Assembly (NCBI GenBank): GCA_038893495.1
Contig: JAWARJ010000001.1
Span: 744,001 to 808,000, forward strand
Source: Thermoproteus sp.
Lineage (GTDB): Archaea > Thermoproteota > Thermoprotei > Thermoproteales > Thermoproteaceae
DNA: 64,000 nt
Direction: 5' to 3'
This document shows, piece after piece, positions 1-64,000 of the stretch. Numbering within the stretch: position 1 is the stretch's first letter; each line of letters opens with the position of its first letter. The notes below the pieces were generated by a model. The model was given only the letters and a program-made list of their open reading frames with translations. It had not been told where the DNA came from and made no database searches. A program made the position numbers and the translations under genes.

Positions 1-2
1 TT

Positions 3-272
3 GAAGTGAATACGCTAGAGGCGTTGGCCTCCGGGAACATTGTACTAGCAAGCAATCGAGGTTCCATAAAAGATCTTGAGAGGTTAGGAATCAAAGTAAT
101 AAGGTTCGAACCCAGGGAAAAGGAGCTAGTGCAAACAATTATTAACCTGGTCAACGATTTAGATAAAATAAGAAAAATTTATAAAAATAATCTAAATATT
201 TTTAAGAAAGCTTTTGATCTGAACGCTTTTGCTAAGCGATTAGATAGGGCCTTACAAGAGCTAGTCTCATGA
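3..272 (+). CDS. C-terminal end of a family-4-type glycosyltransferase (5' end outside window)
   Basis: The reading frame is open from the window edge, so only the last 89 residues are visible. The segment begins with EVNTLEALASGNIVLASNRG, which matches the C-terminal acceptor/nucleotide-sugar-binding region of GT-B fold (GT4) glycosyltransferases, where a Glu and an [AS]SG turn precede a beta strand. The remainder is a helical tail. It is AT-rich like the next gene, only 19 nt away, so the two are probably co-transcribed. The likely role is sugar transfer during surface glycan or N-glycan assembly; donor and acceptor cannot be inferred. Confidence 0.75.
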   Translation, partial: EVNTLEALASGNIVLASNRGSIKDLERLGIKVIRFEPREKELVQTIINLVNDLDKIRKIYKNNLNIFKKAFDLNAFAKRLDRALQELVS

Positions 273-291
273 GGTATTCTAGGGATATATC

Positions 292-1986
292 ATGAACAGT
301 TCACTATTATATATATTCTACTTCCTTTTCTTGATAACTTTTTCATTTGCTATTTCATCACTAATTATATTAAAGAAAACTAGAAGAATGTTATTAGCAA
401 TGATCATATGGGGTCTCTTTGTATGGCTGATGTATTTTATTGTATTAGAACCTTCATGGATTTTAGCTAACGGAGACCTCATATACATGCTTAAAATCGT
501 TAATTATACCGTAGCTGATGGGCGTTATCCCTTTGAAAATCAAGAGCTACAAATAATAAGACCTAATTACCTTATGTACCCAACTCCATTCCTAATCCAA
601 GCAATTCTCTCTATTGTAACTGGGATACGTCCTGAAATGCTAATATACATCCCAATTACAATGTTTGCAACATATACTATAGTGATTATTGTGGTAAGTT
701 TGTTAATGAGGAACTCCCCTATTAGTCTACTCCCGTTTATAGTGTTGCCGCTCTTCAACTTTCTTGCTATCAACATGACAGCATACTTTGTATATTCACA
801 CATATCAAGAGCTTTAATAATTCTTTCCTTATACTTTATCTTTACAAAACGCACTCAAGTTGAACATCGTTACCTCCTTTGGATTCAAAGCATCCTCTTA
901 ATAGTAGCTACTGTGATGGGACATTCTCAAGAGCCGATAACGCTCGTAGTGCTCCTCATTATCTTCACAATATTTTTCTTAAGTCTAAGAATTGTTATAA
1001 GAAATAGTAAAGCGCAGTTGTATCGTGGCACTTCATTATTTATACTATTTACAAGTCTTTTTATTGTAATTCTACTGTTATATGATATCTATGTTGCAAT
1101 GGATATTTATAAAGGAATTATTACATTCATTTATAACTTTATAAACGCATTGTTAGGCAGAGCCTCTATAGAAGTAGCTATGGAGAAGAGTACTATAGCG
1201 CAAACTATTCTTACACCTTTAGAGTTTAATCTAATGTTATTAGGCTATCTTAGTACTGTTGTCTACATCGCAATAAAATTATTTAGTTTCCTTATCTTAG
1301 CTGTTAGGGAAAAAGATTATCAATGTCTATCCTATATATCCACAGTGATAGTCTATAGCGTTATTACTGTAATACCATTATTGACTCCAGGAATAGGCAC
1401 AGATCTCTTCTGGAGACCTATATGGGCATTATTCTCATTCACTTCCATAGGTTCAATTACTTTTTGCAAATATGATGAAACTGGTAGAGGTATGTGGAAA
1501 CGTTTGCTAACTATTTTTGTTACTATTATCATAGCGTTTCTATTTCTTTCTAATATAATATATCTTCGCCTCCATCTAATCCCTTCTGAGGTATATATAC
1601 ATGAATCTAAAACTATTAGTATACTATACCAAACTTTAAGTTATAGTAATTTTTTAGATTTATTTAAAGAGAGCACTATCTACATTATTGATACACCAAC
1701 ACAACCAGCGTACGAAATCAGTAAAGCCTTCTTCTTGATACTGCAGAGCAACCCAAAATACAATTTAATATTCTCGAATTGTAGTATTCAAAGTTATAGT
1801 TTAACATACTTTAACGGAATTATTAAATTAAGAGGATATCCACGCGAAATGTGTATAGATTATTCTAACTTCAAAACGACCCTACAAAGAGGTAGCATAG
1901 TCATTACAGATGAGTACGAATTTTCTAACATCTTTTCATTAATATTTAAAATAACACATATCAACGTATACTTCGTTACAAACTAA
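292..1986 (+). CDS. Polytopic membrane protein of a glycan locus (possible GT-C-like or polymerase-like protein)
   Basis: This 564-residue protein has roughly ten to twelve hydrophobic segments over residues 1-430, then a soluble C-terminal domain of about 130 residues. No signature motif is certain. The architecture (many membrane helices, then a soluble tail) resembles GT-C glycosyltransferases or Wzy-like polymerases, and its neighbours are glycosyltransferases, so a role in glycan assembly at the membrane is inferred. Its base composition is strikingly AT-rich (many aat, ata, tta codons) against the GC-rich flanking genes, suggesting transfer. It follows the upstream glycosyltransferase by 19 nt and appears to be in the same operon. 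Confidence 0.7.
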   Translation: MNSSLLYIFYFLFLITFSFAISSLIILKKTRRMLLAMIIWGLFVWLMYFIVLEPSWILANGDLIYMLKIVNYTVADGRYPFENQELQIIRPNYLMYPTPFLIQAILSIVTGIRPEMLIYIPITMFATYTIVIIVVSLLMRNSPISLLPFIVLPLFNFLAINMTAYFVYSHISRALIILSLYFIFTKRTQVEHRYLLWIQSILLIVATVMGHSQEPITLVVLLIIFTIFFLSLRIVIRNSKAQLYRGTSLFILFTSLFIVILLLYDIYVAMDIYKGIITFIYNFINALLGRASIEVAMEKSTIAQTILTPLEFNLMLLGYLSTVVYIAIKLFSFLILAVREKDYQCLSYISTVIVYSVITVIPLLTPGIGTDLFWRPIWALFSFTSIGSITFCKYDETGRGMWKRLLTIFVTIIIAFLFLSNIIYLRLHLIPSEVYIHESKTISILYQTLSYSNFLDLFKESTIYIIDTPTQPAYEISKAFFLILQSNPKYNLIFSNCSIQSYSLTYFNGIIKLRGYPREMCIDYSNFKTTLQRGSIVITDEYEFSNIFSLIFKITHINVYFVTN

Positions 1987-2006
1987 AATTATTAATTTGT
2001 CCAAAT

Positions 2007-2195
2007 TTCGTAGCGGTAGCTACCGTGTTGGGCATACTGACGTGGATAGGATACACCCTCGCCACCACGCCCCCGTCGAAGCCCATAGAGGAGATGGAAA
2101 AACAGATAGAGGAAGAGCTGAAGAAGCTGGAGAAGGAGATCAGTAGCTCCTCCTCCGAGACCTCTCCACCACAGCCCTCCCACCCCTCGCAGTGA
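2007..2195 (+). pseudogene. C-terminal half of a split small membrane-protein gene
   Basis: A GC-rich reading frame begins abruptly at TTC (2007), encodes a transmembrane helix (FVAVATVLGILTWIGYTLAT), then a charged helix rich in Glu/Lys and a Ser/Pro tail, and stops at TGA 2193-2195. It has no start codon, no ribosome-binding site and no promoter. Its sequence continues exactly where the N-terminal fragment at 3535-3654 on the other strand breaks off; joined, the two give a two-helix protein of about 103 residues like a small crenarchaeal protein family that I recall being annotated loosely as a transcriptional regulator. The best explanation is an inversion between about 2007 and 3534. Confidence 0.7.
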
Positions 2196-2203
2196 GCAGA
2201 TAT

Positions 2204-2317
2204 TTAAAAGAAGTTCGGCAGGGTGACCACGGCGCCGTCTCGCCTCAGCCTCTCCGCAAGCCTCCACGCCAGTCGGGGACGTCGGACGCCGGGCGTAAGC
2301 CAGATAGACCTTACTCA
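2204..2317 (-). pseudogene. 3' remnant of an unidentified GC-rich gene
   Basis: Minus-strand codons from about 2317 to the TAA at 2204-2206 spell a sensible protein C-terminus (LAWRLAERLRRDGAVVTLPNF) with GC-rich host-like codon use. The frame is closed upstream by a TGA, and no start is present. It is convergent with the small-gene C-terminal half that ends at 2195. It may be what is left of a host gene whose 5' part was replaced by the AT-rich block. The family cannot be named from 37 residues, and chance coding-like sequence cannot be excluded. Confidence 0.35.
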
Positions 2318-2434
2318 ACCTAGCCCGCCTCAGCCAGCCCTACTTGAAGACAATAAAATACTCACATTATCTTGCCTATAAACCTTAATTCTAGTTCTTC
2401 ATCTTATAATCACAAAAATCTTAAGTGTAGAATT

Positions 2435-3523
2435 TTAATCTAATAAACTTGCTAAAAGCAAGGCACTCTTTTCTGCAAGATGTTTACGTACAACATATTG
2501 ATATCCGTATGGAGAAATATCCGGTGTCGCTAAGAGTATATCTGCAAGCTGTTTTCCATCTTCATCATACTGGGGATCGTAATTAATAATTGGCGGTATT
2601 ACTCCCTCGTGCTTAAGATAAAGATCTTTATTCAATCTCGCAATAACAAGTTTATTTAAAGCTAGAGCCTCAAGCTCAATTTGACTTATAATCCCTAATT
2701 TAAATTGACCAATAACTATGTCACTATTTAACATTTTCCAAAGTATTTCAGATCTGCGCAACAGCTTGTTATGTAGAACAACTTCTACTCCTAGATATGC
2801 AAATCTTCTTAGTATCATTTTTACAAATTCTATATAAGGCCTTCTTCCCCATATTATTATTTCTATTTTTAAATCGCGAGGATCTAGGTAGCCGCCTCTT
2901 AATGCTTGATAAAGTCGATAGATAAAAATGTGAATATTTTTATTTTCATCTATACGTGCAGGAATCAATACTTTTTTATTTTCTTTTGAAACAATCCGAT
3001 GAAGCTTGCCGATGTTCGACAAAAATAAGGGATCAACAGGGTTCGGGAGATATAGACAGGGTAGACCATAATATAGCAAATCTGGTGTACTACATAAATA
3101 CAAAAGGTCCTTATTACTAGTTTTAGCTAGCCTAAAAACTAATTTCTTAAGCCTATTCATGTCGCGTAGATCGGATCCATGGAACTCGACGAAGACTTTT
3201 CTAATGTTCCTAACTCGCAATAGCCTACTAGCTAAGTGAAGAACTTTTAATGAAGCACCTATATTTAAGTGAATGACCCAATCTTTGTTTCTTTCTTTAG
3301 AAAGAAATGCTATAATCATTTGATATAGCTCGTCAATACCTTTATAATAGTGTATTTGCACACTAAGGGGGTTTCCATTAATAGGATAACCATAAAAAAG
3401 AGGCATGTATGTAACAGAAATATCAACAGGTAGGAAGAGTACTGCTCTACGTCCTAATTTTTTAAACCCATAGGCGAGATAATACGGAATGTTAGCTACG
3501 TAGCCTACCTCAATTAAATTCAT
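2435..3523 (-). CDS. GT4-type glycosyltransferase
   Basis: This 362-residue protein has GT-B architecture. The N-terminal half contains a VEFHGSDLRD segment typical of the acceptor domain. An inter-domain NPVDP motif lies near residue 180. The C-terminal half has IGQFKLGIISQIELEALALN, the position of the donor-binding E-x7-E region of GT4 enzymes. It is AT-rich, like the membrane protein at 292-1986. The ATG at 3523 overlaps (ATGA) the stop of the truncated upstream fragment. It now reads against the other glycan genes, but if the 2007-3534 segment is flipped it would lie about 30 nt downstream of the membrane-protein gene in the same direction. The sugar specificity is unknown. Confidence 0.8.
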   Translation of the reverse strand: MNLIEVGYVANIPYYLAYGFKKLGRRAVLFLPVDISVTYMPLFYGYPINGNPLSVQIHYYKGIDELYQMIIAFLSKERNKDWVIHLNIGASLKVLHLASRLLRVRNIRKVFVEFHGSDLRDMNRLKKLVFRLAKTSNKDLLYLCSTPDLLYYGLPCLYLPNPVDPLFLSNIGKLHRIVSKENKKVLIPARIDENKNIHIFIYRLYQALRGGYLDPRDLKIEIIIWGRRPYIEFVKMILRRFAYLGVEVVLHNKLLRRSEILWKMLNSDIVIGQFKLGIISQIELEALALNKLVIARLNKDLYLKHEGVIPPIINYDPQYDEDGKQLADILLATPDISPYGYQYVVRKHLAEKSALLLASLLD

Positions 3524-3654
3524 TTGCGGTACCCCGCCGTAAGCTGTACGACGAGTTGGCTCCAGGGTGAGAGGAAGACGGGCCAGCCGTATATGGCTAT
3601 TCCGGCGACGCTTCCTGCCGCCAGCGCTATTCCCACTGCTTGGTCCCTCCTCAT
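3520..3654 (-). pseudogene. N-terminal half of the split small membrane-protein gene
   Basis: Starting at ATG 3654, the frame encodes MRRDQAVGIALAAGSVAGIA, a transmembrane helix, and the start of a second segment ending ...SQLVVQLTA (to 3535). It then runs into four unrelated codons and a TGA at 3520-3522 that overlaps the glycosyltransferase start. The promoter is intact: a TATA-like stretch at 3670-3682 lies about 22 nt upstream. The missing C-terminal half is on the opposite strand at 2007-2195. In its present state it would make a 44-residue truncated peptide, and it may still drive transcription into the glycosyltransferase at 2435-3523. Confidence 0.7.
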
Positions 3655-3669
3655 ATGCCTTTAATCTAA

Positions 3670-3682
3670 ATATTTTATAACC
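3670..3682. promoter_or_regulatory. TATA box shared by divergent leaderless genes
   Basis: The sequence ATATTTTATAACC is centred at about 3676. It is 24 nt from the GTG of the plus-strand flippase (3700) and 22 nt from the ATG of the minus-strand small gene (3654). No other A/T-rich box lies between the two starts, so the one element probably serves both directions. Confidence 0.55.
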
Positions 3683-3699
3683 TTTCTTCTGGGGTTGTA

Positions 3700-5139
3700 G
3701 TGCCTAGCCGTCTGGGGGAGTCCGCGGCGTTGGGCGTCGGGCTCGGCTATTTGGGGACTGTGGTGAACTACATGCTGGCAGCAGCCTACGTCGTGGTCTT
3801 GACTAGGTTCATCCCGCTTGAGGACTACGGCGTTTACAACTCCCTTGCAGCCCTCCTCGGCCTTTTTTGGCTGTTCCTGCCGAACTTCGGGATCTATATC
3901 GCCGTGATGAGGGAGGGGGCCGCGGTTTTTGCCAGGGGCGGCGATGTAGCGCCCTACTTCGCGGCTTTCCTCTTCCTCCAGTCAATGTTCACCGTCGCCT
4001 ATGTGGTCATCGTCCTGGCGGCCTCGCCCTTCTATCTGAGGCAGTTCCCCGAGAAGTTCTGGCCTATGGTAGCGCTCATCGCGGCCTACACGGTGCTCCA
4101 GGGGCTGGCCAACGCCCTCTCCGCATACCTGTGGATGATCGGGCGCTATACGACGCAGTCAGTGGGCGTCGTCCTGTACAACCTGGTCTTCCGCTCCCTC
4201 GAGGTGGGCCTCATCGTGGCCTTAAGGGACGTCTACGCCATCCCCATATCCATGCTGGTTGGGATTGTAGCCAACGTGGCCGTATATCTCAGGGCCGTGA
4301 GACGCGTCCCCAATCCCCTTCTGGGGGTCCCACTCCTGAAGTCAAGCTTTTGGAGGTTTTTGGGGCTGGGAGTGCAAGAGTGGGCCATCGACTACGGCGC
4401 CTCTATCGCCGGTAACGCATCTACCTACTTGATTTTCCACTTTCTTGGCCCCTCGGCGGCGGGGATCTACGGGCTGGCCGCCTACATGCTGGGATTCGTG
4501 ACGTCGTTTTCAGGCTCCGTCTATTCCGTATACATCGCGAGGGCATCGAGGTCTTTGAGGTCCGTCTTGCCGATCTCTCTAGACTACGCAAGGACGGCAC
4601 AAGCCGTCTCCTCTTTCCTGTCCGTCTCAACAGCGTTGGCGACACCGCTTTTGCCTATCCTCGGCATCGTACACGGCCAGTACGTGGGGGCCGTTCCGTA
4701 CGCCATGGCTCTATTCGGCTCGGCGGCGTTGGGCTCCGCGGTCGCGGTCTTCAGAGGCCACTTTTGGGTGTCGGGCAGGGGGTGGCGCTCGGCCGCGGCT
4801 ATTATGTCCGGCCAAGCCGCCGGGCTGGCGGCGCTGGCCCTCTCAGCGCCGCGGATCGGCTTGTTCTCCGCCGTCATCGCAAACTACGTAGCCGCGTTGG
4901 TCCCGTTGGCGTTCTTCTTAAAGTGGGACTCCAGCTTGAGACGGGGAGTTCTGCCAGCCTTCGCCGCCTCTGCGGCTCTGTCCTCGTTCCTGTACTTCCT
5001 CTGGCCTCTTGCCCAGCTCGCGGCGCTGGCCGCGGTGGCGTTGCTACTCTACTTCTACAAGCCCCTGCCCCGCCCCGTGCTCGAGCAAGTCCCCGAGCCA
5101 CTTAGGTCTCTCATCAGGCCGTTCGTGCAATCCATATAG
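3700..5139 (+). CDS. Wzx-like polysaccharide flippase (MOP superfamily)
   Basis: This 479-residue protein has about 12-14 hydrophobic helices. Its N-terminus (GYLGTVVNYMLAAAYVVVLT, then RFIPLEDYGVYNSLAALL) is typical of the polysaccharide_synt/Wzx family, in which the first helices carry the FG.YN motif. Such proteins flip lipid-linked oligosaccharides across the cytoplasmic membrane. It starts at GTG 3700, 24 nt from the TATA centre, which fits a leaderless transcript. Codon use is GC-rich, unlike the AT-rich glycosyltransferases just upstream, so it belongs to the resident genome. It fits the local glycan-assembly context; the substrate is unknown. Confidence 0.85.
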   Translation: MPSRLGESAALGVGLGYLGTVVNYMLAAAYVVVLTRFIPLEDYGVYNSLAALLGLFWLFLPNFGIYIAVMREGAAVFARGGDVAPYFAAFLFLQSMFTVAYVVIVLAASPFYLRQFPEKFWPMVALIAAYTVLQGLANALSAYLWMIGRYTTQSVGVVLYNLVFRSLEVGLIVALRDVYAIPISMLVGIVANVAVYLRAVRRVPNPLLGVPLLKSSFWRFLGLGVQEWAIDYGASIAGNASTYLIFHFLGPSAAGIYGLAAYMLGFVTSFSGSVYSVYIARASRSLRSVLPISLDYARTAQAVSSFLSVSTALATPLLPILGIVHGQYVGAVPYAMALFGSAALGSAVAVFRGHFWVSGRGWRSAAAIMSGQAAGLAALALSAPRIGLFSAVIANYVAALVPLAFFLKWDSSLRRGVLPAFAASAALSSFLYFLWPLAQLAALAAVALLLYFYKPLPRPVLEQVPEPLRSLIRPFVQSI

Positions 5140-5569
5140 GGCAACTTTTGTCTAGCACATTCCAGACGACAGGTCTAACGTTCCGTGCCTAGGGCGGTCC
5201 TCTCCTTCGGCGCCTTTCCCCTCGTCTCTGGGCCCGATTGCTGTAGTCGCAATATCTTACTTATGGGTCTAGGTTCTACTTGTCTCTGGAGACAAGTCTT
5301 GAGATTAGCCTTGACAGATCTTCAGCCTCTATACCTCAGACTTTCCTCTCGGCATTAAAAATTCTCAATTCAGTTGGAATGACGGCAACAACCGGGATTA
5401 CGCCATAGACACATAGGGCACGGTCGGATCCGTTACTTAGATACGCTTATCGGCAGAACTCTGTGGACCACAGATCTGCGCCTTGGAGATCGGAGTTAAC
5501 AGCAGACAGACCAAGAGCTTTAGGAAGGCAACAAATGGGCGTCATGACGTGGCTATCCCGTGGCAATTT
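5140..5569. other. Intergenic stretch without a supportable gene
   Basis: About 430 nt lie between the flippase stop and the 3' end of the damaged membrane-protein gene. No reading frame here shows protein-like content on either strand. The one clear structure is a 9-bp inverted repeat at 5278-5297. Confidence 0.5.
5278..5297. repeat. Near-perfect palindrome (9-bp arms)
   Basis: ACTTGTCTC at 5278-5286 and GAGACAAGT at 5289-5297 are perfect reverse complements separated by two bases. It is intergenic and not followed by a T-run, so it looks more like a dimeric protein-binding site or chance than a terminator. Confidence 0.4.
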
Positions 5570-7437
5570 TTATGTAATATATCGTCGGCATGTAGTTCGT
5601 TTAGTGAGGTGATCTGTAGGGCACGTCGTGTTTTCGGGCTTTTCGTTTGTCACGACGATGAGCTGTGTGGTGTTGAGGGCGGCGGAGGCGTTGTATACGT
5701 ATTGCCAAGTGTCGACGTACCACGTCCATACGAATTTTCGGGGGTCTGGGTTTCTTATGGCTAGGTGGATGTACCTAGCGATGTCGGGGTCCGCTACCAC
5801 TGTGACGTTTGGGGTGTTGTCCTTGAAGTATTGGTAGATTTTTAGGTAGTTTGGGTTGATGGACGCTGGGGGCTAGGCGTTGGGAAATTCCGTTAGGGCT
5901 GGGGTGTACTTGTCCTGCCAGTTGTAGGCGTATGTGAACATGATGCCCGGTAGGGCCAGTATGACGAGGTAGAGCGCGACTGCCTTCCAGCTCCTCGTGG
6001 CCTCTACGAACTCCACGACGGTCGGCGGGGCAAGTAGCGGGGCGGCGCCTATTAGGAATCTGTACCAGGTGACTACGCTTGCGTAGGGCGCTATTAGGGG
6101 GGACATGGCGGCTAGGAGCAACGCGGCGATTGCCACCGCGGTATAGTCCCTTTTGTGTCTGGTCAGTGCGGCGAGAGCTGGGGTATCACGAGGCCGAAGC
6201 TGGCCACTATATACGATATGACCGCGCCGTCTTGTTCCTCTGGAGTGGTCACTATTCCCGGCAACTCTAGGGCGCCTGTGTGGACGTTGTAGCCTATGGG
6301 CCTCCCCCAATACCATATCTCCAAGACCACGCCTGCGAGTAGGCTTATGGCCCCGGCGGCCGCGCTGTAGGGGTCTCTCGTTCTGATGCCCCTGTATATT
6401 AGGACCAGCGCTATGGCTATCGCCGCGACTCCGGCGGCTTCGTGGCTTAGCTCTGTGGCGATCAGGAGCGCCGCGGCGGCTACAGCCCTCTTGGGTGTGT
6501 CCACCCGGCCCCACCTCTCCAGTGCTAGGACCGACAGTAGTAGTAATAGAGAGCTGAGTAGTTGTCTTTGGCAGTCCCAAGATATTCTGAGATTAAGGAT
6601 GTACGTCGTGGACGCCAGGCCTGCCAGCATTCCGACTTTCCAGTCTTTGTCGAATGCCTTCATGGCCAGCGCGGCGGATGCGGCGGCCATTGCGGCGAAG
6701 GCTACACTTGGATATACCTTGAAGACGTTCCACGCCCCGAAGGCGGCGGCGAAGGGAGAGAGTATAATGTCCAGCATGGACGGTATGTGCCTATAGCCTC
6801 CCATTCAGTAGTATGCCGTGAATATCTGCTTCTTGTCTAGGAAGTCTAGGAGGTGTGCGGTATATGTATCCCACCCTATTGGGAATTGCCCATATACTAT
6901 TTCGGGGATTATGCGGTAGGTAACGCCACTGCGAACGACGCCGGCGTCGCTAGGGCCAGGCCACGGGCTCCGCCGAGCCCTTTGTCCACCCTTTTGGCTA
7001 AGTCTGTGAAGTATTGGCGGATTCCCTTCTGTCCGCCTTCGGCGAACGCGGTGGGGCCGCCCCTCACGGCGTTTATCAGGAGCGCTAAGGATATCCGGAA
7101 TGCGCCTATGGGTATGAGCATCGAGGCGAATAGGCTTGGGAGGATGTATTCGCTCCCACGACGGGGCCGACGTATCCGAAGAAGGAGAAAGCGTTTATTC
7201 AGAGGCTTGCCAGCCTGCCGCCACGGCGGCTCCGCCCGCTATGCCTAGCAACATCGTGGAGGCTATGGGGGCGTCGGGGCGCGCCTTCAGCTCCCTATAG
7301 AGTGCGTATAGTGCCAATACGGTCGAGGCCCACATGTAGTAGTCGTATGTGGACTTGCCGATGCTGGGGGCGCCTAGTATGGGCAGGGCCGTCGCGATGA
7401 GGACGAGAGAGACGTTGAGCACGCTGTTTGCTCTAAG
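5570..7437 (-). pseudogene. Degraded polytopic membrane protein (GT-C-like) with stops and frameshifts
   Basis: Hydrophobic, protein-like minus-strand sequence runs through three frames. An N-terminal piece (start GTG near 7422) ends at a TAA around 7195. Another frame continues with helices to about 6909. A third begins YRIIPEIVYGQFPIGWDTYT, then meets an in-frame TGA (about 6805) where a Trp would fit, and continues as GGYRHIPSMLDIILSPF to about 6163. The frame shifts again near 6180, reaches an in-frame TAG at 5873-5875, and then continues in the same frame (PPASINPNYLKIYQYFKDNT) to 5570. The PIGWDTYT segment followed by many helices and a soluble tail resembles GT-C glycosyltransferase-like proteins. 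The multiple independent lesions indicate decay. Confidence 0.75.
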
Positions 7438-7559
7438 TCCCGTAAGGTGGGTCTCAAAAAAAATCTATTTATCGGTGACGTGCAGATTTGCAACTGAAAG
7501 TAATGTCCGTGGCGACGCCCGCGCCGTTTATTAAACAGACGGAGCGTAGTCCTGTGCGC

Positions 7560-8444
7560 CTACTGTATAGGCGTGGCGAGAAGACGTTTAATTCCCTCTT
7601 CCAGCTCTACCCGGGGCTCCCAGCCCAGCGACCTCACCTTCTTTATGTCCGCCACACTGTGTCTGACGTCGCCTGGCCTCGGTGGGGCGTATAGCGGCTC
7701 TCCCTCCACGCCGGCTAGCCTCATCACAAGCCTGGCCAGCTGGTTTATCGACGTGGCTTTCCCCGTCCCTGCGTTGTATACGCCCTCTGCCTTCTTCTCC
7801 GTGATGGCCGCCACGAGCTTCGCCACGTCCTCCACGTGGATGAAGTCTCTGGTCTGCTCGCCGTCTCCGTATATTACGGGGGGCAACCCGGCTCTCGCCC
7901 TCTCGACGAATTTGGTTATCACGCCGGCGTAGGGCCCGCTCTGCCTCGGCCCGTATACGTTGAAGGGCCTCACCACTGCGTATTTTAGGCCGGCCCTTCC
8001 GTATAGGGCGACTGCATGTTCTCCCCAGAGCTTTGTCAAGCCGTATGGCGATATGGGTTCGGTGGGGTGGTTCTCGTCGATGGGGAGCCGCCTTGGCTCG
8101 CCGTAGACGGCGGCCGAGCTTATATAGACGAAGAAGGCCCTCTCTTCCCAGGCCTTTTTTGCGAGCCTGAGTGTGGCTGCGGCGTTGTTGACGGCGTACT
8201 CAAATGGCCTCTGCCAGGACTCCTCTACGTCTATATACGCCGCGGCGTGTATATACGCCTCGCCTCTCGGGATCTCGCCGGTCCTCACGTCTGCCACTAC
8301 CAGCGGTACCCCCTCTCTTTCCAATAGGTCGGCGGCCTTTGCCCTTTCCAAGTTGTCGACGGCTACGACTTCGTGTCCTCTCCTTTTCAGTTCCACGGCC
8401 ACGTGGCTTCCGATGAAGCCGGCCCCTCCGGTCACTACAATCAC
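7560..8444 (-). CDS. NAD-dependent sugar-nucleotide epimerase (GalE-like, extended SDR)
   Basis: This 294-residue protein has the N-terminal dinucleotide-binding motif TGGAGFIGSH (residues 5-14), an acidic D30 ending strand 2 (NAD preference), the active-site serine region ISSAAVYG (108-115) and the catalytic Y134xxxK138 in SPYGLTK. The C-terminal half has RPFNVYGPRQ and GDGEQTRDFIHVEDVA, standard for UDP-glucose/UDP-galactose 4-epimerases. It would interconvert UDP-glucose and UDP-galactose (or GlcNAc/GalNAc). galK and galT lie 24 kb away and would feed the same pathway. The GTG start at 8444 is 24 nt from a TATA-like ACTTTTAAGG, indicating its own leaderless promoter. The exact sugar is not determinable. 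Confidence 0.85.
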   Translation of the reverse strand: MIVVTGGAGFIGSHVAVELKRRGHEVVAVDNLERAKAADLLEREGVPLVVADVRTGEIPRGEAYIHAAAYIDVEESWQRPFEYAVNNAAATLRLAKKAWEERAFFVYISSAAVYGEPRRLPIDENHPTEPISPYGLTKLWGEHAVALYGRAGLKYAVVRPFNVYGPRQSGPYAGVITKFVERARAGLPPVIYGDGEQTRDFIHVEDVAKLVAAITEKKAEGVYNAGTGKATSINQLARLVMRLAGVEGEPLYAPPRPGDVRHSVADIKKVRSLGWEPRVELEEGIKRLLATPIQ

Positions 8445-8496
8445 GTTGGGCAGTTTGACCCCCCTTAAAAGTTGCCCCCGGCCTGAGGCCTTTGCG

Positions 8497-9435
8497 TTAC
8501 CAGGGGGCTGGGACTTTTTGTAGGATGTCTTTGAGGGGGCTGTCCTTGTAGATGTGGGGGTCTAGCCTTGTGGCTATTCTGTGGGGTAGGGCGTAGTTGA
8601 ATGCCTTCTTTACGTCGTCTGGCACGACGTATGTCCGGCTGTCGAGTGCGGCGAAGGCTTTGGCTAGTTGTGCCACGTGTATGCTGGCCCTGACGCTCAG
8701 CTGGACGCCCAACGCCTTTCTGGTTTCCTCTACCAACTCCACTATGTAGCTGGCTATCTTGTCGTCTAGCTTTATGGACCTCAGCGCCTTGACTGCGGCG
8801 GCCGCTTCGGCTGGGGTGGCGGCCGGCGTTTTCCTCAGCGTCTCCAGCCTGGCCTCTATGTCGCTGGCCTCGGTGACGACTATTTTCTCTAGGGTGGGGT
8901 CGGGCTTCTCCACGTATATGCTCGTGGTGAATCTGTCGAGGACTGCCAGCGGTATTTGGGCGAGTCCTAGCTCTTGTAGGTTGGCGGTGGCTATCACGAT
9001 GTGGGGCTGTGGGAGTGCCAGTTCTTCTCCCTCTATGGTGACTTTCCCCTCCTGCATGGCCTCTATTAGCGCCGAGAGGCTTCGTGGCGGCATTCTGTTT
9101 ATTTCGTCTATCAAGACGACGTTGGCGAATATGGGCCCTCTGATCAGATAGCGGCCTCCGTCTCGGGCGTATACGATATACCCGAGCACGTCCGATGGGA
9201 GGGTTTCGTTTGTGGCTTGTATGCGCTTGAAGGCGCCGCCTATGGAGTAGGCGAGGGCTTTGGCGAGCGTTGTCTTGCCTATCCCTACTGGCCCCAGTAT
9301 CAATAGGTGGCCTCCGGCCAGCGCTGTGGCCACTACGGCCTCCACCGTGGCGGGGTCTCCGTAGTAAACGTACTGTAGCGCCTGCCTCAGCCGGGTGGCT
9401 AGGGCCAACACTGGCGTCAAGTCTTTTTGGGCCAT
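8497..9435 (-). CDS. MoxR-family AAA+ ATPase
   Basis: This is a 312-residue MoxR ATPase. Walker A is GPVGIGKTT (48-56), Walker B is VVLIDEINR (106-114), sensor 1 is ATAN (149-152), the arginine-finger region contains LDRF (167-170), and the C-terminal lid is helical. MoxR proteins act as chaperone-like ATPases that mature von-Willebrand/DUF58 partners and membrane complexes. I start it at ATG 9435, which overlaps the upstream gene by 19 nt; the frame is open further upstream but reads nonsense antisense to that gene. It is the last gene of a tightly overlapping minus-strand operon, with the DUF58 partner encoded divergently at 13764. Confidence 0.9.
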   Translation of the reverse strand: MAQKDLTPVLALATRLRQALQYVYYGDPATVEAVVATALAGGHLLILGPVGIGKTTLAKALAYSIGGAFKRIQATNETLPSDVLGYIVYARDGGRYLIRGPIFANVVLIDEINRMPPRSLSALIEAMQEGKVTIEGEELALPQPHIVIATANLQELGLAQIPLAVLDRFTTSIYVEKPDPTLEKIVVTEASDIEARLETLRKTPAATPAEAAAAVKALRSIKLDDKIASYIVELVEETRKALGVQLSVRASIHVAQLAKAFAALDSRTYVVPDDVKKAFNYALPHRIATRLDPHIYKDSPLKDILQKVPAPW

Positions 9436-10133
9436 ATCGAGACTAAGAGCGCCACTAGGGGTATTAAAACTATTGTTTGGGGCGCGGTCCTCACGGCGCG
9501 CCAGAGCGCCGCCCTTGCGTCGACCACGCCGCCTAGATATGCAGTGGGCTTGTCGCCGCATAGCGATTTGAGCCACTGGGCGTTTTGGGCCATGGCCAGC
9601 AGGGCGTTGGTGAAGACGTAAGGGCTGGAGACGGCCACCACCTCTGCTCCTCCCACCCTCTGGTATATGGCCACTACGTAGCTCCCTTGGGCGCCTCTCC
9701 ATGTGGAGTACTCGCTCGTCTGTGCCAGCGGGGCGGCGGCCGGCCCTGGCGCGAGGGGCGGCGGCCTGTAGAGCGCTATTGTGTAGTTGCCGGCGGCGGC
9801 TAGGGGGTAGTTGGGGTTCAGCGCGTTGAAGGCGGCGTCCGTTATCGCGCCTCCTTCGACGTATGCGTCGACTCCTAGGGCCTTGAGGGTCTCGTTTGTG
9901 GGTCCCGTGACGATTATCAGTTGGCCTGGGCGGGGGGCCGGGGGGACGGCGCCTGGGGCCACTATTACGACTGAGGCGTCTTCCAGCGACGTGATGTGGC
10001 ATATCTGGGCTACCTTCGACGCGCCTTGGGGGCCCGGGTTGTATATGCTGAAGGGCGCGGGGTCCGGCGAGAGGTATATCACCAACATTAGCGCCGTGGC
10101 GGCGAGTAGTGCGATGCTAACGTAGCGCCTCAT
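9417..10133 (-). CDS. DUF4350-like membrane-anchored protein of the MoxR operon
   Basis: This 238-residue protein has an N-terminal hydrophobic helix (ALLAATALMLVIYLS), an extracytoplasmic domain of about 190 residues and a C-terminal helix (TIVLIPLVALLVSIW) ending in a lysine anchor. The DASVVIVAPGA...LIIVTGP strand pattern resembles the GATase-like DUF4350 domain that accompanies MoxR/DUF58 genes; this assignment comes from fold pattern and context. It overlaps the DUF4129-like gene upstream by 17 nt and MoxR downstream by 19 nt. Confidence 0.6.
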   Translation of the reverse strand: MRRYVSIALLAATALMLVIYLSPDPAPFSIYNPGPQGASKVAQICHITSLEDASVVIVAPGAVPPAPRPGQLIIVTGPTNETLKALGVDAYVEGGAITDAAFNALNPNYPLAAAGNYTIALYRPPPLAPGPAAAPLAQTSEYSTWRGAQGSYVVAIYQRVGGAEVVAVSSPYVFTNALLAMAQNAQWLKSLCGDKPTAYLGGVVDARAALWRAVRTAPQTIVLIPLVALLVSIWPKKT

Positions 10134-11595
10134 AGTCCTCTTCGGTGGGCTCGCTTCCGCCGTAGAGCACTTCCTCTAGCCTCTGCCCGATCTTTGCGGC
10201 TTTTTCGTAGGCGGCTCTGTCCGTCTTGGCGATGGCGGCCAGTAGTTCCCTTATGGTGGTGCCGGGGGCTGTGGGTATCCCGAGCCTCTTGGCGGTTTCC
10301 CTTAAGTATCGGGAGGCCAATGCGGCGAAGTCGCTCGGCGTTTCTCTCCAGACGGCCGTCTGCGCCCTCCTTCTGAGGACAGCCGCGAGGAAGGCCGCGA
10401 GGCCTGCGACGGCGGCTATCTGCAGGGGGTTTATGAGGATGACCTCAGCCTCTACTGTCGCGCCTGAGTAGGGGAAGTGGGGCGGTATATATAGGGCGAG
10501 CCTCTTGGGCCCGGTGGACTCCAACAGGCTGGGGGTATAGCGGTAGTAGGGCGTCAGCGCGAGGGGCACGCCGGCGATCAGGACGTTGGGGATCCTTAAT
10601 GGGGGCGGCTCGGCGGTTATGTTGAGTAGGCAGGTGGCGTTGGCGGAGGCGTAGATGCCGGAGGGGGGCGCGTAGATTTTCGCCACGTGGGGGCCTGGGG
10701 TCAGCTCTGTCGTATTTACGACCGCGCTGAACGTCCCCCCTACCGCCGTCGCGTTTTCCGCCATATTGTCTATCTTCACTGTTACGTATTTGGCGTCGCT
10801 GGTGATGGTCCCGTTTATTTTGACGGCCTCGCCCCATGTGGCCTGGGGGCACTGCGCCTCTATTGTGGTGTTTAGGTACTCGACGCCTATTGTGGCGTTG
10901 GCGCTCGAGGGGCCGTACTGGGGGCTGTTCGGCACATACACGACGGCCAGCTCTATCTGCGGCTTGTAGATGTTCACGGGTAGCCTGATGGCCTTCCTCT
11001 TCGCTATCGCCGCCTCTCCTGTTAGATTGCCGTCGAGGTATATCAGAAGCGTGCCGTTGGGCGGAGATACGGTTATGTTTATTGTCATCGTCCCTCCCGC
11101 GCGTACCCTTTGGGGCGCCTGTAGCGTCACGTTTGACGGCGCCTTCCTCTGGAGGGCCCTCCCGTATGCTTCGAGTCTCAAGTAGGCGGCCGTGTAGTAG
11201 TCTTTTGCCTGGTCCCAAATGCCCAGCTCGGTCAAGAGTCCCTTGATCTGGTTGAGGTCGCTTTGGGCCTTGGCGTAGGCGTTTTGCGCCTCTGTGGCGT
11301 TGTTTTGCGCCAGCGCCTCCTCCAGCGTCTTCATCTCCGAGTCTAGGTCTTTCATTAGGGTGGCTAGTTGCCTCAATGTCTGTGCGTTTGTGTTGTTGGC
11401 TAGGGCCAGCGTCTCGGCGTATTGCTGGAATTGGGGGGTTCCGGCCATCTGCATTATGGCGGCGAGGCTCAACGCGGCTGGCTTCACCTCTATGGCTAGG
11501 CTCTCGGCGGTTGGGTTGGGGCCTTTAGTCGTTACCTGCAGGAGGGCGAAGAGCAACAGGGCGGCCGCGACTGCGGCTAGATATTTCGCCGTCAT
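10117..11595 (-). CDS. Secreted/membrane protein with C-terminal DUF4129-like segment
   Basis: This 492-residue protein starts with a signal-anchor (YLAAVAAALLLFALLQ). Next comes an Ala/Gln/Leu-rich helical region (about residues 40-150), then beta-rich Ig-like stretches with several N-x-S/T sites (150-350). A transmembrane helix lies near residues 395-415, followed by a cytoplasmic tail (SDFAALASRYLRETAKRLGI...YEKAAKIGQRLEEVLYGG) matching the DUF4129 C-terminal pattern. DUF4129 proteins co-occur with MoxR and DUF58. It probably exposes a surface domain and connects to the ATPase through the tail. It overlaps neighbours at both ends (4 nt and 17 nt), implying translational coupling. Confidence 0.65.
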   Translation of the reverse strand: MTAKYLAAVAAALLLFALLQVTTKGPNPTAESLAIEVKPAALSLAAIMQMAGTPQFQQYAETLALANNTNAQTLRQLATLMKDLDSEMKTLEEALAQNNATEAQNAYAKAQSDLNQIKGLLTELGIWDQAKDYYTAAYLRLEAYGRALQRKAPSNVTLQAPQRVRAGGTMTINITVSPPNGTLLIYLDGNLTGEAAIAKRKAIRLPVNIYKPQIELAVVYVPNSPQYGPSSANATIGVEYLNTTIEAQCPQATWGEAVKINGTITSDAKYVTVKIDNMAENATAVGGTFSAVVNTTELTPGPHVAKIYAPPSGIYASANATCLLNITAEPPPLRIPNVLIAGVPLALTPYYRYTPSLLESTGPKRLALYIPPHFPYSGATVEAEVILINPLQIAAVAGLAAFLAAVLRRRAQTAVWRETPSDFAALASRYLRETAKRLGIPTAPGTTIRELLAAIAKTDRAAYEKAAKIGQRLEEVLYGGSEPTEEDYEALR

Positions 11596-11831
11596 ATCAA
11601 CGCCAATATCCTCATCGCGGCGAAGTAGGCGAATGCTATCAACAAAGCCACGGCGACTATTGTCGCCGCTTTTGAGTATTGGGGTGCCGCGGGCCTCGCG
11701 AGGGCCAGCGCTATGAAGTATGTCAACGTCAATATGGAGACGTAGACCCCTGTGTCGGACACCCCGAGGGCGGCCAAGAATGCATATGCCGCGCCTGTGA
11801 GGAGTACCCAGAGCGCCAGATAGGAGTTCAT
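11592..11831 (-). CDS. Small three-helix membrane protein in the MoxR operon
   Basis: This 79-residue protein consists almost entirely of three hydrophobic helices (residues 4-22, 28-46, 54-76). No catalytic motifs are visible. It overlaps its neighbours by 4 nt on both sides (ATGA-type junctions), so it is surely translated as part of the operon. The function is unknown; it could be a scaffold for the larger membrane proteins. Confidence 0.6.
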   Translation of the reverse strand: MNSYLALWVLLTGAAYAFLAALGVSDTGVYVSILTLTYFIALALARPAAPQYSKAATIVAVALLIAFAYFAAMRILALI

Positions 11832-12463
11832 ATGTACCTCACCACGATTCTCCTCTTCCGCCCCTCCTTGGCCTCTTCCTCCACGTAGGTGGGCCTGCCG
11901 GCGGCCTCTGCGGCCACTGCCGCGGCCACCGACGCGACCCAGCTGCCGAAGACGTATTCGGCCACCGTGCCTTCGTAGAACAGGTCTGGGGCTTCTGCCT
12001 CTACTCTCAGCCCGTCGGGCATGGGGGTCGCCAATATCCTCTTCGCCATTCCGGTCTTGGCCAGACAGGCCTCTACGCTTTCGGCGGGGTCTTGGCTTAT
12101 GACGTCTCTACAGTATTCCACCAATGCGGATCCGGGCGGCACGAAGGTGTAGCCTGCCTCGGTCTTGAAGGCGAGGCGGGAGGGCGCTTTGGGCTGGCCC
12201 AACACGGCGACTGGCCTTTGGGCCGCTGTGGAGGGGATGTAGTAGGCCTTTGCGGTTGGGGGTACGTGTTCTAGCGCCATTTGGACGTTGGCCCACGACC
12301 CTTCGGCTAGCTTCCTCCATACTTCCTCCGGCGCGGTCCTTCGGGGGGCCGCCAATATGGCTCCTGAGGCCGTGATGGCCACGCCGAGTAGGAGCAATGC
12401 CACGTTGTTTAGATATATGGCCGCGGCCAGCACTACGACGCCGATGGCGAGGACTTCCTTCAT
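11828..12463 (-). CDS. Membrane-anchored protein of unknown function in the MoxR operon
   Basis: This 211-residue protein has two N-terminal hydrophobic helices (residues 4-18 and 21-40) followed by a mostly soluble domain that contains two cysteines and a second hydrophobic patch near residues 170-190. It ends in a basic tail (KEGRKRRIVVRYI). I do not recognise the family. It overlaps the genes on both sides by 4 nt. Its place between DUF1616-like and DUF4129-like genes suggests a subunit of the same envelope complex. Confidence 0.6.
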   Translation of the reverse strand: MKEVLAIGVVVLAAAIYLNNVALLLLGVAITASGAILAAPRRTAPEEVWRKLAEGSWANVQMALEHVPPTAKAYYIPSTAAQRPVAVLGQPKAPSRLAFKTEAGYTFVPPGSALVEYCRDVISQDPAESVEACLAKTGMAKRILATPMPDGLRVEAEAPDLFYEGTVAEYVFGSWVASVAAAVAAEAAGRPTYVEEEAKEGRKRRIVVRYI

Positions 12464-12972
12464 CTACAGGCCGCCGCGTGTTGTGCTTTTCTCCATGCCG
12501 AATATACCAATAGGGGGGCCGCCACGGCGGCTATGGCTATGGCCACGGGCGCCAGCCTTATGCCCCAGGGGCTGTAGTTCAACAGGAGGCCTACCAGCGG
12601 CACTACGGCTAGGCTTAGGCCTATCGATAGCGCGAGCCGCTCGAGGGGGCTTATCTCGTCTCCGCGGGGGTATAGGGCCTCCACTACGGCGTATCCCGGG
12701 AGGAACAAGACGTAGAAGGCGCCTAGGACGTACCGAAGGGAGCCCTCTGCCGCAAACACGACGACGAGTGTGGCCGCGATTAGCGAGAGGAGGAGCCATA
12801 GCCAGAGCCCCGCTGGGGAGAAGAACCACTGGGCGCCGCGTGGGGCCTCTAGCTCCAGCTCTCCTCTCTTCACCGCCATGAGTATCTCATACGCCTCTTC
12901 ATATACGTCGCCCCCTCTGGACCTCGCCAGTTCCTCCACGGTGGGGCACCCCCTCACCTCGCCTTTATCCAT
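12460..12972 (-). CDS. DUF1616-like membrane protein (membrane half)
   Basis: This 170-residue protein has a soluble N-terminus of about 45 residues, then four hydrophobic helices. The core (YVLGAFYVLFLPGYAVVEAL followed by YP, then ISPLERLALSIGLSLAVVPL) is the characteristic start of DUF1616 membrane proteins. In that family a beta-rich extracellular domain normally follows in the same chain; here it is absent and appears instead at the end of the preceding gene (12954-13718). The gene overlaps that neighbour by 19 nt and the following one by 4 nt. Confidence 0.75.
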   Translation of the reverse strand: MDKGEVRGCPTVEELARSRGGDVYEEAYEILMAVKRGELELEAPRGAQWFFSPAGLWLWLLLSLIAATLVVVFAAEGSLRYVLGAFYVLFLPGYAVVEALYPRGDEISPLERLALSIGLSLAVVPLVGLLLNYSPWGIRLAPVAIAIAAVAAPLLVYSAWRKAQHAAACR

Positions 12973-13718
12973 AGGTACACCGTCCTGTTAGTATATATTA
13001 AACTTCCGTCGGGCTGGTACATCCAGAGCTCCGCCTTGAAGACGCCTGTGGAGTTCACCACGAAGGTCACCGGCAGTACTATGGACTGGTTGTCGCCTAG
13101 GAAGAACTCCTTGACGTAAAAGCCCGTGGGCGACGCGGTGACGTTAGGGCTTTGTACGTATCTCGCCACTACTCTGAACCATACGGGGTGGCCCATGTGG
13201 TTGTAGACGTAGAGGTAGAGGGTCACCGTACTGCCCCTGTCGACTTCGGTGGGGTAGTTGCCGATCTTGCCTCCAGGCCCGAGGAGCCCCAACGCTGTGA
13301 AGGGCTCTACCGGCTTAAACTGGGAGGCTACGGCAAAGGCCGCGGCGACTACCGCCACCGCCGCTACTATGGCGGCGACCTCCTCGTCGAATAGGAGCGT
13401 CTTTTTCCTCCCGGCGCCTTTCATCACGCGCCTCTTCCCGTGTATCTTCAAGAAGAGGAACCCCACTACCTTCCGGCGATATGCGACAAAGAGGAGGGCC
13501 AGCGCGACTGCCGTAGCCGCGGCGGCCCACGTGTAGACGTCTGCCCAAAACTTCGCGGCTTGGGCTTTGGCCACCTCCGAGGCTACCTGTTCGAGCAGGG
13601 CGTCTCTCTCGGCCCCAGTGGCGTTCAGCGCCTCGTTCAGTAGGGGCACGACGGGGTTCACGTTGGCGCCTCTATTCGCCGCGTCGACTACCAGCCTGTA
13701 GGCCTCTAGTATGTCCAC
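12954..13718 (-). CDS. Membrane protein carrying the DUF1616-type beta domain
   Basis: This is the first gene of the operon. Starting at GTG 13718 (254 residues), it has a helical N-terminus, two transmembrane helices (about residues 65-83 and 113-132), and a C-terminal beta-rich domain beginning GLLGPGGKIGNYPTEVDRGS, which matches the extracellular part of DUF1616 proteins. Several N-x-T sites suggest that the domain is outside. I prefer GTG 13718 over the longer frame to 13802 because that extension would overlap the divergent DUF58 gene, and the TATA box at 13737-13746 lies about 23 nt upstream of 13718. Confidence 0.7.
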   Translation of the reverse strand: MDILEAYRLVVDAANRGANVNPVVPLLNEALNATGAERDALLEQVASEVAKAQAAKFWADVYTWAAAATAVALALLFVAYRRKVVGFLFLKIHGKRRVMKGAGRKKTLLFDEEVAAIVAAVAVVAAAFAVASQFKPVEPFTALGLLGPGGKIGNYPTEVDRGSTVTLYLYVYNHMGHPVWFRVVARYVQSPNVTASPTGFYVKEFFLGDNQSIVLPVTFVVNSTGVFKAELWMYQPDGSLIYTNRTVYLWIKAR

Positions 13719-13736
13719 GAGGCGCGTGGCGCCATG

Positions 13737-13746
13737 TTTTTTATAC
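13737..13746. promoter_or_regulatory. TATA box shared by the divergent MoxR operon and DUF58 gene
   Basis: TTTTTTATACC is centred at about 13741 and lies 23 nt from the GTG at 13764 (plus) and 23 nt from the GTG at 13718 (minus). It is the only A/T-rich element in this GC-rich gap, and the symmetry suggests coordinated bidirectional transcription of MoxR and its DUF58 partner. Confidence 0.6.
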
Positions 13747-13763
13747 CTAACGTCCCCTTCGAC

Positions 13764-14867
13764 GTGTCGCGGCTTTTCGAGTGGCTGGGCGATAGGAGCC
13801 ACTTCTTCACTTTGGCCTATCCGGCCGTCTCGCCCCTACTGGCCTTCGTGCCGGTCGTCGCCTTTGTGGCGAGGAGGAGGGAGGTCTCGGCGGCGCTTCA
13901 CCTCGTCGCCCTTTCCCTACTGCCTTGGCCTTGGAACTGGCTTTTGGCCCCCTACGCGACATTGTTCCTATTTGCGGTGCCGGTCTCGACGTACGGCCCC
14001 TATCTGGCCGCCGCGTATTTGGCGTCTGTGTTCGTCTGGGGGCCTGTCAACCCCCTGTTGGTCCCTCTCGCTGTGGTGGGGGGCTGGTGGGCCTTCTGGA
14101 AGGCGCGTCACTTGGCCGCCTCTATTTCGATCGAGGCGTCTCCCCCGGTGCTCACTGCGGGTGAGGTCGGCGTGTGGCCGGTGAGGATAAGGGCTTGTTG
14201 TAGGTTCTCGGCCCGCTCCGACGAGCTGGCCCTGTTGGAGGAGGTCGGCGAGGGGGCGTTGGAGACTGAGGCGAGGGCCGTCTTTAGGGTGGGGGGCGTC
14301 TATACGCCTCGCGTCGAGTTGACTCTATTCGACCCCCTCGCCGTTGTGGTGACCAAGAGGGCCGCCGTCCACCCTCCGGTGACCGTCATCCCTAGGGCCA
14401 AGGCGGCTTTGAGCCTCTACGGGCTTAGGGGCGTCGAGCCTGTGGAGTACGAGGGGCTGAGGGAATACGCGCCGGGGGACAACCCGAAGCATATACATTG
14501 GAGGAAGTCCCTGGCCGCGGAGAGACTAGTCGTGAAGGTCTTCTCCACGGCGGGCCGCTTCGGCTCTATCGTGTTGGTGCCCTTCGCGAGGACGGCGGAG
14601 GTTGCTGACAGACTGGCGGAGGCCGCCATCTACTCGTCGCTGGCGGCGGGGGCCCCGGTCTACCTATACGATTTCCGCAAGTTGGCCAGAGTGGAGAAGA
14701 TGGAGGACGTGGTGAGCTCCGTGAAGGTTGTGGGCCCGTTCCTTACGGTCCCCGCCGAATGCGCCGAGGAGCCGGTGGGACTGCCGGAGGACGCCCTCGT
14801 CGTGGCCGACGAGCCGTATTCGGCGTGCTTCAAGAACCACAACGTCTACACGCCGGAGGCGACCTAG
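13764..14867 (+). CDS. DUF58 protein, MoxR partner
   Basis: This 367-residue protein has N-terminal membrane helices (about residues 12-35 and 45-100), then a soluble region carrying the DUF58 signature EYEGLREYAPGDNPKHIHWR followed by KSLAAERLVVKVF. DUF58 proteins have a von-Willebrand-like fold and are partners of MoxR ATPases. The start at GTG 13764 is preferred over the in-frame ATG at 13734, because the latter would sit upstream of the TATA box at 13737-13746. It is divergent from the seven-gene MoxR operon with only 45 nt between starts, so the pair is likely co-regulated. Confidence 0.85.
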   Translation: MSRLFEWLGDRSHFFTLAYPAVSPLLAFVPVVAFVARRREVSAALHLVALSLLPWPWNWLLAPYATLFLFAVPVSTYGPYLAAAYLASVFVWGPVNPLLVPLAVVGGWWAFWKARHLAASISIEASPPVLTAGEVGVWPVRIRACCRFSARSDELALLEEVGEGALETEARAVFRVGGVYTPRVELTLFDPLAVVVTKRAAVHPPVTVIPRAKAALSLYGLRGVEPVEYEGLREYAPGDNPKHIHWRKSLAAERLVVKVFSTAGRFGSIVLVPFARTAEVADRLAEAAIYSSLAAGAPVYLYDFRKLARVEKMEDVVSSVKVVGPFLTVPAECAEEPVGLPEDALVVADEPYSACFKNHNVYTPEAT

Positions 14868-15041
14868 CCTCGCGCCGAGGGGCCGCCCGCCGGCGGACCT
14901 TACGCGTCTGCGGACCCGTTCGGGCCGCCTTGCCCTTCAGACCTGCCTACGGCAGACTAGACGCCCCGGTGGCCCTCGCCTCACGGCGTCCGCGCCTGGG
15001 TCCTCCCGGCTGGTTTCGCTTAACCTCGGCCGTATCGGCGG

Positions 15042-15944
15042 CTAGTCTCCTGTGGGTCCGCAGGAGGAGCGGATGGCTCTGATGAGTCTTCTCTCCATGC
15101 GCTTTATGTATAGCGAGAGGACCGCCACCGAGCCCGAGACTATGCCGGCGCCCATTAGGGAGAAGGATATTATGCCCCATACGTAGTGCTTGACGCCGAG
15201 GAATATCCACTTGTATGCGACCCAGGAGGCGAGGAGGACGCCGGGGGCCAACAGCAGTGCCCCTAGGGAGCCTAGGAGGAAGAGCGGGTTGTAGAGCCAG
15301 CTGAGTCTGAAGGCGTCTAGCGCGATTTGGAGGCCGTGGTGCATTTTCAATTTCTTTTTGCCGACCCTGCGCCTATAGCGTATGGGCACCTCCGCTATTT
15401 CGCCTGCCGACGCCACGTGGGCGGCGATTTCCACCTCGACGCTGAAGCCCCTCGTGGCGAATAGGGCGTCGGCGACGGCCTCTCGGCGCAGGCCGTACAT
15501 GCCGCTCAAGACGTCGGTGAGGTGGGTGCCGAAGAGGAGGTTGAACCACCACGTCAGGACTTTGTTCCCGAAGGCGAAGAGCCTCGACATGGCGCCCGGC
15601 TCCACATACCGCCTGGCGCCGATCACCTCGTCGTAGCCCTCTCTGAGCTTGGCCACAATGTCTTTGACGTGCTCGGCGGGGTACGTGAAGTCTCCGTCCA
15701 TGACCACCACGTAGGGCGTCTCGACGCGCCTAAGCGCCGTCTTGACGGCGTCGGCCTTCCCTCTGCCCTCTTGGAAGATCACTCGGGCCCCCATGCGCCG
15801 CGCCAGCTCTGCGGTGCCGTCGGTGGAGCCTCCGTCTACCACCAACACGTTGGAGGCGCCTATGCCCCTCAGCTCTTCGAGCACCTTGACGATCCCCTCG
15901 GCCTCGTTGAGCGTAGGAATCACCACGGTAACGTCGTCGAGCAC
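15042..15944 (-). CDS. Dolichol-phosphate-mannose-synthase-type glycosyltransferase (GT2)
   Basis: This 300-residue protein has a GT-A domain: VVIPTLNEAEGI (7-18), VVDGGSTDGT (35-44), and the metal-binding D83xD85 in MDGDFTYP. The acceptor side contains LSGMYGLRREA. Two or three C-terminal membrane helices (about 220-285) follow. This layout matches archaeal dolichol-phosphate sugar synthases (AglD/DPM-like), which charge the lipid carrier for protein glycosylation. The GTG start at 15944 is about 24 nt from a TATA-like CATATTTATTATC. It is convergent with the DUF58 gene. Confidence 0.85.
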   Translation of the reverse strand: MLDDVTVVIPTLNEAEGIVKVLEELRGIGASNVLVVDGGSTDGTAELARRMGARVIFQEGRGKADAVKTALRRVETPYVVVMDGDFTYPAEHVKDIVAKLREGYDEVIGARRYVEPGAMSRLFAFGNKVLTWWFNLLFGTHLTDVLSGMYGLRREAVADALFATRGFSVEVEIAAHVASAGEIAEVPIRYRRRVGKKKLKMHHGLQIALDAFRLSWLYNPLFLLGSLGALLLAPGVLLASWVAYKWIFLGVKHYVWGIISFSLMGAGIVSGSVAVLSLYIKRMERRLIRAIRSSCGPTGD

Positions 15945-16109
15945 GTCCCTAACGCTACGGGATAATAAATATGCACTTCGCCCCGACGGTCGGCCCGAGT
16001 CGCCGTTCAGGCCGGCGGCCCCGCGCCGCCTGGCGGCGGGGTCTCGCGCCTAAGGTCTCGTGAAATTTGTCGCCGATGTTGACGGTGGCGGACCAAAACC
16101 AACTTGCTC

Positions 16110-17140
16110 GGACAGATGAAGCTGAGGGGATCTGGCCGATCTGACCGGCCTCTCGTTCGCGCTCGATAGGTCGGGGCCCGATGTGGCCTTCCGCCTGGCG
16201 GCCCGAAGTTTCGTCCCGCGGTCCTTCACTAACTGGAGGCCTTCTACGCTGGGGACTCGGAACCTGGAGGCTGTGAGGCTTAAGGGCTTGGGCTGCAGGG
16301 TGCTGTTCGCCGGGTCTTCGGAGGAGTACGGCCTTCGGTTCGCTTCGGGGGGCACTACAGGGGGATGCTCAAGAAGTATGGGGTCGTATGGCCCGAGCCG
16401 AGGAGGGTTCCCGAGCCACCTGTCGACGAGGATAACCCCCTGAGGCCCATGCGGTGGGTAGGTCTATGGGGACTTCTTGACGCGGAACTGCTGCTCCTAT
16501 GGCCTCAAGACGGTGGTGTCTAGGGCTTTCAACCACGAGGGGGCTGGGAGGGGGCCGCATTTCGTCACGTCGTCTGTAGTGAGGCAGGCGGTTATGCTTA
16601 AATACGGCGAGGTCGACAGGATCCGTATTGGGAACGTGAACGCCTTTAGGGATTGGAGCCATATAGACGACATTGTGGAGGGCTATGTGCTTCTGGCCGA
16701 GAGGGGGGCGCCGGGGGGCGTGTACGTCTTGGGCTCCATGAGGACTAACTCGGTGCTGTCCTACATCCTGTTGACCTTGGAGCAGTTGGGGTATGAGGTC
16801 CGCGAGATAGAGGCCCTTGACGGCGGCAAGAGGGTTAAGGACCCGCTGGAGAGGGACCGCGAGGGCGCCTTCGGCCTCAAGTTCGAGAAGACGAAGGTGG
16901 ACGCCATGATGCTGAGCGGAGAGCTGGAGTTCGACCTCAAGGACAGGGGAATTAGGGTGAGGACCGACAAGGGGGACGTCGTGGTGGAGTTCGACCCCGA
17001 GAGGTTTAGGCCTGCCGAGGCCTATCCTCTTGAGCGACCCTAGGAGGGCCGTGGAGGGCGTGGGCTTTAAGCCCTCTAGAGGCCTTGCCGACATAATAAG
17101 GGACCATCAGCTACTACCTCAACCCCGAGAACAGACGCCG
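16110..17140 (+). pseudogene. GDP-mannose 4,6-dehydratase-like SDR pseudogene
   Basis: Fragments of an extended SDR appear in order but in changing frames: GDLADLTGLSFALDRSGPDV then LAARSFVPRSFTN (about 16130-16215), LFAGSSEEYGL (about 16300-16335), then VPEPPVDEDNPLRPM in another frame (about 16405-16450). A long intact stretch follows, with VVSRAFNHEGAGRG and DWSHIDDIVEGYVL, to 17043. After one more shift comes SDPRRAVEGVGFKPSRGLAD (about 17032-17095), and after another SYYLNPENRR. These match the core and C-terminus of GDP-mannose 4,6-dehydratase/epimerase enzymes. The N-terminal cofactor motif and the catalytic YxxxK are lost. At least four frameshifts make it non-functional. Confidence 0.75.
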
Positions 17141-17321
17141 CGGATAGAGCTGGCAAAAGCCGACGCCCTCCTTCCCTCCGGCGGCTCTGCCCGGCCCCCC
17201 ATCCCGGCCCGTATGTGCCGCCTCACGGCGCCCATCAACTGCAAGCTCCTGCCGCAGTCGACATGTGGGGGGCCATGCCTTCGCCGGACCCGCCCCGCGG
17301 GGCCTCGCCGCTTAGATGCAC

Positions 17322-17341
17322 GTCAGTTATTTATATAGGCC
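17322..17341 (+). promoter_or_regulatory. Repeated promoter element, copy 1
   Basis: GTCAGTTATTTATATAGGCC precedes the coiled-coil gene at 17355, with the TATA centre about 22 nt from its ATG. The identical 20-mer precedes two further copies of the gene (19822-19841 and, on the minus strand, 23264-23283). A further upstream GC-rich stretch (17277-17310) is also nearly duplicated at 19767-19799. Confidence 0.65.
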
Positions 17342-17354
17342 GCGATATTACGTG

Positions 17355-17732
17355 ATGGAGTCTGTCCTCGGGCCGGTTCTCGATGAATCTCTGGAGATAG
17401 TCTTGAAGAAAGTTGAAAGGGGAGAGAAGCTCAAGACCGAAGACCTATTCCTCTTGACTCTCGCAATGGTGAGGGAACAGAACCGGCGTATAGACGAAAC
17501 CAACAAGAGGATTGACGAGGTCTTTCGGCAACTGAGCCAACGCATCGATGAGACGAACAAGCGTATAGACGCCCTTGCGGAGCAGTTGAATAGGCGTATA
17601 GATGAAACTAACAAGAGGATAGACGAGACGAATAGGTTGATTGTGGAGCTTCAGAAGGTGATGGTGGAGAACCAAAAGATCCTTCTGGAAATCCACAAGT
17701 CGATACTGGAGGCCCTAAAGCAGAGGCAGTAG
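17355..17732 (+). CDS. RIDETNK heptad-repeat coiled-coil protein, copy 1
   Basis: This 125-residue protein begins MESVLGPVLDESLEIVLKKV, continues with a conserved KLKTEDLFLLTLA segment, then a coiled coil built of the 7-residue unit RIDETNK. Ile occupies one core position, Thr the other. It ends with a conserved helix ELQKVMVENQKILLEIHKSI. It is the shortest of four paralogues in the window; the ends are constant and only the number of heptads differs. No catalytic residues, signal peptide or membrane helix are present. I start it at ATG 17355, which aligns with the paralogues. The function is unknown. An ATPase gene (17985-19013) lies 252 nt downstream in convergent orientation. Confidence 0.8.
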   Translation: MESVLGPVLDESLEIVLKKVERGEKLKTEDLFLLTLAMVREQNRRIDETNKRIDEVFRQLSQRIDETNKRIDALAEQLNRRIDETNKRIDETNRLIVELQKVMVENQKILLEIHKSILEALKQRQ

Positions 17733-17984
17733 GCGGCCTATAGCTCCGCTCGCCGCGGCGCCCAGCCCGCCGGAACTGCGTAGAGAGGCCTACGATCTCC
17801 GCGCGGAGCGCCGTAGGGATGTATGTCGCCAAGCGCCGCAGATCCCGGCCTTGAGCCCCGCGAGGGACTGCCCGCAAGCCCAAGGGATCATTGGACGCGT
17901 CCCCGCGGCCACTCGAGCCGTTGTCCCGCGAGGTTCTCCGAGGCGGCCTTAGGCCGAGGTCCCCAGGGGGTGGGCTGAGTCGGC

Positions 17985-19013
17985 TTAACCCATCAGCGCC
18001 CTCCTCACCGCCTCCCTATGGAGGGGCGTCTGCCAGGCGTAGTACTTCCCCACTCCCAGCTCGGGGTCCCTCTCGGGGGGCGGCGCGTCGACCCAGAGGT
18101 ATTCTTCGCGGTATTCCGTGATTCTTGCCACTAGGTTTAGCTCTATCAACTTGTTGACTAACGTCTCCGCCCTGCGCATCTCTTCAAGTAGGACGTCGGG
18201 GTCGTCCAGAGCTCTTCTCAGCACCTCCCTACCCTCGGGCAGGCCCCCCACGAGGTCGCCCACGCCCCGCTCGGCGGCTAGGACCTTAACCACCTTCTCC
18301 GCATCCCACCCAACCTTGTGCAACAGTTCTAAGTATCGCGGATTCCCCCCAGTCCACCTCCAGACCTCGTCGAAGGGCGGCTTTTCGCCGGGTAGCAGGT
18401 CGTATAGCTGGCGGAAGCCCTCTTTCGGCATGTTCCACATGGCTCTTATCAACGCCCAGCTGTGTCTGCCGACCTTGCGCCTAGTCACCCCCTCGCTCGA
18501 CGCCACCACGATGACTATCTTCTCGTATTTAACAGAGGGGTACTCTATCATATTCAAAAACTGCTTTACGAGGAGCTCTGCCTTGTCTAGGCCGATTGCT
18601 TGAAATACGTCGTCGGCGAGGACGGCAATCTTTTTGTTTCTGCCCCTCTTCACAACGCGGTACAGCGCCTCGACGGCCACGTCGATAAGCGCGCTGGCGT
18701 CGTTAAGGGGGTTGGGGAGCCTCCTCGCGGCCTCTCTTACTATCTCCTTGACGAAGTCCTTGAGGTCCTCTGTGTACAGCAATTTCTCCTCCTCCCTCGC
18801 GAGGGGGCTGACGTACGTCACCGAGTAGCCCCTTTCCCTTAGTACCTCCACCGCCTGTTTGAGCAACGCCGACTTGCCGCATCCCTCGGGCCCGTATATG
18901 ACGATGGGGAAGCGTGTCCCCTCTTCGGCCAGCTCTTCGAACTGCCTTATTGCCGTCTCTCGGTCTACGAACTCTACCTCGCGGCTGGCGAATTGAAGCT
19001 TGACGCGCCTCAC
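17985..19013 (-). CDS. Archaeal ATPase_2/STAND-type NTPase, copy A
   Basis: This 342-residue protein has Walker A YGPEGCGKS (40-48), Walker B IAVLADDVF (129-137), a sensor-like segment ASSEGVTRR (171-179) and the WRWTGGNPRYLE motif typical of archaeal ATPase_2 (PF01637) proteins. The C-terminal region is winged-helix-like and ends in WQTPLHREAVRRA. It is a close paralogue of the ATPase at 21330-22361, almost residue for residue over the first half and the extreme C-terminus. The GTG start at 19013 sits about 22 nt from a TATA-like CATATAAATGG. Its cellular role is unknown; such ATPases are expanded in Crenarchaeota and often sit with accessory proteins, here coiled-coil genes on both sides. 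Confidence 0.85.
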   Translation of the reverse strand: MRRVKLQFASREVEFVDRETAIRQFEELAEEGTRFPIVIYGPEGCGKSALLKQAVEVLRERGYSVTYVSPLAREEEKLLYTEDLKDFVKEIVREAARRLPNPLNDASALIDVAVEALYRVVKRGRNKKIAVLADDVFQAIGLDKAELLVKQFLNMIEYPSVKYEKIVIVVASSEGVTRRKVGRHSWALIRAMWNMPKEGFRQLYDLLPGEKPPFDEVWRWTGGNPRYLELLHKVGWDAEKVVKVLAAERGVGDLVGGLPEGREVLRRALDDPDVLLEEMRRAETLVNKLIELNLVARITEYREEYLWVDAPPPERDPELGVGKYYAWQTPLHREAVRRALMG

Positions 19014-19851
19014 GTTTTGTCTTTATCCCATTTATATGTGCTGTATGCGGCCGTGGCTTCCCCGCCGCCCGCGCGCCGCCGTGTTGGCCGAGCGGACGCC
19101 CGGTTCGGCGTTGGGCCGCTGCGGCTTCTGGCGGGCCTTCTGTAGGGTGGCGTACGCCGGCTCGGCCTTTGTCGGCTGTCTCGCCTGTGCGGCTTTGTTT
19201 TCGATGTCATGACTACCTGCCGGTGGCCGTCGGCTAATTTACGGCCGCTTGGGCTCCTTTCGTTGGGTCGCCGTCGTGGGGCAGATGGCATTACGTTGAG
19301 GGGTGTTTAGTAGGGTGTGGCCCGTGCCGCCAGTAGTCGACCGGGTCTTGAGCTGTTGGAATAGGTTAAGGGGGCTGAAGTCTCGGCGATTTTGGCGTTT
19401 TTAAATCGGCGCGGTTAACCGACTGCGTCAAGGAGTATGCAGGCGGGTTGGCGGTTGCATGAGGGGGTAGGCGAAATGGACAAAAAATGGCCTCGAGTGG
19501 ACGAATTGGAGTTGGGAGTCGTGGTGGGGAGCTAGAAGCTCCTCTTCGAAATGCACCAGATCCAGGCGGTTGGGTAAAGTGCGCGGTCGGTCCAAGCGGA
19601 TGGGTCCGCTTCCTGTGCCGACAGCGTTGGACGGAGACCTCCCGTCATTGTTAGCGCCGCCGCGTCCACCCATCGCTCCCCGAGGGGGCTGGACCGGCGG
19701 CCTTCTTATCTCCGGCGCTCCGTATGACTCCATGGCGAACTCCACGGCCGCTAGCGGTCGGGCCAAGCCTTCGCCGGACTCACGCCGCGGGGCCTCGCTA
19801 CACAGGCGTTGCCTGCGGCGTGTCAGTTATTTATATAGGCCATAATGCTAC
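19014..19851. other. Long gene-poor stretch within the repeat region
   Basis: About 840 nt have no convincing gene. A TATA-like TTTTTAAATC (about 19398) precedes a 32-codon frame at 19437-19535 (begins MQAGWRLHEGVGEMDKKWPR). It is too short to judge and has no relative in the window. The last 85 nt (19767-19851) repeat the upstream region of the coiled-coil gene at 17355. The remainder looks like eroded sequence. Confidence 0.4.
19822..19841 (+). promoter_or_regulatory. Repeated promoter element, copy 2
   Basis: It is identical over 20 nt to 17322-17341, with the TATA centre about 22 nt upstream of the GTG at 19855 that aligns with the conserved ESVLGPVL start. Similarity continues on both sides: the downstream spacer (CATAATGCTAC) is shared with the copy at 23250-23263. 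Confidence 0.65.
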
Positions 19852-20361
19852 GTGGTGGAGTCGGTCCTCGGCCCGGTCCTCGACAAGTCTCTGGAGGTAG
19901 TCCTCAAGAAAGTGGAGAAGGGCGAAAAGCTCAAGACCGAAGACCTATTCCTCCTCACAATCGCCGTCCTAAGGGAGCAGAACCGGCGAATAGACGAAAC
20001 CAACAAACGCATCGACGCTGTCGTGGGGCAGATGGCAGAGCTACATAGGCGTATCGACGAGACTAACAGGAGGATAGACGAAGTCTTTCAGCAATTGAGC
20101 CAACGTATCGACGAGACAAATAAGAGGATTGATGCCCTCGCTGAGCAGTTGAATAGGCGTATCGACGAGACGAATAAACGTATTGACGAGACTAACAAGA
20201 GGATCGACGCGCTTCAAGCGAGGCTCGACGAGATGAACAAGTTGATTATGGAGCTTCAGAAGGTGATGGTTGAGAACCAGAAGATACTCATGGAGATGAA
20301 CAAAACCCTCATGGACATACACGCCTCAATACTGGCGGCGCTGGCCGGCAGGAAGCCTTAG
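19852..20361 (+). CDS. RIDETNK heptad-repeat coiled-coil protein, copy 2
   Basis: This 169-residue paralogue of the protein at 17355 has the same N-terminal ESVLGPVLDKSLEVVLKKV and KLKTEDLFLLT segments. A longer array of RIDETNK-type heptads (about residues 45-125) is interrupted by VVGQMAELH and VFQQLSQ spacers. The C-terminus differs, ending MNKTLMDIHASILAALAGRK. The whole protein is predicted to be one long, highly charged coiled coil, probably an oligomer. GTG 19852 and GTG 19855 are both possible starts; promoter spacing favours 19855. The PaREP1-ATPase operon follows about 390 nt downstream in the same direction. Confidence 0.8.
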   Translation: MVESVLGPVLDKSLEVVLKKVEKGEKLKTEDLFLLTIAVLREQNRRIDETNKRIDAVVGQMAELHRRIDETNRRIDEVFQQLSQRIDETNKRIDALAEQLNRRIDETNKRIDETNKRIDALQARLDEMNKLIMELQKVMVENQKILMEMNKTLMDIHASILAALAGRKP

Positions 20362-20754
20362 TGACGTCGGAAGCCTCCGGCGGTGCTGTCGGGGCCTTTT
20401 TGTGGGCCCGGGCGCCCGTAGAGGCGCCGCGTTGGAGGCCAGTAGCCCGGCCCCTCTCGGAGTAAAGCCGAGCGGGGGCATCGGCCGTCGGAACGGGCTC
20501 GCCGCTTGGGTCGACGGGCGGCTCGCCGCTCGCCACGCGATCTGCGCCCTTCCGCATGCGGCCCACGGGGCCGTCGCGGCGACAAGTATCTCGCCGACGG
20601 CGTCCGGCTAGTGAAGCGATTGAATGCCAAAGGCGACGATTGCGCCAAGCCCGACGGCTCGCGTTGGCGAGCATGGAAGGCAACGGCGCCTTGGCGGGTT
20701 GCCGATTCACTACTACGTTGCCGCCGATGGTGCTTTTAAATTGTGACTAATGAT
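20362..20754. other. Intergenic GC-rich stretch before the PaREP1 operon
   Basis: Nothing protein-like is visible here on either strand. Just after the coiled-coil gene, GGGGCCTTTTTGTGGGCCC at about 20391-20409 could act as a terminator (short GC-rich arms around a T-run). The stretch ends in the TATA-like GCTTTTAAATTG (about 20728-20739) that drives the PaREP1 gene. Confidence 0.4.
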
Positions 20755-21333
20755 ATGGACGTGTACGAGGCTGTTGAGAGGCCGCTCCCAAAGCCTACGG
20801 CGGAGGAATACGCCTCTGCTAGGCTGTTAGAGGCTCTTGTGGAGTCTAAATTGGCGTTGGAGTTCCTCGAGAGGGGGCTGGTGAGGAACGCCGCCGGTAA
20901 GGTCTTCCAGGCCTGGAGAGCCGTCTTGGCGGCTCTTTTGAGGCTGGAGCTCGACAGGCTTAAGGCCGTCGCCAAAGACGAGGAGGAGAGGAAGTGGCTA
21001 GAGGAGAAGGCGGTCCCTAGGGTGCCGACGACGAGAATGGTGCCGCTGTCTCTAATGCTTGAGGCATTGGGCTATGGCGACGTTTCATTCATAACCGCCG
21101 TCGCGTTGGACCTCCACGACTATCAGTACAACGGCCCCGACCCAGACATGGCCCTCTCTAAATATAGGTCGAGAGGAGAGGCCGCGAGGGCCGTCTTGAG
21201 CCTAGTCAGGGCTGTGGCCAGATATGCGGAGTCCCTAAGGGCGAGGGCCAAATGGACGGAGGAGCACGAAAAGGCGCTGGGAGAGCTGTCGACGTCGCTA
21301 CGCGAGACGGCCAAGAGCCTCCAGCCGCGATGA
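20755..21333 (+). CDS. PaREP1-family protein (HEPN-like helical bundle)
   Basis: This 192-residue all-helical protein contains SARLLEALVESKLALEFLER followed by GLVRNAAGKVFQAWRAVLAAL, the signature of the PaREP1/PaREP8 repeat family first known from Pyrobaculum. The family is, as I recall, related to HEPN-type helical bundles, some of which are RNases or nucleotidyltransferase partners; no R-x4-H motif is obvious to me. I start it at ATG 20755, 22 nt from the TATA centre, rather than GTG 20743. Its stop TGA overlaps the ATG of the ATPase that follows (ATGA), so the two products are made together. The pairing of a HEPN-like protein with a STAND-type ATPase suggests a two-component toxin- or defence-like module, which is an inference. 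Confidence 0.75.
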   Translation: MDVYEAVERPLPKPTAEEYASARLLEALVESKLALEFLERGLVRNAAGKVFQAWRAVLAALLRLELDRLKAVAKDEEERKWLEEKAVPRVPTTRMVPLSLMLEALGYGDVSFITAVALDLHDYQYNGPDPDMALSKYRSRGEAARAVLSLVRAVARYAESLRARAKWTEEHEKALGELSTSLRETAKSLQPR

Positions 21334-22361
21334 GACGCGCCAAGCTCCAATTCGCCGGGCGGGAGGTAGAGTTTGTCGATAGAGAGACCGCAATAAGGCA
21401 GTTCGAAGAGCTGGCAGAAAAGGGGACATATGTAGTACACGTCGTGTACGGCCCCGAGGGCTGCGGCAAGTCTGCTCTTTTGAGGCAGGGCATGGAGGTG
21501 CTTAGGGAGCGCGGCTACTCCGTTACGTACGTCAGTCCTCTTGCTGTGAAAGAGAGCGACCGCTTGCTGTACACCGAGGACTTGGTAGAGGCCGTCAAGG
21601 AGGTTTTGGGCGAGGTTGTGAGTAGAATTCCGGATCCCTTCAACAACGCCCGCGTGTTGATGGATATCGCCGTAGAGGCTTTGTACCGCGCCGTGAAGAG
21701 GGGGAGGAACAAGAGGATTGCGGTGTTGGTGGACGACGTCTTCCAAGCCATCGGCCTAGACAAGGCAGAGCTCCTCGTAAAGCAGTTTCTAAACATGATC
21801 GAATACCCATCGATAAAGTACGACAAAATTGTCGTCGTAATGGCGTCTAGTGAGGGCGTAACGAGGAGGGGGGTCGGCAGGCATAGATGGGCCTATTTGT
21901 TCATCATGCGGAACATGCCGCGCGAAGGCTTTAGGCGGCTATACGACCTCCTGCCCGGCGAGAAGCCCCCCTTCGAGGAAGTCTGGAGGTGGACCGGCGG
22001 GAACCCAAAGGCCCTTGAGATGTTGTATGAGGCCGGTTGGGATATGGACAGAGTGGTGGAGCGGATGGCCCTATCGCGCGGGCTCGTATCAGGCTTGGCG
22101 CAACTGGGCGACGCGGAGAGGGAAGTCCTCGCCGAGGCCCTGGAGGACCCGGACGCCCTGTTGAGGAGGATCAGAGAAGCGCCGGGCCTAGCGGAGAGGC
22201 TGACAGAGCTCAACCTAATAGTGGAGATATACCACAGAGAGCCATACCTCTGGGTCGACCAGCCCCCGCCCGAGAGGGACCTCGAGCTGGGCATCGGGAA
22301 GTACTACGCCTGGCAGACCCCCCTCCATAGAGAGGCTGTGAGGAGGGCGCTGACAAGCTGA
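21330..22361 (+). CDS. Archaeal ATPase_2/STAND-type NTPase, copy B
   Basis: This 343-residue paralogue of the ATPase at 17985-19013 has Walker A YGPEGCGKS (40-48), Walker B IAVLVDDVF, sensor-like ASSEGVTRR, the GGNPKALE motif and the C-terminal WQTPLHREAVRRA. The frame is open 78 nt further upstream, but I start at ATG 21330. That start aligns with copy A (both begin MRR.KLQFA.REVEFVDRET) and overlaps the PaREP1 stop by four bases. The two ATPases differ mainly in the C-terminal helical region (about residues 225-300), the usual place for partner specificity. It is convergent with coiled-coil copy 3. Confidence 0.85.
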   Translation: MRRAKLQFAGREVEFVDRETAIRQFEELAEKGTYVVHVVYGPEGCGKSALLRQGMEVLRERGYSVTYVSPLAVKESDRLLYTEDLVEAVKEVLGEVVSRIPDPFNNARVLMDIAVEALYRAVKRGRNKRIAVLVDDVFQAIGLDKAELLVKQFLNMIEYPSIKYDKIVVVMASSEGVTRRGVGRHRWAYLFIMRNMPREGFRRLYDLLPGEKPPFEEVWRWTGGNPKALEMLYEAGWDMDRVVERMALSRGLVSGLAQLGDAEREVLAEALEDPDALLRRIREAPGLAERLTELNLIVEIYHREPYLWVDQPPPERDLELGIGKYYAWQTPLHREAVRRALTS

Positions 22362-22725
22362 GCCGACTCGCCCGCCCCCTAAGGTAGCCGCGAGGAACCT
22401 GCGGGACGGCCGTTCGAGAGGGCCGCTAAAGGCTGGCGAGGCCCTTCGGGCCTGCGGACAAGCCCTTGCGGAGCTCCAAGCCGGGACCGGCGGAAGGCGA
22501 GGGCCGCCGTAGGGAGCTCGCGTCGGCACTGAGGCATCCGTCCGGTCGGCTGAGGCGCGGCGGGCGCCTCGGGCATATACAATGCATGCCGAAATCCGCA
22601 ACGCCGAGCTGTTATCGGAGAGCACATACCCGTAATTGCAACGGTAAGCCTCTCTACACGGTTCAGACAGCGCGCGCCGCGTCGAGTGGGGCTGTCGGCC
22701 GGGCGGCTACTCTCGACGCGACGGC
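22362..22725. other. Gene-free spacer between convergent ATPase B and coiled-coil copy 3
   Basis: This is about 364 nt of GC-rich sequence. No frame on either strand looks protein-like, and no repeat or hairpin with a T-run was recognised. Confidence 0.4.
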
Positions 22726-23253
22726 CTATTGCCTCTGCTTTAGGGCCTCCAATATCGACTTATGTATCTCTAGGAGGATCTTTTGGTTTTCCACCATGAC
22801 CTTCTGGAGCTCCATAATCAACTTGTTCATCTCGTCAAGCCTAGCCTGAAGCCCATCAATACGCTTATTCGTCTCGTCGATACGCCCATTCAACTGCTCC
22901 GCAAGGGCGTCTATACGCTTGTTCGTCTCATCTATCCTCTTATTGGTCTCATCGATGCGTTGGCTTAACTGCTGAAATACGTTGTCGATCCTCTTGTTTA
23001 TTGCGTCGAGCTGTTCGTACACCGCATCGATACGCTTATTAGTCTCGTCGATCCTCTTGTTGGTCTCGTCGATGCGCCTGTTCGTATCGTCTATCCGCTT
23101 ATTCGTCTCATCGATACGTCGGTTCTGTTCCCTCAGCATTGCTAGTGTCAGGAGGAATAGGTCTTCTGTCTTCAACTTCTCGCCCCTCTCAACTTTCTTT
23201 AGCACTATCTCCAGAGACTTGTCGAGGACTGGGCCGAGGACGGACTCCACCAT
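22726..23253 (-). CDS. RIDETNK heptad-repeat coiled-coil protein, copy 3
   Basis: This 175-residue protein is the longest of the four paralogues. It has the same N-terminus (ESVLGPVLDKSLEIVLKKVE) and the same C-terminus as copy 1 (ENQKILLEIHKSILEALKQR). In between are about ten heptads, including runs of RIDETNKRIDDTNRRIDETN, plus the spacers VYEQLDAIN and VFQQLSQ. At the DNA level the heptads are 21-bp in-frame repeats with synonymous differences. Start ATG 23253 (or the next codon, GTG 23250). It is preceded by the same 20-bp promoter element as copies 1 and 2. Confidence 0.8.
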   Translation of the reverse strand: MVESVLGPVLDKSLEIVLKKVERGEKLKTEDLFLLTLAMLREQNRRIDETNKRIDDTNRRIDETNKRIDETNKRIDAVYEQLDAINKRIDNVFQQLSQRIDETNKRIDETNKRIDALAEQLNGRIDETNKRIDGLQARLDEMNKLIMELQKVMVENQKILLEIHKSILEALKQRQ

Positions 23254-23263
23254 GTAGCATTAT

Positions 23264-23283
23264 GGCCTATATAAATAACTGAC
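23264..23283 (-). promoter_or_regulatory. Repeated promoter element, copy 3
   Basis: The reverse complement reads GTCAGTTATTTATATAGGCC, identical to the elements at 17322 and 19822, and stands at the same distance from the coiled-coil start. Upstream of it the flank is not shared with the other two copies. Confidence 0.65.
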
Positions 23284-23658
23284 GCGGTTGAACTGGCCGG
23301 AGTCGGGCCGTAGGGCCCGTCGGCGGGGCTACCGAAATCGCCGTGTGTAGGCCACCTCGGCCTTGTTGTTTTCAAATGTCGCGATGTCTCACTACTTTGG
23401 ACGTCGGCGACGCGTTCGTAGGGGCCGCGGTGGGCACATCGCCTGCCCTCCGAGCCTCGCGGCGGCCCGTTGAGCTCCACGGAGCCCTCTATGATGTAGA
23501 CCTCGCGCCGTTTATGGCATTCCGTAGGGGTAGGCCGGCGATCTTCAGGCCGTGGGCGCTCAACAGCAGAGGCGGTTCCCAAACGTCGCGCGGTCGCCGG
23601 CGGCCTCTGCGGCTCTTCGCGCGTGCATAACTTATAAGCTCCGCCCCAACTAACGTGA
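23284..23658. other. Intergenic stretch with possible coding traces
   Basis: A minus-strand frame around 23440-23530 reads REVYIIEGSVELNGPPRG, which looks protein-like, but it is short, has no start, and is surrounded by unlikely sequence; it may be an eroded gene. At the right end, AACTTATAAGCTC (about 23629-23641) is the TATA box of the DUF401 gene. Confidence 0.35.
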
Positions 23659-24804
23659 GTGTATCCGCTCTTTGCCTTCCTGGCGGCCGTGGCCTTGGTG
23701 GTCGGCGGGACGCTCTCGAGGAGGCTAGACGTGGCGGTTTCTCTGCCCTTGGCGGCGGCCCTCTACGGCGTCTTGACTTTGGGCCTTTCGGCGGGCTGGG
23801 CGACCCTCTCGGCTTTCAACTACTCTATGTTCGAAGTCCTCTCGTCGTTGGTTCTGGCCATGGCTCTTGGCTATTTGATGAGGTCTAGGCGCGAGTCTAT
23901 AGCCAGCGGCCTCACGGCGGTGGGGCCTAGGTTCGCCGCCTTCGCGATCCCAGCCGCCATAGGCCTACTGCCCATGCCGGGAGGGGCCTACATATCGGCG
24001 GTCGTGGCCGATCCTCTCTACGGCGAGATGGGCCTTAAGAGCCACGAGAGGACTTTCCTCAACTATTGGATGCGCCACATATGGATACCGGTCTGGCCTC
24101 TATTTCAGGGGGTCTTGATCACCTCGGCGGTCCTGTCGGTCCCGGTGTCTCGGGTGGTCTCTTGGTCTTGGCCAGCCAGCGTCGCCGCCGTCGTGGCGGG
24201 GGCGGCTGTGGGGCTCCCTCGGGTCAAGAGGGTCGGGGCCGGCGGGAGGGCTAGGGACCTCTTGTCCCTATGGCCTCTGGCCCTCGTTGCGGCCCTCTCC
24301 TCCATCCTGCCCATATACCTCGCCGTGTCGGCCGCCTTGGCCCTATTCGTGTTGGCCTATAGGGTCGGCGCCTCGGACGTCGCGGCGGCTTTCCGCTACG
24401 CCTTGACTCCCCGCATCCTTGCCATAATAGTCTCGTCGCTCGTCTTTTCGCAGTATATAGATGCCAGCGGGCTCAGCAGGCTTTTGGCCTCCAGCCTCGG
24501 CGGGGCCGCTGCCCTCGCGGCGTTCTCCATACCGTTCCTCATAGGCCTCGCCACGGGGGTGGAGTTCACCTTCGCCGGCCTGGCCTTCCCGCCTCTAAGC
24601 GCCCTGCTCCACGGCTATATGCTCTCTATAGCTTTCCTCGGCGGGTTCCTCGGCGTCATGTTGAGCCCCGCCCATAGCTGTTTCGTCTTGACTCTCGACT
24701 ACTATAAGGCCGAGGCGAGGGAGGTCTACGGGCTGTTGGTCAGAGCCGCTTTGGTCTCGGCGGCGGTCGCGGCGTCTCTATATCTACTGCTGGAGGCCCT
24801 TTAG
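23659..24804 (+). CDS. DUF401-family membrane transporter
   Basis: This 381-residue protein has about ten hydrophobic helices. The loop after helix four carries GLLPMPGGAYISA and the next cytoplasmic segment HERTFLNYWMRHIWIPVWPL; these are the diagnostic segments of DUF401 (PF04165), a family related to Na+/H+ or dicarboxylate (ArsB/NhaD-like) carriers. A second half-repeat contains GLATGVEFTFAGLAFPPLSA. The GTG start at 23659 is 25 nt from the TATA centre. The transported substrate is unknown. The PIN-ATPase gene follows 17 nt downstream but has its own TATA-like TTTATAT just before it. Confidence 0.8.
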   Translation: MYPLFAFLAAVALVVGGTLSRRLDVAVSLPLAAALYGVLTLGLSAGWATLSAFNYSMFEVLSSLVLAMALGYLMRSRRESIASGLTAVGPRFAAFAIPAAIGLLPMPGGAYISAVVADPLYGEMGLKSHERTFLNYWMRHIWIPVWPLFQGVLITSAVLSVPVSRVVSWSWPASVAAVVAGAAVGLPRVKRVGAGGRARDLLSLWPLALVAALSSILPIYLAVSAALALFVLAYRVGASDVAAAFRYALTPRILAIIVSSLVFSQYIDASGLSRLLASSLGGAAALAAFSIPFLIGLATGVEFTFAGLAFPPLSALLHGYMLSIAFLGGFLGVMLSPAHSCFVLTLDYYKAEAREVYGLLVRAALVSAAVAASLYLLLEAL

Positions 24805-24821
24805 GGAAAAGAATTTATATT

Positions 24822-26396
24822 GTGTCCAAGATGGTGGCGGTGGAAAAGTACGTTGCGGACCTATCGGCGCTCCTAGACGGATCCCTTAAGGAGGCCGTCA
24901 TCTCTGGCGGCATAAGGGGGACGGTCTTCCTCCTCGAGGAGGTGGTGGACTACCTGGAGTGGCTGGCGCGGCAGGGCGACGGCGTGGGCATTATAGGTAT
25001 GGAGGAGCTGAGGGACCTGAGGGCCTCCGTTGAGAAGTTGGGCCTCTCTGAGCTCGTCAGGATTGAGTTCGTGCAGGGGGCCAAGAGGCCTGTGGAGCCT
25101 GAGGAGCTCCCGGCGCTTGTGAGGAAGTTCGCCAAGGAGAACGGCGCGGTTGTGATAACTAGCGACCCCTTCTTGAGGGATTCGGCGTCTGTGATGGGCC
25201 TCGAGGTGCTCTATTTGGGGAGGGAGAAGGGGCCCCTCCAGATAGAGAAGTTCTTCGATAGGGACGTCATGTCTATCCACTTGAAGGAGGGGGCTCCGCC
25301 TCAAGCCAAGGCGGGGAGGCCCGGCAGCTGGCGTCTAATTAGGCTGTCGGACTCGCCTATGACTAGAGCCCAGCTGGAGGTCGTGGTGAGGGAGTTGATC
25401 TCCGAGGCCGCCAAGGGCGATGGGCAGACTAGGATAGAGATAAGGAGGCCCCACTCCCTGATAATACAACATAAGGACCTCCGCATCGTCGTCGCCTTCC
25501 CGCCGGTCTCTGACGGGCTCGAGATAACTGCCGTCAAGCCCCTGGTGAGGAGGAGGCTTGAGGACTACGGGCTGGATCCCAGAATTGTGGAGCGCCTAGA
25601 GAAAAGCGCAGAGGGCATCCTCATATCGGGGCCTCCTGGCGCAGGCAAGACCACCTTCGCGCAGGCCCTCGCCGAGTTTTATCTCTCTAAGGGCAAGATC
25701 GTGAAGACTGTAGAGTCGCCGAGGGACATGATTTTGAGCAAGGCCATCACGCAGCTCTCTAAGAACTACGCCACGTCGGAGGAGATACATGACCTCCTTC
25801 TCCTCTCGCGTCCCGACTACACCATTTTCGACGAGATGAGAGATACGGCGGACTTCCAGCTCTATGTAGACCTCCGTCTGGCCGGCGTGGGTATGGTGGG
25901 CGTGGTCCACGCCACCTCGCCTATAGACGCCATCCAGAGGTTCGTCCGTAGGGTGGAGCTGGGCATGATACCCTCCATAATAGACACGGTCATCTACATG
26001 AAGGACGGAGAGGTCAAGAAGGTCTATTCGCTCTCCATGGTGGTGAAGGTGCCGGCGGGCATGAGGGAGGAGGACCTCTCGCGCCCCGTCGTGGTGGTTA
26101 AGGACTTCTTGACGGGGGAGCCGGAGTACGAGATATACGTCTTCGGCGAGGAGACCTTCGTGGTGCCGTTGAGGAGAGGCGAGGCGAGGGCGCCGAGCAA
26201 GAAGTTGTTCTCGGCGGTGGTCTCCGCCTTGAAGCGCTACGTGCCTCCGCAGGAGATTAGGGTCGAGGAGGCCGATGGGGTCGTGGTGGTGAAGGTGCCC
26301 GAGGAGTATCTTGCCGTAGTGGCTACGCGGGGCGCCAACAAGTTGGAGCGCCTCAAGAGGAGGTTTTCGGTGGACTTCAGGATAGAGCCGCTGTAA
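24822..26396 (+). CDS. PIN-domain ATPase (PINA-like), Holliday-junction/DNA-processing ATPase
   Basis: This 524-residue protein has three parts: an N-terminal PIN-like domain (residues 8-140, acidic residues near D13, E39/E40 and D115 in VITSDPF), a PilT/secretion-superfamily ATPase core with Walker A ISGPPGAGKTTFA (268-280) and a Walker-B-like YTIFDEMRD, and a C-terminal KH-like region. The order matches archaeal PINA, reported as an ATP-dependent branch-migration protein acting with Hjc nuclease. In-frame starts at GTG 24822, ATG 24831 and GTG 24840 are possible; the TATA-like stretch at 24814-24820 would favour 24840 for a leaderless message. The assignment is strong by architecture; the exact role here is inferred. 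Confidence 0.85.
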   Translation: MSKMVAVEKYVADLSALLDGSLKEAVISGGIRGTVFLLEEVVDYLEWLARQGDGVGIIGMEELRDLRASVEKLGLSELVRIEFVQGAKRPVEPEELPALVRKFAKENGAVVITSDPFLRDSASVMGLEVLYLGREKGPLQIEKFFDRDVMSIHLKEGAPPQAKAGRPGSWRLIRLSDSPMTRAQLEVVVRELISEAAKGDGQTRIEIRRPHSLIIQHKDLRIVVAFPPVSDGLEITAVKPLVRRRLEDYGLDPRIVERLEKSAEGILISGPPGAGKTTFAQALAEFYLSKGKIVKTVESPRDMILSKAITQLSKNYATSEEIHDLLLLSRPDYTIFDEMRDTADFQLYVDLRLAGVGMVGVVHATSPIDAIQRFVRRVELGMIPSIIDTVIYMKDGEVKKVYSLSMVVKVPAGMREEDLSRPVVVVKDFLTGEPEYEIYVFGEETFVVPLRRGEARAPSKKLFSAVVSALKRYVPPQEIRVEEADGVVVVKVPEEYLAVVATRGANKLERLKRRFSVDFRIEPL

Positions 26397-26538
26397 GGCT
26401 TTTAAGCCCTCCCGTTCTATCTGGCGGCGGCTGAGAGCTCCGTGGGGAGGCCGATGAGGCGCGCAGTCGGTCCCCCTTGACATACAGACCGCCGTTATGT
26501 GATCGAAACCCATATATATCACCCCAACAATCCACCTC

Positions 26539-27378
26539 GTGGCCGTGGACCAGTATTATCCCTACTACGAGGATCTCAGCCCCACTGGGGTGTGGTATAT
26601 CGACCAGCTCCTTGGCGGGGGTTTTAAGAAGGGCGAGATATACCTCATAGCGGGCGAGGCGGGGCAGGGGAAGACCATATTTAGCCTCCAGTTCCTCAAG
26701 ACTGGCGCCGAGCTCTACGACGAGCCGGGCCTCTACATCACAGTCGACGAGCCTTCTGAAGACGTAAAGAGGGGGGTCAAGGCCTCGTTGGGGTGGGATC
26801 TAGACGTCCTTGAGGAACAACAGAAGCTTATCTTTGTGGACCTCAGGACGCACTTCAAGGCCTATTCCCAAAGCGAGAAGGTTGTGGCGGATCCGCGGGA
26901 GATAGCCAAGGTCATTATCGACAACGTCAGGAAGTACGGCATAAAGAGGCTCGTGGTGGACCCTATAGCGCCGCTCCTAATAACCTCCCACACCGACGTC
27001 TTGTGGGTTAGGGAGTACATGAGGGAGCTCGTCTTCCAGTTGAGGAAGCTGAAAGACGTGACGACAGTCATGACGTCCGAAATACCCACCGGCGAGAACA
27101 AAATCAGTAGGTTCGGCGTAGAGGAGTATCTAGCTAGCGGCGTCATAAAGCTGGAGCTGCAGGAATATAGGGGCTTCGTCTTTAGGGTCATGTTCATAAG
27201 GAAGATGAGGTGGACGCCCGTTAGGCCCCAGAAGCTGGTCTTCGAGATATATCCGCAGTACGGCATCTACGTCATAGATAGGCTCGAAAACTTCATGAAG
27301 TCTATAGATAGGTTCTACGCAGACGCCGCCCAACAGGCAGGCCCCCAGGAGTATCAAGCCTACGCCCTAGCCAGATAG
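26539..27378 (+). CDS. KaiC-like RecA-superfamily ATPase
   Basis: This 279-residue single-domain protein has Walker A GEAGQGKT (39-46), an acidic pair in TVDEPSED (69-76) at the KaiC catalytic position, and Walker B RLVVDPIAPL (137-146, D141). It has the KaiC/RadA-type N-terminal helix (GVWYIDQLLGGGFKKGEIYL). Archaeal single-domain KaiC-like proteins are thought to be signalling ATPases; no partner is obvious here. The GTG start at 26539 is 24 nt from the TATA centre (CATATATATC). Its last 12 nt overlap the convergent methyltransferase gene. Confidence 0.85.
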   Translation: MAVDQYYPYYEDLSPTGVWYIDQLLGGGFKKGEIYLIAGEAGQGKTIFSLQFLKTGAELYDEPGLYITVDEPSEDVKRGVKASLGWDLDVLEEQQKLIFVDLRTHFKAYSQSEKVVADPREIAKVIIDNVRKYGIKRLVVDPIAPLLITSHTDVLWVREYMRELVFQLRKLKDVTTVMTSEIPTGENKISRFGVEEYLASGVIKLELQEYRGFVFRVMFIRKMRWTPVRPQKLVFEIYPQYGIYVIDRLENFMKSIDRFYADAAQQAGPQEYQAYALAR

Positions 27379-27924
27379 CCTCTCGGCGTGCGCTATCACC
27401 AACGGGAATCTACGCCTTATCTCCACCTTAAAGCGCCGGCCTAAAACCTCCCCGAGGCACTCGGCCGTACAGCCGTGGTCGCCCACCACAGGCGCCCTCT
27501 TCCTGTCGGCCTCCACCACCACAAACTTGGCGCCGGGCCTCAACGCGTCTGCTACAGACCTCGTGGACCCCTCGTGGGGGCCCCAGTGGTGTAGCGTAAA
27601 TAGTGCCACGGCCCCGTCGAAAGCCCCATCTCTAACCGGAAGGGCCCAGCTGGCTCCCGCCACCAAATCGGCAGAGGTCCTCCTCTTGGCTCTACGCAAC
27701 ATGGCGGGCGACACGTCGACTCCCACCACCCTATAGCCTCTCCCCTCCAGGAGGGACGCCAGCTTCCCCACGCCCGGCCCCACTTCGAGTATTCTGGCCC
27801 CTCTAGGCGCGGCCTTCTCGACCTCTCTGGCGGTTATGGAGTAGGCCCAGTCGAATACCCTCAACTTGACTAGCCACTCGTAGAAGGCGGCTCCCCGCTC
27901 GTCGAAATATTCGAAATACTCCAC
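27367..27924 (-). CDS. Class I SAM-dependent methyltransferase
   Basis: This 185-residue protein has motif I ILEVGPGVGKLA (45-56), the acidic end of strand 2 VVGVDVSPAML, motif post-II with a DGAVALFTLHHW stretch, and LRPGAKFVVVEAD. This is the Methyltransf_11-type fold. The substrate is unknown. The GTG start at 27924 is 24 nt from AAATATTTAG, which also lies in the 3' end of the upstream acylphosphatase gene 15 nt away; the two may be co-transcribed or separately initiated. Confidence 0.8.
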   Translation of the reverse strand: MEYFEYFDERGAAFYEWLVKLRVFDWAYSITAREVEKAAPRGARILEVGPGVGKLASLLEGRGYRVVGVDVSPAMLRRAKRRTSADLVAGASWALPVRDGAFDGAVALFTLHHWGPHEGSTRSVADALRPGAKFVVVEADRKRAPVVGDHGCTAECLGEVLGRRFKVEIRRRFPLVIAHAERLSG

Positions 27925-27939
27925 GGCTCCGTATCTACA

Positions 27940-28236
27940 CTAAATATTTTTGGGTGTCGGCAATATCTTGAAGTCGTCGAACTCGCCCCTATATTCTTCG
28001 TACTGTACTTCTACCTTCTCGACGCGGGCCCCCGGGGGCCCGTAGTGGGCCCACTCGACGACTTTCCTCACGGCGTCCTCTTCGCCCTCTAGCACGGCCT
28101 CGACGGTCCTCCCGTCGGGGAGATTTCTGACCCAGCCCTTCACGCCGTAGTAGGTAGCCACGTCCCTCATGGACTGTCTGAAGAAGACTCCCTGTACCTT
28201 CCCCCTAATGTATAGATGGGCTCTGGTCTTGGCCAT
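27940..28236 (-). CDS. acyP: Acylphosphatase
   Basis: This 98-residue protein has the full acylphosphatase signature: [14 protein letters not shown] (10-23, catalytic Arg22-type residue in the phosphate cradle) and [15 protein letters not shown] (33-47, catalytic Asn). It hydrolyses carboxyl-phosphate bonds of acyl phosphates in the cytoplasm. The length is typical. The ATG at 28236 lies about 22 nt from a TATA-like GGATTAAAACC. The tricorn gene starts divergently 55 nt away with its own overlapping TATA box. Confidence 0.92.
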
Positions 28237-28291
28237 ACGGCAATACGCTCTCCGGTTTTAATCCTTTAAAGGGGGCTCGGATGGATGCCAT

Positions 28292-31200
28292 ATGAGGGGC
28301 TACTACATGTACCCCGACATATATGGCGACGACGTGATCTTCGTGACCGAGGACGACCTCTGGAAGTTCTCGGGCGGCAAGGCCTTGAGGCTGACGTCGG
28401 ACTTCGGGGTCGTGGTGAGGCCTAAGTACTCCCCCGACGGGCGCCATATAGCCTTCACGAGGCTACAACAGACGGACCAAGGCGTCTTGGCTGAGGCCTA
28501 CGTGGTGCCGGCCGACGGCGGCCAGCCCAAAAGGCTGACCTACTTCGGCTCCCCCTTCACCCGCGTGGCCGGGTGGACTCCAGACGGGAGGATCCTCGTC
28601 TTTTCTGACTTCAAGATGCCCTTCTCCCAATGGAGGGAGCTATATGCCGTGTCTCTCGACGGGAGGTACGAAAGGCTCAACTTGGGCCCCGCGACGGCCT
28701 TGCTCTACGGCGACGGCTTTGTGGTGCTTGGCAGGAACAACTACGACCTGCCCTACTGGAAGCGGTATAAGGGAGGCATGAGGGGCGTCCTCTGGATCAG
28801 CAGGGACGGCGGGAGGACCTTCGAGAAGTTGGTGGACCTCCCGGGAAATATAACCTCGCCGATGATAGTAGGCGGGAGGATCTACTTCGTGTCGGACCAC
28901 GAGGGCGTGGGCAATATATATTCGGTCGACCCCTCGGGGAGGGACTTAAGGCGGCATACCGACTTCAAGGACTTCTATGTGAGGAACGCCAGTAGCGATG
29001 GGAGGAGAATAGTCTTCCAGGCCGGGGGCGATATATACCTCTTAGACCCCTCGACGGGCCGCCTGGAGCGTTTGGAGATAGACGCGCCTCTGTCGGGGAA
29101 GCAGAAGTCGCCTAAATTCGTAGAGCCGTTTAAGTACCTAGAGTCCTTCTCCCTGCCTTCCGGAAGCGCCGTCGTCCTCATCTCGAGGGGGCAGGCCTTC
29201 TACATGCCGGCGTGGGAGGGGGCGGTGGTCCAATTGGGCGAGAGGGGAGGCGGCACTAGGTACAAACACGCGTCTCCTGACGGCGACAAGATAGCCGTGG
29301 CGACATACGACGGCGTGGTCGAAATCTACAAGAACGACGGGACCTTGTTGAAGAGGCTGGAGCTCGGAGTCGGCATAGTCGAGGCCCTAGCGCTTAAATA
29401 TCCCAAGCTTGCTATCTCCAACCACAAGGGCGAGCTCTGGATCGTCGACATAGAGGCTGGCTCCAAGTCGTTGGTCGACAGAAGCGAATATGGGATAATA
29501 ACGGAGCTGGCTTGGCACCCCTCGGGCTTCTGGCTGGCGTACTCCAGACCCGCCGGCGCGTACGTCCAGAACATAAGGCTCTACGACGTGAGGACAGGTA
29601 AGACCTACGACGCGACTCCCCCAACCAATTTCGACTACAGCCCCTCCTTCGACCCCGAGGGGAGATACCTCTACTTCCTCTCCAGGAGGGTCTTCAACCC
29701 AGCCATGGACCCAGTCCAGTTCTACTACGTCTTCGCCAAGTACTCCAAGCCGTACTTAATACCGTTGAGGCGCGACGACGTGTCTCCCTTCGTGGAGTAC
29801 AGGAAGTCGGAGGGCGCCGTCTCGGATATAGACGTCGAAGGGATAGAGCGGAGGGCCGAGCCGTTTCCAGTAGACGAAGGCATATACGCGGCGGTGGTAG
29901 GCCTGAAGGGCGGGAAGGTGGCCTGGCTGAGATACGAAGTGGAGGGCGCCTTGAAGTACTACCTCTGGTCCGCACAAGAGAGGAGGGGAACGGTCGAGGT
30001 GTACGATTTGGAGGCTAAGTCTAAAGACCAGCTGGCGTCCGGCGTGTCGGCCGTGCGGGCCTCGCCGGATGGGAAGTACTTGCTCCTAAAGGAGGAGGGG
30101 AGGTTGAGGCTTGTCGACGTGGAGAAGAAGCCGGACCTCCAGTCTAGAGAGCCGGGGAGGAAGAGCGGAGTGCTCGACTTGAATCGCGTCAAGGTCTACG
30201 TAGAGCCGCCGAAGGAGTGGCGCCAGATGTTGAGGGAGACTTGGCTCTTCATGAGGGAGAACTTCTGGCGGGCCGACATGAACGGCGTGGATTGGGACGC
30301 CGTCTACAAGAAGTACGAGCCGCTTTTGGATAGGATAAGTACGCGCTACGAACTCAGCGATTTGATAAACGAGATGCAGGGAGAGCTCGGCAACAGCCAC
30401 GCCTACGAGATAGTCCCCGACTTCGAGGTGGACAAGCCCTACCCCGTCGGGGGCCTCGGCGCCGAGTTCGTCTGGGACGGCGGGTGTTGGCGCGTGGCGA
30501 AAATCTTCTGGGGCGACCCCGCCAACGAGGGCGAGAGGAGCCCTCTGGCGGCCCCCGGCGTGGACGTCAAGGAGGGGGACTGCATAATCTCCATAGGAGG
30601 CGTGAAGCTGGGCCCCGACCTCCCGCCCGAGGCCGCGCTTCTAAATAGAGCAGGCGATGTCGTCTGGATCGAGGTCTCGCGCGGCGGGGAGGTGCGGCGG
30701 TTCCCCGTGAGGACGTTGAGAGAGGAAAGGCATTTGATATATAGGGAGTGGGTCGAGAGGAACCGTCGTTACGTCCACGAGAGGACGGGCGGAAGGGTCG
30801 GATATGTCTATATACCGGACATGGGCCCCTACGGCTACGCCGAGTTCTTCAAGTCCCTAATCGCCGAGGGCTACAAAGAGGCCCTCATAATCGACGTGAG
30901 GTTCAATAGGGGTGGCCACACCTCCGGCATGTTGATTCAACGCCTCGCGGCTAGGGCCTTCGGCGCGTTCGTAACTAGACACTTCAAGCCGACGCCCTAC
31001 CCGGCGCTCGTGGCGCCCAGAGCCCTCGTCCTCATAACTAACGAATACGCGGGGTCCGACGGCGATATATTCACCTACGACTTCAAGACCTTGGGGCTGG
31101 GGCCCGTCGTGGGCGTTAGGACTTGGGGAGGCACTGTGGGCATAGACGCTAGGTACAAGCTTGTCGACGGCACTATAGTGACTCAGCCTAAATACGCCTT

Positions 31201-31411
31201 TTGGGCCGAGGGCGTGGGGTTCGGGATAGAGGGATACGGCGTGGAGCCCGACGTGCTTGTGGAGATAGCGCCGCACCACTATAGGGCAGGCGTTGACCCC
31301 CAGCTGGATAGAGCCATAGAGGAGGCCTTGAGGAGGCTTGGCGGTTCTCTGTCTTTTAGACTCAATAAAGGCGTAATTTTAATATTGGGGTCCCAGCTAT
31401 ACCTATGGTAG
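28292..31411 (+). CDS. Tricorn protease
   Basis: This 1039-residue protein, normal for tricorn, begins with two beta-propellers (about residues 1-670) with WD-like SPDGRHIAFTR repeats. These are followed by the C1 domain (QMLRETWLFMRENFWRADMN, catalytic S702-H703 in GNSHAYE), a PDZ domain (GVDVKEGDCIISIGGVKLGP) and the C2 domain with nucleophile S922 in EYAGSDGD. E985 in GVEPD is a candidate for the tetrad Glu. Tricorn cleaves proteasome products into small peptides. ATG 28292 is 26 nt from TATA-like CCTTTAAAGG. Its last 15 codons are AT-rich because they contain the promoter of the next gene. Confidence 0.93.
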   Translation: MRGYYMYPDIYGDDVIFVTEDDLWKFSGGKALRLTSDFGVVVRPKYSPDGRHIAFTRLQQTDQGVLAEAYVVPADGGQPKRLTYFGSPFTRVAGWTPDGRILVFSDFKMPFSQWRELYAVSLDGRYERLNLGPATALLYGDGFVVLGRNNYDLPYWKRYKGGMRGVLWISRDGGRTFEKLVDLPGNITSPMIVGGRIYFVSDHEGVGNIYSVDPSGRDLRRHTDFKDFYVRNASSDGRRIVFQAGGDIYLLDPSTGRLERLEIDAPLSGKQKSPKFVEPFKYLESFSLPSGSAVVLISRGQAFYMPAWEGAVVQLGERGGGTRYKHASPDGDKIAVATYDGVVEIYKNDGTLLKRLELGVGIVEALALKYPKLAISNHKGELWIVDIEAGSKSLVDRSEYGIITELAWHPSGFWLAYSRPAGAYVQNIRLYDVRTGKTYDATPPTNFDYSPSFDPEGRYLYFLSRRVFNPAMDPVQFYYVFAKYSKPYLIPLRRDDVSPFVEYRKSEGAVSDIDVEGIERRAEPFPVDEGIYAAVVGLKGGKVAWLRYEVEGALKYYLWSAQERRGTVEVYDLEAKSKDQLASGVSAVRASPDGKYLLLKEEGRLRLVDVEKKPDLQSREPGRKSGVLDLNRVKVYVEPPKEWRQMLRETWLFMRENFWRADMNGVDWDAVYKKYEPLLDRISTRYELSDLINEMQGELGNSHAYEIVPDFEVDKPYPVGGLGAEFVWDGGCWRVAKIFWGDPANEGERSPLAAPGVDVKEGDCIISIGGVKLGPDLPPEAALLNRAGDVVWIEVSRGGEVRRFPVRTLREERHLIYREWVERNRRYVHERTGGRVGYVYIPDMGPYGYAEFFKSLIAEGYKEALIIDVRFNRGGHTSGMLIQRLAARAFGAFVTRHFKPTPYPALVAPRALVLITNEYAGSDGDIFTYDFKTLGLGPVVGVRTWGGTVGIDARYKLVDGTIVTQPKYAFWAEGVGFGIEGYGVEPDVLVEIAPHHYRAGVDPQLDRAIEEALRRLGGSLSFRLNKGVILILGSQLYLW

Positions 31412-32514
31412 TGGTCACATTGGAGAATGTAGACAAGATATTTCCGCCGAACGTCGTGGCGCTTAAAGACGTGAATCTGAAGATAAACGATGGCGAGTTC
31501 TTCGTGGTTTTGGGCCCCTCGGGCCACGGCAAGACCACATTCTTGAGGGTCCTCGCAGGCCTCGAGGTCCCCACTAGAGGCCGTATCCTCTTCGACGACG
31601 AGGTCATCGTGGATACAGAGCGGAAGATCTTCGTGGAGCCGCCTAAGAGGAACGTAGGCATGGTCTTCCAGAACTGGGCCCTCTACCCACACATGAAGGT
31701 CTTCGACAACATAGCGTTTCCCCTAAAGATAAAGAAGTTGCCCAAGAGGGAGATAGAGGCTAGGGTGAAGGAGGTGGCTGAGATTTTGGGCATCGCGGAG
31801 CTCCTAGACAGATATCCCCGCCAGCTGTCTGGCGGACAGCAACAGAGGGTCGCTATAGCCCGCGCTTTGGTCAAGAGGCCGAGGCTCTTGTTGTTGGACG
31901 AGCCCTTCTCCAATCTAGACGCGAGGATACGTATAAGCGCCCGCGCCTTCGTCAAGAGGCTGCAGAGGGAGCTGAAAATAACGACGATCCTAGTCACCCA
32001 CGACCAACAGGACGCGTATTCGGTCGCCGATAGGCTCGCTGTCTTGAGGCGCGGAGTCGTACAACAAGTGGGCAACGTGGAGGACCTGCTGGAGAGGCCC
32101 GCCAACCTCTTCGTGGCGACTTTCCTCGGCGATCCCCCTATGAACGTATTCGAGGCGAAGCTCTTGAGGGAGGGAGGGAGCTATCTGGCCGACGCGGGGG
32201 CCTTGAAGATACCTCTGCCCAATGCCCCCGCCCTGGCCGGACATGTGGGCAAGAAGATATACGTCGGCGTGAGGCCGGCCGATATATACATAGCCGAGGC
32301 TCCCCAGAGCAAAGAGGACTTGTTGATACCTGGAGGGAGGGTCAAGATAGTGGAGGTCACGGGCTTTGTGACCACGGCGCTGGTGGAGTGGGACGGGATA
32401 GAGGCGAGAGTTGAGGTCGTGGGCAGGCCGCCGGTTGAAGGCTCGGAGGTGCAGGTCTACGTAAAGCCGCAAAAGATAAAGGTGTTCGGCGAGGACGAAA
32501 AGGCGGTGTTGTGA
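31405..32514 (+). CDS. Sugar-type ABC transporter ATP-binding protein (MalK/UgpC-like)
   Basis: This 369-residue protein has Walker A LGPSGHGKTT (36-45), Q-loop VFQN (Q89), signature LSGGQQQRVA (141-150), Walker B LLLLDEP (161-167) and H-loop H199. An additional C-terminal OB/TOBE domain (about residues 245-365) is typical of carbohydrate importers. No permease or binding-protein gene is adjacent; it may be shared by distant transporters. It overlaps the tricorn stop by 7 nt and galK by 4 nt. TTTTAATATT (about 31378-31387) inside the tricorn tail is about 24 nt upstream and probably starts an ABC-galK-galT transcript. Confidence 0.9.
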   Translation: MVVVTLENVDKIFPPNVVALKDVNLKINDGEFFVVLGPSGHGKTTFLRVLAGLEVPTRGRILFDDEVIVDTERKIFVEPPKRNVGMVFQNWALYPHMKVFDNIAFPLKIKKLPKREIEARVKEVAEILGIAELLDRYPRQLSGGQQQRVAIARALVKRPRLLLLDEPFSNLDARIRISARAFVKRLQRELKITTILVTHDQQDAYSVADRLAVLRRGVVQQVGNVEDLLERPANLFVATFLGDPPMNVFEAKLLREGGSYLADAGALKIPLPNAPALAGHVGKKIYVGVRPADIYIAEAPQSKEDLLIPGGRVKIVEVTGFVTTALVEWDGIEARVEVVGRPPVEGSEVQVYVKPQKIKVFGEDEKAVL

Positions 32515-33647
32515 GGCGCGAGGTATTGGCCTCGGCGCCCGGCCGCCTGGACTTTTTAAACACACATCAAGACTACAAGGGACTGCCGGTGGTCGCAGTG
32601 GCGGTGAACCTACGGACGCGGGTGTGGGCCGGGAGGGCCGAGGGGGTCTGTAGGGCGAGGTCTCTGGACACCGGCGAGCACGGCGAATTTAAGCCTGGCG
32701 AGCTCCCGGCCGGGAGGGCCTTTTTGGATTACATAAAGGCCGCCGTGGCCTCCTTGAGGCGGTCAGGCGTCGAGGTGAGGGGGTGCGAGCTGGAGGTCAA
32801 GAGCGACGTCCCCATAGCGTCGGGCATGGCGTCGAGCGCGGCCCTCCTCGTGGCGTCTGTGGGGGCGCTTTCGGCCTTGTGGGGCGGGCCTACTGATCCG
32901 GCCTTTGTGGCCGAGACGGCCTATATCGCCGAGAGGGAGGTCATGGGGATACCCTGTGGGAGGCTCGACCAGTACGGCTCGGCTTTCGGCTGGATATCCT
33001 ACATCAACACGCGGCCTCCCTACAACGTCGAGAGGCTGGAGTTCGACGAGGGGATCTTTGTGGCTCTTGACAGCGGCGTTCGCCATTCGACTGCCGACAT
33101 ACATCCCCAGAGGCAGAAAGAGCTAGACGAGGGGCTTAGGGCTCTATTTAGAATAGCGCCGGGGCGGCTGAGGGAGAAGCTGGCAGAGAGGCATTGGGAG
33201 GTGAAGTGGGAGGAGCTGGACGAGGAGGAGCTAGTGCCCTACCTGAAGGAGATACCGGAGGTCTCGGCTAGGCGTATCCTCTTCACCATACGGATGCATA
33301 AATCCACGTTGGTGGCCTTGAAGATACTTAGGGGCGAGGAGGCGGCCGCGCCGTATCTGCCAGAGCCGGGGGGCGAGGACTGGCGGGCGAGGGCGCTTGG
33401 CGCCGTCATGACGTACCAACACGGCCTCTTGAGGGATCTATACGACGTGAGCATTCCGGAGCTGGACAGACTTGTGGAGGGCGCCGTGTCTAGAGGGGCA
33501 TATGGCGCAAAGCTCTCAGGCGCGGGGCTGGGCGGGATAGTCATGGCGCTCGCGCCGACCGACGCCGCCGATAGGATTAGGGACATAGGGGAGGCGAGGC
33601 GGTGGGTCTTAAGGGTGGACGAAGGGCTCAAGGTGGAGTTCCTATGA
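32511..33647 (+). CDS. galK: Galactokinase (GHMP family)
   Basis: This 378-residue protein has the galactokinase signature GRLDFLNTHQDYKG (11-24, variant of GRxNLIGEHTDYNGG), the GHMP phosphate loop PIASGMASSAAL (101-112) and the C-terminal AKLSGAGLGGIVMAL motif. It phosphorylates galactose at C1 in the Leloir pathway. The signature is degenerate (LNTHQD in place of IGEHTD), so a related sugar kinase cannot be excluded, but coupling to galT (ATGA overlap) supports galactose. The GTG start at 32511 overlaps the ABC gene stop. Confidence 0.85.
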   Translation: MRREVLASAPGRLDFLNTHQDYKGLPVVAVAVNLRTRVWAGRAEGVCRARSLDTGEHGEFKPGELPAGRAFLDYIKAAVASLRRSGVEVRGCELEVKSDVPIASGMASSAALLVASVGALSALWGGPTDPAFVAETAYIAEREVMGIPCGRLDQYGSAFGWISYINTRPPYNVERLEFDEGIFVALDSGVRHSTADIHPQRQKELDEGLRALFRIAPGRLREKLAERHWEVKWEELDEEELVPYLKEIPEVSARRILFTIRMHKSTLVALKILRGEEAAAPYLPEPGGEDWRARALGAVMTYQHGLLRDLYDVSIPELDRLVEGAVSRGAYGAKLSGAGLGGIVMALAPTDAADRIRDIGEARRWVLRVDEGLKVEFL

Positions 33648-34594
33648 GCGAGATAAGGCTGGACCCGACGACTGGCGACTGGATTGTGGTGGCCCCCAAA
33701 AGGCTCTCGCGGCCCTGGCAGCCCGAGTCCTTCTGTCCCTTCGACCCCGGCGCGCCCGAGACGGGCTATGGGTGGGACGTCTTGATACTACCAAATAGGT
33801 ACCCCGTGGTGCATCAAGACGCGCCTTCGGCCTCCAGCGACGGCTTCTATACTTCCATGTCGGCGTACGGGAGGGCGTTGGTGGTCGTCGAGACGCCGCA
33901 ACACGACCTAGACGACCTCAGCGACTTGCCGCAAGAACATATAGAGAAGGTGTTGAGGGCCGTCTTGAAGGAGATGGAGAGGGCTATGGGCGACCCCGCG
34001 GTTAGGTACTTCCTTTACTTCAGGAATAAAGGCAGGGAGATAGGCGTGTCTCTCACCCATCCCCACGCCCAGATATACGAGCTTCCCGTCGTGCCGGAGC
34101 GCATAGCTAGAGAGCTTCAGAGGGCCGAAGCCTACTGGCGGGATAAAGGGCGTTGTCTTTATTGCGACATAGCGGCCCGGGAGGCTAAATCCGACAGGGT
34201 GTTGTTGAGGGGGTCCAGCTGGATCGCATTTGTGCCCTACTACGCGAGGTGGCCCCATGAGGTCCACATATATCCCCTACGCCACATCCAACTCCTCACC
34301 CAGATCGGCGACGACGAGCTCGTAGAGCTGGCGGCAGTGTTGAGGCGGACGCTCTGTGCCGTCAAGAACGCTGTGGGGAAGCCCATGCCCTACATGATGG
34401 TGTTACACCAAGCGCCGTTGAGGGGTGACCACGCCTATTTCCATCTCCACTTCGAGATCTACGGCATGTACAGGCCGGACGGCAAGTTGAAATACGCGGC
34501 GAGCGCCGAGACCGGCGCTGGGTTCTATACGCTCGACACTACGCCGGAGGAGACGGCGGAGAGACTTAGGCGCGCCCTCGCCTCTTGTCCTTAA
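33644..34594 (+). CDS. galT: Galactose-1-phosphate uridylyltransferase
   Basis: This 316-residue HIT-superfamily protein has the active-site motif THPHAQIYELP, with nucleophilic H141 in H139-P-H141. Cysteines in FCPFD (C31) and CLYC (C171, C174) probably bind Zn or Fe. A second half has HAYFHLHFEIYG. It swaps UMP between UDP-glucose and galactose-1-phosphate. The ATG at 33644 overlaps the galK stop (ATGA); the 14-codon upstream extension of the frame is discarded. Its 3' end overlaps the convergent thioredoxin-like gene by 29 nt. Confidence 0.9.
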   Translation: MSEIRLDPTTGDWIVVAPKRLSRPWQPESFCPFDPGAPETGYGWDVLILPNRYPVVHQDAPSASSDGFYTSMSAYGRALVVVETPQHDLDDLSDLPQEHIEKVLRAVLKEMERAMGDPAVRYFLYFRNKGREIGVSLTHPHAQIYELPVVPERIARELQRAEAYWRDKGRCLYCDIAAREAKSDRVLLRGSSWIAFVPYYARWPHEVHIYPLRHIQLLTQIGDDELVELAAVLRRTLCAVKNAVGKPMPYMMVLHQAPLRGDHAYFHLHFEIYGMYRPDGKLKYAASAETGAGFYTLDTTPEETAERLRRALASCP

Positions 34595-35144
34595 GGTACT
34601 TCTTGACAAGCTTCTCCACTCTGTCGAGGCCGTCGCCCACCTCCACCGCCTTGCCCCCATCAATTATGGCCGCTGTCGGCACTCCCGACGCGGCTACGCC
34701 TAGCGACAAGGCGTATTCGTGGGCCAGCTCGTAGGCCAGCTCCGGGTCGTCCGCTAGACGTCCCACCCTCCCCCTCAAGCAGGCCTTCAAGTCGCCAAAC
34801 CTCCCTCTGGCCATCTCTAACTGCTTCTCTATGGCTTCCGGCTCCCTCCTTATGGATGCCGTCACTTCGAAAAGGCGGAGGATGTACTCTACCCTCTCGA
34901 CGGGGTCGTCTATACAGAAGGCGGAGAGGTTGGCCAGATAAGTCCCCTCGGCGGTCTTCAAGGAGTAGTCCTTCCATATGGCGTAGTGTACCGGCAGATA
35001 GACAAGCTCGAAATACGCGCCGGAGGACAGCAAATCGCGCCATGTGTCCAACGCGGCTCTGGCGCAGAAGGGGCAGTTCACGTCGTAGAGCTCCAACAGG
35101 TAGGGATTGGACCTCTCGCCGACTCTAGTTACGAGCGCCTCCAC
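34566..35144 (-). CDS. DsbA-like thioredoxin-fold oxidoreductase
   Basis: This 192-residue protein has the CPFC active site (C24-C27) directly after strand LLELYDVN. A DsbA-type helical insertion (about 55-140) contains two further cysteines (C77 in AFCID and C119 region). A cis-Pro loop lies at GVPTAAII. It has no signal peptide, so the protein acts in the cytoplasm, as is common in hyperthermophilic crenarchaea with disulfide-rich proteomes. The GTG start at 35144 lies about 24 nt from an A/T-rich box at 35163-35176, separate from the FtsX-type gene's TATA. Confidence 0.85.
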   Translation of the reverse strand: MEALVTRVGERSNPYLLELYDVNCPFCARAALDTWRDLLSSGAYFELVYLPVHYAIWKDYSLKTAEGTYLANLSAFCIDDPVERVEYILRLFEVTASIRREPEAIEKQLEMARGRFGDLKACLRGRVGRLADDPELAYELAHEYALSLGVAASGVPTAAIIDGGKAVEVGDGLDRVEKLVKKYLKDKRRGRA

Positions 35145-35215
35145 GCCCCCCTATGGAAAGACCTATTTTTACTTTTCTCCGCGAGACATATAAAAGGGGG
35201 AGGCCCTCCCCTCTC

Positions 35216-36358
35216 GTGTTCGAGACTTTAGGCCTCGCCTGGAGCGCGCTTTGGGAGAGGAGGGGGAGGACCGTCGGCGCCATAATAGGCGTGGCCATAG
35301 CCTTCACCGCCTTGACTTTCGCCCTGTCGGTGGGCGATTATTTCAGATCTTCCGCCCTCTCCTTCTTCAGCCAGCTTGGCATAAACAATCTGTTCATAGT
35401 GGGCAGTTTTACAGATGCCGACCTAGCGACTATCCGCACGTACGTGACGCCGTACGCGACCGCCGTAGTGCCCATATCGGCCGCCCAAGCCTCGGTGAGG
35501 CTCCCCAACGGGCAGGTCTTGGCGGCGACTCTCTACGGCGTGCCTCGAAGCTACGTCGACGTCCTACTCCCCTCAGCCGCTATATACGACGGCTCGAACA
35601 GGCTCGGCGGGGGGCTTGCGGTTGTGGGGTACTACATCGCCTTTGACCAAAACACAGGCGCGGAGCTGTTGGGGGTGGGCTACCCCTTTGCGTTGAACTA
35701 CGGAAGACGTTCATACAGCCTCGTGGTCTCCGGCATAATGGCGCCTGAACACCCCGGCGTGGTCAACAGCTTGACGTCAGTAATTATAGATGAGGACCAG
35801 TTCAGATCTATCACCGGCCTCGCCAGCTATCAAATAATCGTCGTGACGCTTAAAGATACGGCATATATAAGCCAGGTCCAGTCGCTCCTAAAGGCAGTAT
35901 TCCCCAACGCGGAAGTTATAAGCCTCACCTCATTGGTGCAGACTGTAAACCAGTTCTTCACCGGCCTGGAGCTCTTTTTGGGTCTTGTTTCTGGTGTTTC
36001 TACTGTCATTACGGCGCTTTGGCTTTACGACACTATGACTATATCTGTCATACAGAGGACTAGGGAGTTCGGCATATTGAGAGCTATAGGCTTCAGAAGG
36101 AGACAAATAACGGCTATGATGCTCTACGAAGCCCTCATAATAGCCGCCATAGGCATAGCCGCCGGAGCCGCCATAATGGCCCCACTAAGCCTAGTAAAGA
36201 TAAACTTCTTCCCGGGCATGTCCGTCTCGGTCGGGGCGGCGCCCCATATAGCCCTAGTGACCGCTACGTTGGTGACTTTCGTCAACGTGCTCGGCGCCTT
36301 AGCGCCAGCGGTGAGGGCAGGCAGATTGAACCTAGTGGATGCGCTACGCTATGAATAA
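35216..36358 (+). CDS. FtsX/MacB-type ABC transporter permease
   Basis: Starting at GTG 35216, the 380-residue protein has an N-terminal helix (GAIIGVAIAFTALTFALSV), a large extracytoplasmic domain, and three C-terminal helices with the FtsX signature around RTREFGILRAIGFRRRQI. It ends in VDALRYE, the family's usual EALR-type tail. The frame is open to ATG 35153, but the TATA box GACATATAAAAGG (about 35185-35197) lies inside that extension, 25 nt before GTG 35216. No adjacent ATPase of the LolD/MacB type is seen, so its ABC partner is elsewhere. Confidence 0.85.
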   Translation: MFETLGLAWSALWERRGRTVGAIIGVAIAFTALTFALSVGDYFRSSALSFFSQLGINNLFIVGSFTDADLATIRTYVTPYATAVVPISAAQASVRLPNGQVLAATLYGVPRSYVDVLLPSAAIYDGSNRLGGGLAVVGYYIAFDQNTGAELLGVGYPFALNYGRRSYSLVVSGIMAPEHPGVVNSLTSVIIDEDQFRSITGLASYQIIVVTLKDTAYISQVQSLLKAVFPNAEVISLTSLVQTVNQFFTGLELFLGLVSGVSTVITALWLYDTMTISVIQRTREFGILRAIGFRRRQITAMMLYEALIIAAIGIAAGAAIMAPLSLVKINFFPGMSVSVGAAPHIALVTATLVTFVNVLGALAPAVRAGRLNLVDALRYE

Positions 36359-36541
36359 TCTATAATCATCTTTAAAGTATTAAGTTTATTTATTGTAAAT
36401 ATCAATATACTGATATATGATAATATGGTTTTATATCTTTATCATCGTCTATTCTGCCTTGCAAATATATAAATCTATAATATTTACATTATATATAATT
36501 ATATAGGTATAACTTAAAAACAGATTTGTTCATGAATTAAC

Positions 36542-38124
36542 ATGTTCGTACAGCCTACAAACCCGCTCGGAAATATATACCTAACCGCATTAGCCGCATT
36601 AATTCCTGTAATAACTCTATTGATACTCCTGGCAGGCCTCAGGATGAGCGCGTGGCTCGCCACCCTGATAGGATCTATAGTAACTATACTCGTAGCTATA
36701 GGCATATGGGGCGCGCCTCCTGCCGAGACTGCCTACGCCTGGCTCATAGGCGCGTTGGTGGGCTTTTGGAATATAAGCTGGATCACCATGTGGGGACTCG
36801 CCATATACAACACCCTAGTGCTCACCGGAAAGTTCGACGTATTTAAGGGCTGGATCATAAAGAACGCGACAGAGGACGCAAGAGTCCAGGCGATTCTGCT
36901 GGCTTGGTCTTTCGGCGCCTTGATGGAGGGCCTCGTGGGCTTCGGCTACCCCTGGGCCATCGTCGCGCCCATACTCGCCTCTATAGGCTACGCGGAGCTG
37001 AAGGCCATACAGACGGTCGCGTTGGCCAACAATGCGCCTGTGTCCTACGGCGCCTTGGGCACGCCCATAGTCACACTCGCCACCGTGACGGGACTGCCTC
37101 TGCTTTTAGTGTCGGCCACTGTGGGGAGGATAGTTGCGATCTTGGCCCTATTCGTGCCTCTCACCCTGTTGTTCATCGTCGATGGCGTCCGCGGCATAAA
37201 GGACGCTTGGCCTGTCGCCCTAGTCGGAAGCCTCGGCTATATCGCGGGCCAGCTCCCTGTGTCTAACTTCGTCGGTCCCTATCTGCCCGACATAGCGGGG
37301 TCCCTCGTATCTTTCGCCTTGGTTTTGGCCTTCTTGAGGGTCTGGCGCCCCAAGAGGGTAGTGAGCTTCGGCACTGCGACTAACGGAGGCTCCGCGAGGA
37401 CCTACACGAGGAGGGAGGTCGTGGAGGCTTGGCTCCCATTTGTGGTGCTGGTGATCGTCGTCACGTTGTGGACAGGCCCCTGGTCGCCGTTGACTAAGGT
37501 GTCGCTATTCACTTTGTCTCAAGCCGCATATTCGACTGTCTTGAAGAAGAGCTCGTCTCATTTGCATTTAACCCCTTCGTGGCGGGCACGTCTATATTCA
37601 CGGCGTGGGTAATCATATGGCTCATGTTGGGGGCAAAGCCCCACGTCTTTGTGGAGTCCATAAAGAGGATGGTCAGACAGCTGTGGGGCGCCATATTGAC
37701 GGGCTTCTTCGTGTTGGGTCTCGCTTTCGTTTTTAATTTCAGCGGGATGGCCTACTCCCTCGCGTATGCCTCGTCTCTCGTGGGCCTCGGATTCATATTC
37801 ATAGCGCCCATATTGGGCTTCATAGGAGCCGCGCTGTCGGGTAGCAACACCTCCACCAATGCCCTCTTCGGCGCCTTCCAGGCGGCCGTAGGCAAACTGT
37901 TGGGCCTGCCGGCGGCTCTACTCCCCTCGGCCAACTCGGTGGGGGCCGAGCTGGGCAAGCCCGTGGCGCCGCAGACTGTAAGCGTCGGCGTGTCCACTAC
38001 AAGTTATGTGAGGAGGGAGGGCATCGTCATAAGGAAGAACTTGCCGTGGGCCCTTCTGTATATAGTGTACCTAGAGCTGATAGTGGCGCTCTACGCGTTC
38101 CTACTGCCCCAAGCCATGGCCTAA
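36542..38124 (+). pseudogene. lctP: L-lactate permease (LctP family), interrupted by one frameshift
   Basis: The first frame (36542 to about 37545) encodes a normal LctP N-terminus with many helices and family segments such as LAWSFGALMEGLVGFGYPWA, LANNAPVSYGALGTPIV and PWSPLTKVSLFTLSQAAYST. At GTCTTGAAGAAGAGCTCGTC the frame must shift by minus one to continue as EELVSFAFNPFVAGTSIFTA and on to the end, including GSNTSTNALFGAFQ. A single lost base explains it. It is a recent pseudogene, a sequencing error, or less likely recoded; no slippery heptamer or downstream structure is evident. The AT-rich upstream region (36359-36541) contains a TATA-like CTTAAAAAC 25 nt before the ATG. Confidence 0.85.
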
Positions 38125-38166
38125 AACCTCTTTTTTAAAGTTAAATTGGCCCGTTTGTGCCTCTTT

Positions 38167-39243
38167 GTGTACGACCTGGTCGTAGTCGGGGCTGGGCCGG
38201 CGGGCGGGACCGCCGCAATTGTGGCGACTAGGCTTGGCATGAAGGTGTTAGTCGTAGATCGGTTCAAGCCGCCGAGGGAGAAGCCCTGCGGCGGCGGGCT
38301 TACTCCGAGGGCTTGGCGTATGTTGGAGAGGCTGGGCATAAAGTACCACTGGTATGGAGAATGTAGGGAGGTGAGGGTCAAGGTGGCCGGGATAGACTAT
38401 AGGCATAGGGGGGAGCCCATTAGGGTTACACGGAGGCCCGAGTTCGACAAGATGTTGTTGGAACAGTCCGGTGCCGAGTTCGTTGTGGACAAAATAGTGA
38501 AGGTCGAAGGCGGGAGGGCCGTCGGCGAGAGGGAGACCTATGAGGGCGCCTTGCTGATAGGGGCAGACGGAGCCAACAGCGTGGTGGCTAGGTCTTTGGG
38601 GGAGCCGCCGCCCAGCCACAAAACGCATGGAATAGCCTTCATGGCCATAGCCGACGGGGATCTAGGCGATTCCTGCCTCATAGATTTCGACTTCGCACAT
38701 GAGGAGACCGGCGCCGTGGGCTACGCCTGGGCTTTCAACCTCGGCGACAAGGGCGTAGACGTGGGGATAGGGGTGGGCTGGGCCCCTTGGATGGATTTAA
38801 GGGGGCCTCTAAATAAGTGGGCTGAGTCTCTAGGCCTTAAAGCCGGCAGGCCGTTGGGGCATCCGTTGAGCTTGGGCTCTGTGAGGAGGCTCGGAGCGGG
38901 CAACATCCTGCTGGCCGGAGAGGCCGCCGGCCTCGTCGACGCGTCTACCGGCGAGGGCATCTACTACGCGGTGGCGACTGGGGCTCTGGCGGCCCAGGCT
39001 GCGTACGTGGCCCTAAAGGTTTTGGGGAAGCCAGCGGCCGCCGCTGAGATATACAAGCAGTTGGCCCGGCCGTATGTAGAGGAGGTGAGGAGGAGTAGGT
39101 GGATGAGTAGGTTCCTGGGCAGATTTGGCTACAACAAGAGGGTCGCGAGGGCTCTGGGGCCCTACCTCGTGAAGCTCTATAAGGAGTTGAGCTCGGGCGA
39201 GGCGACCTACAGCGCTCTGCTCATAAGGCCGAAAAGGCTTTAG
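38167..39243 (+). CDS. Geranylgeranyl-reductase-family FAD flavoprotein
   Basis: Starting at GTG 38167 the 358-residue protein begins [17 protein letters not shown], a Rossmann FAD site. [15 protein letters not shown] is the signature of the geranylgeranyl reductase family, [12 protein letters not shown] is the second FAD motif, and [20 protein letters not shown] is the third. In Archaea these enzymes saturate the isoprenoid chains of membrane lipids; paralogues reduce other isoprenoids such as quinones. The upstream extension to TTG 38146 is rejected because the TATA-like TTTTTTAAAG at about 38131-38139 is about 30 nt from GTG 38167. It is convergent with, and overlaps by 4 nt, the nicotinate phosphoribosyltransferase gene. 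Confidence 0.88.
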
Positions 39244-40421
39244 AGCTCTACGGCCTCTAGTTGGCGCAAGACGTATTGCCTTATTTCGTCCTCGCTGGGT
39301 ATTCTCTCCACAATTCTGCCGCCCTCCATGTATTTCTTCATGAGGGGCCTGCCCTCGCTCCCGTCTGGACACTTAACGGGGCTACCCCACGGCGCCACTA
39401 TGTGCTTCCCGCCGCAGTCGTATACTTGCTTGAAGCCGGGGAGCTTGCCCCTCTTGGTGATGGGGACCCACTTCCCGTCGACGAGCACCTCCACTATGTC
39501 CATACTGATGTCGACGCTCGGCGGAAACGCTATGGAGGTGCCGACTCCGAAGACGTCGGCCACTTCGGCCAACCTCGCCACTTCCTCCTCGTCGAGCCCT
39601 CCGCTGATTACAATCTTTACGTCCTTGTAGCCGGCCAGGTCGAGAGTCCACCGGATTTCCCTCGCTATTTTCAACATGTCGCCCCTCCTGCTGCCCGGAG
39701 TGTCCAGCCTCACTCCCCACAGCCTGCCGCCCAGCAACCTCGCCGCCATTAGGGACTCCTCCCGCTCGTCCAGGAAGGTGTCTGCCAACACCACCCGCGG
39801 TACCTCTGGCGGCATGGCCTTGTCGAACCAAATCCACGCTTGGGTGTGGTCGCCCTTGAGCGCCCTGAATATTATCATCAAGGCGTGCGGCATGGTGCCC
39901 GACGCTTGTTTGCCCATCATCTCGGCGCCTAATACGCCGGCCACGCCGTCGCAACCGCCTATATATGCGGCCCTATCCGCCATGGGTTGCACCGCTGGGT
40001 GAAGGACGCGGGCCCCGAAGAAGAGGCAGGTCTTGCCCCGCGCGGCCTTCTTCACCCTGGCGGCCTTCGAGGCGATGCTGGAGTAGTGGCGGAGGATCCC
40101 GAGGACCGTGGTCTCGTAGACAGCGAAATCCACATATCTGCCCTCTATCACCAATAGGGGCTCGTTCTCGCCGAAGAGGGTGCCCTCGGGGAGGGAGTAG
40201 ACAGTCACCGGCTTGCCCTCAAGGGCGTAGAGGGCCTCCTTGAGGCCGGCGAAGACGGCCCATTTGTAGCCCTTGGGGAGCGAAGCCACGTGGAACTCAG
40301 CTCTCACCACTGCGTCGTCGAGGCCCGCGGCCTTGAGGGTCTCGACAGTCCTCAAAAAGTATATGTCGGTGGCTCTGCCCCCCACTATGTCCTCTACGGA
40401 GGCTATATGGAACTTGACCAT
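39240..40421 (-). CDS. pncB: Nicotinate phosphoribosyltransferase
   Basis: This 393-residue protein has NAPRTase features: an N-terminal domain with [11 protein letters not shown], an [14 protein letters not shown] region, [14 protein letters not shown] and [12 protein letters not shown] for PRPP/base binding, and [10 protein letters not shown] near the phosphate site. It makes nicotinate mononucleotide for NAD salvage. A C-terminal [20 protein letters not shown] tail with C-x(n)-C spacing could bind metal, as in related archaeal enzymes. The ATG at 40421 is about 24 nt from a TATA-like CACTAAATC. Confidence 0.9.
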
Positions 40422-40508
40422 AGTCTAGCGATTTGACTAGATTTAGTGTTTTCCGCCTCTATGGCGCCGAGGTCGCTATATAAAATTCTATATCGAGTAG
40501 ACGCCCGG

Positions 40509-40523
40509 CGCAGAAGTTCTGCG
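40509..40523. repeat. 15-nt palindrome upstream of speD
   Basis: CGCAGAA-G-TTCTGCG is a perfect 7-bp inverted repeat around one base, about 95 nt upstream of the speD TATA box. It is a possible operator or small hairpin; no function is known. Confidence 0.35.
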
Positions 40524-40633
40524 AATAGTCGCCGCGGTCCTGGCGGGTAGATCCCGATAAGGCACTGTTGGCTCTCGGACAAGCGGCACTATCTTGGGGG
40601 TCAACTTTATATACTCTTTAGCATCCCCCTCTC

Positions 40634-41008
40634 ATGCGGGGGGACGCCGGGGGAGAGGCCATAGTCGTGGGGCGGCACGTCTATGGCAATCTCTACGACT
40701 GCAACCCCGAGGTGTTGCGAGACGAAACTAGGTTGATACAGATAGTGAGGAACGCCGCCAAGATCGCAAACGCCACGTTGGTCTCCGTCAACACCTATAG
40801 GTTCGGCGTGAACGGCGGCCTCACGGTCTTCGCCATCGTGGCCGAAAGCCACATAAGCATACACACCTGGCCCGAACACAATTTCGCCACTGTGGACGTC
40901 TACACGTGCGGCAATACGGATCCGGAGGCCGCGTTTAACTATATCGCCAAGGAGCTCAACGCCCAACGGGTGGAGGTCTTTAGGGGAGATAGGTCTCTAA
41001 GAAGATAG
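40634..41008 (+). CDS. speD: S-adenosylmethionine decarboxylase proenzyme
   Basis: This 124-residue class 1B AdoMetDC has the self-cleavage site AESHISIHTWPE (70-81): cleavage between E71 and S72 leaves a pyruvoyl group on S72. H77 and C92 (VYTCGN) are the processing and catalytic residues. It supplies aminopropyl groups for the long polyamines of thermophiles. The length is standard. The ATG at 40634 is about 26 nt from TTTATATACTC. hxlB follows 30 nt downstream with its own TATA. Confidence 0.93.
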   Translation: MRGDAGGEAIVVGRHVYGNLYDCNPEVLRDETRLIQIVRNAAKIANATLVSVNTYRFGVNGGLTVFAIVAESHISIHTWPEHNFATVDVYTCGNTDPEAAFNYIAKELNAQRVEVFRGDRSLRR

Positions 41009-41038
41009 TTTTTAAAAATACAGGCTTTTATTTCTATC

Positions 41039-41647
41039 ATGTCAGAAATATTTAAAGCGGCCTTTCTAGAAATAGCAAATTTTATCCTAAATTCATTGAA
41101 TAGACTTGATTTAGATAGTCTAAATAAATTTACCGACTTATTGGTCTCTGCATATAAAGAAGAAAGGGCGGTGTTGGTCGTGGGGATGGGGAGGAGCGGC
41201 CTCGTGGGGAGGGGCTTCGCCATGAGGTTGAGACATTTGGGCATACATTCCTATGTGTTGGGCGAGACCATCACGCCGCCCGTCGAGAAGGACGACATAG
41301 TGGTCGCCATCTCTGGCAGCGGGACTACTCAAATAGTCGTGGCGGCCGCCGAGGCCGCAAAGAAGATGGGCGCCGTGGTCGTGGCTATAACCACCTACCC
41401 CGAGTCGCCCCTCGGGAGGCTGGCGGACATCGTGATCTTCGTGCCGGGGAGGACCAAAGTGGCCGTTATGGACGACTACTTCGCAAGGCAGATATTGGGC
41501 CTCCACGAGCCCCTATCGCCTCTCGGCACGCTCTTCGAGGATACGGCCATGGTCGTCCTGGATGCCGTAGTTGCAGACTTGATGAGGAGGCTGGGGAAGA
41601 ACGAAAGCGATTTGGCTAGACGCCACGCAAATATAGAGGTGCCCTAA
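41039..41647 (+). CDS. hxlB: 6-phospho-3-hexuloisomerase (SIS domain)
   Basis: This 202-residue single SIS-domain protein has VLVVGMGRSGLVGRGFAMRL (phosphosugar-binding loop), VVAISGSGTTQIVV and a C-terminal FEDTAMVVLDAVVADLM helix. This matches PHI enzymes, which interconvert 3-hexulose-6-phosphate and fructose-6-phosphate. In Archaea the ribulose-monophosphate pathway often runs in reverse to make pentoses. The partner hexulose-phosphate synthase is not in this window. Its ATG is 25 nt from GTTTTTAAAAATA. The first 40 codons are AT-rich compared with the rest. Confidence 0.88.
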   Translation: MSEIFKAAFLEIANFILNSLNRLDLDSLNKFTDLLVSAYKEERAVLVVGMGRSGLVGRGFAMRLRHLGIHSYVLGETITPPVEKDDIVVAISGSGTTQIVVAAAEAAKKMGAVVVAITTYPESPLGRLADIVIFVPGRTKVAVMDDYFARQILGLHEPLSPLGTLFEDTAMVVLDAVVADLMRRLGKNESDLARRHANIEVP

Positions 41648-41724
41648 TCAGCCGCGTCACCAACGCTCATTTTCGCCACACACCGTCGTCATCACCGATA
41701 TCTAGAGGCCGAGGCCTTATATGG

Positions 41725-41937
41725 CTACCGCCCCCTAATGGCCTCTATGTCTTCGTCCTCCATCGAGACGTCGTATCTCTTAAAGAGCTCCTCCAACGCG
41801 GCCTCGGCGACCTCAGAGCGGTTCCTGAAGATGCCGAGTCTGACCAACGCCTCGAGGTTTTCGAGATGCTCCTCGGGGAGGTACGTAGTGACTACGGCGC
41901 GGTGCTTTAGGCTCGGCCTTCTATTACGCCTCCCCAC
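41725..41937 (-). CDS. Ribbon-helix-helix (CopG/NikR-type) DNA-binding protein
   Basis: This protein of about 70 residues has a basic N-terminus, a beta strand HRAVVTTYLPEEHLENLEAL and the RHH helix-turn FRNRSEVAEAALEELF, typical of CopG/Arc-fold regulators. It presumably binds DNA as a dimer. It sits divergently to ubiX and may regulate that gene or itself; no TA-type toxin is next to it. GTG 41937 is chosen because ATG 41946 is only about 11 nt from the shared TATA box at 41953-41962. Confidence 0.75.
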   Translation of the reverse strand: MGRRNRRPSLKHRAVVTTYLPEEHLENLEALVRLGIFRNRSEVAEAALEELFKRYDVSMEDEDIEAIRGR

Positions 41938-41952
41938 ATGAGACATAACGCT

Positions 41953-41962
41953 CTAATATATG
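41953..41962. promoter_or_regulatory. TATA box shared by ubiX and the RHH regulator
   Basis: CTAATATATG, centred at about 41957, is about 22 nt from GTG 41979 (ubiX) and about 20 nt from GTG 41937 (regulator). It is the only TATA-like element in the short divergent gap. Confidence 0.5.
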
Positions 41963-41978
41963 TTTCGTGTTGGGGGCC

Positions 41979-42563
41979 GTGAGGGTCTTCGTGGGGATTA
42001 CGGGGGCCTCCGGCGTCATCTACGGCATAAGGCTATTGGAGTTCTTGCGCAAACTAGGCGTTGAGGTGCACCTCTCTGTGTCTAAGACGGCTTGGAGGAT
42101 AATAGCCCACGAAGTCGGGAGGGATAGGAGCTATGTGGAGTCTCTAGCCGACTACTACTGGGAGGAGGATGACCTAGAGGCCCCTCCGGCATCTGGGAGC
42201 TTTAAGCTCGACGGCGTGGTGGTGGTTCCCTGTTCCACTAAGACTCTGGCCGCCATAGCCAATGGGCTCACTACGAACTTGATCACTAGAGCCGCCGAGG
42301 TGGCCCTCAAGGAGAGGAGAAAGCTGGTCCTCGTGGTAAGGGAGTCCCCTCTGAGTTTGATACATTTGAGGAATATGGAGCTAGTAGCCTCCGCCGGCGC
42401 CGTGGTCATGCCTGCGGCCCCTCCCTTCTACCACAAGCCCAAGACCGTAGACGACCTCGTGGACTTTATGGTGGGGAGGATCTTAGACGTATTGGGGATA
42501 GAACACAACTTCACATATAGGTGGGGCGGCGAGCGGCTGGGTCGACATCACGGGAAGAGTTGA
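41979..42563 (+). CDS. ubiX: Flavin prenyltransferase UbiX
   Basis: This 194-residue protein begins [20 protein letters not shown], the FMN-binding GxTGASG motif of UbiX/Pad1. [20 protein letters not shown] and [20 protein letters not shown] are the other conserved blocks. It attaches a dimethylallyl group to FMN to make the prenyl-FMN cofactor of UbiD decarboxylases; no ubiD is in the window. The GTG 41979 start fits both the family N-terminus and the TATA spacing; GTG 41967 would be only about 10 nt from the box. It overlaps the convergent LysO-like gene by 16 nt. Confidence 0.9.
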
Positions 42564-43393
42564 TAGACTAGGGGGACCACCGCCGGCACTAAGACCGTGA
42601 GGACGACTCCGTTGACCACAGCTGGGACTACCATCTCGCCTCCATATATAGACCTGTATAGGGGGAGCGTGTTGTCCATAGTGGTGGCTCCGCCCATGGC
42701 CAGCGCGGCCTCCGGCGGGATTCTACTCGACAGTAGGGGGGCCAGGAGGAACGTCAGTTGTTCCCTAAAGAAATTGGCCAGGAAGCCTATGGCGCCCAAT
42801 GTGGCGTTGTTAGAAGCCGCAAGCAGGAAGGGGCCTGTGAAGCTGTACCACCCCATGCCCACCGCGACGGCGGGGCTTACGCCGAGCCAGAAATAGAGCG
42901 CCAGACCGGCCAGAAGGCTCAAGGCCAGCGAGGCCAGAGGCACCAAGACGTGCTTTGGGCCTATCCTTAAGGCCCTCAAAGCGCCTATGTCGGCTCCCGC
43001 TAGGAATAAAAGGAGCAACAAGATGGGGCCTATCGCCGAGCCGTATGGAGCCGCAAAGAAATAGCCCACCGCCACGCCGGCCAACAGCGACGACACGGCC
43101 GCTATTGACACCTTCGGCAGAGGCGCCACGCCGGCCTTACGTCCCCTCGAAAGTAGAGATAGGGGGAGAGCCGAGGCGAAAATGACGGCCGCGGCGTAGC
43201 CTAGAGACATGAGCAGTATATATCCGGCATTATCCACAATAGTTCTCGCGCCTTCTGCAGAGGCGGCGAAAATTATCGCCACCACCACCGCCAAGAAGAG
43301 CGGCGAGGGCGCCTTGAGGTTTAGGTACCTGCCCGCGACGTAGCCAAGGCCCATAGCCGCCATGTACTCTAGGAGGTAGTCGTATATCGCCAT
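42548..43393 (-). CDS. LysO-like (DUF340) lysine exporter family membrane protein
   Basis: This 281-residue protein has eight to ten hydrophobic helices. The key block [20 protein letters not shown] followed by [23 protein letters not shown] is the conserved core of DUF340/Lys[15 protein letters not shown] is also typical. Bacterial members export L-lysine; the archaeal substrate is not established. ATG 43393 is used in place of ATG 43405 because it is 24 nt from the TATA centre shared with the divergent zinc-ribbon gene. Confidence 0.82.
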
Positions 43394-43410
43394 CGTCGGG
43401 GACATGTCAG

Positions 43411-43422
43411 TTGTTTTTATAG
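43411..43422. promoter_or_regulatory. TATA box shared by lysO-like and zinc-ribbon genes
   Basis: TTGTTTTTATAGG is centred at about 43417. It is 24 nt from the minus-strand ATG 43393 and 25 nt from the plus-strand GTG 43442 (19 nt from ATG 43436). Confidence 0.55.
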
Positions 43423-43435
43423 GTTGAGAAATAAC

Positions 43436-43747
43436 ATGGGGGTGAGGGGGAGTAGGCCGAAACTAATCTTCTATCTCTCGGCGGCTGGGGAGGTTATCAC
43501 AAATGGGGACGAAACTGAAGTGAAAATTTTCTTGAAACTGAAAAGGCCTAGGTGTAGGTCTTGCGGCGCGGCGGTGGGGCCGGAGAACGTTGGGTATCTC
43601 GGCGTCTATGGGAGGAGGACCGTCGCCTACTGCTCCACATGCGTCGAGGACATGTTGAGGCGCATTATGTGGGCAGTAGCGTTATTAAGGAGGGACCAGT
43701 TGGACTTGATGATTCACGGGCCGTCGCTACTGAGAGGTGACGAATAA
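43436..43747 (+). CDS. Small zinc-ribbon protein of unknown function
   Basis: This protein of about 103 residues has a beta-rich N-terminus (LIFYLSAAGEVITNGDETEV), followed by CRSCGAAVG and YCSTCVEDML. The two CxxC pairs about 26 residues apart should bind one Zn. The C-terminus is helical. I do not recognise the family. The start is ATG 43436 or GTG 43442, the latter giving better TATA spacing. Its 3' end overlaps the convergent phosphorylase gene by 34 nt. Confidence 0.65.
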   Translation: MGVRGSRPKLIFYLSAAGEVITNGDETEVKIFLKLKRPRCRSCGAAVGPENVGYLGVYGRRTVAYCSTCVEDMLRRIMWAVALLRRDQLDLMIHGPSLLRGDE

Positions 43748-44424
43748 GAACCCCTAATGACGTCTAGCACCGCTTTAAACACCTCGACGAACCTATCTCG
43801 AAGGTCTACAGTCTCCTCTCTGCCCACCACGTTGCTTATCACCAAGACGCACGCCGTATCGAAACCTCTAAGCCACCCCAACATCATCGCGGCGGCGCAC
43901 TCCATCTCGACGGCGACGGCGCCCCACGACTTCCACCTATCCGCCTCGCCCGACTCCGCATAGAAGGCGTCGCTAGAGACCACGGGGGCCAAGACTGCGC
44001 CTAGGCGCCTCAGGCCTTCGTATATCTTCGCCGTAAATAGGGGCGACGGCGCCAAAGGAGGACAGGCGTCTCCCATATAGGCCGAATATATGCCTCCCCT
44101 ATGTGCGGCCACCGCGGCCGAGGCCACGACTACGTCGCCCACCTTCAAGCCCGCTAGCGCGCCTGCAGTCCCGATCCTCACAAATCTCTTCATGCCCAGC
44201 CGCCTCAACTCCTCTAGAGCTATCGCGGCCGAGGGGGCGCCTATGCCATGTGCGACTATAGTGACGGGGAACCCCCCATAGAGCCCCGTGTAGACTAAAT
44301 ACCGGTGGGAATTTACGAGCCTGGCCCCTATGAGGCCCGCGAAGAGCTCAGCCCTGGCCGGGTCCCCGACCCCTATTACGGTCTCGGCTACTTCGCCTAC
44401 TTCCGCCCTTATGTGGTACGGCAT
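43714..44424 (-). CDS. Nucleoside phosphorylase (PNP_UDP family)
   Basis: This 236-residue protein has VIGVGDPARAELFA (phosphate site), AHGIGAPSAAIALEEL, RIGTAGAL and AVEMECAAAMMLG (nucleoside site with the Glu-Met-Glu pattern). This is the trimeric/hexameric PNP-uridine phosphorylase fold. It cleaves purine nucleosides or uridine with phosphate; the base specificity is not clear from the sequence. It follows hsp20 by 6 nt on the same strand and is probably co-transcribed with it. Confidence 0.85.
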   Translation of the reverse strand: MPYHIRAEVGEVAETVIGVGDPARAELFAGLIGARLVNSHRYLVYTGLYGGFPVTIVAHGIGAPSAAIALEELRRLGMKRFVRIGTAGALAGLKVGDVVVASAAVAAHRGGIYSAYMGDACPPLAPSPLFTAKIYEGLRRLGAVLAPVVSSDAFYAESGEADRWKSWGAVAVEMECAAAMMLGWLRGFDTACVLVISNVVGREETVDLRDRFVEVFKAVLDVIRGSYSSPLSSDGP

Positions 44425-44430
44425 CTAGGG

Positions 44431-44961
44431 CTATTCGACCTTTATCTCGAAGCCGCCCTTAGATTTATCCTTCTTTTCGAGCTCGACCACCAACACGCCG
44501 TTTCTATAAGTCGCCTTAGTCTTATCGGGCAGGACCTCCCCCGGCAACGGGATCTCCTTATAGTACTTCCTGTCCTTGCCCGACGCGCTGACTATGAGGA
44601 CCCTATTGTCGTTGCTCAACCTCACCTTTATGTCCTCCTTATCTACGCCGGGCATCTCCACGACGACTTTTATCTTGCCGTCGTCCTCCACCACATCGGT
44701 CAGAGGCTCTATTTCGTCTACGACCTCGATCCCGGCCCCCTCGCCCCTCCTGGGCCTCACATTGCCGAACTCTCTGACTACGGGCTTCCCGTCGGGGCCC
44801 ATGGTTATCTCGAAGCCGTAGTAGTAAAACCTAGGCCTGCCCCTGCCTTGATATCTCGGCTCGGTGAGCCTTTGGAACTCCTCGTCTATCTGCCGTTCGA
44901 GCTCCTCGAAGAACTTCTGCCACCTCTTGATCATCCTATCGAAATCATCAAAGATCGACAT
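44431..44961 (-). CDS. Small heat-shock protein (Hsp20/alpha-crystallin)
   Basis: This 176-residue protein has a helical N-terminus (FDDFDRMIKRWQKFFEELER). The alpha-crystallin domain starts near residue 85 (EPLTDVVEDDGKIKVVVEMP, then GVDKEDIKVRLSNDNRVLIV). YRNGVLVVELEKK carries the GVL hallmark, and a short tail has an IKV-type I-x-V motif. It is an ATP-independent holdase. ATG 44961 is about 26 nt from a TATA-like CTTTTTAG. It is divergent from cdc48, so two proteostasis genes share one intergenic region. Confidence 0.9.
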   Translation of the reverse strand: MSIFDDFDRMIKRWQKFFEELERQIDEEFQRLTEPRYQGRGRPRFYYYGFEITMGPDGKPVVREFGNVRPRRGEGAGIEVVDEIEPLTDVVEDDGKIKVVVEMPGVDKEDIKVRLSNDNRVLIVSASGKDRKYYKEIPLPGEVLPDKTKATYRNGVLVVELEKKDKSKGGFEIKVE

Positions 44962-45033
44962 AAGGCACTATTACATATCGACTAAAAAGCTTTTCCCGCT
45001 AAAGACTTTTATAGACAGACCCTCGTGCAGACG

Positions 45034-47289
45034 ATGGCAGATGAAGTGACTCTGCGCATCTTCGAGGCTAAGTCTAGAGATGTTGGGCGCTCCATCGTGA
45101 GGATCCCCATAAGGATCATGAAGAAGTTGGGCGTGGAGCCCGGCGACTACGTGGAGATAATTGGGCGGAAAAGCGCATATGCGCAAGTGTGGCCGGCCTA
45201 TCCGGAAGATGAAGATAAGGACATCATTAGGATGGATGGAATGATTAGACAAAACGCCGGGGTGGGCATAGGCGACACCGTGAGGGTGAGGAAGATCTCC
45301 CTTAGGCCCGCCCAGAGGGTCGTGCTGGCCCCCACAGAGCCCGTGAGGGTCGACCCAGAATACCTCAAGAAGCAGATACTCCTCGGGAAGCCGGTCACTA
45401 GGGGCCAGGCCATAGACGTGCCCTTCTACGGAGGCTCCATACGTTTCGTGGTGGTGCAGGTCCAGCCCGGCCCGGCGGCGTACGTATCGGTCGATACGGA
45501 GGTCACAGTGAGGGAGGAGCCCGTCAAGGAGACCGAGCTGGCCATACCTAGAGTCACTTGGGAGGACATCGGCGACCTGGAGGAGGCCAAGCAGAAAATT
45601 AGGGAGCTGGTCGAGCTACCCTTGAGGCACCCCGAGCTCTTTAAACATTTGGGCATAGAGCCCCCGAAGGGAATACTCCTATACGGCCCTCCTGGCACTG
45701 GTAAGACCCTTCTGGCTAAGGCTGTTGCTAATGAGGCTAATGCCTACTTTATCGCTATCAACGGGCCTGAGATCATGTCGAAGTACTATGGGGAGTCTGA
45801 GGCTAAGCTTAGAGAGATCTTTGAGGAGGCTAAGAAGAACGCGCCTGCCATAATCTTCATAGATGAGATAGACGCCATAGCCCCAAAGAGGGAGGAAGTG
45901 ACGGGAGAAGTAGAGAAGAGAGTAGTGGCGCAACTACTGACCCTCATGGACGGACTACAGGAGAGAGGACAGATAGTAGTCATAGGCGCAACCAACAGAC
46001 CAGACGCAGTAGACCCAGCACTAAGGAGGCCGGGCAGATTCGATAGAGAGATCCAAATACCGATGCCCGACAAGAGGGCCCGCCGCGAGATACTGCAAGT
46101 CCACACGCGCAATATGCCTCTATGTACCAGCGAGGACGTGAAGTCCGGTATCTGTGCCCCCGGCGACGAGGTGGATCTGGACAAGATAGCCGAGATGACC
46201 CACGGCTATACCGGTGCCGACATAGCCGCGTTGGCAAAAGAGGCCGCGATGTCGGCCTTGAGGAAGGCCGTCGCCAAGGGCATGATAGATCTAGACCAGG
46301 AGTCGATACCACAAGAGGTCTTGAACAAACTGAAGGTGGGGATGGGGGACTTCATGGAGGCCATGAAGTTCGTCCAGCCCACAGTCCTCAGGGAGGTCAT
46401 AATCGAGGTGCCCGAGGTCCACTGGAACGACATAGGGGGCTACGACGACATAAAACAGGAGTTGAGGGAAATAGTGGAGTGGCCCATGAAGTACAGAACC
46501 TACTTCGACGAGCTGGGCATAGAGCCGCCGAAGGGCATACTCCTATACGGCCCGCCGGGCGTCGGCAAGACTATGTTCGCCAAGGCCGTGGCCACGGAGT
46601 CCGGCGCCAACTTCATTGCGGTGAGGGGCCCCGAGATCCTATCGAAATGGGTCGGCGAGTCGGAAAAGGCGGTGCGTGAGATATTCAAGAGGGCCAGGAT
46701 GGCGGCCCCCTGCGTGGTCTTCTTCGATGAGATAGACTCCATAGCGCCCGCGAGGGGGTCGAGACTTGGCGACTCCGGCGTGACCGACAGAATCGTCAAT
46801 CAGCTCCTAGCGGAGATGGACGGGATAGGGGCCTTGAAGAACGTAGTGGTGATGGCCGCCACGAATAGGCCGGACATATTGGACCCGGCGCTCTTGAGGC
46901 CCGGGAGGTTCGACCGCATAATATACGTGCCGCCTCCCGACGAGAAGGCTAGGCTCGAGATCTTTAAGGTCCACACCAAACGCGTCAAGCTCTGCGACGA
47001 AGCCGCCTCCAAGGACGGGAAGTGCAAGAAAGAAGACGTCGTGGATCTCGCCGAGCTGGCTAAAATGACTGAAGGCTATACAGGCGCGGACATAGCGGCG
47101 TTGGTGAGAGAGGCCGCCATGTTGGCTCTAAGAGAAACCATAAGGGAGAGAGCAGGCTCGGCGAGGCCTGTATCGCGCCAGCACTTCATGGAGGCCATGA
47201 AGAGAATACCGCCATCGTTGACAAAAGAAGATATACGGAGATATGAAGATATGTCGAAAAGGATAAAGCGGGCAATAGTCGGGCTTTAG
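45034..47289 (+). CDS. cdc48: Cdc48/VCP/VAT-type double AAA ATPase
   Basis: This 751-residue unfoldase has an N-domain (residues 1-180: double-psi barrel and clam), D1 with GPPGTGKT and [11 protein letters not shown]2 with GPPGVGKT and [10 protein letters not shown], and SRH motifs ATNRPD in both. It unfolds proteins for the proteasome. ATG 45034 is chosen over GTG 45025 because it is 24 nt from the TATA centre (CTTTTATAGAC) and matches the family start MADEVTLRI. Within D1, codon choice changes abruptly: T-ending codons at about 45680-45845, then A-ending codons at about 45895-46070, unlike the C/G-ending codons elsewhere. This may reflect gene conversion from a paralogue. Confidence 0.93.
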
Positions 47290-47399
47290 GCCTAGGGGCC
47301 GCTTGAGGCTCGCCTATAGCGGACGCCGTCAAGCTTGCTATATGTTACAAGCCCATATTGTTCTCCATCTTATTGCGATATCTCATGATAAAAGAGAAA

Positions 47400-48095
47400 T
47401 TATGTAATCAATATATATATTCCTGTAGCTATAATAACAGGTCCTATAATATATCTAAGCCATATAGAACGTCCACAGTGTACTAATCGTTGCCCCAAGA
47501 ACACACCGATACCTGAAAACACCCCGCCCACCGCTATAGTTCGTTTCAACGCAATAGAGGTGGCCGCCTCTGCCGTCCTAAATAGAGGCATCAACGCCTC
47601 GACGTCGGCGAAGAATGCCTTCACCACAGCGAAGGCTGTAGATGTGCCTAACATCACGTCGAGAAAACCAGTGACAAAATTAACGAGACCTCTAAGTGCG
47701 CGTCGTCTAGGTGAAATTCCCCTAATCACGCCAACTATTTTAATCCCGGTCGCCACTAAGGCGAGAGAGACAATTATCCTCAACACCTCCCAATTTAAAA
47801 AGGCCCATATAGCCGCGCCAGAAATTACTCCTAAAAGCGCCGGAAGCCCCCTGAGATATTCTATACGAAATACCGGTCCCTGGCCGTATAGCCTCTGATA
47901 GATTAAATTTAACAAACCCGATATTGCCGTAGAGATTGTAGAGCTGAGTATTATCACCGGAAGTTGCGCCCCTACGGCTAACATAAACGGCAACAAGAAG
48001 AGGTTTGCGTAGGCTGGCTCCTCTACGGCGCTAGAGAGGATCCCTGCGAAGAGACCTACGTAGAGCCAAATGAGATTAGAGCTGTCCAGACTCAT
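47400..48095 (-). CDS. TauE/SafE-like membrane transporter
   Basis: This 231-residue protein has seven or eight hydrophobic helices. The first conserved unit (YVGLFAGILSSAVEEPAYAN followed by FLLPFMLAVGAQLP and AISGLLNLIYQRLYG) and its later repeat (GLVNFVTGFLDVMLGTSTA) resemble the duplicated motif of the TauE/SafE anion exporter family. The substrate is unknown. Codon use is more AT-rich than in the neighbours. It overlaps the acyltransferase gene by 20 nt and follows it on the same strand. Confidence 0.6.
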   Translation of the reverse strand: MSLDSSNLIWLYVGLFAGILSSAVEEPAYANLFLLPFMLAVGAQLPVIILSSTISTAISGLLNLIYQRLYGQGPVFRIEYLRGLPALLGVISGAAIWAFLNWEVLRIIVSLALVATGIKIVGVIRGISPRRRALRGLVNFVTGFLDVMLGTSTAFAVVKAFFADVEALMPLFRTAEAATSIALKRTIAVGGVFSGIGVFLGQRLVHCGRSIWLRYIIGPVIIATGIYILIT

Positions 48096-48762
48096 ATATG
48101 GCTCTTTTCCTCAAATATTCGTCGACTTTCCCTATCTCTCTGGCGGGGACGCCTGCCACCACCACGCCCGGTGGGACGTCTCTAGTGACCACGGCGCCGG
48201 CGGCCACCACGGCCCCCTCGCCTATCTCGACGCCGGCGACTAAAGTGGAGTTTGCGCCTATAACGGCGCCTCTCCTAATTACGACCGGGTCGAGCCTTTT
48301 GCTGGGAGGATATTTGTCGTTTGTGATAACCGCATTGGGCCCTATGAAGACGTCGTCCTCGACGATCGTCCCGTTGGGTATATAGACCATCGACTGTATC
48401 CAGGCGTTCCTCCCTATCTTGACACCCTTCTCTATTATGGAGCCTGTCCCTATCCTCACGCCGTCGCCTATCACCGTCTCCTCTCTAATCAAGACGTTGT
48501 GGCCTAGCTCCACGCCGGAGCCCAAGACAGTCTTCTCATATATGATGGAGCCTCTTCTCAATATCGCCCTCTCGCCTATTTTGGCCCCCTCGCTTATTTC
48601 GTCAAGAGCCTTGAAGTCGCCTAGGATCTTGGCCCTGGTGGGGTAGCCTATCACCACTGCGTCGACAAAAGAGCCCTCGCCCACCACCGAGGGGCCCAGT
48701 ATTACCGCTTCGGGGTCGACGTATTTAGCCTTGACTACCGCCCTCGCCGATTTGAGCCCCAT
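48076..48762 (-). CDS. Left-handed beta-helix acyltransferase (WbbJ/WlbB-like)
   Basis: This 228-residue protein is built of hexapeptide repeats (VILGPSVVGEGSFVDAVVIG, IGDGVRIGTGSIIEKGVKIG) around residues 15-190. VFIGPNAVITNDKYPPS is the substrate/coenzyme-loop motif of UDP-sugar N-acetyltransferases such as WlbB/WbpD, and VPPGVVVAGVPAREIG is the usual C-terminus. It probably acetylates an amino sugar of a surface glycan. ATG 48762 is preferred over ATG 48792, whose first ten codons (MLSLNSWCIA) are not protein-family-like. Confidence 0.8.
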   Translation of the reverse strand: MGLKSARAVVKAKYVDPEAVILGPSVVGEGSFVDAVVIGYPTRAKILGDFKALDEISEGAKIGERAILRRGSIIYEKTVLGSGVELGHNVLIREETVIGDGVRIGTGSIIEKGVKIGRNAWIQSMVYIPNGTIVEDDVFIGPNAVITNDKYPPSKRLDPVVIRRGAVIGANSTLVAGVEIGEGAVVAAGAVVTRDVPPGVVVAGVPAREIGKVDEYLRKRAIYESGQL

Positions 48763-48803
48763 GGCTATACACCAACTATTTAAGGATAACATATCTATAG
48801 GCC

Positions 48804-49169
48804 ATGGCCGACTTGGCGCCAGAAGATCTGCTCCAAGACGTCTTGAGGGAACTTGTGGAGATGAGGAGGTCTCTATCAGCCTTGTCGAAACAAATAGCGG
48901 ACATAGCGGCTAGAGTAGAGAAGGCCCAACAACAGCCGCCGCCTCCCCCGCCGGCGCCACCCAGCGTTGAGGTGCCAGTGTCTAGGATACAGGAGGCGGC
49001 GGATAGGATAAACGCGGTGTTGCAGAAAGCTGTAGAGGAGCTCTCATACCAGAGAGAGGTATTGATGGAGGAGTTGAGGCGACGGGACGCCTTGTGTGAG
49101 TCCCTCTTGGAGAGGATAGCCGCGTTACAGGCGGAGCTGGAGAGACTACGGGCAATTCAAAGTAAATAA
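48804..49169 (+). CDS. Small coiled-coil protein with proline-rich linker
   Basis: This 121-residue protein has helix 1 (LLQDVLRELVEMRRSLSALS to about residue 41), a QQQPPPPPPAPP linker, and a second long helix (RIQEAADRINAVLQKAVEEL to the end). No enzyme motif is seen. TATA-like CTATTTAAGG lies 24 nt before its ATG. It is immediately followed by a much larger coiled-coil gene whose TATA box overlaps this gene's stop codon, so the two may act together. Confidence 0.65.
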   Translation: MADLAPEDLLQDVLRELVEMRRSLSALSKQIADIAARVEKAQQQPPPPPPAPPSVEVPVSRIQEAADRINAVLQKAVEELSYQREVLMEELRRRDALCESLLERIAALQAELERLRAIQSK

Positions 49170-49194
49170 TTTAAAGCCGTCGAGAAGTCGTTTT

Positions 49195-50424
49195 GTGTTC
49201 AGGAGGGAAGACGCCAAGAAGATCGAGGACGCCATCGCCAGGATAGACTCGGCGTTGAGCTCAATAAACACAAGCCTCAACGAGCTCAGAGGGGCCGTCC
49301 CTCCCGACTTGAGGAGCAACCTCATCGAGTTGCGGAAGTCGATAGACGGCCTCTCCAACGTCATCTCTAGGAGCGTCAAGGACCTCGTCGACGGAGTGGC
49401 CAGGCTTAACGAGGTCGTGAGGGGCATGTCGGACTTAGCCTCTAGGCAGAGAGAGCTCATGGAGACAATGGAGCAGTTAAGGGGCTCCGCGGCTCAAGTG
49501 GTAAACGCGGCCGACTCTCTGACCAAATCCCTCGCCTCCGTCAACGACCTGCTGGCCAAACTCGGCGACCTCTCTTCGTCGTTAGAGGCCCTCAACGGCT
49601 CGGCCGCGCAGATTAGGACCATAGCCGCCTCCATGTTGGAGCTCACCCGCGAGTTCGCCGCAAAGATGCAGGACTACGAGGCCAAATTGAAGCAGTTGGC
49701 CTATAGGGAGGCCGAGCTCAAGGCGAGAGAGGAGGCGCTGAAGAGGAGGGAGGGCGAGCTGGAGGCTTTAGCTCAAGACTTAAAGAAGCTGGCCGACGCC
49801 TCGGCCTCGGCCCGTCCCCTCTTCGACGACTTGAGGAACATGTTGGCTAAATATGCCTCCATGTTGCAAGAGCTGGAGGAGAGGGAGAGGGCGTTGAGGA
49901 GCCGCGAGGAGGAGCTCATGAGGCGCGATCTAGACCTCAAGAAGATGCAACAGGAGCTGGAGGCCAAGAGGGCAGAGCTGGACCAGAGGGAGGCCCGCGT
50001 GAGGGAGCTGGAGGAGAGGGGCAGGGAGGCCGAGGCCAAATTGAAGGAGTTGGAGGCCAAGAGGGCTGAGCTGGAGCAGTTGGGGCGGGACGTAGAGGCC
50101 AGGAAGAAGGAGTTGGAGGAGCTCGTCGTCAAGTATAAAAACGTAGAGGAGGCCTTGAGGAGCAAAGAGGCTGAGTACGCTAAGATGGAGGAATATGTGA
50201 GGCGTAAAGAGGCTGAGCTCATGGACGGGCTGGCGCCTTTCGCCAGAAGGCTCATAGAGGAGGAGGCGCGACTGGCCGAATGGCAGAAGAGGTTGCTGGA
50301 ACAGGAGAGGGAGATACTCTCCTTCTATAGGTCGCTCCTGTTGAGGGAGGCCGCCGTCGCCGAGATGAAAAACCGCCTCGACGAATGTAGAAAGAGACTT
50401 GAGGAGTTAGAGAAGAGGGGCTGA
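49195..50424 (+). CDS. Large coiled-coil protein of unknown function
   Basis: This 409-residue protein is almost wholly helical. Residues 1-150 have Ser/Asn-rich heptads resembling signalling or cytoskeletal coils. Residues 150-395 form a highly charged coiled coil (YREAELKAREEALKRREGEL, LEAKRAELDQREARVRELEE). There is no signal peptide, ATPase head or membrane helix, so it is a cytoplasmic scaffold-like protein, though it resembles the arms of SMC-type proteins. The GTG at 49195 is 24 nt from TAATTTAAAG. Confidence 0.65.
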   Translation: MFRREDAKKIEDAIARIDSALSSINTSLNELRGAVPPDLRSNLIELRKSIDGLSNVISRSVKDLVDGVARLNEVVRGMSDLASRQRELMETMEQLRGSAAQVVNAADSLTKSLASVNDLLAKLGDLSSSLEALNGSAAQIRTIAASMLELTREFAAKMQDYEAKLKQLAYREAELKAREEALKRREGELEALAQDLKKLADASASARPLFDDLRNMLAKYASMLQELEERERALRSREEELMRRDLDLKKMQQELEAKRAELDQREARVRELEERGREAEAKLKELEAKRAELEQLGRDVEARKKELEELVVKYKNVEEALRSKEAEYAKMEEYVRRKEAELMDGLAPFARRLIEEEARLAEWQKRLLEQEREILSFYRSLLLREAAVAEMKNRLDECRKRLEELEKRG

Positions 50425-50431
50425 CGGCGTT

Positions 50432-50731
50432 TTAGCCGAAGACCGAGGGGGCTATGTGGGAGACTATGGAGTACCCCAGCGCTATTATCGACAACACGAA
50501 CAGAACTATCAATAGGGCCATGAGCGCCTTGAGCTCAGCCGCCTCCCTCTCGTTGGCCGCTATGTCTAGAGAAGCCGCAGCGTCGCGCCTCCCCAAGACG
50601 AACAGAACGACGTCTATTACCGCCAGGAGGAGGTAGACTGGCAGTACTTGAGGCGCCGAGACGCCTCTAAGTATTAAGGCCGACGCGAACGCCACCAGCG
50701 AGAACAATATTGAGGCTGTTGCGAACTTCAC
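50432..50731 (-). CDS. Small three-helix membrane protein
   Basis: This protein of 99 residues, from GTG 50731, has three hydrophobic segments (ATASILFSLVAFASALIL, VLPVYLLLAVIDVVLFVLG, KALMALLIVLFVLSIIALGY). A charged loop containing DIAANEREAAELK lies between the second and third. The family is not recognised. The longer frame to 50866 overlaps the divergent gene and is rejected; TATA-like CTATACTTAAA (50748-50757) is about 21 nt from GTG 50731. It is convergent with the coiled-coil gene. Confidence 0.6.
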   Translation of the reverse strand: MKFATASILFSLVAFASALILRGVSAPQVLPVYLLLAVIDVVLFVLGRRDAAASLDIAANEREAAELKALMALLIVLFVLSIIALGYSIVSHIAPSVFG

Positions 50732-50757
50732 GCACAGCGCGGCCCGTCTATACTTAA

Positions 50758-52302
50758 ATGTTGTCCTTATTTGTCTCCGAGCGCAAATCGGCGATGTTAG
50801 TGGCGTTGTACCTGCTTCTAAACTCCACGTTGATGTCGGTGCAGGTGCCCTACGTGCCCTACACATACAGCATATATCTAGGCGGATGTGCCAACTTCAC
50901 CGCCTATCTCGACCCGCTGTCCGGCTACGGCATAAGCGCCGTATACGTCGTGGACCAATATGGACATGTGGAGAGGGCGCTTCTGGCCCCCTACAGCACG
51001 CCAACATATGCGTCGGGCTACATCTGCGGGGCATTCCTGTCGGTGGTGGTGGACAAATGGAGGGCTGTAGGCCCCTTGATACCTATCTCCTACGGGAGCC
51101 CCGCCGCGGGCAATCTGATAGGGTCGGTCCAACTGAACGTAACCGACGTTGCTTTGATCCAAATAAAGTCGCTATATAGGCCCAACGTCACCGGCTCCTT
51201 CATCTACAAGATAGGAGAACAAGACGCGTTGGGGGTCTACCTCGTCGAGTATTTGGCGTACGGCGGACAGGTGACTATATCGGGCTACGGTCTCGTCAAC
51301 GTGACGCCGATACATTTCTCCTCGAATGCGCCAGACTACTACGTATACGTCCCTGAGCCTGGCACCAACATCTCGGGCGGCTACCCGCTGGCTATATCGG
51401 GCCTGCGGTTTGCCCCCTCACAGATCTACCTCCTAGGCAAGCCCACGTTGGTCGTCAGACAGGTCGAAATACCCGTAGAGGGGCAATGTCGAGGTGTCGC
51501 CTACGTCTCCAACCCGCTGGCCAGACCCGTGGCCGTGATGGTCCAACTAAACGACGGGGAGAGCTATGTGGTCCAGAGCCCCGAATTTCCGAAGGCCATA
51601 AACACCACAGTCCTCCTAGGCGTCAACGCCACGGACTTGACGGGGACCCCTCTGTCTGCCTACAACCTCACGGTCTACCCGACAACAGATGGGGGAGCGC
51701 CTATAGGGAGGTGTCTAGTCAGCGGCGTCGACTACTACGTGGCGGTGGTCCTTAACAACTCCACGCTGTACTACCCAGCGTCGGTCTTAGGGGGATACCT
51801 AGTGGCGCAGACCGACATAGTGAAGCCAAGGGTGGTGGTGTACGGCTGGGGGAACGCCACGGTGAAGCCGGCAATAGCTAGGGCGGGCGCCAACGTTACC
51901 GTATATGTCGACCTAAACGGGACCGTCATAGGCGTCTATACGCTCAAGGCGCAACCCGTCTTGACCGTAAACGACACGGGCCTGGCGAGGAGGATACACG
52001 TGGTGGACATATTGGGCGCTCCCCTCGACGAGTTCGAAGTGGTTGAGGGCGGCCTCGCCTTTAGGGGCTCGGGCGGCGTGGCCACAATAATACCCACATC
52101 TAACGTCGTGGTTGTGAGGTACCGCGGCGTCGAGTATCTAGTCCAGTTGGGCGACACTATTAGGCTACCAGTATTGACGAGGGAGAGCGTCTTTAAGGTG
52201 CTGGCAGCCTCCATCGTCGCCGGAGCCGCGGCCGGTCTCGCCTTGACGAGACGTGGAGGGGAAAAGAAGGGAAAGGAGCTGGAAGAGGTAGTCGAGGTGT
52301 AG
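50758..52302 (+). CDS. Secreted, membrane-anchored surface protein of unknown function
   Basis: This 514-residue protein has an N-terminal signal sequence (MLVALYLLLNSTLMSV, from an internal ATG 50794), a long beta-rich, Tyr/Gly-rich extracellular region with many N-x-S/T sites, and a C-terminal helix (VLAASIVAGAAAGLALT) with a basic/acidic cytoplasmic tail. The layout is that of a surface-layer-associated protein. ATG 50758 is too close to the TATA-like box at 50748-50757; ATG 50794 at the signal peptide may be the true start. The DUF1512 membrane protein follows 46 nt downstream. Confidence 0.6.
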   Translation: MLSLFVSERKSAMLVALYLLLNSTLMSVQVPYVPYTYSIYLGGCANFTAYLDPLSGYGISAVYVVDQYGHVERALLAPYSTPTYASGYICGAFLSVVVDKWRAVGPLIPISYGSPAAGNLIGSVQLNVTDVALIQIKSLYRPNVTGSFIYKIGEQDALGVYLVEYLAYGGQVTISGYGLVNVTPIHFSSNAPDYYVYVPEPGTNISGGYPLAISGLRFAPSQIYLLGKPTLVVRQVEIPVEGQCRGVAYVSNPLARPVAVMVQLNDGESYVVQSPEFPKAINTTVLLGVNATDLTGTPLSAYNLTVYPTTDGGAPIGRCLVSGVDYYVAVVLNNSTLYYPASVLGGYLVAQTDIVKPRVVVYGWGNATVKPAIARAGANVTVYVDLNGTVIGVYTLKAQPVLTVNDTGLARRIHVVDILGAPLDEFEVVEGGLAFRGSGGVATIIPTSNVVVVRYRGVEYLVQLGDTIRLPVLTRESVFKVLAASIVAGAAAGLALTRRGGEKKGKELEEVVEV

Positions 52303-52348
52303 CGGAGGGCATCGGAAATCTTTTTAATAACATAACAGTGGGAAGCCG

Positions 52349-53476
52349 ATGTTGTTACAAACTACGGCCACAACAACGGGCACCGGCTTGTGGTACTGGA
52401 TCATCACCACTATAGTGTGGTTTCTGGCCATCTATATATATCAAGAATTCTACTACATACAGAGGCCCCTCTGGCAAATAGGAGGCTTTCTGTCCTATCT
52501 AGGCCAGATGATAAGGACGGCGTCCAGCGACATAGGCAACTACCTAGAAAAGATGAAAAAACAGGGGGTCAGCCGCAAAGACGTCGAGGACGTAATAAGG
52601 AGGATGTTGGACTTCACCGTCATACCTCCGACCAACCTCGACCCCTTTGGCATAGTGCCCAAATATAAGAATATCCTAAACGCCTACGAGTCCACCTCGG
52701 AGGCCGAAGTGGCCAAATTGATAGGCGATAGGGACACCGCCGTCAAGAACGCATCGACGGCCTTGGAGGCCCTCCGCGAGATAAACTACCTCTACAAGGT
52801 CGTAGACCACTACTACAGGATAGCTAGGAAGTACAAGCTGTATGTCTACGCCATGCAGCTGTCCATGTTGTTGCCTCTCCTCAAGGAGGTGTCCGACGCG
52901 CTGAACGGAGCCGTCTCGGCCTTCATGAAGGGAGTGCCTGTAGGCGACAGCGCGGGGCCGCTGGTGGCCTTCAACGTAATTAAGGCCTGCAACTCGCCGA
53001 CTGCCCACGACGGGATAAAAGACACTGCAGTGGTGGAATGCGACTTGGAGGGAAGGAAGTTGTATGTAGTCAAGGCCAGAGGTCCCGGGAGCACTGTGGG
53101 GAGGCCCGACGAGGGCGTGGAGTACGTCTTCGAGAAGCTCGGCGCGAGGCCTAAATACGTGATCACTGTGGACGCCGCCCTGAAGCTAGAGGGCGAGAAG
53201 ACCGGCGAGATAGCAGAGGGCGTCGGCGTGGCCATGGGCGGAATAGGTGCGGAGAAGTTCAACATAGAGAGCATAGCCACTAAATACGGCGTGCCGCTCT
53301 ACGCCTTCCTCATAAAGATGAGGGAGGCCGAGGCCCTCACTGCTATGACTAAAGAGATATACGACGCGGTCCAGACTGTCAGCAAGAGGGTGGTCGACTT
53401 CATAAAGGAAAAAGTACAGCCGGGCGAGGCGGTCCTCCTAGTCGGCGTCGGCAATACGGTCGGCGTGGCCCAATAG
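52349..53476 (+). CDS. DUF1512-family crenarchaeal membrane protein
   Basis: This 375-residue protein has one N-terminal transmembrane helix (LWYWIITTIVWFLAIYIYQE). A conserved region follows, with FTVIPPTNLDPFGIVPKY, helical segments, and a C-terminal domain containing RGPGSTVGRPDEGVEYVFEK and VGVAMGGIGAEKFNIESIAT. This is the DUF1512 (PF07431) family found in Archaea. Its function is unknown. The ATG at 52349 is 24 nt from TATA-like TTTTTAATAAC. It is directly convergent with the CorA-like gene (no spacer). Confidence 0.82.
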   Translation: MLLQTTATTTGTGLWYWIITTIVWFLAIYIYQEFYYIQRPLWQIGGFLSYLGQMIRTASSDIGNYLEKMKKQGVSRKDVEDVIRRMLDFTVIPPTNLDPFGIVPKYKNILNAYESTSEAEVAKLIGDRDTAVKNASTALEALREINYLYKVVDHYYRIARKYKLYVYAMQLSMLLPLLKEVSDALNGAVSAFMKGVPVGDSAGPLVAFNVIKACNSPTAHDGIKDTAVVECDLEGRKLYVVKARGPGSTVGRPDEGVEYVFEKLGARPKYVITVDAALKLEGEKTGEIAEGVGVAMGGIGAEKFNIESIATKYGVPLYAFLIKMREAEALTAMTKEIYDAVQTVSKRVVDFIKEKVQPGEAVLLVGVGNTVGVAQ

Positions 53477-54121
53477 CTACATTTTGTAGGTAATTACGGC
53501 AAATACGGCGGTAGCTAACGCCATGAGCGCAAATACGGCGAGGGGGTGGTCCGCCAGAGGCAGATGCGATAGGTTCATGCCGTAGATGCTGGATATCAAT
53601 ATGGCAGGCAACGCGATTGTGCCCACCAGCGTCATCCTCCTCATGGAGGTATTTATGGAGTTTTGGATCTGGCTTAGGTAGAGGAGGCGGAGGTCAAATA
53701 GGCTTCTCCTCAACGCCGAGGCCCTCCTGAACGCCGCCTTGGCGATCTCGAAGGTCCTCGGCCTTATTAGGCCCAGACCCTTCAGTTGCAACGACAACGA
53801 CCGTAGAGACGCGGCGTGGCCGTAGAGCGAATGTACGAGGTAAGAGAGGTTGTATATCTCCGTGGGCTCCACCCTGCGGTCGGACTCCAAGGCGTACTCC
53901 AGCTCGTCGAGCATGGCCTCTATCCTATCGGCGAGCGCCAATAGGGAACTAGCCGCGGCCGACACCGACTGGTCTAGCGTCGCGAAGCGCCCGGCCTCGA
54001 GGGCCTTGCCGTTTCGGTCCACCTTCATGGACACCTTCTCCTCATATATATCGCCCTCCTTCAACTCCACTATTGGGAACTCCACGAGGTACTTCCCCCC
54101 TTCTTCAGATACGACATACAT
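53477..54121 (-). CDS. Short CorA-like divalent-cation transporter
   Basis: This 214-residue protein has a helical cytoplasmic region followed by QIQNSINTSMRRMTLVGTIA, helix 1, YGMNLSHLPL (the invariant GMN selectivity motif) and helix 2 (AVFALMALATAVFAVITYKM). This is the C-terminal architecture of CorA channels. It is about 100 residues shorter than typical CorA because the N-terminal alpha/beta domain is reduced. Mg2+, Co2+ or another divalent ion is the likely substrate. Confidence 0.8.
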   Translation of the reverse strand: MYVVSEEGGKYLVEFPIVELKEGDIYEEKVSMKVDRNGKALEAGRFATLDQSVSAAASSLLALADRIEAMLDELEYALESDRRVEPTEIYNLSYLVHSLYGHAASLRSLSLQLKGLGLIRPRTFEIAKAAFRRASALRRSLFDLRLLYLSQIQNSINTSMRRMTLVGTIALPAILISSIYGMNLSHLPLADHPLAVFALMALATAVFAVITYKM

Positions 54122-54184
54122 ATAGGAAGTTGCGGACGGCTAAAAAAGCCCAAAAGACTTATAACTCAGAAGAGGTGGGTAGGC

Positions 54185-55636
54185 ATGGCTCCGCCTTTAA
54201 ATAAGATCACTGATTACATCTGGGAGATACCCAAGACCTATAAACAATGTATGAGAGTCCCCGTGAGGGTCTTCGCCGACAGCGTGCTCCTAGAGAAGAT
54301 GAAGACAGACATGACGTTGGAGCAAGGCGCCAACGTGGCTTGTCTCCCCGGCATCTATAAGTACAGCATAGTCCTGCCCGACGGACATCAGGGATACGGC
54401 TTCCCCATAGGGGGCGTCGCCGCTGTCGACGCGAACGAAGGCGTCATATCGCCGGGCGGGATAGGCTACGACATCAACTGCGGCGTGAGGGTCCTACGGA
54501 CCAATCTAACCGAAAAGGACGTCAGGCCGAAGCTAAAAGAGCTGGTAGACGAGATCTTCAGGCTGGTGCCCCCCGGCGTGGGCGAAACAGGCCACTTGAA
54601 GCTGTCAATCTCGGAGTTCAATAGGGCGATAGCGGAGGGCGTCGAGTGGGCCATAGGCAAGGGCTTCGGCTGGCCTGAAGACAAGGAGTTCATAGAGCAG
54701 AGGGGGTCTTGGGATCTGGCGGACCCCAGTAAGGTCTCCGACAAGGCCAAAAATAGGGGGAAGGACCAGCTGGGCACTCTGGGCTCCGGCAACCACTTCT
54801 TGGAGATACAGGTAGTCGACAAGATATTCGACGAGAAGGCGGCTAAGGTCATGGGCATAGAACAGGAGGGGCAGATCCTCGTCATGATCCACACCGGCAG
54901 TAGGGGCTTCGGCCACCAGGTCGCGACCGACTACCTGATGGTGATGGAGAGGAAGATGAAGGAGTGGGGCCTCCGCCTCCCCGACCGCGAGCTGGCCGCC
55001 GCTCCCCTTAGGGACAAGGTGGCCGAGGACTATCTGAAGGCCATGGCCGCCGCCGCCAACTTCGCCTGGACTAACAGACAGATAATTATGCATTGGGTCA
55101 GAGAGGCCTTCAGGAGGGTCTTCGGCTCCATTGAGAAAGTCGGGTTGGAGATAGTCTACGACGTAGCCCACAACATAGCCAAACTGGAAGACCACGTGGT
55201 GGACGAAAACGGAACCATCAAGAGGGTCTGGGTCCACCGCAAAGGCGCCACGAGGGCTTTCCCGCCGGGACATCCGGAGATACCGGCCAAATATAGGGAA
55301 ATAGGCCAGCCCGTCTTGATACCGGGCTCCATGGGCAGTGCCTCTTGGATACTAGTGGGCACGCATGACGCCATGAAGATCACCTTCGGCACGGCTCCCC
55401 ACGGCGCCGGCCGCATGTTGAGCAGAGAGGCGGCGATTAGGTCGTTCCCGCCCCAGAGGGTGAGGGCCGAGCTTGAGAAGAGGGGCATAATAGTGAGGAG
55501 CGCGGAGACCGAAGTCATCAGCGAGGAGGCGCCCGAAGCCTACAAGAACGTAGACCTAGTGGTCGAGACGGCCCATCAGGTGGGCTTCGCCAAAAAGGTA
55601 GTGAGGCAGAGGCCCATAGGCGTCGTCAAGGGCTAG
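54185..55636 (+). CDS. rtcB: RtcB RNA-splicing ligase
   Basis: This 483-residue protein has LPDGHQGYGFPIGGVAAVDA, metal-site C99 in GYDINCGVR, LGSGNHFLEIQ, HTGSRGFGHQ and the guanylated-His region TAPHGAGRMLSR. It is the archaeal tRNA ligase that joins exons after BHB splicing, using GTP to link 2',3'-cyclic phosphate (or 3'-phosphate) and 5'-OH ends. No intein is present. ATG 54185 is 25 nt from GACTTATAACTC. It overlaps by 4 nt the convergent gene for an RNA 5'-kinase. Confidence 0.95.
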   Translation: MAPPLNKITDYIWEIPKTYKQCMRVPVRVFADSVLLEKMKTDMTLEQGANVACLPGIYKYSIVLPDGHQGYGFPIGGVAAVDANEGVISPGGIGYDINCGVRVLRTNLTEKDVRPKLKELVDEIFRLVPPGVGETGHLKLSISEFNRAIAEGVEWAIGKGFGWPEDKEFIEQRGSWDLADPSKVSDKAKNRGKDQLGTLGSGNHFLEIQVVDKIFDEKAAKVMGIEQEGQILVMIHTGSRGFGHQVATDYLMVMERKMKEWGLRLPDRELAAAPLRDKVAEDYLKAMAAAANFAWTNRQIIMHWVREAFRRVFGSIEKVGLEIVYDVAHNIAKLEDHVVDENGTIKRVWVHRKGATRAFPPGHPEIPAKYREIGQPVLIPGSMGSASWILVGTHDAMKITFGTAPHGAGRMLSREAAIRSFPPQRVRAELEKRGIIVRSAETEVISEEAPEAYKNVDLVVETAHQVGFAKKVVRQRPIGVVKG

Positions 55637-56694
55637 GGCAGAGGCTCCAGCTCCTCCAAGCCCTGGGGGTCCAGCCTTATCTTCCCTATCCTCACCTCAT
55701 CGAAGTCTTGAGTGGAGACATACAGCTGGGCCCCGCCGTCTGATATCCTCTCGACCACCCCATAGCCCACCAGCCTGCCGCCCCTATAGAGGCCCGCCAA
55801 TATGTGCCTCAAATAGCTCCTAGGCACCAAGAACTCACGGCCTCTGCCCTCCGGCTTCTCCACGTCAGCCGGCACGTATTTGCCCCAAGGGCACAAAAGG
55901 CCGTCGGCCCACCCGCAGGGGGAAAGCGCGTCGAGGCCCACGTCGACCTTCGCAGAGAGCGATATGTGGCGCCTATAGGCGAGATTCCTAAGGGCCCTCC
56001 TCTCTTGAGGCCCTCTGGGGAGGACATATTGGGGCTTGGAGGCCACGGGGCCCTTCAGCACACGCTCGCCGATGTTCACCACGCGGGCGCCCGTGGCGTC
56101 GACCAGAGCCATCAAGAGCTGGACGCCCCGCCCTGTGGTCCACCCCGGCGTGTTTATTAAAACCAGGCGGGGGCTCGAGGCGAGGGCCTCCTTGAGGCAG
56201 TAGGCGGCACCAGCCACTAGAAACTCCTCGACGCCCTGGAGGCTCACAGAGCCCACGTAGTACCCGCCAGCGGGCTTCAGCTCGGATATATGGGGCGTCT
56301 GCGACGTGGAGCAAGCGAAGGAGACGAAGCCCGGCGGGCCTATGTCGGACTGGCCCACGTCGGCGTCGACCACACAGACGGGGCCCCAGCCCACGTGTAG
56401 GTTCAAGAGAAAGGTGGAGAGGGCGCTCTTCCCCGAATCCACAGGGCCCACGAGCGCTACGATCCCCTCCAGCTCCATCTGCCAGTCCTCAGGCACGGTT
56501 GAGCCCTTCACGAAGGCAACCGACCCGCCATCGACCTCAAAGACGGCAGGCCCCTCAACGGGATACTGCCTATACGGAGGCACTTCGAACCTCCCGAAGA
56601 CCCCGCCGAAGACCTTACAGCCGCCGACGCAGACGACCTCGGCCGGCCCCCTCACGAGGGCCGTATAGCCCTCGGGGACCTCGACGCGGGGCAC
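55633..56694 (-). CDS. Clp1/Grc3-type polynucleotide 5'-hydroxyl kinase
   Basis: This 353-residue protein has an N-terminal beta domain (EVPEGYTALVRGPAEVVCVG), a P-loop kinase core with Walker A GPVDSGKS (83-90) and VCVVDADVGQSDIGPPGFVS, and an INTPGWTTGRG segment typical of the Clp1/Grc3/NOL9 family. A C-terminal domain follows. Archaeal members phosphorylate 5'-OH ends of RNA (and DNA). It is encoded 3 nt after the hydrolase gene and tail-to-tail with RtcB. The two act on the same 5'-OH RNA ends in opposite ways: RtcB joins them, the kinase caps them with phosphate. Confidence 0.85.
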   Translation of the reverse strand: MPRVEVPEGYTALVRGPAEVVCVGGCKVFGGVFGRFEVPPYRQYPVEGPAVFEVDGGSVAFVKGSTVPEDWQMELEGIVALVGPVDSGKSALSTFLLNLHVGWGPVCVVDADVGQSDIGPPGFVSFACSTSQTPHISELKPAGGYYVGSVSLQGVEEFLVAGAAYCLKEALASSPRLVLINTPGWTTGRGVQLLMALVDATGARVVNIGERVLKGPVASKPQYVLPRGPQERRALRNLAYRRHISLSAKVDVGLDALSPCGWADGLLCPWGKYVPADVEKPEGRGREFLVPRSYLRHILAGLYRGGRLVGYGVVERISDGGAQLYVSTQDFDEVRIGKIRLDPQGLEELEPLP

Positions 56695-56697
56695 GGC

Positions 56698-57444
56698 CTA
56701 GAGATACGCCCTAAGCCAGTCCCCGATTTCCTTAATTATTGCGGACCTGACCGCGAAGTCCTCGAAGGTGTGGCCGCCCCTATCGAACGACACGAGCCTC
56801 TTGGGCGCCTTGAGCCTCCTGTAGAACTCCTCGCTGTGGGCGTAGGGCACGGCCTGGTCGTCCTTGGCGTGGATCAAGAGGGTCGGCGCCTTTATGAGGT
56901 CGGCCACGTGCATCAAGTTGTGGGACATCTGCTTGAGGAGGTTGGCCCTCTTCATCCTATAGGGGCCGAAATAGAAGTAGTCGCCGGAGCTCGCCCTCAC
57001 GGCCTCCGCCAACGGAGTCCCCGAGGGGTTCACAGCTGGGGCCAACAACACCAACGTCCCCACGGCCTCGGGGAATTTGAGGTAGGCGCTGAGGGCCACG
57101 GCGCCCCCCATGCTGAAGCCCACAAGGGCCAGCCTCTTGAAGCCGGACTCCAAGAGGCCCCTCACTATAAACTCGGCGTCCTCCACCGCGTTGTCTATAT
57201 CGAAGTCCTCGAAGGGCCCCGAGCTGTCGCCGTGGTTCCTATAGTCGAATCTGACCGTGGGGAAGCCCAAGGCGCAGAGAGATCTGGCTATATCGACGTA
57301 GAGCCTCCCCGTCTCTATATGGGTGCCGGTAAAGCCGTGCAACATCACCACGGCCGACTGCGAGCTGGCGGCGGGCATCTCGATGACCTTAAAGATCCAG
57401 CCCCCCTTAAAGGGAACCACCGAGGGCTCGACCGCACAATCCAT
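56698..57444 (-). CDS. Alpha/beta hydrolase (esterase/peptidase-like)
   Basis: This 248-residue protein has an oxyanion region MLHGFTGTHIE, nucleophile elbow GFSMGG, catalytic Asp in HAKDDQAVPY and His in DRGGHTFEDF. The family resembles BAAT/acyl-CoA thioesterase-like and FrsA-type hydrolases; the substrate is unknown. ATG 57444 is preferred to the longer frame because it is about 22 nt from GTTATATAC. The RNA kinase gene follows 3 nt later, so they are co-transcribed. Confidence 0.82.
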   Translation of the reverse strand: MDCAVEPSVVPFKGGWIFKVIEMPAASSQSAVVMLHGFTGTHIETGRLYVDIARSLCALGFPTVRFDYRNHGDSSGPFEDFDIDNAVEDAEFIVRGLLESGFKRLALVGFSMGGAVALSAYLKFPEAVGTLVLLAPAVNPSGTPLAEAVRASSGDYFYFGPYRMKRANLLKQMSHNLMHVADLIKAPTLLIHAKDDQAVPYAHSEEFYRRLKAPKRLVSFDRGGHTFEDFAVRSAIIKEIGDWLRAYL

Positions 57445-57515
57445 ATAGAAATGGAAGCTAGGGTATATAACGGCCGCTCGAAGATAAGCCACGTCGAGTA
57501 GGCGCTTTGGGGAAA

Positions 57516-57526
57516 AGTTTTAAAAG
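57516..57526 (+). promoter_or_regulatory. TATA box of tRNA-Asp
   Basis: AGTTTTAAAAG is centred 26 nt upstream of the first tRNA base at 57547, the expected archaeal spacing. Confidence 0.6.
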
Positions 57527-57546
57527 TGCTTCTGTCGTAGACACCA

Positions 57547-57645
57547 GCCCCGGTAGTATAGCCCGGACTAGTATGCGGGCCTGATTGACAAACGTCAAGG
57601 CCAATCGAGCCCGTGACCCGGGTTCAAATCCCGGCCGGGGCGCCA
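57547..57645 (+). tRNA. tRNA-Asp(GTC) with a 21-nt non-canonical intron
   Basis: The acceptor GCCCCGG pairs with CCGGGGC, the T-arm is CCGGGTTCAAATCCCGG, the discriminator is G, and CCA (57643-57645) is encoded. The anticodon stem CGGGC/GCCCG encloses a long insertion. Removing 57584-57604 gives loop CT-GTC-GA, i.e. anticodon GTC. The insertion forms a textbook bulge-helix-bulge: GGCC/GGCC central 4-bp helix, bulges TG|A and AA|T at the cut sites, and intron hairpin TTGAC-AAAC-GTCAA. The intron therefore lies between positions 34 and 35, not the canonical 37/38. Discriminator G supports Asp. Confidence 0.85.
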
Positions 57646-57759
57646 TCCGCCCAAGGCTCTTCTCCATACGAACAACGCAGACCTACATGCGACTGGCCTT
57701 AGCCTTCAGGCCAGTTGTTTATATAGCTAGGCTTAAATATCGAGTTAGACCTATCTCTC

Positions 57760-58281
57760 GTGGAGTCGGTCCTCGGCCCGGTCTTAGATAAGTCGCTTGA
57801 GGTAGTCCTAAAGAAGGTGGAGAGGGGCGAGAAGTTGAAGACCGAAGACCTGTTCCTCTTGACTCTCGCAATGCTGAAGGAGCAGAACAAGCGAATAGAC
57901 GAAACCAATAAGCGAATCGATGAGACGAATAAGCGTATAGATGAAACTAACAGGAGGATTGACGACGTATTTCAGCAGCTGAGCCAACGCATCGACGAGA
58001 CGAACAAACGCATCGACGCGGTGGCCGGACAGCTGTCGGCCCAAATCGCTGAGACCAACAAGAGGCTCGACGAGACGAACAAACGCATCGACGCCCTTGC
58101 TGAGCAGTTGAATAGGCGTATTGACGAGACCAATAAGAGGATTGATGGGCTTCAGGCTAGGCTCGACGAGATGAACAAGCTGATTATGGAACTGCAAAAG
58201 GTCATGGTGGAAAACCAAAAGATCCTTCTGGATATCCACAGATCGATATTGGAAGCCCTAAAGCAGAGACAAAGCCAGTAG
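57760..58281 (+). CDS. RIDETNK heptad-repeat coiled-coil protein, copy 4
   Basis: This 173-residue member of the family otherwise clustered at 17-23 kb starts MESVLGPVLDKSLEVVLKKV, has KLKTEDLFLLTLAMLKEQN, four RIDETNK-type heptads in a row, and spacers DVFQQLSQ and AVAGQLSAQ. It has the common C-terminal helix ENQKILLDIHRSILEALKQR. The GTG at 57760 is 23 nt from GCTTAAATATC. An earlier CAGTTGTTTATATAG (about 57712-57726) resembles the promoter element of the other copies but is farther away. It is inserted between tRNA-Asp and tRNA-Glu. Confidence 0.8.
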   Translation: MESVLGPVLDKSLEVVLKKVERGEKLKTEDLFLLTLAMLKEQNKRIDETNKRIDETNKRIDETNRRIDDVFQQLSQRIDETNKRIDAVAGQLSAQIAETNKRLDETNKRIDALAEQLNRRIDETNKRIDGLQARLDEMNKLIMELQKVMVENQKILLDIHRSILEALKQRQSQ

Positions 58282-58347
58282 CTTATCTGTGGAAGCCAGA
58301 CAGAAGGAGCATACAGACGGCCGCCGGCTTATCGCCCAAGGGAAAAA

Positions 58348-58357
58348 ACTTAAATAG
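58348..58357 (+). promoter_or_regulatory. TATA box of tRNA-Glu
   Basis: ACTTAAATAG lies about 27 nt upstream of the tRNA start at 58380. Confidence 0.6.
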
Positions 58358-58379
58358 CCGACGGGAAGTTAGGCGAGGA

Positions 58380-58471
58380 GCCCCGGTCGTTTAGCCCGGC
58401 CAAAGGGCGCGTCCGGCTACGGATGCGGGCCTCTCGAGCCCGTGACCCGGGTTCAAATCCCGGCCGGGGCA
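58380..58471 (+). tRNA. tRNA-Glu(CTC) with a D-loop insertion (probable intron)
   Basis: The acceptor GCCCCGG/CCGGGGC, T-arm CCGGGTTCAAATCCCGG, anticodon loop CT-CTC-GA (CTC at 58433-58435) and discriminator A all fit tRNA-Glu; no CCA is encoded. The D-loop is about 17 nt too long. Removing CCAAAGGGCGCGTCCGG (58400-58416) restores an 11-nt D-loop AGCCCGGCTAC with the conserved GG, matching the loop length of the neighbouring tRNA-Asp. Because CCGG repeats at both ends the exact junction is ambiguous. Thermoproteales are known for introns at such non-canonical tRNA positions. Confidence 0.8.
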
Positions 58472-58735
58472 CTTACCTCCCGCTTTACTCAATTTTGTAA
58501 AGCGACGCCATTAAGCGACCTCAGAAACCCATGTGAAATAAGGGCCCGTTTGATAAATCATAAAGAATATAATAGACCTACAAAAAGGTAACTAGAATGC
58601 GGATGGCAGTGGATGTGTATAACGCCCATTTCGAAATTCTCTTCTTCCCCTCCAGCGGAAGCCTTCCTATTTCCCACAGTCTTAGCTTGCCTTCGCTGTC
58701 CCGAGCGATCGACTTCCCAATGTTAAGCACACGTC

Positions 58736-60745
58736 CTATCGACTAACAGCGACGAACAGAGCCCTACGTCGCCTTCTGCTGGCGAGGGTCATGATCGCCG
58801 TAGCTATGACGAGGGCTATGGCTCCGTACATCGCTCCCGTCAACGCCCAGTTGACTCGCCAGACAACAATGAGACTGGTCGGTCTGTCCACGGCTACCTC
58901 ATAGCCTGGCTCTGTTAGGAATACGCCGTCCGTGAAGATGGTTTCTGGCCCTATTGTCAACACTTCGCCGCCGCGGACCCAGTACGTCGCCTCCGTCGTA
59001 GAGGTTCCGTTCACGCTCACCGGGTACATACTGGATATATCCACCAGGTAGTATCTAGCGAAGAGATCCGCGGACATGGAGATGTCCACGGGTCCGTTCA
59101 CGACGATTGTCTTGTTCGCACCTAGATATTGAAGCATAGTGTTATTGTCGAAGTAGTAATACCTGGGTATAGAGATGCTCACCGAGGTGCCGCTCGGCAC
59201 CCACCCGGCGAACGCAGTCGTCGTCGCTGTCTCGTTGTGAGTACTCACTGTGACCGGTATTGGCGAGCTCACGGTCACCAGATAATACGCTTCGTAATTT
59301 GCCTGTACGTCGTACGTAGCGAAGTCGCCGCTGGGCTGTATGGTTACCGAGAGGCCGCCCGCCGGTTGTCCGTTTACAGTCAAGCCAACGAACACATACT
59401 CCACGCCTCGTCCGGTCTCTATTACGGGCTGTGCTGTGTATGTATACGGCGAGTAGATGTAGAAGCCCTTTCTCTCGAAGGTTGCGGCGTTGAGGTACTG
59501 TACATAGGTCATGGGCAACGGAGGCTTGGCGACATATTGGGTTAAGAACACGTCGCCCTGCGGCAATTGACCGACGCCCACATAGACGAAACCGCTGGGC
59601 GTCACTGTGCCCGTCAAGTCGGTGGCAGTCTCCGCCGTGCTCACACCTATGCCGTACAAGTTGGGAAACGGCGCCCATTTGCTGCCGTCCCAATAAAGCA
59701 GAGACAGATCTGCCTCCAACTGGTCGAACGTCGTATGCTCGCCGTTCGCATAACCGCCGAAGACAAGTTCTGCGTCTATCAATTTGCCCCTCTCAGTGAC
59801 CATATTGGGCATCGCCTCCATGAAGGCACTAATGGCTGGGACGTACGGCTCTATTGTAACCGTGTCGTAGCAGTTGAAATTCGGCGGGTAGTACTCATCG
59901 CCTTGTTGCACGATTGCGTAGCAGAACTGAACTGTAAGCGGGTTGATGCCTACGAGCTTGATGAGTAAGTAGCCGGCAATCGGCAGCGAGTACGGGTACT
60001 CCTGCGTCGCATATCCATACCAATCCTCCTGCGTTGCGATATCGGCGGACACGTAAACCGCCCCACTGCCCGCGATAGTGGCGTTGCTCAATATCGAAGT
60101 CGAACTAGATTCGTTCCAGACGTTGTCAACGACATCAAACTTGTTCCCATCCGTGACGAAATCCATAACGTCTTGTAGCCAGTAGTATTGGGTAGAGCCA
60201 TCGGCTAGATTAACCACGAGATGTACATTTAACTGTAGAGCGGCGCCACTATTGGGCACGTCGAATTGGCTCTCGCCAATTGGGTTGTAGGCGCCAATCG
60301 CCGTTATATTGAAGAAGCCAAGGACTCGGTCGGCGCTCACAGGGCCGAGGCTTGCCACACCCACCGGATATCCCCAGCTTGGCCCATAAATGCCAACTGG
60401 CGTCGTGCCGTAGCACGATACAGGATATACAGCGATCGTATAGCTACCACTTGGCAGGTTGAATGCGTACATGGAGCCAGGATCCAATGTGAACCCCATA
60501 AGCGCGTAAGACGCCTCGCCGTTATACCACCAGGCGTAGTAACTATCGTTCGTGAATACATAAACAGTGTATGGCCTGTCGCCATAGTTGTAAGCAAAGT
60601 AATAGCCACCAGACCCACCAAAATTAGTGACACACGCCCCTGGGCTTGGCGGCGGCACGTAGACGCCTTGTTGCGCGCTGGCCACAACCGTCAGCATTAT
60701 CAGCATTATTGCCAGAACCATTGGCGCGGACGCCCTTGTACTCAT
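58736..60745 (-). CDS. Thermopsin-like (peptidase A5) membrane-anchored surface protein
   Basis: Starting at ATG 60745, the 669-residue protein has a signal peptide (PMVLAIMLIMLTVVASAQ). The thermopsin region follows: TPVGIYGPSWGYPVGVASLG, FNITAIGAYNP, AALQLNVHLVVNLADGSTQY and WLQDVMDFVTDGN, NVWNESSSTS. Beta-rich repeats come next, then a C-terminal helix (MYGAIALVIATAIMTLAS) with RRRRR stop-transfer. Thermopsins are secreted acid proteases of Crenarchaeota; the catalytic residues are not firmly known to me, so activity is an inference. The first 20 codons of the longer frame (from 60805) are rejected since the TATA-like TATTATTAAC lies within them. It is divergent from the stalk-protein gene. 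Confidence 0.8.
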   Translation of the reverse strand: MSTRASAPMVLAIMLIMLTVVASAQQGVYVPPPSPGACVTNFGGSGGYYFAYNYGDRPYTVYVFTNDSYYAWWYNGEASYALMGFTLDPGSMYAFNLPSGSYTIAVYPVSCYGTTPVGIYGPSWGYPVGVASLGPVSADRVLGFFNITAIGAYNPIGESQFDVPNSGAALQLNVHLVVNLADGSTQYYWLQDVMDFVTDGNKFDVVDNVWNESSSTSILSNATIAGSGAVYVSADIATQEDWYGYATQEYPYSLPIAGYLLIKLVGINPLTVQFCYAIVQQGDEYYPPNFNCYDTVTIEPYVPAISAFMEAMPNMVTERGKLIDAELVFGGYANGEHTTFDQLEADLSLLYWDGSKWAPFPNLYGIGVSTAETATDLTGTVTPSGFVYVGVGQLPQGDVFLTQYVAKPPLPMTYVQYLNAATFERKGFYIYSPYTYTAQPVIETGRGVEYVFVGLTVNGQPAGGLSVTIQPSGDFATYDVQANYEAYYLVTVSSPIPVTVSTHNETATTTAFAGWVPSGTSVSISIPRYYYFDNNTMLQYLGANKTIVVNGPVDISMSADLFARYYLVDISSMYPVSVNGTSTTEATYWVRGGEVLTIGPETIFTDGVFLTEPGYEVAVDRPTSLIVVWRVNWALTGAMYGAIALVIATAIMTLASRRRRRALFVAVSR

Positions 60746-60880
60746 GTCGACTATATCGCAGTTAATAATATAGACGATGTAATAAACCCGCAGATACGGC
60801 AACAAGCTATAGAGAGGACATAAGCGCTGTTAAGACCCATAATCTGCAAATTGTTATAAGTTATGATGTTCAGTCCGTAT

Positions 60881-62233
60881 ATGAAGTCGATCTATATCCT
60901 CGTCGCTGTGTTGGTCGTGTTGACGGCGGTCTTCGCCGCGCTTTGGTACGGCGCATATGTCGAGAACAACCTCCTGAAGAACCAATATGCAAGTCTACAA
61001 AGTCAGTACTCAACGCTTAACACGCAGTATAGCGCCCTCCAGAGCCAATACGCAAATCTACAAAACGCGGTGAAGGCGCTCCAGAATCAGTACGCGAACT
61101 TAAGCGCGCAATACAACTCTCTGCAAAATCAATACAGCGCCCTCCAAAGCCAATACGCGAACTTACAAAACCAGTACTCGACCCTAAACGCACAATACAC
61201 ATCACTCCAAAACCAATACGCCAACCTACAGAGCCAATACTCGACGCTTAACGCACAGTATAGCGCTCTTCAAAGTCAATATGTGAGCCTTCAAGGCAAA
61301 GTGGAGGAGCTTCAGTCCTACATATATGCAGGGAAGAACTTAGTCGATGACTTCAAGGGCATGCTACAGGGGCTACAGCTAGGCGCGCCGACAGTTGGCT
61401 CTTCGTGGACCTTCACCATGACCTCCTCCTACCAAAACCTCACGCTTCCGCCTGGATATTATCGATATAGGCCATTACAATTATATACATATTATACACT
61501 TTCTGTATCTGTATCTGACCCTACACTCAAAATAATGATTATGGACCCAGCACAGTTCCAGCAATACTTCCAAGGCGGATCCGCCAGCTATCTAGCATCT
61601 GGATATGGCTCGGTGACCTTCACGCCGAGCCAGAACGGCACGTATTACGTAGTAGTGGAAAACGATGGAACCACTACTTCTACCTATAGCATCACATATA
61701 CAATTTACGAGACCTGGTACTACTGTGGGCCTCTCCAGCCTGCTTGCAACGAGCCATACGTAACTGGGGTGGTCGGGACGCCTTCCTATGACTTCTTCAG
61801 GCTATTTGCTCTCTACGACTATTGGTTTAATCACAGGCAAGCACTGGCTCAAGCCGTCTTGAGCGTCTACCCCAATCTGACCACAGTACAGGCCTATTCG
61901 CTGTCGCTGGCGGCGCTCCTAAAGGCCGCTGGATTCAACGTGACCTTCGCCGCGGTCAGCAGTAGTCTTGTCGATCCCTTTAAGCCAGACTCAGTGCAAG
62001 TAGCCGTTGTATTTAATTCGGCTATAGATCCGACCAATATATTCTATAATTATTTCGATACTTTACCGGTGAGAGGAAATGTCATTACAGATACATTGCC
62101 TTTATCTAATAATATATATAAATTCTATGTACTAATTGATACATACTATGTCCATGATATATATGACTTGAATGAACCTGGTTCTACACGGTTTAATATT
62201 ATATATTTAGATGGAGTAACTCAACTCCCCTAA
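60881..62233 (+). CDS. Membrane-anchored coiled-coil stalk protein with C-terminal surface domain
   Basis: This 450-residue protein starts with a signal-anchor (MKSIYILVAVLVVLTAVFAA). About fourteen heptads of the type Y-S-x-L-x-x-Q (QYSTLNAQYSALQSQYANLQ) follow, with Tyr and Leu at core positions to about residue 145. Then comes a beta-sandwich domain (about 165-265, resembling pre-peptidase C-terminal domains: YYVVVENDGTTTSTYSITYT), then a C-terminal domain possibly related to transglutaminase/peptidase-like folds (QALAQAVLSVYPNLTTVQAY). ATG 60881 is used because TATA-like GTTATAAG is 25 nt upstream. The last 60 codons become AT-rich. Confidence 0.65.
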   Translation: MKSIYILVAVLVVLTAVFAALWYGAYVENNLLKNQYASLQSQYSTLNTQYSALQSQYANLQNAVKALQNQYANLSAQYNSLQNQYSALQSQYANLQNQYSTLNAQYTSLQNQYANLQSQYSTLNAQYSALQSQYVSLQGKVEELQSYIYAGKNLVDDFKGMLQGLQLGAPTVGSSWTFTMTSSYQNLTLPPGYYRYRPLQLYTYYTLSVSVSDPTLKIMIMDPAQFQQYFQGGSASYLASGYGSVTFTPSQNGTYYVVVENDGTTTSTYSITYTIYETWYYCGPLQPACNEPYVTGVVGTPSYDFFRLFALYDYWFNHRQALAQAVLSVYPNLTTVQAYSLSLAALLKAAGFNVTFAAVSSSLVDPFKPDSVQVAVVFNSAIDPTNIFYNYFDTLPVRGNVITDTLPLSNNIYKFYVLIDTYYVHDIYDLNEPGSTRFNIIYLDGVTQLP

Positions 62234-62602
62234 TTTTTCCCTCAACTGCATTGAAGGGTATCTCGGGCGATCCGAGCAGACTTCAATTTGTTTCTCGAGC
62301 CGTCGGCACACAAAAGGTTATTATATACTCATTCTCCCTTAGGTAGAGCTGACGGATCAAACGGTAGATATTACCATGATACCCTTCCACAATAGCCTAT
62401 ACATCAGAAAGAGAGCGCAAATCTATCTACTCTCGTCGCCGGAGAGCGACCTCAACATCGGCAACTCTTTTACGCCTATCCTCCTGCCTTTCGCCGTCAG
62501 AGGACGGCGGTCTATATGGACGCAAAGCGCCAATTGTCAGAGGGAGCAATCTCACCGTTCCCGACGCCTTTAAAGCCATAAATATACGACGTTCTCGTAT
62601 TT
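62234..62602. other. Intergenic stretch with weak small-ORF signals
   Basis: About 370 nt lie between the stalk gene and a micro-ORF. GTTATTATATACTC at about 62315-62328 looks like a promoter but leads to no clear gene. ATAAATATACG (62578-62588) stands between two possible small genes on opposite strands. Confidence 0.35.
62427..62555 (-). CDS. Possible 42-residue basic peptide
   Basis: GTG 62555 opens a 42-codon frame rich in Arg/Glu (ERQEDRRKRVADVEVALRRR), about 28 nt from the TATA-like ATAAATATACG. There is no family and no ribosome-binding site; composition could be chance in GC-rich DNA. Confidence 0.2.
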   Translation of the reverse strand: MRLLPLTIGALRPYRPPSSDGERQEDRRKRVADVEVALRRRE

Positions 62603-62698
62603 GTGGTTGTGACATGTAGGCGCTATGTAGTCGCCATAGCCGACGGAGAGCTGAGAGGCGCGGTTTTCCCGCGGATAGCGCCGTTTGGGGCGTCCTGA
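62603..62698 (+). CDS. Micro-ORF coupled to a small membrane protein
   Basis: This 31-codon frame (starts at GTG 62603 or GTG 62609) reads MTCRRYVVAIADGELRGAVF from the second start, with GC-rich, codon-like third positions. Its TGA overlaps the ATG of the next gene (TGATG). TATA-like ATAAATATACG lies 20-26 nt upstream, so this micro-ORF would be the first translated unit of the transcript. It is either a tiny protein or a leader peptide. Confidence 0.4.
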   Translation: MVVTCRRYVVAIADGELRGAVFPRIAPFGAS

Positions 62699-62919
62699 TG
62701 ACGGCCTTCTTCCTCTTCCTACTTATATTTCTCGTCTTCTTCTTCGCGATGCACCTATTCTTTTCTCTCCTCCTGATTAGAGAGGACGCCGTCACCGGCT
62801 TGGTCTTCCTCTTTCTGGGGGGCTTCGTGGCGCTACTGACGTTGATATTCCCTCTGCTGTTCATAGTCTACATAGTCCTACTCATCTTGTTTTCTGGCCG
62901 CAGGACGCCCAGGCCCTAG
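62698..62919 (+). CDS. Small two-helix membrane protein
   Basis: This 73-residue protein is dominated by two or three hydrophobic segments (AFFLFLLIFLVFFFAMHLFF, LVFLFLGGFVALLTLIFPLL) with a short REDAVTG loop and a basic tail GRRTPRP. The family is unknown. It is translationally coupled to the preceding micro-ORF. Confidence 0.5.
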   Translation: MTAFFLFLLIFLVFFFAMHLFFSLLLIREDAVTGLVFLFLGGFVALLTLIFPLLFIVYIVLLILFSGRRTPRP

Positions 62920-63110
62920 TCGAGGCGGTCCCGCCGTCCTCACGGCTCTGGGGCGTAGATCGGGGCGTCGGTCCTCAAGTCCGCGGGGGCGGCGCCCTTA
63001 GAGGTGGGGCCTAGATCTGAGCCCTGTCGTCGATAAACGCCTTGGAGGCCTTAGGTGCAATAGCGCCGTCGTTAGCTGTCGAAATCTAGCTACGGACCCG
63101 GGGTCTATAC

Positions 63111-64000
63111 CTAGCGGCCGGCCTGCCCCCCGAGGTCTAGAAGTCCTCTCCGCCTCCTATATACCACAGACTCCAGGAAGGTGTCCCTTACGGGCTCGTA
63201 GACCCTCTTGTAGAACCGCGACTGGCTCTCCAAGACCTCTTTGGGGAACGACGAGACGTACTGCACCGCGGCCTCCCAAGCCTTCTGGTAGGGGACCGCC
63301 AGGTCTATCTTCCAGGCGACTTCCCTATCGTAGTCCTGCGGCCTTTGGGGCTTCCCGCCTATCATGAAGAGGCCGGTCTCTTCGTCCACCTGGACCTCCT
63401 CCCCGGCGACCTCCACGTACTTCTTGCCGCCGCCCGCCTCAGCCCGCGGAGCCCCCTCGCCGCGTTTGGCCCCACGCGCGGCAGGCCCGTAGTGTTTAGC
63501 CCAGGCGTAGAATATAGCTCTATTGAGCCCGAAGGACTTGGCCTTGTCCAGATCGCCGTACAGCACGTAGTACCTCGCGGCCTGTAGCAACGCCATGACT
63601 TGAAACCTCCCTATCTTCGCGCCTCGCGGCGCCTCCTCCACCGCCACGGAGGTCCGGGCCGGGACGTACTCGGCGAGAGCCCTCTCCACAAGCTCGGCGG
63701 CCTCGCCCGGCTCGCCTCCGGCGTAACAGCCCTCTTCGTGTCTAGGCCTCTCCGGGTTGGCCCACTCGGGCGAGAAGTTGCTCAACTCGTCGGGCGGTAT
63801 GCAGATAACCGCATAGTTCAACTCCCTATGTAGGGACAGCGGCGCCGTGAAGACCCTCTTGGGGTCCACCAGGTCCTCCACCTTGAGGGCCCCTCCCGAC
63901 CTCTCCGCCAGCTCCCTCAAGGCGCCTCCGGCCCTCTTCAAGACGTATTGGACCAACGCGTGGGCCTCCTCGACGGGCCTCCTCCCCGGCAACGCCCTCT
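63111..64000 (-). CDS. Unknown protein, 5' end possibly outside window
   Basis: At least 293 residues are visible, and the frame is open to the window edge, so TTG 63992 is probably not the start. There are three parts: an N-terminal region with REAVICIPPDEL-like text (LNYAVICIPPDELSNFSPEW), a helical segment FQVMALLQAARYYVLYGDLD followed by KAKSFGLNRAIFYAWAKHYG, and a C-terminal domain with KYVEVAGEEVQVDEETGLFM and QDYDREVAWKIDLAVPYQKA. The middle segment has a PaREP-like or nucleic-acid-binding flavour, but I do not recognise the family. Codon use is typical of the host. Confidence 0.65.
   Translation of the reverse strand, partial: RALPGRRPVEEAHALVQYVLKRAGGALRELAERSGGALKVEDLVDPKRVFTAPLSLHRELNYAVICIPPDELSNFSPEWANPERPRHEEGCYAGGEPGEAAELVERALAEYVPARTSVAVEEAPRGAKIGRFQVMALLQAARYYVLYGDLDKAKSFGLNRAIFYAWAKHYGPAARGAKRGEGAPRAEAGGGKKYVEVAGEEVQVDEETGLFMIGGKPQRPQDYDREVAWKIDLAVPYQKAWEAAVQYVSSFPKEVLESQSRFYKRVYEPVRDTFLESVVYRRRRGLLDLGGQAGR

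What the first reader, a model, noticed from the sequence alone, without database searches (positions are those of the whole stretch)
2007..3534. A 1.5-kb inversion appears to have split a small membrane-protein gene and flipped a glycosyltransferase
The last 63 codons of a two-helix protein lie on the plus strand from 2007; its first 40 codons lie on the minus strand from 3654 to 3535. Inverting 2007-3534 joins them in frame (...QLTA then FVAVATVLG...). The same flip places the minus-strand AT-rich glycosyltransferase directly behind the plus-strand AT-rich membrane-protein gene, with its start about 30 nt after that stop, restoring one operon. Both breakpoints lie next to GC-rich near-palindromes (CGGTAGCTACCG at 2014-2025; GCGGGGTACCGC on the minus strand at 3537-3526). 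It could be an accident or an invertible switch of surface glycan genes.
Basis: partly seen in the sequence, partly recalled or inferred. Interest (0 to 1): 0.72.

Follow-up and report, generated by a model that had tools for sequence, protein, structure and literature searches.

The report
Small inversion broke a spare gene
In this heat-loving archaeon (genus Thermoproteus) a 1.5-kb piece of DNA has flipped over, cutting a spare copy of a conserved small membrane-protein gene in two and turning a sugar-transferase gene around; nothing marks it as a genetic switch, so it looks like an ordinary genome accident.

Summary
The inversion is real. Rejoining the minus-strand 5' part (3654-3535) to the plus-strand 3' part (2007-2195) gives a protein that aligns through the join (QLTA|FVAVA), with no residue lost, to intact 85-100-residue two-helix proteins in nearly all Thermoproteaceae and many other Thermoproteota. 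No homologue found is normally one half alone. The host has a second, intact copy 965 kb away, so the broken gene is a spare.

The switch idea fails its tests. In recombining register the junctions share no base at the crossover; inverted matches within 50 bp are chance-sized; the "palindromes" are ordinary for this window; breakpoint DNA is not repeated in the genome; no recombinase lies nearby. The split copy has one of the two longest end branches in the family tree, the other being a stop-containing pseudogene: a decaying gene.

The "restored operon" is plausible but unconfirmed: the only relative with both genes has them in the opposite order.

The parts
2007..3534 (.). inverted segment, 1528 bp; breakpoints 2006/2007 and 3534/3535, the small-gene junction fixed to about one base by homology
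   Evidence: homologues align without gap or missing residue across the join; DNA matches start at 2007
3535..3654 (-). first 40 codons of the split small two-helix membrane protein
   Evidence: profile match positions 1-40, E 3.2e-12
2007..2195 (+). last 62 codons and stop of the same gene
   Evidence: profile match positions 30-90, E 1.1e-24
2435..3523 (-). AT-rich glycosyltransferase gene (group-1-like), intact, 362 aa, carried by the inversion
   Evidence: 38% identical over its full length to a gene in G004; 3 of 4 aligned family members match Pfam Glycos_transf_1 (best 2.1e-5)
292..1986 (+). AT-rich multi-spanning membrane-protein gene just before the left breakpoint; intact
   Evidence: 37% identical to a gene next to the glycosyltransferase homologue in G004
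3520..3654 (-). truncated 44-codon frame made by the inversion; its TGA overlaps the glycosyltransferase ATG (ATGA, 3523-3520)
   Evidence: and the sequence itself
3673..3680 (-). TATA-like box (TTATAAAA) retained upstream of the 5' half, 18 nt before its ATG; intact homologues have theirs about 20 nt before
   Evidence: comparison of upstream regions
3700..5139 (+). GC-rich polysaccharide flippase gene, divergent from the 5' half; right flank, not part of the inversion
   Evidence: Pfam Polysacc_synt, 32.3 bits, over cut-off

Best explanation
In this Thermoproteus lineage a 1.5-kb stretch at the border between an AT-rich glycan-gene island and GC-rich DNA broke at two points without shared sequence and was rejoined the other way round (two-break end joining). 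Before it, the membrane-protein and glycosyltransferase genes ran in one direction and converged on an intact copy of a small two-helix protein gene, which diverged from the flippase. The flip inactivated that copy; a second copy elsewhere made the loss bearable, and the two halves have begun to drift. The glycosyltransferase was cut off from the island's reading direction but landed behind the broken gene's promoter, its start overlapping the truncated frame's stop, so it is probably still expressed, by promoter capture. Shown: the inversion, the breakpoints, absence of repeats, the second copy, drift, the promoter-like box and the ATGA overlap. Inferred: end joining, one-time event, expression from the captured promoter.
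For: Join in frame with no residue lost, matching homologues in 17 of 19 Thermoproteaceae genomes. Intact second copy in the same genome at C1:1710969, in the same gene context as in G004. No base identity from -3 to +3 around the crossover in recombining register; longest inverted match within 50 bp is 7 nt, reached by 30% of shuffles. Breakpoint DNA not repeated in the genome, apart from the second gene copy. Six substitutions at 39 conserved positions, joint highest of 30 sequences; end branch 0.71 against a median of 0.11. TATA-like box in about the same place as in intact homologues. Truncated frame and glycosyltransferase overlap by ATGA.
Against: No reads or second strain were available, so a misassembly or a polymorphic population cannot be excluded directly. 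Drift is modest: both halves remain open and differences are still mostly at third codon positions, so the break is not ancient, and relaxed constraint may have begun before it. The only relative with both AT-rich genes has them in the opposite order, so the ancestral order is uncertain.
Confidence: 0.82

Rival explanations
1. A reversible invertible switch: a site-specific recombinase flips the segment and so alternates expression of the small membrane protein and of the glycosyltransferase.
For: The segment carries a surface-glycan gene, lies in a glycan locus, and each orientation would link the glycosyltransferase to a different promoter. The genome encodes two serine-type and one tyrosine-type recombinase-like proteins. 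Minority inversions occur in a population of the related Pyrobaculum oguniense (PMC3558965).
Against: No inverted repeats or shared core at the crossover, which tyrosine and serine recombinases normally need; the recombinase-type genes lie more than 700 kb away; the split gene has lost conserved residues. Two of the three P. oguniense inversions are described as bounded by inverted duplications, which are absent here.
Confidence: 0.04
2. Misassembly: the two junctions are artefacts of joining sequence the wrong way.
For: Reads were not available to check.
Against: Misassembled inversions usually sit between inverted repeats, of which there are none; the genome is one contig, 99.99% complete; the conserved-site substitutions in the split copy suggest a really non-functional gene.
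Confidence: 0.06
3. The inversion was made by a mobile element or by recombination between repeats that have since been lost or eroded.
For: The locus is patchy, with an AT-rich island, a GC-rich apparent gene remnant (2196-2340) and a gene order different from that of G004.
Against: No residue gained or lost at the small-gene junction, where an element or target duplication would leave a trace; no repeat of the region elsewhere in the genome.
Confidence: 0.08

Closest known systems
Population inversions of Pyrobaculum oguniense TE7 (PMC3558965)
   Same: Inversions in a member of the same family, Thermoproteaceae
   Different: Those are 22-173 kb, present in a minority of cells (17-35%), and two of the three are described as bounded by inverted duplications; this one is 1.5 kb, without repeats, with one end inside a gene
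Invertons / phase-variable DNA inversions (bacterial surface-gene switches; e.g. PMC11892184)
   Same: A short inverted segment next to a cell-surface glycan gene, changing which promoter faces it
   Different: No flanking inverted repeats, no recombinase nearby, a coding gene broken and drifting
Uncharacterised small two-helix membrane protein family of Thermoproteota (motif W[VI]GY[AT]LATTPPPKPIEE)
   Same: The joined protein is a member by sequence, end to end
   Different: This copy is split and has lost conserved residues (L25P, P64S, E73Q in alignment A1)

Membership tests
Invertible DNA switch (inverton) | inverted repeats or shared crossover core at both ends | tested here: not met
   no identity at the crossover; 7-nt chance-sized match within 50 bp; none listed linking both ends
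Invertible DNA switch (inverton) | recombinase gene nearby | tested here: not met
   Resolvase and Phage_integrase matches only at C1:1888574, 1468437 and 1476564; the inversion is at about 746000-747500
Invertible DNA switch (inverton) | both orientations present in a population | not testable with these tools
   no reads or second strain held
Small two-helix membrane protein family | full-length alignment with the conserved W(V/I)GY(A/T)LATTPPPKPIEE block | tested here: met
   joined protein aligns end to end, with S for one P of the block
Small two-helix membrane protein family | one uninterrupted reading frame | tested here: not met
   halves on opposite strands, 1.3 kb apart
Glycosyltransferase group 1 (GT-B) | match to the family profile | tested here: inconclusive
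   the window protein itself has no Pfam match; its 3 aligned relatives match Glycos_transf_1, best 2.1e-5

The most novel reading that the evidence does not exclude
A repeat-less inversion has rewired surface-glycan gene expression in a hyperthermophilic archaeon: it moved a glycosyltransferase from the island's operon to a conserved promoter, with translational coupling to the truncated frame, and was kept because that expression was useful, or still flips at low frequency.
Probability: 0.1. Interest if true: 0.5.

Novelty: new member of a known kind. Interest (0 to 1): 0.22.

Why it matters
It is a clean, base-resolved example of a small inversion without repeats in a hyperthermophilic crenarchaeon. 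Because homologues fix the small-gene junction, it records a join with no coding base lost and no microhomology; how such archaea repair double-strand breaks is described as still unclear (abstract of PMC12019639). Beyond that it is a local accident in a variable glycan locus.

Tried and rejected
A scan of genome contigs with the joined protein alone found nothing; repeated with the alignment it gave 337 relatives. GC-rich palindromes as recombination sites: rejected on frequency. The glycosyltransferase in viral contigs: no relative. The region in phage records: no match. Sequence searches against solved structures gave nothing useful; a single-sequence AlphaFold model of the glycosyltransferase was too poor to use (mean pLDDT 42), so no fold search was run. 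Phylum searches for other genomes holding both AT-rich genes found only G004. Codon-position counts did not separate the split copy clearly from intact ones.

Full report
Observation. Minus strand 3654-3535 gives 40 codons and plus strand 2007-2195 gives 62 codons and a stop. The joined protein aligns to homologues in many genomes with no residue missing or added at the join (QLTA|FVAVA). DNA matches in about ten relatives begin exactly at window base 2007. Each half alone is found by the family profile (E 3e-12 and 1e-24). An inversion of 2007-3534 is by far the simplest way to put the two halves on opposite strands in this arrangement.

Host. The window is G000:C1:744001-808000 of a one-contig genome of 1,995,394 bases. 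Genus mates include contigs whose lengths match Thermoproteus sp. AZ2 (13,523 and 6,214 bases) and Thermoproteus sp. CP80 (59,941 bases), and a 1.84-Mb genome whose size fits T. tenax (PMC3189178). The host is therefore most likely a Thermoproteus species. The size of G004 (1,936,063) fits T. uzoniensis, from memory only.

The gene. The small protein occurs in 17 of 19 genomes of the family, mostly as one intact gene of 85-100 residues, and 337 relatives were found across Thermoproteota and related archaea. It has no Pfam or NCBIfam name above cut-off. In the family the only strongly partial matches are the window's own two pieces and a degenerate copy with stops in P. oguniense (G014). The host has a second intact copy at C1:1710969, in the same gene context as the single copy of G004. 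The split copy is of the other subtype (YGWxVFxSPW), like the T. tenax copies in glycan regions. It is a spare.

Breakpoints. Current junctions, in recombining register: plus strand GTCCAAAT|TTCGTAGC and minus strand TTACGGCG|GGGTACCG. They share no base from -3 to +3. The longest inverted match within 50 bp is 7 nt, reached by 30% of shuffles. Nothing at the breakpoints is repeated in the genome except the second gene copy. Perfect 12-bp palindromes number 31 in the window; the right-hand one is imperfect (2 of 6 pairs fail) and spans the junction, so it would not have existed in this form before the flip. Site-specific recombination, and homologous recombination between inverted repeats, are therefore unlikely. 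The signature fits two breaks rejoined without homology; this mechanism is inferred.

Age and decay. The split copy departs at 6 of 39 conserved positions, the joint highest of 30 sequences, including a proline in the first helix. Its end branch (0.71) is second only to the P. oguniense copy with an internal TAG (0.76); the median is 0.11. Yet both halves remain open and differences are still mostly at third positions. The loss is real but not ancient, and relaxation may have begun before the flip.

Consequences. The glycosyltransferase is intact and 38% identical over its full length to one in G004; relatives match Glycos_transf_1. After the flip it lies behind the 5' half and its promoter: TTATAAAA at 3680-3673 is 18 nt before the ATG, and intact homologues have a similar box about 20 nt before theirs. 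The truncated frame stops at a TGA that overlaps the glycosyltransferase ATG (ATGA, 3523-3520). Such an overlap can arise by chance, so expression from the captured promoter is a prediction.

Operon claim. Only G004 among the 300-398 Thermoproteota genomes searched has both AT-rich genes. They are adjacent and co-directional there, within a similar run of glycan genes, but ordered glycosyltransferase then membrane protein. Gene order in this locus has therefore changed in at least one other way, and the ancestral order at this spot is not confirmed by comparison.

Switch or accident. Defining features of an invertible switch that could be tested (repeats, nearby recombinase) were not met. Two orientations in a population could not be tested. 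In the related P. oguniense, minority inversions of 22-173 kb exist, two of them bounded by inverted duplications (PMC3558965), unlike this case.

Verdict. A confirmed, ordinary small inversion that broke a spare gene and may have given a glycosyltransferase a new promoter.

Noticed in passing
G002:C1:1179684 and 1211764 (L029, L030): The genome whose size fits T. tenax has two copies of the small gene 32 kb apart, identical over the first 73 residues but with different C-terminal ends, as if a gene conversion had copied the front part.
   Followed up: partly
G014:C1:1783379 and 1773039 (L143, L144): P. oguniense has two extra, degenerate copies of the same small gene (internal stops), one near glycan genes: extra copies seem to die repeatedly.
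   Followed up: partly
L006:1635 onward (L029:7939-8838): In the T. tenax-sized genome one copy of the small gene is followed at once by a gene starting MNYVVVIPTLNEREAIGRVIEE, which looks like a polyprenol-phosphate sugar transferase; a hint of function for the uncharacterised family.
   Followed up: no
window 2196-2340 (-): GC-rich stretch ending ...AWRLAERLRRDGAVVTLPNFF*, which reads like the tail of a broken gene between the small gene's end and the glycosyltransferase.
   Followed up: no
L028:3299-16524 (window start and upstream): A run of glycosyltransferase genes mostly at 32-47% GC, in a region otherwise near 60%; similar in content but not in order to the G004 locus.
   Followed up: partly
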